The notes beneath the pieces were generated by a model. It ran no database searches and was not told the DNA's origin. It worked only from the letters and a program-made list of their open reading frames with translations. Positions 1 through 36,565 of a stretch of 36,565 nt of DNA are shown piece after piece. Every line of letters starts with the position of its first letter. The first letter of the stretch is position 1. This stretch comes from an uncultured Prochlorococcus sp. (GTDB taxonomy: Bacteria > Cyanobacteriota > Cyanobacteriia > PCC-6307 > Cyanobiaceae), in contig CACPLK010000007.1 in assembly GCA_902634795.1 (NCBI GenBank), positions 1-36,565 on the forward strand, written 5' to 3'. Position numbers and translations under genes: made by a program.

Positions 1-66
1 AAAGCGAATGATGAGACTCCTTCTCAATCTTTCAAGGAGCGCCTTAATCAAATAGATATGAAATAA
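1..66 (+). CDS. C-terminal end of a truncated upstream gene
   Basis: An open frame runs from the first base to a TAA at 64-66 and gives 21 residues ending in NQIDMK, polar and charged. The rest of the gene is outside the window, so the product cannot be identified. That this is a real gene end is an inference: the frame is open, and the stop is followed by a non-coding, hairpin-containing gap before the tRNA. It could be a chance frame. Confidence 0.45.
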   Translation, partial: KANDETPSQSFKERLNQIDMK

Positions 67-116
67 TTTTCTTTTGAATAATTTATATCGATTCATATGA
101 ACAGATATTAGAAAAA

Positions 117-139
117 ATATCAAAACTCATATTTGATAT
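117..139 (+). terminator. Hairpin downstream of the first gene end, weak terminator candidate
   Basis: ATATCAAA (117-124) and TTTGATAT (132-139) form a perfect 8-bp stem with a 7-nt loop, 50 bases after the first stop. The stem is AT-only except one pair and no clear T-run follows, so termination is only a guess. It also lies downstream of the minus-strand tRNA. Confidence 0.3.
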
Positions 140-187
140 AATTAAACATACACTATTATTTGGAAAGGATTTAATGTTGTAAATGAA

Positions 188-261
188 TGTCAGTGGAGAG
201 ACTTGAACTCTCGACCTCAGCGTTATGAATGCTGTGCTCTAACCGGCTGAGCTACACTGAC
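188..261 (-). tRNA. tRNA-Met (CAT), elongator type
   Basis: Read on the minus strand the 74 bases fold as a full cloverleaf. The acceptor arm GTCAGTG/CACTGAC has 7 perfect pairs with discriminator A. The D stem is GCTC/GAGC. The anticodon loop TTCATAA carries CAT, and the T arm GAGAG-TTCAAGT-CTCTC is perfect. The anticodon stem has four pairs plus an A/C mismatch next to the loop. CAT could be Met or lysidine-modified Ile. A paired first position argues against initiator Met, and the overall look is elongator Met. CCA is not encoded. No tRNA neighbours it. Confidence 0.93.
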
Positions 262-734
262 TGACTGATACCAATATCAATAACAGATTTACAATAGCTT
301 TTAAAAAGGTTATTTCCTTAAAAAAGAGCAATAAAATCTGATAGCAAAAGGTATACATTCATAATAATAATTCAGGATGGTCTTCTACGGAAGAAATCTT
401 TAGATCTATATTTTTTTGAGACCTATGAATACAACTAAGCAAAAAACTAGACCTTATAGGTCTAGTTTTGAATACAAGTCAACTGTTCTGTGGCCTATGG
501 CAGTTGATTACCAGAAAGTGTTTTTGAAAGAAATCCACCAGCCCTTCTATTGAGAACAGAAATAATAACCATATAATTATTCTTGGTTAAATTATTTTAT
601 TTTTGACTTGAAGTAAGCAATAAAACTCATATTGATTATTGATCTTGTAAACAAAAGAGAAAGAGAATATTAAAGAACTTAAGATGCTCTTTCTAATGTA
701 GTAAATATAAATAATTAAATTACTAGTTAACTTA
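262..734. other. 473-base gap without a convincing gene
   Basis: AT-rich spacer between tRNA-Met and the 63-aa ORF. The only clear structure is the hairpin at 443-469. A micro-ORF of 18 codons (497-553, starting MAVDYQKV) follows that hairpin but has no support beyond being open. The string GTATACATTCATAA near 351 recurs near 3238, which may be chance in such AT-rich DNA. Nothing else was seen. Confidence 0.5.
443..469 (+). terminator. Strong symmetric hairpin, possibly bidirectional terminator
   Basis: Bases 443-454 and 458-469 are perfect inverted copies: a 12-bp stem with core CTAGACC/GGTCTAG, A/T flanks, and a 3-nt TAT loop. The stem ends in AAAA on one side and TTTT on the other, so it could terminate in either direction. 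It lies upstream of the minus-strand tRNA start, so it would stop leftward transcription entering the tRNA or rightward transcripts from this spacer. Confidence 0.6.
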
Positions 735-926
735 ATGAGTAGTGATTACTTAAACGCATACCAGTCATTAGCTGATTATTCCAATAAAATTTCTTACACA
801 AAAATTTCAAAAGTATCCTACCTGTTAAAATTAAAGGCTCAATGTAATTCAATATCCGATTTAGATAAAAAGCACAAAGCATGGGGAGAAAGAATCTTAC
901 AAAGAAAAACTTTCATACATAAATAG
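735..926 (+). CDS. Small hypothetical protein, 63 aa
   Basis: Unrecognised. It encodes a basic, Lys/Tyr/Ser-rich soluble peptide starting MSSDYLNAYQ, with a likely helix around residues 20-50 (KISKVSYLLKLKAQCNSI). There is no signal peptide, membrane segment or Cys motif. ATG at 735 is the first start in the frame and no Shine-Dalgarno sequence precedes it, which is common in this genome type. It stands alone on the plus strand. The composition (an internal Trp, a Cys, balanced charges) looks protein-like, but at this length a chance ORF cannot be excluded. Confidence 0.5.
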   Translation: MSSDYLNAYQSLADYSNKISYTKISKVSYLLKLKAQCNSISDLDKKHKAWGERILQRKTFIHK

Positions 927-1052
927 TAACAGTGATTAATTATGTTATCTAAATTCAACGTAGGTAATGTCTTTCAATTTTACAATTATCTATTGATTTA
1001 TATTTTTAGCAATATTGTTGCCATCATTAAAAAACATTGCTATCAATAAAGT

Positions 1053-1105
1053 GAGGGTGATCGGAACATAATGAAGCTTCCCAAATATTAAGCTTCGTCA
1101 TCCTC
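1053..1105 (-). terminator. Nested hairpin just after the FMN oxidase-like gene
   Basis: An outer stem GAGGGTGA (1053-1060)/TCATCCTC (1098-1105), with one G-U pair, encloses an inner perfect 7-bp stem GAAGCTT (1073-1079)/AAGCTTC (1090-1096). It begins 7 bases after the minus-strand stop at 1112. On the minus strand a run of six T follows about 20 bases later (complement of 1029-1034). It is probably the 3' end structure of that transcript, though it is not a textbook terminator. Confidence 0.45.
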
Positions 1106-1111
1106 AATGAC

Positions 1112-1654
1112 TTATGGATTTATACGTTCCATAATCCATTCATTTTTAAGTATCCATCGTTTTCTTAGATGAATAGGTTTATGAAGGAGTAAATGATCAA
1201 CTTGAGTAATTTCAATCTTAATTAATGAAAAATTACTTGGAATTTCTTTGTTTTTTGTAAACTTTAGATCTTTTGTTGTTTTAACGGAATAATTTTCACC
1301 TGGACTTGGCCAACTCCACATAGCTTTATTTTCTTCACTTAATTGCTCCCAATGGCGTTGAATTTCCTTATTCATTTCTATATTTGCATTTCCTCGAAAC
1401 CTAAATTGGCATCTCGATCTTGCAAAAAGCCAACATATCTCAACATTATTATTTAAATATAATTCATGAGATTTTTGACTTCTGTTATCCGTATATATTT
1501 CCATTTCAAAGTTTTCAGTCCATCCTCTAAAAACTACTGTTCTTACTCTTGGACTTTTATCAAGTCCAATTGTTGCAAGTTGCATCCATCTAGAAGAATA
1601 AAATTTAGATTCTTTTCTCTGTAGAGAGCTAACATCAGTAAACCATGGAGGCAT
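1112..1654 (-). CDS. FMN-binding pyridoxamine-phosphate-oxidase-like protein (alr4036 type)
   Basis: This 180-aa protein has the split-barrel flavoprotein fold signature. The N-terminal stretch SSRWMQLATIGLDKSPRVRTVVFRGW (about residues 20-45) matches the first strands of the family. EIYTDNRSQKSHEL (53-66) carries the FMN-phosphate-binding Arg/Lys seen in PNPOx proteins. CRFRFRG-like strands follow at about 80-90, then the W-x-x-L-S motif region. Length matches the cyanobacterial alr4036-type group. The substrate of this group is not settled: true PdxH is longer and ends in a conserved R-L-x-P segment that I do not see, so I do not call it pdxH. The gene stands alone on the minus strand. Family assignment is confident; function is not. 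Confidence 0.8.
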   Translation of the reverse strand: MPPWFTDVSSLQRKESKFYSSRWMQLATIGLDKSPRVRTVVFRGWTENFEMEIYTDNRSQKSHELYLNNNVEICWLFARSRCQFRFRGNANIEMNKEIQRHWEQLSEENKAMWSWPSPGENYSVKTTKDLKFTKNKEIPSNFSLIKIEITQVDHLLLHKPIHLRKRWILKNEWIMERINP

Positions 1655-1784
1655 AACAATATTTATTTAATTTAAAAAAAGCATGCCAATACTAAAATAT
1701 ATTTGGGTATTTATAGAGTTAAAAGATAAATTAAAATATAGAATTAGAATAATACTTTTATATTTTTATTATAATTTAATATCT

Positions 1785-1925
1785 CTATGGCTCTTCATCT
1801 TCATTATTAACCCTAATTTCCACACCAACAAAAGTTGCAAATAAAACTATGAATAAGCCAAATATTGATTTCCATAATGAAATTTGAGTTGCTGGTTCAG
1901 GTGATTGAAACAAATCTAGAGTCAT
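1785..1925 (-). CDS. Small single-span membrane protein, 46 aa
   Basis: An ATG at 1925-1923 opens a 46-codon frame ending in TAG at 1787-1785. The peptide has a polar N-terminus (MTLDLFQSPEPATQ), one hydrophobic helix at about residues 17-35 (WKSIFGLFIVLFATFVGVEI) and an acidic tail ending NNEDEEP. This resembles the low-molecular-weight subunits of photosynthetic or NDH-1 complexes, but I cannot match it to a named one. It starts 14 bases after the stop of the 68-aa gene on the same strand, so the two are probably co-transcribed. The helix and charged tail argue for a real gene. Confidence 0.6.
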   Translation of the reverse strand: MTLDLFQSPEPATQISLWKSIFGLFIVLFATFVGVEIRVNNEDEEP

Positions 1926-1939
1926 AATTTTTTAAAAGT

Positions 1940-2146
1940 CTATTTATTCTCTTCCCAGTCTTCTTCTGCCTTATCAAGCATATCTTCAACGGTATTGTCA
2001 AAAGTCTCTGCTACAGACCTCAGCATTTTGGAAATAGTCTCATCTGGGCAAGCAAGATCTTTTTGTATACCTTCAGCGCAGTCCTTGATTTCTTCCCATG
2101 CATCTACCAGTACTTGCGAGTCTACTGGTTTCCATTCTTCTGTCAT
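1940..2146 (-). CDS. Small acidic hypothetical protein, 68 aa
   Basis: Unrecognised. A strongly acidic helical protein containing WEEIKDCAEGIQKDLACPDE (about 17-36) and ending DMLDKAEEDWEENK. It has two Cys about 10 residues apart and no membrane segment. A GGGGAA stretch about 8-13 bases upstream of the ATG may act as ribosome-binding site. Three Trp and steady amphipathic spacing support a real protein. It probably forms a two-gene unit with the membrane peptide downstream, and is divergent from the 61-aa gene at 2282. Confidence 0.65.
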   Translation of the reverse strand: MTEEWKPVDSQVLVDAWEEIKDCAEGIQKDLACPDETISKMLRSVAETFDNTVEDMLDKAEEDWEENK

Positions 2147-2198
2147 AGATAAATTCCCCGTTTAGAGTAGAAAATGGATTTTTCATGAACCATCAAAT

Positions 2199-2248
2199 TT
2201 TAGCTTTTACTTAGCTAAAGACTGTCTTGATTTCTTCATTTAAATGAA
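2199..2248. promoter_or_regulatory. Two palindromes in a divergent promoter region
   Basis: The 135-base gap between the divergent 68-aa (minus) and 61-aa (plus) genes holds TTTAGCT (2199-2205)/AGCTAAA (2213-2219), a 7-bp inverted repeat with a 7-nt gap. It also holds the perfectly self-complementary 14-mer TTCATTTAAATGAA (2235-2248). Position and symmetry suit a dimeric repressor site or overlapping promoters. This is inferred from symmetry only, and AT-rich DNA produces such palindromes by chance. Confidence 0.3.
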
Positions 2249-2281
2249 AGGTGTTAGCCCAACTGATAATTTCATACACAT

Positions 2282-2467
2282 ATGAATAATTCAATAGAAG
2301 AGATTCAGAAACTACGCGCAAAGACTGAGGCATCAAATAATTTGACTGCACAGTTTGAACAAGCTTCTGCACGACTAGAGGCAACACTCACAAGAAAAGA
2401 AATACAAAAGGTTAATGAGAAGTCGAAAAACCGTAATTTCATGTGTCAAGAAGTTTCAAACTTTTAA
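2282..2467 (+). CDS. Small coiled-coil protein, 61 aa (module copy 1)
   Basis: A helical, charged peptide. Residues 4-48 (IEEIQKLRAKTEAS onward) align without gaps to the 51-aa protein at 2929-3084, with 19 of 45 identical positions counted by eye. Shared positions include QKLR, the E/S/N/T spacing, LEA-L and the QKV-EK end. Spacing of Leu, Phe and Ala suggests a short coiled coil. The last 13 residues (NRNFMCQEVSNF) are absent from the other copy. It is followed after 59 bases by a 22-aa peptide gene and then a strong terminator, so the pair is probably one transcript. Conservation between the copies is good evidence that it is translated. Function unknown. Confidence 0.75.
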   Translation: MNNSIEEIQKLRAKTEASNNLTAQFEQASARLEATLTRKEIQKVNEKSKNRNFMCQEVSNF

Positions 2468-2526
2468 TTCTTATTTACGTATTTATAAACAGACCTATAA
2501 ATAAAGATAGAGACTAGATTTTTATC

Positions 2527-2595
2527 ATGCTTTTGCCTAAGCCAGTTAGACCTGTTGATTCTGAAAAGAAAGGAAAAGACCACATTAGTCATTAA
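2527..2595 (+). CDS. Micropeptide MLLPKPV type, 22 aa (module copy 1)
   Basis: ATG at 2527 to TAA at 2593-2595. The N-terminus MLLPKPVRPVDSEKK matches that of the 24-aa peptide at 3160 (MLLPKPVLPINNKDK): the first seven residues are identical, the Pro at position 9 is shared, and a Lys-rich tail follows. Codons differ between copies at several positions (TTG/TTA, AAG/AAA, CCA/CCT), which suggests selection on the peptide rather than recent DNA duplication. No clear Shine-Dalgarno. It is followed by the terminator at 2649. Function unknown. Confidence 0.6.
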   Translation: MLLPKPVRPVDSEKKGKDHISH

Positions 2596-2928
2596 ATTAA
2601 TCCAATTACTGATTTTCAAGTTATAGAATCATTGATTAGTAATTATTTAAGAACATAGATATATATTTATATCTATGTTCTTTTTTTATTTTTAATTTAT
2701 TCCATAAAATATTTCTCAGTTGCTATCTAACAAAATATAAAAAGGGTATTTCTTATATTATATTAAACAATTATCAATAGTATTTCCAGATTTATCAGCA
2801 GATTACGTTTTAAACTATTGACATCTAGAAAATCTTTGGCAAATTAGTGCTTGTGTTCTTCCGTCAATTTTTTACGTTAATTTTCTTTTGTTTGTTTAAG
2901 AAAAAAAATCAATCTTTTCATTTTCCCT
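2596..2928. other. 333-base gap between module copies
   Basis: This gap holds the strong terminator at 2649-2682. Further right, a consensus -35 hexamer TTGACA (2818-2823) lies about 105 bases before the second copy; the best -10 partner at 17-base spacing (AAATTA) is poor. No ORF was accepted here. Confidence 0.4.
2649..2690 (+). terminator. Rho-independent terminator of module copy 1
   Basis: Bases 2649-2663 and 2668-2682 form a perfect 15-bp stem (core GAACATAGAT) with a 4-nt loop. It runs directly into a T-run (2681-2687) and further T-rich sequence to 2693. It starts 53 bases after the stop of the 22-aa peptide. This is the clearest intrinsic terminator in the window, and it implies that the second module has its own promoter. 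Confidence 0.85.
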
Positions 2929-3084
2929 ATGAAAACTGCATATAAAGAACTTCAAAAGCTTAGATCAATGGCTGAGACCTCTTTGAATAAGACCGATGAG
3001 CTGCAGCAAGTTTTGGCTCATATAGAGGCCAGTCTTTCAAGTGCTCAATCACAAAAAGTATTAGAAAAGACTAACAAAAAATAA
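2929..3084 (+). CDS. Small coiled-coil protein, 51 aa (module copy 2)
   Basis: ATG at 2929 to TAA at 3082-3084. It is the paralogue of the 61-aa protein at 2282. It starts MKTAYKELQKLRSMAETS and ends QKVLEKTNKK, with the same heptad-like spacing (L-Q-K-L, E-L-Q-Q-V-L, I-E-A-S-L). It is helical, has no Cys and no membrane segment. A 75-base spacer separates it from the second MLLPKPV peptide, so order and strand match copy 1. No convincing Shine-Dalgarno sequence is present. Function unknown; the duplication is the main reason to accept the gene. Confidence 0.75.
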   Translation: MKTAYKELQKLRSMAETSLNKTDELQQVLAHIEASLSSAQSQKVLEKTNKK

Positions 3085-3159
3085 ATATCATTAAATCGTA
3101 TCAATAGCTGCAGATTTCAGGATAGAAACATATTAAAAAACTATAGTTATTTTTTTTAA

Positions 3160-3234
3160 ATGCTTTTACCTAAACCTGTTCTTCCAATAAATAATAAAGA
3201 TAAAAATAAAAAGTTTAAATTATTTAATACATAA
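3160..3234 (+). CDS. Micropeptide MLLPKPV type, 24 aa (module copy 2)
   Basis: ATG at 3160 to TAA at 3232-3234. It starts MLLPKPVLPINN and continues with a Lys/Asn-rich basic tail ending FKLFNT. The first seven residues are those of the peptide at 2527, and it occupies the same position after a coiled-coil protein gene. The ATG follows a run of eight T and AA, with no Shine-Dalgarno sequence. Unlike copy 1, no strong terminator follows. Confidence 0.6.
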   Translation: MLLPKPVLPINNKDKNKKFKLFNT

Positions 3235-3421
3235 TAGTATACATTCATAAAAATATGTTATTAACAAATTATTTATTAAGAAGTGTGGATATAATTCATA
3301 TTCTTTAAATACCTTATTATTTACGATTTATTTATTAACTATTAGTGCTGATATGAATTTGTATATTTATTTATTACCTAATTAATAGCAATCATAAAGA
3401 TAATAATAATTTATATTATTA

Positions 3422-3610
3422 TTAATGAATTATAAAATAATGTAGAACAAGAGAAAGCAAAATTCCTGTCCAGAGTCCCTTTAACCAACTTAAAACCAGC
3501 ATTTGATAATTACTTAAGCGAAAGTGATTTTGAATAGCAAGTGCGGCTCGTTTATCAAAACCTAGTAATGAATAGGTCTTTCCTTCTGAATTAAACAATT
3601 TTCTATTCAT
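3422..3610 (-). CDS. Small membrane protein, 62 aa
   Basis: Unrecognised. A polar N-terminal half (MNRKLFNSEGKTYSLLGFDKRAA, residues 1-23) with several basic residues is followed by an amphipathic stretch. One hydrophobic helix lies near the C-terminus (about 42-60, LKGLWTGILLSLVLHYFI). ATG at 3610 is the only good start. Residue make-up (two Trp, Gly-rich turns, positive-inside pattern) is typical of a real small cyanobacterial membrane protein. It stands alone on the minus strand. Confidence 0.6.
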   Translation of the reverse strand: MNRKLFNSEGKTYSLLGFDKRAALAIQNHFRLSNYQMLVLSWLKGLWTGILLSLVLHYFIIH

Positions 3611-3841
3611 TAATCTTTTATGTCTAAAATTATATTAGATCGTTACTTTCTATTGTTAATTTTATTTAATGAAAAAGTAACCATTTATTAATTCGACAGA
3701 GATATTTTCCCAATATCCAAGAAAGAAGGTTAACCGATCAAATTTAGAACACGCTTTAATGGATTATCACCAATAATAAGTTCATCATAAATTTTCTAAA
3801 AAAATACACTTGCATTCTGCTTGAATACATTAATCAAAAAA

Positions 3842-3982
3842 ATGAAACCCATTAATCAAGACAAGAAAAACAAGCAAAAGGAAAGAATATTATGTTTACT
3901 AGCAGAATTAAACTCCACACTTGACCTTTACTACGAGAACGCTATTAAAAGCGATGTTGCATCATTGAAAAATAAAATTTGA
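3842..3982 (+). CDS. Small helical hypothetical protein, 46 aa
   Basis: ATG at 3842 to TGA at 3980-3982. The basic head MKPINQDKKNKQKER precedes an amphipathic helix (ILCLLAELNSTLDLYYENAI, about 16-35) and a short tail. In size and layout it resembles the coiled-coil peptides at 2282 and 2929, but I cannot align it convincingly to them. No Shine-Dalgarno sequence. Residue composition is better than random AT-rich translation. Function unknown. Confidence 0.45.
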   Translation: MKPINQDKKNKQKERILCLLAELNSTLDLYYENAIKSDVASLKNKI

Positions 3983-4186
3983 TTCAAAATTATTTGAAAT
4001 AATTATTCCGATACACATATTTTTTTCTCTAGATTATTCTTACTTCTAATAAGTACTTGATATTTTGAATTTTGTTGTTATGTTCTTAGTATAGTTATTA
4101 TAATTCTAAATCAATCAAGTCAACTAGAGAACAAAAAACTTTTTCTCACAATTAAAAAAAGTATTTTTTTTACATTCCTTTCTATA

Positions 4187-4297
4187 ATGACCTGTAACTG
4201 TCAGCACTGCATTGAAATAAAGAAACAGATTGATAGAGCTGAACAAAGACAGGCATTCTTATTTAAAGCTAGGAGTTCTAAAGTCATTATTAAGTGA
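4187..4297 (+). CDS. Cys-rich micropeptide, 36 aa
   Basis: ATG at 4187 to TGA at 4295-4297. The N-terminus MTCNCQHCIEIKKQ has three Cys and a His in C-x-C-x-H-C spacing, followed by a basic helix (about 12-30) ending KVIIK. The cluster could bind a metal or form a disulphide, but three Cys plus His in six residues is not a named zinc motif. It ends 3 bases before the convergent 71-aa ORF. Its Cys density is unusual for an AT-rich chance frame. Confidence 0.45.
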   Translation: MTCNCQHCIEIKKQIDRAEQRQAFLFKARSSKVIIK

Positions 4298-4300
4298 AAA

Positions 4301-4516
4301 TTATTTATCATATGGGATAACAGGTATTTCTATTCTCATTGTCTTATTAGTAATTTTAGATTTATGATCATCTAGTGCATTTTCCCTCTCTGAGTTTCGA
4401 ACTCTGTGTTTGTCATTTCTTGCTTCAAGATTAACAAAAAAGAAATAAATAAATATTAGTAGAAAATAAGGTATAAGATTTCTTATATTTTTTAATATCA
4501 TTGATATTGAGTTCAT
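4301..4516 (-). CDS. Small membrane-anchored hypothetical protein, 71 aa
   Basis: Unrecognised. One very hydrophobic helix (about residues 14-30, LIPYFLLIFIYFFFVNL) is preceded by Lys/Asn/Arg and followed by a strongly charged region (about 31-60) and the tail IEIPVIPYDK. The start could be ATG at 4516 or the Met at position 6. No Shine-Dalgarno sequence. A poly-Phe/Ile helix can arise by chance in AT-rich DNA; the charged, low-hydrophobicity second half supports coding. Convergent with the Cys-rich peptide. Confidence 0.4.
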   Translation of the reverse strand: MNSISMILKNIRNLIPYFLLIFIYFFFVNLEARNDKHRVRNSERENALDDHKSKITNKTMRIEIPVIPYDK

Positions 4517-4829
4517 TATTTAGCGTTTAATTAATTGTTATTTTACTATAGATCGAATATTGTTTTATGAAAAGCTCTCTGGCTTTATTATCGTAAATAA
4601 AATATTATATCTTTAGTGACAATATTTCTGGATTAGTATTTCGGCATTCACCACTAGATTCTACACAAGTATTTTTTTAAAAAACTTACTTGAGTTAAAA
4701 AAGATGCAAAAAATAATGTAATTAGAAAATCGCAACAAAGAAATACAGATTTTAATATACTCCTTGTCCAAATAGATAGTCACACTTGAAGCTGATCTTG
4801 GTTAAGTTAATAGAAGAGGCTAATTACAG
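4517..4829. other. 313-base gap, no gene seen
   Basis: AT-rich spacer between a minus-strand and a plus-strand small gene, so it should hold two divergent promoters. I could not choose -35/-10 pairs with confidence. No strong hairpin or longer ORF is visible. Confidence 0.4.
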
Positions 4830-5036
4830 ATGTTTTTATTTGCTACTGCTTTGTTTTTTCCTGATTATGGAAATGCTGGAGTTCCTTGGGATTTATTACT
4901 TGTACACATTTATTTTTTTATAATATTTATTCCATTTGTTATCATATTTAATGCAGCAAAAAGTTCTGATCGTGAAAATCCAAACAGAATAAAAGATCAA
5001 AGCACTAGATATCCAGATTTACATCCACGTGCCTGA
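4830..5036 (+). CDS. Small membrane protein, 68 aa
   Basis: Unrecognised. The N-terminal segment MFLFATALFFPDYGNAG is followed by PWDLLLVHIYFFIIFIPFVIIFNAA, a clear membrane helix at about residues 19-43. A polar tail ends STRYPDLHPRA. The N-terminus may be a second short hydrophobic segment. ATG at 4830 fits the topology. The tail (Arg, Pro, His, Asp) is not what random AT-rich DNA gives, so I accept it. It is convergent with the 59-aa gene, 12 bases away. Confidence 0.6.
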   Translation: MFLFATALFFPDYGNAGVPWDLLLVHIYFFIIFIPFVIIFNAAKSSDRENPNRIKDQSTRYPDLHPRA

Positions 5037-5048
5037 ATTACCTTTATA

Positions 5049-5228
5049 TTAATTAATTTTATTTATATATAGTATCTCATAATTATTATTACTACTTTCA
5101 ATTGCATTAATCCATTCTCTAAATTCACTTTTAAGAGCCTCCTTATCCTGCCCTTCTAGTTTTGAAAGCCTCTTGAGCGCAGAGTCAATTGTCACCTCAC
5201 AGCTGCCAATTAAGCTTGTTTTGGACAT
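5049..5228 (-). CDS. Small hypothetical protein, 59 aa (divergent paralogue A)
   Basis: ATG at 5228-5226 to TAA at 5051-5049. The protein starts MSKTSLIGSCEVT and contains SALKRLSKLEGQDKEAL and SEFREWI. Over the 30 residues from EVT to EWI it matches the 61-aa protein encoded divergently at 5445 at 14 positions (EV, LKRL, L-G, EAL, E, EW), without gaps. That paralogy is the main evidence for translation. Likely an all-helical soluble protein. A 216-base promoter region separates the pair. Function unknown. Confidence 0.7.
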   Translation of the reverse strand: MSKTSLIGSCEVTIDSALKRLSKLEGQDKEALKSEFREWINAIESSNNNYEILYINKIN

Positions 5229-5444
5229 TTTAGTTTAATGAATGCATTCACCATAATTCTTTTATTAACAACTAGTAATTAGTAAATCCCGTAATTCTAA
5301 GCATTTTATATTATTTACTTTACTCACTTTTCAGGAAATAATCCAACAGTTTTAGGGTTTAGTTATGTGTTTTCAATTAAGTAATAAATGAAACTGAATT
5401 ATAATTGATAATGACATAAACTATATTAAATACATATTTCCTAC

Positions 5445-5630
5445 ATGTCTTCAAAGCAATCTGGAGCTTTACAGGCAGTCGAGGTAATGCTTAACGGATC
5501 TCTAAAACGTCTAAATAATTTGAAAGGAGATAACAGGGAGGCCCTTTATGATGAATATAAAGAATGGCTAGAGGTAGATGATAATAATGTAATTAATGAT
5601 GGAGTTTTATATTGTAACTATCTTGGATAA
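5445..5630 (+). CDS. Small hypothetical protein, 61 aa (divergent paralogue B)
   Basis: ATG at 5445, protein MSSKQSGALQAVEV..., with SLKRLNNLKGDNREAL, YKEWL and an acidic Asn-rich tail ending LYCNYLG. It is the paralogue of the 59-aa protein on the other strand (shared LKRL-x-x-L-x-G-x-x-x-EAL and EW). Both end near the motif LY. It ends 9 bases before the convergent trmL stop. Function unknown. Confidence 0.72.
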   Translation: MSSKQSGALQAVEVMLNGSLKRLNNLKGDNREALYDEYKEWLEVDDNNVINDGVLYCNYLG

Positions 5631-5639
5631 AATAAATAG

Positions 5640-6140
5640 CTACTTAATAAGTAAATTTAGTTGTAAACATGAAGAATAGCAAACTATTCCACATGCAACG
5701 GATAAATTCAAGCTTCTAACTCCCCCAGCCTTCAATTGATTCTCACCTCCTGGCATAGGTATTCCTGCAATTATTTCACACTTATTCATTATGTTTTCGG
5801 GTAAACCCGTATCCTCTCTTCCAAATAAAAATATATCTGTATCTTTATAAATAATATTTGAGATTGAATTACTACTCTTTTTGGTTAGTGCAATAATTCT
5901 TGAATTACTAAATGAATTTTTATATTGTTCAAATGATTCATATAAATGTACATCTACATCAGCCCAATAATCTAATCCAGCTCTTTTTAAATATTTATCT
6001 TCAAAGCTAAATCCAGTTGGCTTAATTATGTCCAACGACAAATCAAAAGCTAGGCATGATCTACCAATTGTTCCAGTATTCTGGGGAATTCTTGGTTCAA
6101 ATAACGCGACTCTTGGTCGAGAACTATTTAATGAATTCAT
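5640..6140 (-). CDS. trmL: tRNA (cytidine/uridine-34 2'-O)-methyltransferase
   Basis: SPOUT-class methyltransferase of 166 aa, usual for TrmL, which methylates the wobble 2'-OH of tRNA-Leu using S-adenosylmethionine as a homodimer. The three knot motifs are visible: NTGTIGRSCLAF (about 20-31), LFGREDTGLP (about 105-114) and the IPM...SLNLS segment (about 127-148) that forms the trefoil knot and SAM pocket. An extra GGENQLKAGGV stretch sits between IPM and SLNLS. The start overlaps the stop of cobU by four bases (ATGA), which implies co-transcription and coupled translation. Confidence 0.92.
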   Translation of the reverse strand: MNSLNSSRPRVALFEPRIPQNTGTIGRSCLAFDLSLDIIKPTGFSFEDKYLKRAGLDYWADVDVHLYESFEQYKNSFSNSRIIALTKKSSNSISNIIYKDTDIFLFGREDTGLPENIMNKCEIIAGIPMPGGENQLKAGGVRSLNLSVACGIVCYSSCLQLNLLIK

Positions 6141-6694
6141 GGTATAAGATCTCCAAATTTATCTAAGTCAATTGCAGTCCCATTGATAGCAAGCCACCTT
6201 TGTTTTGAAAGGCGACTTATCAATGAGTTTAGGGTGCTCTGTCGTTCGCGAAATAAATGACCTAGTGGAGTGGCGGGAACAATTCCCCAGCCAACTTCCT
6301 CTGAAACAACAACAATACATAAATTATCTTCTGAAATGCAATTAAGAAATTTAATTTGGAAATCATCCCATTGATCGTCATCTTTTATCAGGTGCTGTTC
6401 CACTAAACCACCTAATGAGTCAATTAATATTGACTCATTTCGTTTAATCGATCCAATTGCGTTGCTGATGTCTTGTGGATGCTCAATTAGCGTCCAGCTA
6501 TCAGGTCTTCTCTCCCTGTGGATATCTATCCTATCTTGCCATTCTGAATCACTTGGTCTTGGTTTTGATGTTGCTATGTATGTGACGGGATCTTGCTCCG
6601 AAATTAAAAATTCAGCTAATTTACTTTTTCCACTTCTTGTCGGTCCTGTAATTGATATGAGTCCTTTATAATTTTTGCCAATTGGTGTGATCAT
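6137..6694 (-). CDS. cobU: Adenosylcobinamide kinase/guanylyltransferase
   Basis: Bifunctional enzyme of the late cobalamin pathway: it phosphorylates adenosylcobinamide and transfers GMP to it, forming AdoCbi-GDP for nucleotide-loop assembly. Length 185 aa, as usual. Seen: P-loop GPTRSGKS (17-24), the HRERRPDSW segment with His59 corresponding to the GMP-accepting His of the family, IDSLGGLVEQ (91-100, Walker B region) and the C-terminal VGWGIVPATPLGHLFRE motif. First gene of a two-gene unit with trmL. It fits with cobN and metH elsewhere in the window. Confidence 0.92.
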   Translation of the reverse strand: MITPIGKNYKGLISITGPTRSGKSKLAEFLISEQDPVTYIATSKPRPSDSEWQDRIDIHRERRPDSWTLIEHPQDISNAIGSIKRNESILIDSLGGLVEQHLIKDDDQWDDFQIKFLNCISEDNLCIVVVSEEVGWGIVPATPLGHLFRERQSTLNSLISRLSKQRWLAINGTAIDLDKFGDLIP

Positions 6695-6782
6695 ATTCTG
6701 AGCTATTGGATATATCTATAAATAGTGTTTTTTTGTATATTATATCGATATTGATTAAATAATAAAGGTAGGCATTGATATG

Positions 6783-6788
6783 TATAAT
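6783..6788 (+). promoter_or_regulatory. Putative -10 element of the CCB-family gene
   Basis: A consensus TATAAT lies 40 bases before the ATG at 6828, inside the loop of the inverted repeat ATTGATA (6774-6780)/TATCAAT (6793-6799). No good -35 was found. The repeat around the -10 could be an operator. Sequence inspection only. Confidence 0.4.
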
Positions 6789-6827
6789 AAAGTATCAATA
6801 TATTTATTTGAACTATTGAATAGATAA

Positions 6828-7445
6828 ATGTATAAAATTTCTAGCTTAGTTATAATATTTGGATCTTTTTTACTAATTTTATCAATTATAAATATTGGAA
6901 CTGCTAATCAAGTTAATCCAACTCTAGTAAGAGCAGAGACAATATCTGGAATTGCTTCAATAGCTTTAATAACAATAGGCTATCTATGGACTGAAATTAA
7001 ACCTAAACCACCTTCTAAGGTTAGTTTGGATGGAAAAGAGGGTTTTGAACTTTGTACTAAATTAACTGACGATCAAAGAAATGAATTGGCGTGGGGAAGT
7101 CAGCAAATACTTACTGCAACAGCAGCTAGTACAATATTAATATATTGGGATAGTAGAGTAATACTAAGAAGAGGATTGATATCTAATAGAATATTTAAGC
7201 CTGGTGAAATATGCAATAGAGCAATTGATCAAAAAAGATTAATTTCATTAGTTAATACAGAATTATTTCCAGGTAGAGATGAGTTTGATAGTGTGTTGAA
7301 TAATTTACCTGCAGTGATTGTTTATCCTCTTGAAAATAGAGGCCTTACAATAGTTGGGGGCTGGTCAAAGAGATCATTTACCAATTCAGATGAAAAATGG
7401 ATATCAGGATGGTCAGATAAGTTATATGTACTACTGAGTAAGTAG
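6828..7445 (+). CDS. Cofactor assembly of complex C subunit B (CCB2/CCB4-like)
   Basis: This 205-aa protein has two N-terminal membrane helices (about 5-23 and 40-57) and a soluble C-terminal domain (KVSLDGKEGFELCTKLTD, then ILTATAASTILIYWDSRVILRRG, about 90-120). This is the layout of the CCB2/CCB4 family (DUF2930). In chloroplasts, members help attach haem ci covalently to cytochrome b6 of the b6f complex; a similar role here is by homology. Monocistronic on the plus strand. Its last 15 bases overlap the 3' end of the convergent lptC-like gene. A possible -10 lies at 6783. Confidence 0.82.
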   Translation: MYKISSLVIIFGSFLLILSIINIGTANQVNPTLVRAETISGIASIALITIGYLWTEIKPKPPSKVSLDGKEGFELCTKLTDDQRNELAWGSQQILTATAASTILIYWDSRVILRRGLISNRIFKPGEICNRAIDQKRLISLVNTELFPGRDEFDSVLNNLPAVIVYPLENRGLTIVGGWSKRSFTNSDEKWISGWSDKLYVLLSK

Positions 7446-8090
7446 GAAGTTAATAGTTGTTTCAACCTGTTTCTCGTTAGATGTAAATACTAAAGTATTA
7501 TCTTTTTTAAACCATTTCGCAAAATCAGATATAATTTTTATCTGATACTCCTCTTCACCTTTTGAATTATATATATATCTATTGAATTCAGTATTGTCTA
7601 TTTTAAGTAAGCTTGTATCAATATTATAAAATCCTTTAGTTGCATTAATAATACTATTATCAAAATTAATATTAACTGGTTCATTTATATCAATAATAGA
7701 GGTATTTAAATCCCAATCAAAGGAATTAGTATTTATAAAATAATCCTGCTTGTCAAGAAATGATATGTTTACACTATTAAAAACTCTAATAGAATTAGTT
7801 AAATTGTTGAGAGTTGAATTACCAGACTTAACTTTAAAGTCTTGACCATTTTTAATAAGTAATTCAATTGAGCTTTCAATTATATCTATATCATTATTTG
7901 TTGGGTCAATTATGGCATTTGGACTAGTGATTCTTACGCTGGTTTGATTATTAGGATTCTCCTGAAGTAGTTCAAAATCTTTAATGTAACTTTTATTATC
8001 TATCTGAGAAGAAGATTTGTTTGATTTGTGACACCCAAATAGTGGTAATGTAGTAATTATTAGCAGAAAATAAATCGGTAAATATTTCAC
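7431..8090 (-). CDS. lptC: LptC-like LPS-export lipoprotein
   Basis: This 219-aa protein starts with a lipoprotein signal peptide (MKYLPIYFLLIITTLPLFGC, lipobox with Cys20). It continues with repetitive beta-strand sequence of the LptC/OstA jellyroll type (SIELLIKNGQDFKVKSG, NSIRVFNSVNISF, NATKGFYNIDTSLL). LptC-family proteins link the inner-membrane LptBFG exporter to periplasmic LptA. It is longer than E. coli LptC (about 190 aa) and lipid-anchored rather than bitopic. The start is GTG, sharing its G with the TAG stop of metG, so translation is coupled. Family call by pattern, moderately sure. Confidence 0.75.
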   Translation of the reverse strand: MKYLPIYFLLIITTLPLFGCHKSNKSSSQIDNKSYIKDFELLQENPNNQTSVRITSPNAIIDPTNNDIDIIESSIELLIKNGQDFKVKSGNSTLNNLTNSIRVFNSVNISFLDKQDYFINTNSFDWDLNTSIIDINEPVNINFDNSIINATKGFYNIDTSLLKIDNTEFNRYIYNSKGEEEYQIKIISDFAKWFKKDNTLVFTSNEKQVETTINFLLTQ

Positions 8091-9640
8091 TATACAGAAT
8101 TCTCATTAAATTCAATTTTATCCATTACAGGACAAGGGTCTTGTAATCCAGTATCAGGATCTAACAAACCCCAATGTAATGAGTTTTGAAAATTGATAGT
8201 GGAAGAATCAATATTTAATTGATTTAAAATTCTCATACTTAAATTTGGTACAAAAGGATTTAGCAATATACCAATAATTCGGCAAGTTTCAAGTACAGAA
8301 TATATATCAAGAGCAACAATATCTTTATTTGTTAGATCCTTAATTAGCTTCCATGGTGCACGATCATTTAGGAAAAGATTTGCACTATTGGATAGGTCTA
8401 TAATTGCATTTGCTGCATTTTTAAAATTTCTATCTTTAAATGATTGCATATATTCATTTATTTTTATCTCTGATTGAACTTTAAGAGGAGATTCAGGTAA
8501 CAAAGAATTATCTACTGGAATTTTATCATTAAACCATTTTTTAGACATTGTAATTGTTCTGTTTAACAAATTACCAATGGTATTACATAAATCACTATTA
8601 ACAATATCCACAAATCTTCTCATTTGAAAATCACCATCTTCACCAAATTCAATATCTCTTAAAAGATACCATCTCATCGCATCTATACCCCCATATTCCA
8701 AGAGTTCAATCGGGTCGAGCACGTTACCTAAGGATTTACCCATTTTTTGGCCTTCTCGTGTTAAAAACCCATGACCAAAAACACTTACTGGTGGTTTTAT
8801 ACCAGCAGAAAGTAGCATTGCTGGCCAATAAACCGCATGAAATCTGAGTATATCTTTCCCAATTACATGTATATTTGCAGGCCAATTACTTAACGATTCA
8901 TCGGTGAGTTCAGGAGAGTTTTGATCACAAAGAGATCCACTAATATAACCTAATAAAGCATCGAACCATACATAAAAAGTGTGATCATTGTTTCCAGGAA
9001 CTTTTATTCCCCATTTTAAGTTTACTCTTGAAATTGAGAAATCCCTTAACCCTTTTGAGACGAAATTGATAATTTCATTTTGTCTACTTTTAGGAGAAAT
9101 AAAACCATCAATTTGAATTAATTTTTTAATTTGCTCTTGATATTTTGATAATCTAAAAAATAAATTTTCTTCATCTCTCCATTCTAATTCCTTTTTATGA
9201 ATAGAACATATTGGGCTTTTATCATCCTCATCTACATCTTTATATTCCTCACATCCAACACAATACCAGCCACTTTGTCTACCCATATAAACATCATCAG
9301 ATTTCAAAACTTTTGCATAAAATTGATGAACTAATGATGTGTGGTCTTCAGAGGTTGTTCTTACAAAACGATCATAACTAATATTTAATTTATCCCATAA
9401 ATATTTATACTTTTCTGTGATTTCATCACAATGTAGTTGAGGTTGAAGGTTCTTACTTTCTGCGGTTCGCTCTATTTTTTGACCATGTTCGTCAACGCCA
9501 GTAAGAAAAAGTACTGTATTTCCACTTAGTCTTTGAAATCGAGCTATTGCATCACAAGCGATTGTTGTATATGAACTACCTAGATGAGGTTTGTCATTAA
9601 CATAATATAGTGGTGTTGTAATTGTGTATTTCATATTCAT
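8090..9640 (-). CDS. metG: Methionyl-tRNA synthetase
   Basis: Class I synthetase charging tRNA-Met. Visible: N-terminal ITTPLYYVNDKPHLGSSY with HLGS as the HIGH signature (about 19-22), the zinc knuckle CVGC...CSIH (about 128-150), the DEHGQKIE motif, and KMGKS (about 296-300) as the KMSKS loop. A helical anticodon-binding domain follows. At 516 aa it ends after the anticodon domain and lacks the C-terminal EMAP-like tRNA-binding/dimerisation domain of E. coli MetG; short forms are known in cyanobacteria. It is downstream of the RNB gene (58-base gap) and overlaps the lptC-like gene by one base. A second Met at position 3 is an equally good start. Confidence 0.97.
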   Translation of the reverse strand: MNMKYTITTPLYYVNDKPHLGSSYTTIACDAIARFQRLSGNTVLFLTGVDEHGQKIERTAESKNLQPQLHCDEITEKYKYLWDKLNISYDRFVRTTSEDHTSLVHQFYAKVLKSDDVYMGRQSGWYCVGCEEYKDVDEDDKSPICSIHKKELEWRDEENLFFRLSKYQEQIKKLIQIDGFISPKSRQNEIINFVSKGLRDFSISRVNLKWGIKVPGNNDHTFYVWFDALLGYISGSLCDQNSPELTDESLSNWPANIHVIGKDILRFHAVYWPAMLLSAGIKPPVSVFGHGFLTREGQKMGKSLGNVLDPIELLEYGGIDAMRWYLLRDIEFGEDGDFQMRRFVDIVNSDLCNTIGNLLNRTITMSKKWFNDKIPVDNSLLPESPLKVQSEIKINEYMQSFKDRNFKNAANAIIDLSNSANLFLNDRAPWKLIKDLTNKDIVALDIYSVLETCRIIGILLNPFVPNLSMRILNQLNIDSSTINFQNSLHWGLLDPDTGLQDPCPVMDKIEFNENSV

Positions 9641-9698
9641 AATATATTCTAATTATTATATTGTATTTTTAAAACTATTGCACACTTATGATGAACTC

Positions 9699-10985
9699 TT
9701 ATTTTGATAATGAAATTAATTCAAAAAATATTATATCATTGTTATTATTATTTACTATATTTTCAACGTTAAAGCTCTCCCCGATATTTAAGTTTTTTTT
9801 TGATTTCAGATTACATATAGTAGAAAAATGATAGTCTATAAAGTATAAAATACAAATGTTTTTATATCTATTTACCCAATTCAGTAAAATCACATTATAT
9901 ACGTTAAAAGTGTTTTTTTCGAACCATTTACTTAGCCAATATTTTTGATCCTCTCTATATCTCATAATATTTTGTCTTCCTTGATTATTTATTTCATGAA
10001 TCATTTGTTCAACATCTTCTTTAGATATAAGTTCATTATTATTTAGATATCTATTTAATTGATAATTAACTATAAGGTCAGCATATCTTCTTATCGGTGA
10101 TGTGGCATGTAGATAAGATGTTAATCCTAAACTAGTGTGAGGCATTGGATTTATAGAATAATATGACTTACCCATTGTTTTCTTAAGTAAATAATTGTAT
10201 AAAACTTTATTAACAGAATCTTGATTATTATCATTAGCAACTTTATCTATACGTTGTTGGACTCTATATGGAACAGGAATTTTGTTGACCTTAGTAAAAT
10301 TTGAAATAAGATTTCCATACAAGATCATTGCTTCACTTATTAACTGTCTTGATAACGTTGGATCTATTATCTTAAGTGTGGGATTGTTATCTTCTACAAT
10401 AATCTTTCCAAATGATTCTAATATTTCCGTAGCCCCCGAATTCTTTCTCCAACATTTTCTACTTTGTAGAATTTCTGAGATAATACTTAAATCTTCTTCT
10501 TCTTTTGGCGCATAATCTATTAGTTCATCTGCTTCTGTATAATTTAGCCTAAAGTCTACTTTAATAATACTTTGGACTATTTCTGTAGAACTAATGCTAC
10601 CATCTTCACTAAAAATAATACCTAAACTTAATGATTCTCTCTTTTCTTTATCACTTAGACTAAAAACATCCTTTATTAAAATTTCAGGAAGCATATAATA
10701 AGTATTAGTTGATAAATAAACAGTTGAAATAAGCTTTCTTGCCTTCTTATCAATAGCTGATTGATATTCAAAATATGAGGTGGGGGAAGCAATATGGATC
10801 CATAACTTATGCTGATAAGATATTTTTTCTAAAGAAATAGCATCATCTACTTCAGAGGTTTGAGAATCATCTATTGAATATGTTTTAAGATGTGTAAGGT
10901 CTTTAACTGAAGTATTTACAATATTTGTTTGTTTAAAACTAGAAATTATATTTTTAACTTCATTATCAATTAATTTATTGCACAT
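9699..10985 (-). CDS. RNase II/R family 3'-5' exoribonuclease, short form
   Basis: The RNB catalytic domain covers most of the 428 aa. The metal-binding motif SIDDSQTSEVDDAI (about 37-50) carries the four Asp of the family. TSPIRRYADL (about 294-303) carries the conserved Arg residues, and HTSLGLTSYLHAT precedes it. Absent are the two N-terminal cold-shock OB domains of E. coli RNase II/R and a clear C-terminal S1 domain; the last 70 residues are divergent and Asn/Lys-rich. It may still degrade RNA. A Zam-like regulatory role is an alternative. The gene sits between rpsR (23 bases) and metG, probably in one operon with the ribosomal genes. Confidence 0.85.
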   Translation of the reverse strand: MCNKLIDNEVKNIISSFKQTNIVNTSVKDLTHLKTYSIDDSQTSEVDDAISLEKISYQHKLWIHIASPTSYFEYQSAIDKKARKLISTVYLSTNTYYMLPEILIKDVFSLSDKEKRESLSLGIIFSEDGSISSTEIVQSIIKVDFRLNYTEADELIDYAPKEEEDLSIISEILQSRKCWRKNSGATEILESFGKIIVEDNNPTLKIIDPTLSRQLISEAMILYGNLISNFTKVNKIPVPYRVQQRIDKVANDNNQDSVNKVLYNYLLKKTMGKSYYSINPMPHTSLGLTSYLHATSPIRRYADLIVNYQLNRYLNNNELISKEDVEQMIHEINNQGRQNIMRYREDQKYWLSKWFEKNTFNVYNVILLNWVNRYKNICILYFIDYHFSTICNLKSKKNLNIGESFNVENIVNNNNNDIIFFELISLSK

Positions 10986-11008
10986 TCTATTATTAATAGA
11001 ATATTAGC

Positions 11009-11230
11009 TTACCCTTCTGGATTAACAAAGGGAAGTAAGGCAATAATGCGTGCTCTTTTAACTGCTGTGGTTAAATCTCTTTGTTGTTTTGCTGTTAAGC
11101 CTGTAAGTCTTCTAGGTAATATTTTACCTCGATCAGTAATAAATTTCTTTAGTAATTCTACGTCCTTATAGTCAATAGGATCACCAGGCTTTATAGGGGA
11201 AAGCTTTTGCTTAAATACTGAATTAGTCAT
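11009..11230 (-). CDS. rpsR: 30S ribosomal protein S18
   Basis: A 73-aa basic protein with the S18 core: [50 protein letters not shown] (about 20-68). S18 binds the 30S platform with S6. Length is standard for cyanobacteria. It is downstream of rpmG by 27 bases, the classic rpmG-rpsR pairing of cyanobacteria and plastids. Confidence 0.97.
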
Positions 11231-11257
11231 TTTTAAAAAGTGAAAAAAAGGAAATGA

Positions 11258-11455
11258 TTATTTTATTTCTCTATGAATAGTCATCTTGTTTAATTCAGGA
11301 CAGAACTTTTTAAGTTCAAGTCTCTCAGTAGTGTTCCTACGATTTTTTTCTGTGGTGTATCTAGATACTCCTGCAGAACGTTTTGCTGAGCTAGGTACAG
11401 ATCTAGACTCAGTACATTCTAAAGTGACCACTATTCTGGTACCTTTTTTAGCCAT
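11258..11455 (-). CDS. rpmG: 50S ribosomal protein L33
   Basis: A 65-aa protein with [16 protein letters not shown] at the start and [31 protein letters not shown] at the end, the L33 signature. Only two Cys (14 and about 52) remain of the CxxC pairs found in zinc-binding L33, so this is a zinc-independent form. First gene of the rpmG-rpsR run. It is divergent from pheT across 116 bases, which should hold both promoters. Confidence 0.97.
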
Positions 11456-11571
11456 ATGAACTTAGCTCAACTTTTGTGAGTCTAGGGAACAAAGTACAAT
11501 CTTACTAGGCTATGCACCCTTTTTTATAAATTCATTTGAGCACCTATGTTTAACTCCTGTGAGAGCAAATC

Positions 11572-14046
11572 ATGAAGGTATCTGTTTCATGGCTAAAGGA
11601 TCTGGTCGAATTAAACAACGATATTGATGATCTGACCGAAAAGCTTTCAATGACAGGCTTTGAGGTTGAATCATTAGAAAACTTATCAGAGCAAGCAAAG
11701 AATGTTGTCGTTGGATTTGTTGAAGAAATCACGCCGCATCCAAATGCAGAAAAGCTTAAAGTATGTTCTGTAGATGTTGGTTTACCCAAAAAGTTAACCA
11801 TTGTATGTGGTGCAACAAACGTAAAAGCCGGATATCACGTCCTTGTAGCGTTGGTAGGAGCCTATTTATCTTCAAATTCATTAAAAATAAAATTATCTAA
11901 TTTACGTGGCGTAGAAAGCGAAGGAATGATTTGTTCTCTACAAGAATTAGGTATTGAAAGTAGTAAGGAAGGTATAGAAATTCTTGAAGAAAACGAATCA
12001 AATATCCCACCCATTGGAACAAAAGCTGTTGATTACTTAGGTTTGAATGACACGATAATTGAATTAGCTATCACAGCTAATAGACCTGACGGTATGTCTA
12101 TGGTTGGTATAGCGCGAGAAATATCTACAATAACAAATTCAAAATTAACATTACCAACTTTAAATTATAATGAAGACTTTAACCAATTTGAACCGCAAAT
12201 AAGAGATAAAGAAACGTTTGGTTCAGACTGTATTTACTCTCTTAGTTATATAGAATCTATAGACAATACTGGAGTCATAAATAAAAATATTTTCACAAAA
12301 TTAAGTTCTTTAAAACAAAATTCTATCAATCCAGTTGTAGATATAACAAATTATTTAATGCTGGAACAAGGTCAGCCTCTACATGCCTTTGATGCAGATC
12401 AATTAGATAATATAGTTGGTAGAAAAGTTACCCCAAATGATTTTGGTATTAGGAATGGTAGAAAAGGAGAATCAATAGTTGCTCTTGATATGAAAAAATA
12501 TAAGTTAAATGAGAATATAAAGTTAATTACATGCGACGATATTCCAATTGCAATAGCTGGGGTGATCGGTGGAAATAATAGTTCCGTAAGTGCTAACACT
12601 ACAAGAATTTGGTTAGAAGCTGCTGTATTTACTCCTACATCAATTAGAAATAGTAGTAGAGCAATAGGTCTTAGAACAGACGCAAGTAGTAGATACGAAA
12701 AAGGTATATCACCAAACATGACAACAGCAGTTTCAAAGAGAGCTGGTGAACTTATTTCGGATGAATTAGGTGGGAATGTAAAATCAAATCATGTTAATAA
12801 TGAATTTATTAAAAGAAGTATTAGTGTCAATCTTAGAATGGAGAAAATTAACAGCGTCCTAGGTAAACTAAGTCACACAGATAATAATAAATTAGAAAAA
12901 GATTCAAATACACTTCGTTATCTTGATAAGGATGATATTGAGCCTCTTTTAACAAAACTTGGTTGCCAACTTACTTCTAATACTAGTGGTTGGAATGTAG
13001 AAATTCCTCCTTACAGATCATCTGACTTAACAAGAGAAATCGATCTAATAGAAGAAATAGCAAGACTAATTGGATATGATTATTTTGATTCAAATATGCC
13101 CGTACCACTTGAGCCAGGAGTACTAACACCTACTAATATGGTTGAAAGACGTTTACGAAATTCCTTTATACATAATGGTTTTCAAGAAGTGGTGACTTCT
13201 TCACTTGTTGGTCCTGATAATACTGATAGAAATGCTGTATTAATAAAAAATCCATTACTAGTAGAGACAAGTAGATTAAGAACAAATGTATGGGATGAAC
13301 ATCTAAAGATTCTTCAGAGAAATGTATCATATGGTGCTGAAGGTTGTTGGATCTTTGAAATAGCAAAGACTTACAAAAAAGATAAAGAAAGCTTTGTAGA
13401 AACTAATTTATTAGCAGGTTCGTTGACTGGTAATAGACAAATTAGCAAATGGGGATCATCATCAAAACAAATAGCATTAGATTATTTTGAAGCTAGAGGA
13501 AAACTTAAGCAATCCCTTGAAGTTCTAGGAATTGAAATTATTGATAAGCAACTTATCGAAAAAGATTTAATGCATCCGGGTCGAACTTCTGAATTATTTG
13601 TTGAAGGAAAAAGTATCGGCTTCTTCGGACAAATTCATCCTTCTCTCGCCGAGAAATATGATCTAATTAAAGAAACATACTTATTTAACCTTGAGTATGA
13701 CTCATTGATTAAGGCCTCGACAAGGAAAACAAATTGGACAAGAATGTACAAAGATTACCCCACTGTTCCTTTCATGGAAAGGGATATTGCGCTTATTCAT
13801 TCAAGAAAATATAGTTCCTTAGAAATAATAAATCTAATAAAGAAGTCTGGTAGACCACTTTTAGAGAAAGTGGAATTGATAGATCGTTACGAGGGATCTT
13901 CTATTCCCGAGGATTCGATTAGCCAGGCTTTTAGAATAAAATACAGAGATCCTAAAAAAACCCTAATTGAAGAAGATATAAATCCAATACACGAAAAAAT
14001 AAGAACTGCTCTTAAAGAAAAATTAAACGCGGACCTCAGAAGCTAG
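11572..14046 (+). CDS. pheT: Phenylalanyl-tRNA synthetase beta subunit
   Basis: At 824 aa this is near the bacterial norm. Domains in order: EMAP-like tRNA-binding domain (about 40-150, NVVVGFVEEITPHPNAEKLKVC), B3/B4 editing-site domain (about 210-400, with NPVVDITNYLMLEQGQPLHAFD and GVIGG), B5 domain (about 410-500), a class II synthetase-like core (about 510-700), and the FDX-ACB anticodon-binding domain at the end (FMERDIALIHSRKYSSLEII). PheT supports tRNA binding and editing; catalysis lies in PheS, which is not in this window. ATG at 11572 follows a divergent promoter region shared with rpmG. It is the last gene before a 0.7 kb gap. Confidence 0.98.
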   Translation: MKVSVSWLKDLVELNNDIDDLTEKLSMTGFEVESLENLSEQAKNVVVGFVEEITPHPNAEKLKVCSVDVGLPKKLTIVCGATNVKAGYHVLVALVGAYLSSNSLKIKLSNLRGVESEGMICSLQELGIESSKEGIEILEENESNIPPIGTKAVDYLGLNDTIIELAITANRPDGMSMVGIAREISTITNSKLTLPTLNYNEDFNQFEPQIRDKETFGSDCIYSLSYIESIDNTGVINKNIFTKLSSLKQNSINPVVDITNYLMLEQGQPLHAFDADQLDNIVGRKVTPNDFGIRNGRKGESIVALDMKKYKLNENIKLITCDDIPIAIAGVIGGNNSSVSANTTRIWLEAAVFTPTSIRNSSRAIGLRTDASSRYEKGISPNMTTAVSKRAGELISDELGGNVKSNHVNNEFIKRSISVNLRMEKINSVLGKLSHTDNNKLEKDSNTLRYLDKDDIEPLLTKLGCQLTSNTSGWNVEIPPYRSSDLTREIDLIEEIARLIGYDYFDSNMPVPLEPGVLTPTNMVERRLRNSFIHNGFQEVVTSSLVGPDNTDRNAVLIKNPLLVETSRLRTNVWDEHLKILQRNVSYGAEGCWIFEIAKTYKKDKESFVETNLLAGSLTGNRQISKWGSSSKQIALDYFEARGKLKQSLEVLGIEIIDKQLIEKDLMHPGRTSELFVEGKSIGFFGQIHPSLAEKYDLIKETYLFNLEYDSLIKASTRKTNWTRMYKDYPTVPFMERDIALIHSRKYSSLEIINLIKKSGRPLLEKVELIDRYEGSSIPEDSISQAFRIKYRDPKKTLIEEDINPIHEKIRTALKEKLNADLRS

Positions 14047-14052
14047 TCTTAC

Positions 14053-14120
14053 GAGTCTAGTGTATGACTCATTATGAGTCCAAGTCTAGGACTAATACCA
14101 GACTTATTAGACTCTAATTT
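14053..14120 (+). terminator. Repeat-rich 3' structure after pheT, candidate terminator
   Basis: Within 70 bases after the pheT stop, AGTC/GACT words recur in alternating orientation. GAGTCTA (14053-14059) pairs with TAGACTC (14108-14114). Inside, GACTCA (14066-14071)/TGAGTC (14075-14080) makes a perfect hairpin with a TTA loop. A T-run (14118-14122) follows the outer stem. Together they could form a branched terminator. The layout is inferred by eye. Confidence 0.45.
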
Positions 14121-14375
14121 TTAAAAAATTTTAAACAATTTCAGCGTATCTATTCGACTAATCAGATTGTTTAATTGGATAAGAATTGCCTTCGGATCAA
14201 TAACGATTAAGGTTAATCTCGATAAACATTTTAAAAATCATCGAGAAATGTCTTATAAGTCTCATACAGGATTCATTGCTAGACCCACGATTAGTCCTAT
14301 CCTAGATCAATGAGAATTTTTTGAATATGATTCCAAGAGAACATGCTTATTAATTCAAATCCCAGATACTTCGTG

Positions 14376-14426
14376 CTTTATCTCTTCGCATAACTGTCTA
14401 TAAAGCAGTTATGCGAAGAGATAAAG
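14376..14426. repeat. Perfect 21-bp inverted repeat with 9-base loop
   Basis: Bases 14376-14396 are the exact reverse complement of 14406-14426; the stem begins CTTTATCTCTTCGCATAACT and the loop is TCTATAAAG. No T-run follows on either strand, so it is not a simple terminator. It is longer and more perfect than any other hairpin in the window. It could be a small-RNA stem, an RNA-processing site, or the remnant of a mobile element end. Confidence 0.85.
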
Positions 14427-14755
14427 ATAGTCATACCAATGGAATAAAGCTATGAATTCATTTATGGACAGAAGATGGACATATTTAGTATTTAGGTAGG
14501 CCAACTCTAACGAATCTCTAAAATCTGCTTGAAACAAAAGACAAAATTTTTTGCATTTTAAATTGTTATCGATGACTTCATATATACCTTTGATATTTTT
14601 TTATCAATAAAAAACTAATAAATTAAACTAGCAGATCTACTTTTACTCTAATCAATGAATAGTAATCAAATTACACTGAAATATTTAATCTATTTAATCT
14701 TTTATGTGTCTTATAACTAGACCAATAACTAGACCAATCCGAGACAAGTGAGAGT

Positions 14756-15802
14756 TTAATTTTTGTATAAATCTTTTAGTAATTGATAAGCCTCGTTTAG
14801 TTTTCTCATTGTTTCGTTTGATCCTCCAGCGTCAGGATGATTGGCAAGAGCTTTTTCTTTATAGGAATCTCTAATAAACGAAAGGGTTAGAGATGATCCA
14901 GCCTTTGTTGGCAAGCCCAATAACTTAAGAGCACCATGGACAGTCATCGTAGACTCTAGCGTTTGGAATGAAGTTACATTTTGACTGCGTTTGAATTTAT
15001 TAACGAATCTGCGAATTAGCGTGGGAATTCTACTTCTTAGATTTTTAGCTGAAAAGGGATCTTCAAGCGCTCCTGCCAATATAACAACATCATCAAAAGT
15101 TACTGAATCGATTTTCCAATCACTGCAATATGAATTAAGCATTTTACAGGCCGCATTCCAGGTAAAAGGGATATTTTCTGTGCCATCGACATTTGGCCAG
15201 ATATCTCTAGCAAGCCATATCATTGAAGCCTCAATCACACTGTCAGTTGGTTTTTGACCATAAAGATAGATCCAATGTTTTTCTGCAGCATCTTTCGCTT
15301 TTAACAAATCATCAACATCAATAGTGGTTATTGAGGTATCTTCCATATTTTTAAAAATTTTATCTTTACTCAAACTCCTCTTTAGGTTTGTAGTTTGTTT
15401 TCTAATAAAACCTGGTAATTCAATGCCTGTGGAGACAGTATCTTGTTTATTACTTTGAACATCATTAGCTTTTACATCATTGACAGCTACATTTTTTATT
15501 TCGATATTCTTATTTCCAACTATAACAAGTGCTTTTTCTTTCTGGTTACAAATATCTATTCCATTTTGAGGCGATGAATAATCATTATTAGTATTATGAT
15601 TAAAATCTAGCTGTTTATTTTCAATTATATCCTCATCTAAATCATTAGATAAAATAACCTCTAATAATCTCTCGAAAACTAGTCCTCTAGCCCTAAATCC
15701 CCACTCTTTGCGAAGACGATCGACGCCATCAACTAGATCAATTGGTAAATCAATTGATATTCTCTTAACTTCCTTGCCATCCCCTTCTGTCACAAGATCC
15801 AT
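14756..15802 (-). CDS. J-domain protein with N-terminal ribbon-helix-helix-like region
   Basis: A 348-aa protein. Residues about 13-50 (KRISIDLPIDLVDGVDRLRKEWGF...) look like a CopG-type ribbon-helix-helix: a beta strand of alternating residues, then two helices. A low-complexity, Asn/Asp/Lys-rich linker (about 55-150) follows, then a helical middle domain with several Trp (about 155-270). The C-terminus (about 285-348) is a J domain: LKLLGLPTKAGSSLTLSFIRDSYKEKALANHPDAGG with the HPD tripeptide at 322-324, which stimulates DnaK-type Hsp70 ATPase. There is no Gly/Phe region or zinc finger, so it is a type III J protein. DNA binding is inferred. Divergent from the 62-aa gene. Confidence 0.8.
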   Translation of the reverse strand: MDLVTEGDGKEVKRISIDLPIDLVDGVDRLRKEWGFRARGLVFERLLEVILSNDLDEDIIENKQLDFNHNTNNDYSSPQNGIDICNQKEKALVIVGNKNIEIKNVAVNDVKANDVQSNKQDTVSTGIELPGFIRKQTTNLKRSLSKDKIFKNMEDTSITTIDVDDLLKAKDAAEKHWIYLYGQKPTDSVIEASMIWLARDIWPNVDGTENIPFTWNAACKMLNSYCSDWKIDSVTFDDVVILAGALEDPFSAKNLRSRIPTLIRRFVNKFKRSQNVTSFQTLESTMTVHGALKLLGLPTKAGSSLTLSFIRDSYKEKALANHPDAGGSNETMRKLNEAYQLLKDLYKN

Positions 15803-15984
15803 TTATCTACTCTTATATTAATAGCCTTTTTATCATCAACACACGTTTAGCTTTGAATTTATATAATTAATCTCTAATTGTAAAATATATTAGAATTTCA
15901 TTATATTATCTTAAAATTAAATTATGGCCACATCGATCAATATTATTTTGTATTATTTTTAAAGTTAATCAAATAGTAATCAAA

Positions 15985-16173
15985 ATGAATTTCTGCGATT
16001 CAGCCACAAACTGGAGTGAAAGAAAAAAATTTTTTCAAGCAAGAAAATTAAATTTTTTAATTTCTGTAAAAGAATCTTATGAAAGAAAACTTGCCGCAAT
16101 AACAGCCTCAATATCAAAACTTGAAGAACAAATAAATTCAACAAAACCTAATGTCGAAACTAAATCAACATAA
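15985..16173 (+). CDS. Small helical hypothetical protein, 62 aa
   Basis: MNFCDSATNWSERKKFFQARKLNF begins a highly helical peptide, with ERKLAAITASISKLEEQIN (about 35-53) as an evident coiled coil and a short polar tail. Composition and a regular heptad pattern support a real gene; it has the look of a conserved small protein of marine picocyanobacteria, but I know no function. It ends 8 bases before the convergent Ap4A phosphorylase gene. Confidence 0.75.
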   Translation: MNFCDSATNWSERKKFFQARKLNFLISVKESYERKLAAITASISKLEEQINSTKPNVETKST

Positions 16174-16181
16174 TATACTTC

Positions 16182-17018
16182 TTAAATGACATCCTTTAAT
16201 ATTCTTTCTGGACCAAATTTAATAAGAGTATCGATATCAGATCTTTTTGTTCCAAGAAAATAACCAGCGAAACCAAGAGCATTTATACTAAATCCATTTG
16301 AACTATCAGTTTTACGTGTGATAAGTGCTATCCACTTAGATGTTATGAGTAAATTATATGGTTTTGAAGGTTTATTAATTAAACCAATCTCACCTATATT
16401 CATTTCATTAACCATAGACTTATATGAGTTAAATAAATCATTCGAGCTGGAGTCTTTATTTTTATTTCTTACTCTAATTGAAACACAATGTGAAATTTCA
16501 GAATTGGTATCAAGCTCGTTGTTTAATAAAGAGCAAAACCAATTATATCTAGGGCAAATACTTTCATTATAATGCCTGGGTAATAATTGAAAATGACGAT
16601 GAGGTTGACTAGCACCAGAGGCTTTACTACTATTAAAAAACCATAAACCTGAAGTATCATTATCAACATTAAGAATGGCTTCAAAATCATTTTCTGTAAG
16701 CCAGCCATTTTGTGGTTTCCAGCTATTTGTTATCAATAACATATGCCCTATTTGTACTGGATATTTATTTAATATTAATGTATGATTATCATTTATTTGC
16801 TGTATTTCTAATCTAGTATCCCATGGGATAAACGGATTACGTTTAGGACCATATTCTCTTAAATATTTGGGTAAGGGACTTTTGAGTAAACGAAGCTCAA
16901 AATCACAACATAATTCACTAGATTCATATTTTATAGTATTAAGAGGAATTACAGCCCCGCTATTTACAGCTTTTCTACTAATCTCCAACGCTTTTGACCA
17001 TAAAGATTCGCTCTTCAC
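16182..17018 (-). CDS. Ap4A phosphorylase (ATP adenylyltransferase, Apa2-like)
   Basis: A 278-aa HIT-superfamily (GalT branch) enzyme that splits diadenosine tetraphosphate with phosphate into ATP and ADP. The catalytic motif QPHRHFQLLPR has His140 and His142, with SGASQ just before it as in the yeast Apa1/Apa2 and cyanobacterial group. NPFIPWDTRL (about 61-70) and HTLILNKYPVQIGHMLLITN (about 79-98) match the N-terminal domain, and PYNLLITSKWIALI the C-terminal domain. Length fits the bacterial form. Convergent with the 62-aa gene and preceded by a long structured intergenic region. Confidence 0.88.
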   Translation of the reverse strand: MKSESLWSKALEISRKAVNSGAVIPLNTIKYESSELCCDFELRLLKSPLPKYLREYGPKRNPFIPWDTRLEIQQINDNHTLILNKYPVQIGHMLLITNSWKPQNGWLTENDFEAILNVDNDTSGLWFFNSSKASGASQPHRHFQLLPRHYNESICPRYNWFCSLLNNELDTNSEISHCVSIRVRNKNKDSSSNDLFNSYKSMVNEMNIGEIGLINKPSKPYNLLITSKWIALITRKTDSSNGFSINALGFAGYFLGTKRSDIDTLIKFGPERILKDVI

Positions 17019-17159
17019 CTCAAATAGACCTTTGAAAATTAATGTTTATTGATTATATAAGTAATTATCTATAAATTTAAAATTTAAATAAAAGCTTATT
17101 AACCAATTACTAATCAATAAAAGAAAAAACTGAAAGAACATATTAAATTTTCTAGAAAT

Positions 17160-17297
17160 CATGGAATTAATGCCTGATAAGCCGATCAACGCATGAATGA
17201 TGAATTGCTTGCAGATAATTGGTATGGCCGCTCTGGAGACGATTAGCGGGCTCATAGAGACCACTTGTTCCGACACCAGAACTCTTTTTATTTTTTA
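17160..17297 (+). ncRNA. Candidate structured small RNA
   Basis: A non-protein stretch with raised G+C against its flanks. Seen: a composite stem from TGGT-ATG-GCC-GCT (17220-17232) and AGC-GGC-CAT-ACCA (17245-17263, with a bulged G17248, T17252 and AGAG 17256-17259), 13 pairs in all; a smaller hairpin TGAT/ATCA near 17174-17189; and GTTC/GAAC (about 17268-17283) followed by a T-rich tail (17285-17297), as in an intrinsic terminator. Strand is chosen from the T-run; boundaries are approximate. I cannot match it to a named RNA (6S/Yfr7 or another Yfr are possibilities). Confidence 0.4.
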
Positions 17298-17303
17298 TCA
17301 AAG

Positions 17304-17329
17304 TCAATTCAAATAAGTTTTTGAATTGA
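17304..17329. repeat. Inverted repeat, 10-bp perfect stem
   Basis: TCAATTCAAA (17304-17313) and TTTGAATTGA (17320-17329) with a 6-base loop. It lies just after the T-rich tail of the candidate RNA and about 200 bases before the 75-aa gene. It is AT-rich, so the stem is weak. It could be an operator or a back-up terminator. Confidence 0.45.
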
Positions 17330-17527
17330 AAAAGATAAAAAAGGAAAAATTCGTGAATTCTTTTTTAAATCACTATTCGCCCGTAATCGTTTGCACTGCA
17401 GAGGTTTTTGGATAACACAGGAAAAATCAAATTTATCAATTTGCAAAATAGTTTCAGTTTATTGGCAAATAAGGTTGACGAAAGCAGGGGGGAAAGAGGT
17501 AAAACCTCATTCAGTAATGTCTCCTCA

Positions 17528-17755
17528 ATGGATTGGGACTTTTCTGAAGACGAAGCTTTTTTAGCTCTATGCGATGCGTTTCGCGAGAGCGGAGAAACAT
17601 CTGCAATGGAATTTTTGGCAACGGGTGAGGGTGCTTTTCACTTTCAGGAATTAACTCAAAATGCTGCTGGCGAGGGCATTGATTTAAGTGACTCTGAATC
17701 AATGGCTGAGTTTCAGATGGAAGTATTAGAAACTATCGATGAAATGAATAACTAA
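17528..17755 (+). CDS. Small acidic hypothetical protein, 75 aa
   Basis: From ATG at 17528 the protein is MDWDFSEDEAFLALCDAF..., very acidic, helical, with ESGETSAMEFLATGEGAFHFQELTQ and the end LETIDEMNN. Base composition is clearly less AT-rich than the neighbouring small ORFs, suggesting a constrained, possibly well-expressed gene. An in-frame TTG at 17408 would give 115 aa, but its extra 40 residues have a different, basic composition and hold a hairpin-forming stretch, so I prefer the ATG. No Shine-Dalgarno sequence sits at the right distance. It ends 34 bases before the convergent metH. Function unknown. Confidence 0.75.
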   Translation: MDWDFSEDEAFLALCDAFRESGETSAMEFLATGEGAFHFQELTQNAAGEGIDLSDSESMAEFQMEVLETIDEMNN

Positions 17756-17789
17756 TTTTCTAAATTAATATCTAAAATGTGAAAGATAT

Positions 17790-20700
17790 TTAAACACCAA
17801 AGTATTTAGCTACTGGGTGTAATGCAACAATAGCAGTTGTACTTTGTTCAGGATGAAGTTGCTCACTTTCATCCATAGAGATATTAATTTTTTCAGCGTC
17901 AAGCCATATCAATTGTTTTCTAGAATCTGAAACTTCAGGACAAGAAGGATAGCCAAAAGAATAACGGCATCCTCGATATTTAACATCTAAGATATCTTTT
18001 ATATTATCTGGTTCACAGTCATCAAATCCACATTCAATCCTAATAATAGAATGTATATATTCAGCAAGTGCTTCTGCTAGCTGGACTGTCAAACCATGAA
18101 AAAATAGATAATCTGAGTAGGAATCTTGACTAAATAATTTTTGAGAATATTCACTAGCTGATTCTCCCATTGTTACAGCCTGCATTGGCAAATAATCTGT
18201 AGGCTGATTGTTATTTAAGTCATTATAAAAATCTGCAATACAAAATCTTTTTCCAGATCTTTGCCTAGGTAATAAAAAATCACCTAAAAGGCTTTGGTGA
18301 TCTTTATCATATACTTTTAAATTATTACCAACTCTACCACAAGGAAAATATCCATACACTAATGATGGATTAATAAGCTTTTCATTTATTATTTTATTCA
18401 TCCAGTAATCTAACTTCGGTTCTGCCTTCTTAAGTAAATAGTCCTTATACTCAGAAGCAGACATCTGCTTGGAACGTTTCATTTGCCATTGGCCTGCAAA
18501 TAAAGCATTACGATCTAAGAATTTATAAACTTTAGTTATGTCTATATCTTTTTCTAATAAAATTCTTGGACCTATGAATGGTGGTTTAATAGGATCTATT
18601 TGTGATATATCTTTTGATCTTGAGGTATCTTCTATAGGCTTATCTTTTAATTTGTTGATATTAATTTTACTATCATTATTGATAATTTTATAATTACCAA
18701 TTGTGATACCATCAGGAGCACCTTCTTTAAAGCCTGAAAAATTATCCCAATTATTTAATTCCTTTGCTTTCATATATGAATCCATAAATTTTAAATCTGT
18801 AAAAGCATCTTTACCGTAAATAACTTTCCCTTTATAAACACTTGCACAATCTTGATTAACAAATTTTGGGGTCAGTGCAGCTCCTCCAAGAATAATAGGC
18901 ACAGATATATCTTCTTCATTTAATGCTATAAGATTATCTTTCATAAATGCAGTTGATTTAACTAGTAGTCCACTCATGGCAATACAATCGGCGTTATGCT
19001 CTTTCTGAGCATTAATTATTGAATTGACTTCTTGCTTAATTCCTAAATTAATAACTTCATAACCGTTATTTGATAAAATTATATCTACTAGATTTTTACC
19101 AATATCATGAACATCACCCTTAACTGTAGCGATAATAAATTTTCCTTTTGATTGATTAACCTCAGATTTATCCATAAAATCCTCTAAATATGAGACAGCA
19201 AATTTCATTGTTTCCGCGGATTGGAGAACAAAGGGTAATTGCATTTGACCCGACCCAAATAATTCACCAACTACTTTCATGCCATCTAATAAATATTCAT
19301 TAATTATTGCCAAAGGTTTATATTTCTTTAATGCGAAATCAAGATTTGAATGTAAATTAGTTTTTTCACCATCAATAATATGATTCTTTAGTTTTTCTTC
19401 TATTGGTAATTTAATGTCATCAGTATTAGTACTTTTATTTAAAAGTGTCTTTGAATCATCAAAATAACTAGTTAAAGTTGTTAAAGGATCATATGTACAT
19501 ACTTTATTTTCAAATATTCTTCTATCATAAATAAGATCCATGCAAATTTTTATCTCTTCTTCACTTATTTTGTTTAGAGGTAAAATCTTGGAAGGAGAAA
19601 CAATTGCAGAATCAAGACCGGCCTTAATTGCCTCATTAAGAAAGATAGAATTAAGAACAATTCTTGCACTAGAAGATAAACCAAAACTTACATTTGAAAT
19701 TCCAAGGATTAAATGAACTTCTGGATGTTTACCTTTTATTAACTTAATTGCTTTTATAGTTTCTAAACCATTCTTTCTATCTTCTTCTAATCCTGTTGAG
19801 ATAGGTAATGCTAGCGGATCATAAAAAAGTTCATAAGATTTTATTCCAGAATCAGTCGCATCCTTAAAGGCTCTTGTTGCTATTTCTGCTTTTTTATCAG
19901 CAGATCTAGCCATTCCATCTTCGTCAATTGTTCCGATTACGACTGCTGACCCGTATCGTTTAGCAAGATCAATTACTTTATAGAATCTATCTGGTCCATC
20001 CTCATAATTAGTAGAATTTAAAATACATTTTCCGCCAGCATGTTTTAGCCCACTCTCCATTTTTTCAAAATCTGTTGAATCAAGCATTAAAGGCAAATTA
20101 ATATTATTAACAAGTCTTTTGACTAACATAGACATATCTTCGATCCCATTTCTTCCAACAAAATCTACATTTACATCTAATACATGAGCATTTTCCTTCA
20201 GTTGAGATTTTGCAATTCCAACAAGTCCGTCCCAATCCTCATCGTTTAGGAGTTCTCTTACTTTTTTAGATCCACTAGCATTTAATCTCTCACCTACGAT
20301 CAAGAAAGAGTTATCTTGCACATAAGGAATAGACTCATATATTGATGATGCAGCAGGAATTATAGATCTTTCTTTTGAAAGAGTATCCAATCTTTGCTCA
20401 GAACATAAAAGCTCTTTAGATAAATCTGAAAGTTGCTTAATATGTTCCGGTCTAGTTCCACAACAACCTCCAATTAGTTGAACTCCTAAATCATTAATAA
20501 AATGACTAAGTTGGAACTTAAGTTCCATTGGAGTTAATCGATAATGAGCCTTGCCACCTACATTCTCTGGAAGGCCTGCATTTGGTATACAACTTATATG
20601 AAATGGTGAATGTTGCGATAAATATTTAATATGATCTTTCATCTCTTCCGGGCCAGTTGCACAATTGAGGCCCAAAATGTCAATATTAAATGGCTCAAGT

Positions 20701-21338
20701 ATTGTTGTAATAGAAGAAATATCACTACCAATAAGCATCTGGCCGGTGGTTTCCATGGTTACCGACACCATTAATGGAATTCTCTTTCCAGAACCAATAG
20801 CTTCATTTACGCTTTGCAGAGCAGCCTTGATTTGAAGGACATCTTGGCAAGTTTCAATAATAAAAAGATCAATTCCACCTTCAATTAGTGCTTTAGCTTG
20901 CTCGAGATAAGAATTTTTTAGCTCATCAAAACTGATATGTCCTAGGGTTGGTAGTTTGGTTGTTGGTCCAATAGATCCAGCAACAAATCGTGGTTTTTCC
21001 TCTGATTGATATTTATTTGCGACATTTCTTGCTATTTGTGCTGCTTTTAAATTGATCTCATAAGCTTTATTACCAATTCCATATTCATCTAGAACAATTG
21101 AAGTAGCACCAAATGTATTTGTTTCGATTACATCACAACCTGCATTTAAAAATGATTCATGTACTTTTTCGACGCTGGAGACTGATGTCAATACAAGGTT
21201 TTCATTACAACCTTCTAATGAAGCTCCGCCATAGTCATCTGCATTAAGTTGTTGATCTTGCAGAGAAGTGCCGGTAGCGCCATCAAAGACTAATATCGGT
21301 CTCTTTTCAGAGTTGAGATAGCCTAAAAAATCAGTCAT
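17790..21338 (-). CDS. metH: Cobalamin-dependent methionine synthase
   Basis: At 1182 aa, all four MetH modules are present. The homocysteine domain (about 1-310) has the zinc Cys motif GGCCGTRPEH near 290. The methyltetrahydrofolate (pterin) domain (about 345-600) contains LIVGERLNASGSKK and DVNVD. The B12 cap and Rossmann domain (about 640-880) has GDVHDIGKN, whose His (about 743) is the lower axial cobalt ligand. The AdoMet reactivation domain (about 900-1180) has RYSFGYPSCPE. It transfers a methyl group from methyl-THF via cobalamin to homocysteine. Downstream of ilvE by 63 bases, likely co-transcribed. No metE was seen, and I recognised no cobalamin riboswitch in the short leader. Confidence 0.98.
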   Translation of the reverse strand: MTDFLGYLNSEKRPILVFDGATGTSLQDQQLNADDYGGASLEGCNENLVLTSVSSVEKVHESFLNAGCDVIETNTFGATSIVLDEYGIGNKAYEINLKAAQIARNVANKYQSEEKPRFVAGSIGPTTKLPTLGHISFDELKNSYLEQAKALIEGGIDLFIIETCQDVLQIKAALQSVNEAIGSGKRIPLMVSVTMETTGQMLIGSDISSITTILEPFNIDILGLNCATGPEEMKDHIKYLSQHSPFHISCIPNAGLPENVGGKAHYRLTPMELKFQLSHFINDLGVQLIGGCCGTRPEHIKQLSDLSKELLCSEQRLDTLSKERSIIPAASSIYESIPYVQDNSFLIVGERLNASGSKKVRELLNDEDWDGLVGIAKSQLKENAHVLDVNVDFVGRNGIEDMSMLVKRLVNNINLPLMLDSTDFEKMESGLKHAGGKCILNSTNYEDGPDRFYKVIDLAKRYGSAVVIGTIDEDGMARSADKKAEIATRAFKDATDSGIKSYELFYDPLALPISTGLEEDRKNGLETIKAIKLIKGKHPEVHLILGISNVSFGLSSSARIVLNSIFLNEAIKAGLDSAIVSPSKILPLNKISEEEIKICMDLIYDRRIFENKVCTYDPLTTLTSYFDDSKTLLNKSTNTDDIKLPIEEKLKNHIIDGEKTNLHSNLDFALKKYKPLAIINEYLLDGMKVVGELFGSGQMQLPFVLQSAETMKFAVSYLEDFMDKSEVNQSKGKFIIATVKGDVHDIGKNLVDIILSNNGYEVINLGIKQEVNSIINAQKEHNADCIAMSGLLVKSTAFMKDNLIALNEEDISVPIILGGAALTPKFVNQDCASVYKGKVIYGKDAFTDLKFMDSYMKAKELNNWDNFSGFKEGAPDGITIGNYKIINNDSKININKLKDKPIEDTSRSKDISQIDPIKPPFIGPRILLEKDIDITKVYKFLDRNALFAGQWQMKRSKQMSASEYKDYLLKKAEPKLDYWMNKIINEKLINPSLVYGYFPCGRVGNNLKVYDKDHQSLLGDFLLPRQRSGKRFCIADFYNDLNNNQPTDYLPMQAVTMGESASEYSQKLFSQDSYSDYLFFHGLTVQLAEALAEYIHSIIRIECGFDDCEPDNIKDILDVKYRGCRYSFGYPSCPEVSDSRKQLIWLDAEKINISMDESEQLHPEQSTTAIVALHPVAKYFGV

Positions 21339-21401
21339 AAATTATATATTTAACTTATAAAAATGAAAATCATTAATTTAAATAAGTTATACAATCTTAT
21401 T

Positions 21402-22316
21402 TTAATCTATATGTACACGTTTAACCCAATTTTCATATTCAGGATCTAAACCTTCTGTAATTTTAGTCAACTTCGTTCTCAATGAATTCATTATTGGCAT
21501 ATCTTTGCTCATTGATGTAGTTTCAATCATTTTTACAGGGGTAATTTTTGCCGCGGTTCCTGTAAGGAATACTTCATCAGATATGAACAATTCTGTTTTA
21601 TCTACTGGTCTTTCAATAACTTTTAAACCATCTTTTTTTGCCAGTTCTATAACACTTGAACGAGTTATACCTTCAAGTATATCTTGATCAACACCAGGTG
21701 TAATTAATTCACCATTACGTACTATAAAAATGTTCATACCACTGGCTTCACTTATTTTACCTTGACTATTTAATAATAGTGCTTCATCAAATCCACTTTT
21801 TACTGCTTCAGTTTTGGCTAAGGAGCTAGTGATATAAGCTCCACTAATTTTGCCTCTTAAAGGAAGTGAGTTGTCCTGTTGACGAGTCCAGCTACTAACG
21901 CGACAAGTAACCCCATCAGGTGATAGATAATCACCTAGTTCTATCCCATAAATAAAGAAATTAGTTTCTATATTATGCAACCTTGGTGCAATTCCTAAGT
22001 CACTAGTATATACAAATGGTCTGATGTATACAGGTTGAGTCGGTTTGTTTTTAACAAGAAATATTTCAAGAGACTTTAATACAAAATCCTCATCTAATTC
22101 AGTCATCAAAAATCTAGCACTTTGACATAATCTTTTTGCGTGTTTGTCTGCTCTAAATAATAAAAATGATTTACTATTATTTGGATCAGGAATAGCCCGC
22201 ATTCCTCCAAAAGCTGCTGTTCCATAATGAAGTGCATGAGTAGCTATAGATAGCTTCGCCTCATTAAATGGGATACATTGCCCTTCAAACCAAGCGAATG
22301 GAAGAAAATTATGCAT
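21402..22316 (-). CDS. ilvE: Branched-chain amino acid aminotransferase
   Basis: Fold-type IV PLP enzyme of 304 aa, the normal size. Seen: WFEGQCIPFNEAKLSIATHALHYGTAAFGGMR (about 9-40), RGKISGAY with Lys156 as the likely Schiff-base lysine, and EALLLNSQGKISEASGMNIFIV and DEVFLTGTAAKITPV (about 248-262) binding the cofactor phosphate. It interconverts Leu/Ile/Val and their keto acids. A D-amino acid aminotransferase or 4-amino-4-deoxychorismate lyase would be shorter and lack the LHYG-GGMR pattern. Divergent from cobN across 71 bases and upstream of metH. Confidence 0.95.
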   Translation of the reverse strand: MHNFLPFAWFEGQCIPFNEAKLSIATHALHYGTAAFGGMRAIPDPNNSKSFLLFRADKHAKRLCQSARFLMTELDEDFVLKSLEIFLVKNKPTQPVYIRPFVYTSDLGIAPRLHNIETNFFIYGIELGDYLSPDGVTCRVSSWTRQQDNSLPLRGKISGAYITSSLAKTEAVKSGFDEALLLNSQGKISEASGMNIFIVRNGELITPGVDQDILEGITRSSVIELAKKDGLKVIERPVDKTELFISDEVFLTGTAAKITPVKMIETTSMSKDMPIMNSLRTKLTKITEGLDPEYENWVKRVHID

Positions 22317-22387
22317 TATTAGTTCCAGCTAAGATGAAAACAATCAGCATTTCAGTTTTTACTGCTCTTATCACACATAATAAATGA

Positions 22388-25300
22388 ATGCATAGAATTT
22401 CCACCCTTCCAGGGAATGAACCTCAAGAAGAAAATACATTTATCGAACAACCATCAGCTCCAGTTATCTTCCTAACTAGTGCTACATCTGATATAACCTG
22501 TTTATCTACAGTATTAAAGCTCCCTCACAATAGCAAGTGGAAAAATAAAATAAGAGCATTACCTATAGCTTATTTATCTTCAAATGCATCAATTGATCAT
22601 TATATAACTAATACATGTAATACAGCTGAAATTATTCTTGTTAGATTTTTAGGGTCAAAATCATACTGGTCTTATGGATTTGAACAATTAGGTTTATGGC
22701 AATTAGAGAAACCAAATAGACATCTGATAGTAGTTTCAGGAATTGAAAGTACAGCAAATGATGTTCAAGAAATTAGTAGCTTAAATCAAGAGAAAGTTGA
22801 TTTAATTCAAACACTTTTAAATCAAGGAGGTATAAAAAACTATAATTATATACTTCAAATCTTAGAGAAAATAATTGATGTTGAAGAAATTACTATAAAT
22901 TCAGATTTAATTGAATATCATGATGAGTTAATAAAATGGAAATGGAAAAATAATGATAAGCCATCTATTGCTGTATTTCTCTATAAATCACTTTTACAAT
23001 CGGGCAATACTGAGTTAGCTGACAAAATAAATGATATATCTAATAAATACAACTTAAATGCTAAAATAATATGGATTACAAGTTTTAAATCTAAAAATAT
23101 AGAGAATCAAATAATAACTTTATTAGAAAAAGAGAACATAAAAGCAATAATAACTACAACCGCTTTTTCTTCAGTTGAATATAAACTTGATGATATGAAG
23201 AAAAACTTATGGGATAGATTAGATATACCTGTATATCAACTACTAATATCTAGCTCATCTATAACTGAGTGGAAAGAATCTACAGTAGGTCTTAACCCCA
23301 TTGACTTATCAATTCAAGTTGTTTTACCAGAAGTGGATGGTCGAATCTGTACAATTCCAGTTGCATTTAAAAACCTTACTTATACAGATAATGAATTATC
23401 AATTGCTGTATATAAAACAGAGCCATATGAAAAACATATTGAATGGTGCATAAAATATATAAAAAATCTAACCTATCTACAACAAAAGAATAATTCAAAT
23501 AAAAAGATAGCTCTGATTATAGCAAATTATCCAGTAAAAGACTCAAGAATTGCAAATGGAGTTGGTTTAGATACGCCCGAAAGCCTATTAAATATTTTGA
23601 ACTGGCTTAAAGACGAGGGGTATAATCTAGGAAATGAAGATATTCCTGCTAATAGTAAAGAATTAATTAACCTTATATTAAGTCATAGGACTAATTCTGA
23701 AGAGACAATCTCAAATAAGCCTCAATCATATTTAAATATTCAAGATTATTTAATTTATTGGAATGACCTCGAATTAAACGTGAAAGATAAAGTATCAAAT
23801 CGATGGGGACACCCACGTGATTCTTTTCAATTAGAAAAGTCAGGATTTCCAATTAATGGAATAAACTTTGGAAATATAACAATTTTAATTCAGTCAAATA
23901 GGGGGTATGTTAGCGATAATTCATCTGATTTACACTCGCCCGACTTACCTCCTACACATAAATATATTGCACAATATTGTTGGCTATATAATACATTTAA
24001 AGCGAATGCAATTGTACATCTGGGTAAACATGGAAGTTTGGAATGGTTACCAGGAAAAGGGGTTGGTTTAAGTCATAATTGTTTCCCATTTATTCTTTGT
24101 CCTCCTATTCCAAATATATATCCATTTATTGTAAATGATCCTGGCGAAGGCTCCCAAGCAAAAAGAAGAACACATGCAATCATTATAGATCATTTAACAC
24201 CACCACTATCTCATGCCGGTAGTTTTAATGACCTACTAATAATTGAAAATTTAATTGATGAATATTATGAATCTAAATTAATTAACGATAATAGAAATGA
24301 ATTATTAGAAAAAAAGATATTAGATCTTTTAATTAAAAATTCCTGGCCAGGCATTGAATCAAATAAATTAATAGCAGAAAAAGATAAATTAAATATACAA
24401 GATCTAATAGATAATGCAGAGAGTTATTTATGTGAAATTAAGAATTCTCAGATAAGAACTGGTCTCCATGTGTTTGGAGTTAATCAGACTATAGATAAAT
24501 TATTAGAATTAACACTCTCAATTTCTAATGTACCTACAGGAAGAATTCTCGGTCTTACACAAGGTTTAGCAGAAGATTTAGGTTTTACGTTAGACCCTTG
24601 GAGTGACGAAGAGAGTAAAAACTTAAACCAAGTTGACATTGATTTATTTAAAGACTATACAGATATTAATGCAAGGAAAGTCGGTAAAGTAGTTGACTGG
24701 TTGAATGACATCGGGAAATATATAATAGAGTTTCATTGTTATAAAATACTTAATTACAAGAATAAATCAAAAAAGAAGATAAAACTTGATAGTAAAATTA
24801 TAAATTATCTAGATCATGATAAACCTAATATTTTTATAAATCATTTACTAAATAATATTTTACCCAGACTATTAAATAGTTCAGCTAACGAAAAAACAAA
24901 TTTTCTCAAGGCTTTAGACGGTAAAAGAATTTCTAGCGGTCCTTCTGGGGCTCCTACAAGAGGGAAATTAGAAGTTTTACCCACAGGCAAGAATTTCTTT
25001 TCGGTTGATATTAGAGCAATACCAACTGAAACAGCTTGGGACTTAGGGAAAAGAAGTGCTGAGCAAATAATGGAACTTTACCTACAAGAAAATGGTGAAC
25101 ACCTTTCACACCTTGCTATTTCAATTTGGGGTACTTCAACAATGAGAAATGGTGGAGAAGATATTTGTCAGCTTTTTGCTCTCATGGGTTTAATGCCAAT
25201 ATGGGACGGTACTTTAAGAAGAGTAGTTGACGTTGAGGTCATTCCCCTCAGTGTATTGAACAGACCAAGAGTAGACGTAACATTAAGAATTTCTGGTTTA

Positions 25301-26161
25301 TTCAGGGATGCATTTCCACAGATAATTGAATTGATTCGAAGAGGTCAAAATCTTATTGGAAATTTAAATGAATCCTCTTCTAATAATCCACTTGCTGAGT
25401 CATATAGAAATGGAAATACAAAATCAAGAATATATGGATCTGCCCCCGGATCATACGGAGCAGGATTACAAGAAATAATCAATAGTGGATCTTGGGAGAA
25501 TCAATCAGAACTCGCTGATGCTTTTATCGAATGGAGTAAATGGAGATATGAAGGATCAAATAAAATCATAAAAGACAAAGATGGATTAGAAAGTAATTTA
25601 TCAAAGGTAAAAGTAGTACTTCATAGTCAGGACAATAGAGAACATGACATACTTGATTCAGATGATTACTATCAATTTCAAGGTGGATTAATTTCTGCGA
25701 TTAAAAAAACTAGTGGAACAAATCCTCAAGCCTATTTTGCAGATAATTCAAGGTATCAACGGCCAAGAATTCATAAACTCTCAAAAGAAATTGATAAAGT
25801 TGTTCGTAGCAGATTATTAAACCCTAAATGGATAGAGGGTATTAAAGAACATGGATATAAAGGAGCTTTTGAAATGTCAGCTAGCCTTGACTATTTATTC
25901 TCTTATGATGCAACTACAAACTTAGTTCCTAATTGGTGTTATCAATCTATAGTGAATAATTGGTTAATGAATAATAATACGAGAAATTTTATTAGTGAAA
26001 ACAATCCTTGGGCTTTAAGAGATATCGCTGAAAGATTACTAGAAGCATCCAACAGAAAACTTTGGACAAATGCAACTATTGAAGAAATATCATCTATAAA
26101 AAAATTACTATCAGATATAGATAGTAAAATTGAAAACTATACTTCTAATAATAATTTATAA
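22388..26161 (+). CDS. cobN: Cobaltochelatase large subunit CobN
   Basis: A 1257-aa protein of the CobN/ChlH family. The signature HLGKHGSLEWLPGKG is at about 545-558. A run of conserved blocks follows: DPGEGSQAKRRTHAIIIDHLTPPL (about 580), GPSGAPTRG (about 855), NFFSVDIRAIPTETAWDLGKR (about 872), SIWGTSTMRNGGEDI (about 915) and APGSYGAGLQE (about 1018). It inserts cobalt into the corrin ring. Cyanobacteria generally lack dedicated CobS/CobT, so ChlI/ChlD may be the partners (inference). The companion ChlH would be a separate gene; GTSTMRNGGED and the short length (ChlH is about 1330 aa) favour CobN. It ends 5 bases from the convergent PHP gene. Confidence 0.93.
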   Translation: MHRISTLPGNEPQEENTFIEQPSAPVIFLTSATSDITCLSTVLKLPHNSKWKNKIRALPIAYLSSNASIDHYITNTCNTAEIILVRFLGSKSYWSYGFEQLGLWQLEKPNRHLIVVSGIESTANDVQEISSLNQEKVDLIQTLLNQGGIKNYNYILQILEKIIDVEEITINSDLIEYHDELIKWKWKNNDKPSIAVFLYKSLLQSGNTELADKINDISNKYNLNAKIIWITSFKSKNIENQIITLLEKENIKAIITTTAFSSVEYKLDDMKKNLWDRLDIPVYQLLISSSSITEWKESTVGLNPIDLSIQVVLPEVDGRICTIPVAFKNLTYTDNELSIAVYKTEPYEKHIEWCIKYIKNLTYLQQKNNSNKKIALIIANYPVKDSRIANGVGLDTPESLLNILNWLKDEGYNLGNEDIPANSKELINLILSHRTNSEETISNKPQSYLNIQDYLIYWNDLELNVKDKVSNRWGHPRDSFQLEKSGFPINGINFGNITILIQSNRGYVSDNSSDLHSPDLPPTHKYIAQYCWLYNTFKANAIVHLGKHGSLEWLPGKGVGLSHNCFPFILCPPIPNIYPFIVNDPGEGSQAKRRTHAIIIDHLTPPLSHAGSFNDLLIIENLIDEYYESKLINDNRNELLEKKILDLLIKNSWPGIESNKLIAEKDKLNIQDLIDNAESYLCEIKNSQIRTGLHVFGVNQTIDKLLELTLSISNVPTGRILGLTQGLAEDLGFTLDPWSDEESKNLNQVDIDLFKDYTDINARKVGKVVDWLNDIGKYIIEFHCYKILNYKNKSKKKIKLDSKIINYLDHDKPNIFINHLLNNILPRLLNSSANEKTNFLKALDGKRISSGPSGAPTRGKLEVLPTGKNFFSVDIRAIPTETAWDLGKRSAEQIMELYLQENGEHLSHLAISIWGTSTMRNGGEDICQLFALMGLMPIWDGTLRRVVDVEVIPLSVLNRPRVDVTLRISGLFRDAFPQIIELIRRGQNLIGNLNESSSNNPLAESYRNGNTKSRIYGSAPGSYGAGLQEIINSGSWENQSELADAFIEWSKWRYEGSNKIIKDKDGLESNLSKVKVVLHSQDNREHDILDSDDYYQFQGGLISAIKKTSGTNPQAYFADNSRYQRPRIHKLSKEIDKVVRSRLLNPKWIEGIKEHGYKGAFEMSASLDYLFSYDATTNLVPNWCYQSIVNNWLMNNNTRNFISENNPWALRDIAERLLEASNRKLWTNATIEEISSIKKLLSDIDSKIENYTSNNNL

Positions 26162-26166
26162 ATTAT

Positions 26167-26826
26167 TTAACGCCTAAGAAGAGATAGTCCGTGGCTATCA
26201 GTACCACAGGTTGATAATAATGAATAAGAATTTGCGCAATCTAATATTTTATCGCATACAAATTCTGATGGGATCCAATTATGTGCTCTTTCATAATTAT
26301 ACCAAGTTTCAACAGCATCAAAACCAAGTTTTGATGCTTCATTAATCAAGAGATCAAATGGAAGCTTATATCTAGCGGGATGAGCTAAAACGGCAATTCC
26401 ATTAGCTTTATGAATCGAATCTACAACTGTCGAAGCTAATAATTCATTACCAATAGCGGCCTTATGATCAACATAAGGTAATAAGTATTTTGAATTATGA
26501 TCAAAACCAAGACCTAAAACATGAACTAAACACCCCTTTAATAGACAAGTAATTTCTATACCAGTCCAAAGTTTAGGAAAATTTGATCTCTCCTGATATA
26601 TAGAGTCGTTAATTTTGCTTAATTCAATATATGCATTAACTGAATGATGATCTGTAATTGCATAATGATCAATATTTAATTCAATTGCTTGGTAATAAAT
26701 TTGTTTGGCAGTCAAACTTCCATCGCTAAATGTTGAATGAATGTGAAAGTTGATAGAATTTGGACAACTATTCTTAGTAATTGATTTAATTATGTTAATT
26801 AATTCAGTGGAATCAATATCAGACAT
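26167..26826 (-). CDS. PHP-domain metal-dependent phosphoesterase
   Basis: A 219-aa protein of the PHP superfamily, TrpH/RNase AM-like. The metal-binding motifs are visible: FHIHSTFSDGS (His28, His30, Asp35), AITDHHS (Asp59, His60, His61), GIEIT (about 88), VLAHPARY (about 146) and GTDSHG (about 209). Relatives hydrolyse 3',5'-bisphosphonucleotides or trim RNA 5' ends; the substrate here is unknown. It starts 5 bases after the stop of hemJ, so the two are likely one unit. It is shorter than TrpH (about 290 aa), lacking the inserted domain. Confidence 0.85.
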   Translation of the reverse strand: MSDIDSTELINIIKSITKNSCPNSINFHIHSTFSDGSLTAKQIYYQAIELNIDHYAITDHHSVNAYIELSKINDSIYQERSNFPKLWTGIEITCLLKGCLVHVLGLGFDHNSKYLLPYVDHKAAIGNELLASTVVDSIHKANGIAVLAHPARYKLPFDLLINEASKLGFDAVETWYNYERAHNWIPSEFVCDKILDCANSYSLLSTCGTDSHGLSLLRR

Positions 26827-26831
26827 ACTAA

Positions 26832-27395
26832 CTAAGTTAATTGTTTCCTATTTCTTCTCCATTTTGCATAAAACTGTATACTTGCAGCCATAAAGAGAAT
26901 TAAGCCAAATATCAACCAACTTGCTGCACTGGTTGGAAACTGGTTTTTAAATACAACAAGCATTACAACTACTACTAATAATAGTGTCGGCAACTCATTT
27001 AAAGCACGGAGTTGCTGTCCACTATAATTATATTGATTATTAGTTAATTCATTCATGATTTTATAGCAATAAAAATGATAGATAAGCAAAAAAACGACAA
27101 ACAATAATTTAATCTGCATCCATGTTTGTGTAAGATATACAGGCTGCATATATAATAATCCAGATGCCATAATGACAGCTAAAATCATTCCAGGAGTTGT
27201 TATAATATTAGCTAGTCTTTTTTCCATTAATGAATATTGCTTATTAAATACATCCCTTATTTCTTCTTTCTCATTCTGGACTTCTACATGATAAATAAAT
27301 AATCTGACTAAATAGAATAAGCCAGCAAACCAAACAACTACACCGATAATATGAAAAGATTTAAACCATAAATATGTCTCTGGTGAAAAAATCAT
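26832..27395 (-). CDS. hemJ: Protoporphyrinogen IX oxidase HemJ
   Basis: A 187-aa integral membrane protein (UPF0093/HemJ) with about four helices: 10-30, about 55-80, 90-110 and about 125-175. The conserved LWFKSFHIIGVVVWFAGLFYLVRLFIYH at 9-36 carries the His and Arg residues essential in HemJ, and YSLMEKRLANIITTPGMI (about 49-66) is also characteristic. HemJ replaces HemY/HemG in most cyanobacteria, making protoporphyrin IX for haem and chlorophyll. First gene of a pair with the PHP phosphoesterase. Confidence 0.93.
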   Translation of the reverse strand: MIFSPETYLWFKSFHIIGVVVWFAGLFYLVRLFIYHVEVQNEKEEIRDVFNKQYSLMEKRLANIITTPGMILAVIMASGLLYMQPVYLTQTWMQIKLLFVVFLLIYHFYCYKIMNELTNNQYNYSGQQLRALNELPTLLLVVVVMLVVFKNQFPTSAASWLIFGLILFMAASIQFYAKWRRNRKQLT

Positions 27396-27487
27396 ATTCT
27401 ATAAAATGTTTCGTACCTTCATATAACTCTATACATTACTATAACAAAGATTAACTGTCCCATTGTCGTTAATAATTTATCAATAGA

Positions 27488-29410
27488 TTATTTATTTTCA
27501 ATTGGGTGAAAATAATTTCGAATAACACCAGCAGTAGATGATCCCAAGCCTGGTGCTGATGAGAGTTCGGAAAGAGATGCCATTTGAATAGCCTCTATTG
27601 ATCTAAAATGCTCCAATAATAATTTGATTCTTTGTGGTCCCAATCCTGGTATCTCATTTAATTGAGAGCGTTTCATACGTTGACTTCTTTTTTGTCTGTG
27701 AAAGGTAATTGCAAACCTATGAGCTTCATCTCTAATTCTTCTTAACAAAAGCATTCCAGGTTGATTAGGATCAGTGTCTAATGATTGTTTAACATTTGGA
27801 ATAAATATCTCTTCTTTCTTCTTGGCTAAAGATATGAGATTTATATTTTGATCTAGATTCAACTCTTCTAAAGCCTCTAATACCGAACTTAATTGCCCTT
27901 TACCTCCATCTATTACAACTAAATCTGGCCAATCATTCAAATTATCCTTGTCTAAAACACTTGATTCATGACTTGATAGTTTATTCATATCACCTCCATC
28001 ATCTTTATAACGAGCCCATCTTTTAAATCTCCTAGTAATAACTTCAGCCATTGATTCGAAATCGTCACTATGTCCTAGTTTTATATTTGAACTTTTAATT
28101 TTATATTTTCTGTAATGTTGCCTAGCCGCAATACCATCAATAAATACTACCTGAGAAGCGACAGCATCACTACCTTGAATATGACTAATATCATAACATT
28201 CAATTCTTTTTGGAATTTTTATTAACTCAAGTATATTGGTTAAATCGTCAAGCTCAACTAAATTTTTATCATGAGATTGTCTAATTCTTTGCAACTCCAT
28301 ATTTGCATTCTTTTCTACTAATTTTATAATTTCCGCCTTCTTAGATCTTTTTGGGATTGTTATATTAACTTTTTGCTTTTTTAATTCACTTAGCCAATCC
28401 GATATTATATCTGTATTTTGTAATTGATGTTGAACTAATATTTCTGAAGGTATTTCAATCGGATCAACATTTGAGTAATGATTTTCTACAACTTTTTGAA
28501 GTATTTGAGAAGTACTGAGATTATTATTATCTGAGAAATATCCAAGTCTTCCAATTAGTTTTCCTGAGCGCATTTGAAAAATTTGAATAGAGGATATATT
28601 CTCTTCTGATGCCAATGCGATTATATCTCTGCATACAGATGAATCAGGAATAATCATTTTTTGAGATTCATACAATCTATCTATACCTTTTAGCTGATCT
28701 CTGATAGATCCAGCTTCTTCAAACTTCAATGAGTCTGAAAAAGAATGCATCTGTTTTTCTAATAATAGTCTCAATTCCTCAGTTCTCCCTTGAAATATCA
28801 TTTCAACTCGTTTTAGTGTTTTTTTATAATCTTCTGAACTTATTTCTTCTTGACATACGCCTGGACATCTTCCAATTGAATAGTTAAGACACGTTCTATC
28901 TTTGTAAAGCGGTATTCTTCTTTGTCTAAGAGGAAACAGTTTTTTTATACTAAATAGGGTCTGTCTAAGTAAATAGACATCAACGTATGGACCATAATAT
29001 TTATCTTTTTTCTGTCTTTCTCGTCTTTTCCTAGTTAAAAAGATTCTTGGATATTTATCACCCCATGTTATACAAATATAGGGATATTTCTTATCATCTT
29101 TTAATAGAACATTAAAATACGGTTGATTAGATTTTATTAAATTTGACTCTAGAGTTAAGGCTTCACTTTCGGTATCAGTAACTATCAACTCAATATCTAC
29201 AACTTGCCTAACCATTAAAGATATTCTTGGACTCAATTCATCACTGGCTCGAAAATAACTTCTAACTCTATTTCTTAACTTTTTTGACTTACCAACATAT
29301 AACAATCTATCCTCACGATCTTTCATCAAATAACAACCAGGATCGTTTGGTATATCCTTCAAAAAATTAGATAGTCTTGACTTGTCCTTAATTAACGGCG
29401 TTAATTCCAC
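27488..29410 (-). CDS. uvrC: Excinuclease ABC subunit C
   Basis: A 640-aa nuclease of nucleotide excision repair. GIY-YIG domain at about 23-100 (GCYLMKDREDRLLYVGKSK, RNRVRSYF). Four Cys at about 170-190 (CLNYSIGRCPGVC) form the Fe-S cluster region. UVR motif at about 210-245 (FSDSLKFEEAGSIRDQ). RNase H-like domain at about 400-560 with ECYDISHIQGSDAVAS and VVIDGGKGQL. Helix-hairpin-helix pair at the C-terminus (IPGLGPQRIKLLLEHF, APGLGSSTAGVI). Start is GTG; the ATG just upstream is out of frame. It lies 18 bases after the flavin reductase gene. Confidence 0.98.
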   Translation of the reverse strand: MELTPLIKDKSRLSNFLKDIPNDPGCYLMKDREDRLLYVGKSKKLRNRVRSYFRASDELSPRISLMVRQVVDIELIVTDTESEALTLESNLIKSNQPYFNVLLKDDKKYPYICITWGDKYPRIFLTRKRRERQKKDKYYGPYVDVYLLRQTLFSIKKLFPLRQRRIPLYKDRTCLNYSIGRCPGVCQEEISSEDYKKTLKRVEMIFQGRTEELRLLLEKQMHSFSDSLKFEEAGSIRDQLKGIDRLYESQKMIIPDSSVCRDIIALASEENISSIQIFQMRSGKLIGRLGYFSDNNNLSTSQILQKVVENHYSNVDPIEIPSEILVQHQLQNTDIISDWLSELKKQKVNITIPKRSKKAEIIKLVEKNANMELQRIRQSHDKNLVELDDLTNILELIKIPKRIECYDISHIQGSDAVASQVVFIDGIAARQHYRKYKIKSSNIKLGHSDDFESMAEVITRRFKRWARYKDDGGDMNKLSSHESSVLDKDNLNDWPDLVVIDGGKGQLSSVLEALEELNLDQNINLISLAKKKEEIFIPNVKQSLDTDPNQPGMLLLRRIRDEAHRFAITFHRQKRSQRMKRSQLNEIPGLGPQRIKLLLEHFRSIEAIQMASLSELSSAPGLGSSTAGVIRNYFHPIENK

Positions 29411-29428
29411 CGATCATGTCTCGTTAAA

Positions 29429-29911
29429 TTAGCCGCCATAGTTCCAACCTGTACTCGCTAAATTTAAAGCAGATCCATCTTTATTCAATACTGCACTCTT
29501 TACTTCAGCGACAAAGACTGTATGATCGCCGTGTTCTACGCCCGAAATAACTTCACATTCAACTCCACCTATTACATCTTCGATTAAGGGCATACCAAAC
29601 TCTCCATAAGTGAATTTACAAGCTTCAAATCGTCCACCTAATCCTTTTTGCGGCTTAAAGAACACAGCTGCTAGATCCTTTTGATCTTCTCTCAAAACAT
29701 TGAGAGAAAACATCTTAGTTCTTTGAATAATTCCATGACTAGATCCATCAGCGCGAACAGCCATTACAACTAATGGTGGCGTAAATGAGCCTTGTGTTAC
29801 CCAGCTAGCAGTAAAACCATTTATTTCATCTCCTTCTCTTACTGCACATATAAATAATCCATGAGGGATTTTGCGCAAAAGAACTTTTTTGGCATCCTGA
29901 TCAAGAGTCAT
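29429..29911 (-). CDS. Flavin reductase-like FMN-binding protein
   Basis: A 160-aa protein with the flavin-reductase-like split-barrel fold: LLRKIPHGLFICAV (about 11-24), GFTASWVTQGSFTPPLVVMAV (about 32-52, the family's S-x-S/W-V substrate and flavin stretch), FSLNVLREDQ (about 68-77), and an H-GDHTVFVAEV segment (about 126-138). In cyanobacteria such domains also form the C-terminus of flavodiiron proteins, but this is a stand-alone ORF with its own start and no upstream lactamase-like part. It probably reduces free flavin with NAD(P)H; the partner is unknown. It precedes uvrC by 18 bases. Confidence 0.85.
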   Translation of the reverse strand: MTLDQDAKKVLLRKIPHGLFICAVREGDEINGFTASWVTQGSFTPPLVVMAVRADGSSHGIIQRTKMFSLNVLREDQKDLAAVFFKPQKGLGGRFEACKFTYGEFGMPLIEDVIGGVECEVISGVEHGDHTVFVAEVKSAVLNKDGSALNLASTGWNYGG

Positions 29912-29978
29912 GCGCTTTGATACGTTTATATATATGAGATTCTATGAAAGAAATGGACTTTTTTAAAGTTAAAAAACA

Positions 29979-30455
29979 ATGAAGGCACTTTATCCTGGTA
30001 GTTTCGACCCTTTAACGTTTGGACACCTTGATCTAATTCAAAGAGGAAGTGATTTATTTGGAGAAGTTCTCATTGCGGTATTAGAAAATCCTTCGAAAAA
30101 GGCAACTTTCTCTTGTGAGAGAAGAATAGAGCAGATTAAAAATGCAACCAGAGATATACCAGGTTGTAGAACAATAGCTTTTAAAGGTCTAACTGTGGAT
30201 TGTGCTCGTGAACATAATGCGGATCTAATTTTAAGAGGCTTAAGAGCCATGAGTGATTTTGAATATGAACTACAGGTTGCTCATACAAATAGGTCTTTAA
30301 ATAATCAATACGAAACAATTTTTCTCGCGACAGAAACACATCATAGTTTTTTAAGTAGTTCTGTAGTTAAAGAAGTCGCAAGATTTGGTGGAGAGATTCG
30401 TCATATGGTTCCTGAGTTTATAGCCAGAGATCTAATGGCACTAAATACTAATTAA
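29979..30455 (+). CDS. coaD: Phosphopantetheine adenylyltransferase
   Basis: A 158-aa nucleotidyltransferase of coenzyme A synthesis: 4'-phosphopantetheine plus ATP gives dephospho-CoA. [16 protein letters not shown] (5-20) contains the T-F-G-H form of the (H/T)xGH motif. [30 protein letters not shown] and the C-terminal SSSVVKEVA motif are all characteristic. Length is standard. It is monocistronic and its stop overlaps that of the convergent dacB by three bases. Confidence 0.97.
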
Positions 30456-31687
30456 TTACAATTATCATTATTATCTACTATTGATAATATATTCATTATA
30501 TGTTTTGTCGAATTATCCATATTGTTAACTATAATACTAAAAAATTTGCCTTCTCCTAAAATAACACCAGAAACGGATCTAACATTATTAAGTCTCCCGG
30601 ATTTAGCCAAAATTCTACCCTTAAGGTTTACTGGAGCTTTTACATTAGCTAACGAGCCCCTTACACCTAACATAGAAAAAGATGAGAAATAATAGTCAGA
30701 AAATCTATTAAGTTTCATTCTTCTCAAAAACTGAGATAAACCATAAGTGGTTACTCTATTATTTCTCGATAAGCCACTAGCATCTGCAAAGATAAAATTG
30801 TCAGAATTAAAGTTTTGATCTTTTATCCAATTATTGTATTTTAGATTAGGTAAATTATGGGACCAATCGCTTATTGAATGTCTGAAAATAACTTCAGCAG
30901 TAAAATTATGGCTCTCAGAATTAACAAGGTTTAGTAAAATATATAAAGGAGCAGAATTGTTAACTTTAATTGTCGAAATATAATCAATAGGATAGTTTTC
31001 GTTAACGGATTTTACAAAATATTTTTTTGATAAATTCTTTTTTCTTAGAGCAGTCTCTAGCTCATAAATAAAATTATCAATTGGATTATTTAAGGAATCA
31101 ATACTTGAATTGCTAGCTATTGAATATTTAGTAATAGGTGCCCCATATTCTTCATTTCTATCAGCATACGACCAGCTTGAAGGCCACCAATTTTTTGGAT
31201 TGCTTTTTTTAACGATTATTGGTGTTTTTAAACTTAAATTATAATTAGTATTATTAAGATCACTAATTAACTCTTCTAAATGACTTTTATCAAAATCAGG
31301 ATCACCTGATGCATCTATATATAAGCTTCCATCATTAATCTCTTTAATAGATGTATTAAGAGTATAATAAGGTCCTAGAATATCTAAAGAGAAAGCACTA
31401 GAAAGGATCTTCTGATTAGAGGCAGGAATCCTAGGTATTTGACCATTAATATCTGCAATGAAGTCACCAGAATCATTTAAAATACTAACGCTAATATTAG
31501 ATTTAAAGTTATAAGTATACTCCTCCAATTCATCTTGCAGACGCTGACACAAATTATACTTTTCAAGACGTATAGTAGTAATATCAATTCTTTGTCTTAA
31601 ATATGAATATAATTTAATTAAATTACTATTTAATATATTTAGTGATAATAAAATTATGCCAATATATAAATATTGTTTTTTACTCAT
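30452..31687 (-). CDS. dacB: D-Ala-D-Ala carboxypeptidase, PBP4/S13 family
   Basis: A 411-aa peptidase acting on peptidoglycan. An N-terminal hydrophobic segment (about 5-27) is a signal or membrane anchor. Catalytic motifs: PASNQK (Ser90-x-x-Lys93), [11 protein letters not shown] (SxN motif, about 315) and AKSGRL (KTG variant with Ser, about 368). The SxxK-to-SxN spacing is long, as expected for the extra domains of class C PBPs. Threonine-to-serine at the KTG position is conservative. Last gene of the dapF run, 4 bases after the DUF1995 gene, with its stop overlapping coaD. Confidence 0.88.
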
Positions 31688-31691
31688 AAAG

Positions 31692-32312
31692 TTATAAGTT
31701 TAGGATTATTGTTTCATCATCAGGACGTTTATCAAATGATTTAACAAAAGAATATCCATCAGGGTTTAATTTAAAAAGTGCCCAGTCATTAGGAAATCTT
31801 TTTAATAATGCACCCATAGATAATGGTTGAAGAAAGTAAAGTACCTTCCATTTTTCAGCAAATCGTTTTCTCATTTCCCTACCTACACTTCCGATTCCTA
31901 CTATTGGATCTTCCAACTTACCGTTAACCATAATTACCGTTGAATTAGTATGAGAACATACTTGTTCAAACATCTCAATATCATATGGTTGAGGAGAACA
32001 AACTAATAATAAAGAGTTCAACGAATCTGTAGAGTTAATAAACTCCTTAAATGTAAAAATCTTATTAGCCAAATCAGGTTTATCTCTTTTAGCAAGAGCC
32101 GCTCCACCAGCATCCGCCCATAATAAAACATTATCTAATTTAATTTCAGTAAGTTTATAAGATAAACGAAAAATTATTGGATTGATTCGTAATCCTTCAA
32201 ATTTAAGATTGATAGAAAGAAAAGATTGTTCAGAATTACTTAAAAAATAACTTTGAATTGATTCAAATACATTTGATTCAGCTTCTCTAAGATCTGAGGG
32301 TAGGATATTCAT
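31692..32312 (-). CDS. DUF1995 family protein
   Basis: A 206-aa soluble protein of a family found in cyanobacteria and plastids, function not established. The characteristic ADAGGAALAKRDKPDL segment is at about 67-82, followed by LLLVCSPQPYDIEMFEQVC (about 100-118) and NDWALFKLNPDGYSFVKSFDKRP near the end. Length is normal. It sits tightly between the cysteine desulfurase (10 bases) and dacB (4 bases), so it is co-transcribed with them; that says little about its role. Confidence 0.85.
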   Translation of the reverse strand: MNILPSDLREAESNVFESIQSYFLSNSEQSFLSINLKFEGLRINPIIFRLSYKLTEIKLDNVLLWADAGGAALAKRDKPDLANKIFTFKEFINSTDSLNSLLLVCSPQPYDIEMFEQVCSHTNSTVIMVNGKLEDPIVGIGSVGREMRKRFAEKWKVLYFLQPLSMGALLKRFPNDWALFKLNPDGYSFVKSFDKRPDDETIILNL

Positions 32313-32322
32313 GATTTGATGA

Positions 32323-33504
32323 TCATTGTTTTTTGAGTTCTAAAGATTGAAATAATTCATATATTATATTTGAAACTGAATTAATATCATCATTTGAAAT
32401 CCATGGACCAATAGTTATTCTTAATCCAGATTCTTGGAGTGGTTTATCAATATTAATTGCTACCAGTATGGGATTTGGTCCTTGACTAGATGATGAGCAA
32501 GCACTACCACTGCTTATATAGACGCAATGTTGTGACAATAATCGAACAATTTCTCTACCATTAATCGGAATCATTGATTTTGTATGACAAAGAAATGAGA
32601 GATTATTCGGTAATCTTTCTTTAGGATGACCAGTTAAAGTAAGTTGTTTATTTTTAAGTAGATTTTTTTTTAAAATAGAAGTCATTTTAGAAACATTATT
32701 ATCAGGAAATAAAGTTTCATTAGCACTAACTTCTATATATTCATTTAGTAGGTCAATTGCTGTCGAAAAACCTGCAATAAGCGGAACTGACTCAGTACCA
32801 GATCTTATAGAGCCATTCTTAAATCCATAGGAAGGATCATTCTTAAATAAATCTCGAACACCTTTTCGCAACATTAATAATCCAATTCCTTTAGGGCCTT
32901 GAAGTTTATGCGCAGAGGCACTAAGCATATCAACATTTAAATTACTCCAATCAATAAGACCGCTAGGGAGGACCTGTGTCGCATCAGTATGAAAAAGTAT
33001 ATTTCGATTTTTACATTCCATTCCTATAAGATTTATTGGCTGAATAGAACCAATCTCACTTTGGCCCCAGATTATCGAAACGATTTTTGTCGGAGGAGAT
33101 AACATTTTATCCAACAGATCTAGGTCAATAATTCCATAATTATCTACAGGCCAGTATTTAATATCCCAGCCATCATTACGCAATTGATTGGCTATTAAGT
33201 TAATAGAAGGGTGTTCAACGCTACTTATAACAAGTCTTCCTTTATCAAGGTTTTTAGATACAGATTTAAGAGCAAGATAATTCGATTCAGTTGCTCCAGA
33301 AGTGAAAAATATTTCGTCAGATGAAGCTTTTAATTTATTAGCTATTGATAATCTTGATCTTTCTAAAATATCTCTTGCGATAACCCCAACTTTATGAATA
33401 CTTGATGGATTCCCCCAGCATTCAGATTGTATATCCTTTAATTTATTAATAACATCAATATGTGGCGGAGTAGTCGCTGATGCATCGAGATAAATATTTT
33501 TCAT
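32323..33504 (-). CDS. Cysteine desulfurase (NifS/IscS-like)
   Basis: A 393-aa fold-type I PLP enzyme that takes sulfur from cysteine for Fe-S clusters and thio-cofactors. Seen: IYLDASATTPP (4-14), SGATESNYLALK (69-80), EHPS (97-100), FHTDATQVLP (171-180), SAHKLQGPKG with Lys200 as Schiff-base lysine, and the catalytic Cys336 in SSGSACSSSSQGPN. The GSACSSSS loop is of the group I NifS/IscS type rather than SufS. Whether it is nifS or iscS cannot be told, so I give no symbol. In the operon after dapF (12 bases). Confidence 0.93.
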   Translation of the reverse strand: MKNIYLDASATTPPHIDVINKLKDIQSECWGNPSSIHKVGVIARDILERSRLSIANKLKASSDEIFFTSGATESNYLALKSVSKNLDKGRLVISSVEHPSINLIANQLRNDGWDIKYWPVDNYGIIDLDLLDKMLSPPTKIVSIIWGQSEIGSIQPINLIGMECKNRNILFHTDATQVLPSGLIDWSNLNVDMLSASAHKLQGPKGIGLLMLRKGVRDLFKNDPSYGFKNGSIRSGTESVPLIAGFSTAIDLLNEYIEVSANETLFPDNNVSKMTSILKKNLLKNKQLTLTGHPKERLPNNLSFLCHTKSMIPINGREIVRLLSQHCVYISSGSACSSSSQGPNPILVAINIDKPLQESGLRITIGPWISNDDINSVSNIIYELFQSLELKKQ

Positions 33505-33516
33505 ATAGAAGAGTGA

Positions 33517-34371
33517 TTAAATATCTATCTCTCCACTAAATACTTTTAATGCAGGCCCCTGCATTAAAACTGGACCTGCTTGATTGGGCCATTCAATTTC
33601 TAACTTTCCGCCTGGTAAATAGACATTAGCTTTATTTAAAGTTTTACCTAGATTAGCTGTTACGACAAGACACGCGCAAGCTCCTGTACCACAAGCTAGT
33701 GTTGGACCACAACCCCTTTCCCATACTTTAACTTTAATATTAGATTTATCAATTAATTCAACAAAATGAACATTGGTATCATTAGGAAATGTATTGTGTT
33801 TTTCAAGAAATTTTCCCCAATCTTTAAACGGTATATTTTCAATTTTATCAACAAATACGATCATATGAGGATTGCCCATACTTGCGGCATATACATTTAA
33901 AATTTGATCATTTATTTTAATCTTTCCATTAGGAACTGTTAAATTATTCATTAATAATTTAGTAGGTATATCTTCAGGCGAAAGGATAGGTTCTCCCATA
34001 TTTACTTTAATATTATCATTGGCAGAAATAGAGGTAATTATTAGACCAGCTTTAGTATCAATTCGAATATCAGACTTATCTTTAATTTCATTATTATCGT
34101 TTAAGAACGAAATCAAGCATCTTATACCGTTACCACACATTTCTGGTTCAGAACCATCAGAATTAAATATCCTCATTCTTACAAAACAATTATTATTGGA
34201 CTCTAATATAAGAATAATTCCATCAGCTCCGATACCAAAATTTCTATTACATAGACGTTCTATAAGGTTATCCTTATTTACAGAAAATAAATCATCTAAG
34301 TTATTAGCACGAGCATCAAAGATAATAAAATCATTACCAAGTCCTTGATATTTTGAGAAATTATTTTTCAT
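33517..34371 (-). CDS. dapF: Diaminopimelate epimerase
   Basis: A 284-aa PLP-independent epimerase that turns LL- into meso-diaminopimelate, for lysine and peptidoglycan. Both catalytic cysteines are present: Cys79 in EMCGNGIRC and Cys227 in GCGPTLACGTGACA. The N-terminal KYQGLGNDFIIFD (7-19), NFGIGADG (44-51) and MGNPHMIVF (165-173) are diagnostic. First gene of the run dapF-desulfurase-DUF1995-dacB, divergent from leuS across 136 bases. Confidence 0.97.
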   Translation of the reverse strand: MKNNFSKYQGLGNDFIIFDARANNLDDLFSVNKDNLIERLCNRNFGIGADGIILILESNNNCFVRMRIFNSDGSEPEMCGNGIRCLISFLNDNNEIKDKSDIRIDTKAGLIITSISANDNIKVNMGEPILSPEDIPTKLLMNNLTVPNGKIKINDQILNVYAASMGNPHMIVFVDKIENIPFKDWGKFLEKHNTFPNDTNVHFVELIDKSNIKVKVWERGCGPTLACGTGACACLVVTANLGKTLNKANVYLPGGKLEIEWPNQAGPVLMQGPALKVFSGEIDI

Positions 34372-34507
34372 GATTTAAAATTTGTTTAACTATGTTCTTA
34401 GAAAAAAAAATGGTTATTAGTAGTAATTTCAGAACTATTCACATATTGGGCATCAATTTATGAGAACATTATCTGATTGGCAAATCAACTACTGAAGGAG
34501 ATCATCC

Positions 34508-36565
34508 TTGAATAATACTACTTCAGAGATTATTGACCAGCGTTACGAGCCTCGTGATATAGAAGCTTATTGGCAAAAAGAGTGGGCTAATCAAGGGCTG
34601 TATAGAACAAAAAAGGATGTAAACAAAGACAATACCTTTTACGCCTTGTCAATGTTCCCATACCCTTCCGGTTCTTTACATATGGGTCACGTGAGGAATT
34701 ATGTCATTACAGATGTACTCGCCAGATATAAAAGGATGCAAGGTTATAGCGTGCTTCATCCAATGGGTTGGGATGCGTTCGGTTTACCCGCTGAAAATGC
34801 AGCAATAGAGAGAGACACAAGTCCATCTACCTGGACAGATAAAAATATTTCACAAATGAAAGATCAACTAGATCGACTTGGATTATCAATAGATTGGTCT
34901 AAAGAAGTTACTACTTGCAAAGAAGATTATTATAAATGGACTCAATATATATTTAATCAATTACATAAAAATAATCTTGCCTATCAAAAAAAAGCAACAG
35001 TAAATTGGGATCCAATTGATCAAACTGTTCTTGCAAATGAACAAGTAGATGCTGAAGGTAAATCTTGGAGATCTGGAGCTAAAGTTGAGAAAAAGGAATT
35101 AAACCAGTGGTTTTTAAGTATTACAAGTTTTGCCGAAGATCTAAATAAGGATTTAGTTAATCTTAATGACTGGCCAGAAAGAGTAAGGGTGATGCAAAAA
35201 AATTGGATTGGTAAGTCAATCGGTGCAGAAATAACATTTGATATCAAAAATCATAACCAAAAAATAACAGCTTTTACTACAAGAATCGATACAATCTATG
35301 GAGTAAGTTATCTTGTATTAGCATCAAATCATCCATTAATTGATAGATTAATAAACAATAAAAATTTGGGCCAATTAAAAGAATTTCGAAAAACTCAAGA
35401 AAAGTTAAGTGATCTAGAACGTAATTCAGATAGTAGAAAAAAACTTGGAATGTACTTAGGAGTAAATGCAATTAATCCAGCAAATAATAAAGAAATACCT
35501 GTTTGGATTGGCGATTATGTGATTATGGAGTATGGAACTGGAGCTGTCATGGGTGTTCCCGCTCATGATAGTAGAGATTATAAGTTTGCTAAATCATATA
35601 ATTTACCAATTAATTATGTCATAAGACCAAATAATGATGAAGATGAAAGTTATTTAAATGCTGAGTACGTAGATAAGGGAATCATGATCAATTCCGATAC
35701 ATTCAATGGACTTGAGTCTAATATTGCAAAGACTAAAATACTTGAATTAGGTTCTAAATCTAATTGGGCAAAACCCAAAATTACGTATAAATTAAGGGAT
35801 TGGCTTATATCTAGACAACGATATTGGGGCTGCCCTATTCCGATAATAAATTGTAAGAAGTGTGGTCAAGTAAGAGTCCCAGATAAGGATCTTCCTGTTT
35901 CTCTTCCTATTGATATTAAATTAACTGGTAAAGGAAAGTCACCTTTAACAACAAGAAAAGAATGGATAAATACCTGTTGTCCTAAATGTGGAACTGAAGC
36001 AAAAAGAGAAACTGACACAATGGACACCTTTATGTGTTCATCATGGTACTTTTTAAGATATATAAACCCTGAAAATGAGGAAAGTCCATTTATAAAAAAC
36101 GAGATAGATAAATGGCTTCCTGTTAAACAATACGTTGGTGGTATTGAGCACGCAATCCTTCATTTACTTTATTCAAGATTTTTAACCAAAGCTCTAAAAC
36201 GCTGTGGATTAATAAATATCGATGAACCTTTTGAGAAACTATTAACTCAGGGAATGGTCCAATCGACTACTTTTAAAAATCCCAATACAAATAAATATTT
36301 TTCAAAAGATCAAATTAAAGATATTAACGATCCTAAAGATCCAATTACTGGAGAAGATATTGATATTATCTATGAAAAGATGTCAAAGTCTAAATATAAT
36401 GGTGTAGACCCATCATTAGTCATAGATAAATATGGTGCAGACACAGCTAGAATGTTTATTCTTTTTAAAGCTCCACCTGAAAAAGATTTAGAATGGGATG
36501 ACTCAGATGTTGAAGGTCAATATCGATTTATACAGAGACTCTGGAAATTTGTTATTAAGACTTTA
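34508..36565 (+). CDS. leuS: Leucyl-tRNA synthetase, 3' end cut by window
   Basis: 686 codons are present before the window edge; the bacterial enzyme is about 860 aa, so roughly the last 170 residues (anticodon-binding and C-terminal domains) are missing. Seen: [16 protein letters not shown] with HMGH (about 58-61), [13 protein letters not shown], the CP1 editing domain (about 230-420, with [15 protein letters not shown] and [15 protein letters not shown]), a zinc-type CxxC pair (about 453 and 492) and [12 protein letters not shown] (about 624). The start is TTG at 34508, 7 bases after AAGGAGA; no in-frame ATG precedes the catalytic domain. Confidence 0.96.

Follow-up and report, generated by a model that had tools for sequence, protein, structure and literature searches.

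Two very small genes, one for a helical protein and one for a peptide, stand twice in a row in the window (the whole stretch of DNA analyzed here, 36,565 nucleotides), and the question raised by this locus is which of the four genes, or which pairing of them, has been kept. The window makes up contig C7 of a 1.11-Mb genome assembly, 61% complete, whose nearest named relatives are Prochlorococcus single-cell genomes, in a genus that has complete genomes of 1.8-2.0 Mb among its members. A preliminary description had read the locus as an old duplication of a two-gene module kept by selection, with each unit expressed separately. The four frames lie where that description placed them, in the same order and on the same strand in both units. 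For comparison we used the 30 of the 41 genomes in the genus that carry the exact peptide motif (motif-bearing genomes), and the parts of the locus are as follows.

2217-2245, no strand assigned: conserved CTGTCTTG block between A and a divergent 68-aa gene, present also in several genomes with a broken A
2282-2467, + strand: A, upstream copy of the small helical-protein gene, coding for 61 aa in the window and for about 50-52 aa in those relatives whose frame is intact
2445-2526, + strand: conserved block 5' of pepA, read as a promoter region, with 81% mean pairwise identity in 30 genomes
2451-2461, 2474-2479 and 2496-2501, + strand: elements of that block, AAGTTTCAAAC, TTTACG and TATAAA respectively, with 16 nt between the last two
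2527-2595, + strand: pepA, micropeptide gene, 22 aa in the window, intact in 30 of 30 motif-bearing genomes
2649-2690, + strand: intrinsic terminator 3' of pepA, a 15-pair stem with a T tail
2815-2850, + strand: conserved block 5' of B, with TTGACA at 2818-2823, read as a promoter region from an alignment of 20 loci
2929-3084, + strand: B, downstream copy of the small helical-protein gene, coding for 51 aa and full length in 28 of 30 genomes
3160-3234, + strand: pepB, second copy of the peptide, 24 aa in the window, found in 8 of 28 genomes

The sizes first given for A and its peptide, 61 and 22 aa, are correct for the window and do not carry over to its relatives. Intact copies of A end at about 50-52 residues, while that of the window runs on into the block upstream of pepA, and pepA is 19 residues long in 27 of the 30 genomes; G004 and G031 have 17, and the window, with a small indel ahead of the stop, has 22. 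The common 19-residue product is MLLPKPVRPVDSEKKGKDx.

The duplication itself is real and old. BLASTP aligns A with B at 20 of 48 identical positions (E 2e-10), close to the 19 of 45 reported at first, and the alignment scores 95, while none of 2000 shuffles exceeds 55. MLLPKPV, common to both peptides, is the sole seven-residue start that occurs twice among the 247 ATG frames of 15-60 aa in the window. DNA identity is indeed low outside the coding parts, since similarity above that of shuffled sequence is confined to A/B (60%) and pepA/pepB (64%), and the upstream, middle and downstream pieces of the two units do not rise above the shuffled level. In the protein tree the 12 A proteins form a single branch across species (support 99/92), which places the duplication before the origin of the sampled species. 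The tree test does not reject a single B group, and placing the gene of other Prochlorococcus nearer A or nearer B gives AU p values of 0.10 to 0.51; the tree row HL_L107 is identical to a paralogue of G029 and is taken for G029's own contig. The model of B is one helix (residues 2-50, mean pLDDT 83, pTM 0.43), and from this we infer that A and B are probably coiled-coil oligomers. The A/B profile finds weak coiled-coil-like matches only in the PDB, the best at E 0.03. Neither A, B, pepA nor pepB has a Pfam or NCBIfam match above cut-off, the window's peptide is unmatched in the PDB at E up to 10, and Rfam returns nothing at a family's cut-off in 1500-4500.

The history of the four genes after the duplication is uneven. 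A is uninterrupted in 15 of the 30 motif-bearing genomes and carries lesions in the other 15, three of these calls being borderline (G201, whose only lesion is at codon 48, and G003 and G021, in which a later ATG could give a possible shorter protein). Each broken copy has its own set of lesions except for G007 and G019, which have the same one, and some single positions recur. In the 13 uninterrupted ungapped copies the dN/dS of A is 0.20, with 0.38 in the N-terminal half and 0.095 in the C-terminal half; the two halves give 0.50 and 0.37 in the 15 broken copies versus 0.36 and 0.09 in the 15 intact ones. On the best flank species tree, which is built from 720 nt, is mostly unresolved (3 of 25 branches starred) and leaves out G004 and G031 because their upstream regions are rearranged, the status of A changes 11 times, and none of the three clades with good support is uniform in this respect. 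A full-length B is present in 28 of the 30 genomes (dN/dS 0.09), and pepB is found in eight of these 28, where its scores of at least 76 compare with shuffle maxima of at most 32 and its dN/dS is 0.17. It was not found in the other 20, and the scores in G002 and G016 (18 and 20) are at chance level. It should be noted that all dN/dS values given here are pooled pairwise counts over related genomes, with all 30 motif-bearing genomes used, so their intervals are not independent tests.

Hence the pairs are not kept as pairs, since A and pepB decay while B and pepA survive, and the two-gene module is not retained as a unit. Decay is complementary, the protein being retained downstream as B and the peptide upstream as pepA. 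The preliminary description had named two findings that would count against it, namely no conserved pairing in relatives or a dN/dS near 1 in both peptides; pairing is not conserved, yet both peptides have a low dN/dS. What stands of it is the old tandem duplication, the conserved order and the selection on coding frames; the two-gene unit as the thing retained is not supported. That the protein and peptide form one working pair, a complex or a toxin-antitoxin-like system that was duplicated as such, is suggested by the common order and strand of both copies, with gaps of 59 nt (A to pepA) and 75 nt (B to pepB) between protein and peptide in the window, and by the coexistence of four uninterrupted genes in G000, G032, G034, G330 and G354. 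We nevertheless regard it as improbable, given that the losses are separate (A is broken in 15 of 30, no pepB was found in 20 of 28, G029 lacks B at the locus, and G004 has damage in both A and B) with pepA always intact. The genes of a toxin-antitoxin system would be expected to stay together and these do not, and the peptide is charged and not membrane-like. Because five genomes have all four frames, the complete set may yet be in service in certain lineages, and use of all four genes by these or others is likewise conceivable given the constraint on A and pepB where they are present (0.20 and 0.17). In 28 of the 30 genomes pepA could also be paired with B rather than with A.

The gene that is intact in every motif-bearing genome is pepA. 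Over codons 1-17 the 30 genomes have 29 different DNA sequences, and dN/dS is 0.020 for codons 2-17 (30 genomes), 0.022 for codons 8-17, analyzed separately because the search pattern fixed residues 1-7, and 0.041 once codon 18 is added (28 genomes). Within the frame pS is 0.52 and pN 0.017, so that third positions vary and residues do not; Arg 8, for example, is maintained through AGA and four CGN codons. The constraint on pepA is stronger than that on the adjacent 51-aa B (0.02 versus 0.09). A frame that is kept across species with synonymous changes dominant is what a conserved micropeptide gene would look like, and the tiny peptide appears functional because it hardly changes between species while parts of the duplicated neighborhood break down. 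Very probably the pepA frame is translated and under selection. One could suppose that selection acts on the DNA, as a promoter or binding site, that the frame is a by-product and that no peptide is made, and the upstream block is in fact conserved as much as many coding stretches. Free third positions with fixed residues speak against this, and we give it almost no credence.

We propose that pepA is transcribed from a promoter of its own. The 82 nt 5' of the gene have 81% mean pairwise identity with 39 near-invariant columns in the 30 genomes, while the 50 nt 3' of its stop fall to 47%, the same level as the spacer beyond the terminator. Ten genomes were searched for this upstream block; eight have one site each, and the two without it (G027 and G028) also are without the peptide motif. 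The block is compatible with a -35/-10 pair, TTTACG and TATAAA with 16 nt between them, preceded by AAGTTTCAAAC. Reading it as a promoter rests on conservation, since a generic promoter scan did not list the pair and the region shows no clear excess of promoter-like sites (22 versus 17.0 +/- 3.6 in shuffles). No good Shine-Dalgarno sequence is evident before pepA. The HLR1 direct repeat (RpaB control) is not above chance in the upstream block, where the best forward scores are 11-14 of 16 and mostly 12-13; of 73094 positions in the window alone, 283 score 12 and 27 score 13. The CTGTCTTG block is retained despite a broken A, for example in G007, G010, G012 and G019, and for this reason it probably serves the divergent 68-aa gene. 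That gene (1940-2146, - strand) is 94% identical in G033 and has no Pfam or NCBIfam match above cut-off.

A strong terminator does separate the two units, as first described. The scan of 1900-4500 gives one terminator-like site, 2649-2682 followed by a T tail, where 0.5 are expected; a script finds a terminator-like hairpin in 25 of the 30 pepA loci, a different hairpin in a few of them, and none in the other five. Across 28 genomes identity is 65% in the block 5' of B and 54% in the 65 nt ahead of the gene, and pepB, where present, is preceded by a different block (by eye). Separate expression of the units is a likely arrangement; they do not look like two operons, as a conserved block of its own precedes pepA and another precedes B. 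The position of a short proline-rich frame just ahead of a terminator, and of B in the same orientation about 240 nt beyond, would also suit a leader peptide on which the behavior of the ribosome sets terminator read-through and hence the expression of B. Against this, B has its own conserved TTGACA upstream block, there is no conserved structure beyond the terminator hairpin and no alternative fold was seen, and pepA persists in G029, where B is missing at the locus and a B-type paralogue lies on another contig, and in G004, where A is broken and B truncated. The intact pepA of these two genomes argues both against a tied pair and against a leader role, which we consider improbable.

A short stand-alone unit with its own terminator, predicted at about 180 nt, raises the further alternative that the transcript is a regulatory sRNA that also carries a peptide frame. 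There is precedent in Yfr6 and Yfr9 of MED4, reported as ncRNAs with potential peptide frames (PMC2518516), and three new sRNAs, Yfr106-108, were validated in NATL2A (PMC7368042). As the main text of the latter report gives no positions for them, one of these could be the pepA transcript. By their published description Yfr6 and Yfr9 resemble pepA in being short stand-alone transcripts (for pepA, predicted ones) that come from intergenic DNA of Prochlorococcus and carry a peptide frame, conserved or potential; the frames have 33 aa in Yfr6 and 44 aa in Yfr9 versus about 19 aa in pepA (PMC2518516). They are, however, described as overlapped by another ncRNA and as conserved over the whole RNA (PMC2518516), unlike pepA, in which conservation is found only in the frame, the upstream block and the terminator. 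Indeed, the transcribed part beyond the frame and terminator is not conserved (47% in the 50 nt after the stop), the terminator hairpin is the only consensus RNA fold of the locus alignment, and changes inside the frame are synonymous. A dual-function RNA is therefore unlikely. Conserved micropeptide genes are known as a kind, and in the open-access literature searched we found pepA itself described nowhere and no match to the exact string MLLPKPV.

The distribution of the peptide is narrow. Within the genus 30 of 41 genomes have its exact motif, versus one of the 359 other genomes of the family sample (G088), and the exact-pattern matches in G088 and G044 were rejected as lying in contexts unrelated to the locus. 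Outside the genus, matches with up to two mismatches are mostly GC-rich and of the same kind as those of a reversed-pattern control; one in G172, the only one of these inspected for frame and context, is inside a protease-like gene. The 11 genus genomes without the motif are 51-97% complete. In four of them the flanks were checked, and the neighbor trmL was not found in three and stands at a contig edge in one, so that assembly gaps may lie behind the absence in these four, if not demonstrably in all 11. A phage origin was also rejected, as the B-type query matches no phage record at E up to 1 and no confirmed relative occurs in viral contigs, in which the one exact match to the peptide pattern, MLLPKPVRPRSQ, lies at the end of an open frame and is judged to be chance.

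The helical proteins have a wider family. At E < 1e-10 the A and B profile finds relatives in 11 of 151 family genomes and 2 of 59 genera. A scan of named genomes gave 197 confirmed stretches, and among the best 80 of these, 19 are of the window's kind, all 19 with the peptide and with no pstB nearby. In the other 61 PstB is upstream in 59, ending 342-612 nt before a B-like gene (about 0.4 kb), and six-frame translation of each of the 61 gives no MLLPKP-type frame; PstB is missing from L140, whose contig begins near the gene, and from L107, the presumed G029 contig. This B-like protein of other Prochlorococcus (48-50 aa, 52-58% identical to the window's B) is homologous to B and A, is without such a peptide, and is single copy in five matched genomes of the second genus, in contrast to the A and B pair of the window's locus. 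In the window's genus pstB is elsewhere, with other neighbors (three loci inspected). A Pho-box or phosphate link for B, drawn from the pstB neighborhood of its relatives (PMC1906773), was set aside as positional only. Between pstB and the B-like gene of L103 there is a 29-aa hydrophobic frame (2760-2849, MKNFPFLPFLIFAGALITTATVGLPVFNS), and frames that resemble it by eye, with another start codon, are present in the second-genus loci L062-L066. Like G029, G022 has a B-type paralogue on another contig; these additional, diverged copies (L223 in G022, L225 in G029) are 49-51 aa long. L082 and L083 have 44-aa frames containing LQQVLAQI, which appear to be a still more remote B-type paralogue. The MNPxKQH family of picocyanobacteria is also short and helix-prone, with an LSRxEAQK stretch similar to A/B; it is present in 51 of 101 family genomes, including, at another place, that of the window (G000, C16, 17119-17241), with up to three copies in G025, and we treat it as a separate family.

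To the homology, frames, purifying selection, decay pattern and terminator, which are established by computation, we add a hypothetical scheme for the origin and action of pepA. The protein and the peptide were duplicated in tandem, presumably as one piece, before the sampled species split, and complementary decay would then have left the protein in copy 2 (B) and the peptide in copy 1 (pepA). A and B would be single-helix small proteins, probably oligomeric. Transcription of the pepA unit from the promoter in the conserved upstream block would give an RNA of about 180 nt, made up of a leader (roughly 20 nt), some 19 codons of frame and the intrinsic terminator. We favor, with moderate confidence, the reading of pepA as a free-standing micropeptide gene and not as half of a two-gene module. 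Its product is charged, proline-rich and not membrane-like, and is too short to fold alone. As a soluble peptide it may bind a partner protein through a near-invariant stretch, which runs from MLLPKPVRP over an acidic spot to KKGK. Its most likely action, proposed tentatively and at rather less than even confidence, is that of a short linear ligand for some conserved protein. To our knowledge pepA is shorter than the known examples of cyanobacterial small proteins.

Cyanobacterial small proteins are described as products of <80 residues, many of which are regulatory or subunits (PMC5126843, PMC7760959). With some reserve we suggest that pepA could represent a near-invariant soluble peptide of about 19 residues, with its own promoter throughout the genus, that regulates a core process or forms a subunit in it; the locus would then be the trace of a tandem duplication in which complementary decay spared the peptide of one copy and the protein of the other. 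Genes as short as pepA are routinely missed in annotation, and the host genus consists of phototrophs that are very abundant in the ocean and have streamlined genomes. Should the peptide be made, it would be a very small and testable regulator or subunit. In any case, a half-decayed duplicate followed over 30 genomes is a natural record of which parts of a locus are needed.

Other small genes lie nearby in the window. A 62-aa frame (3422-3610, - strand) is below the Pfam cut-off for DUF1294 and has a clear relative in G033. Further along, a 36-aa frame (4187-4297, + strand; MTCNCQHCIEIKKQIDRAEQRQ) has a Cys-rich start and could possibly be a conserved metal-binding microprotein; similar frames follow the locus in G029 and G012. 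About 2 kb downstream of the locus, two tiny paralogous proteins (5049-5228, - strand, and 5445-5630, + strand; 18 of 56 positions identical, E 5e-12) represent another small-gene duplication, this one on opposite strands.
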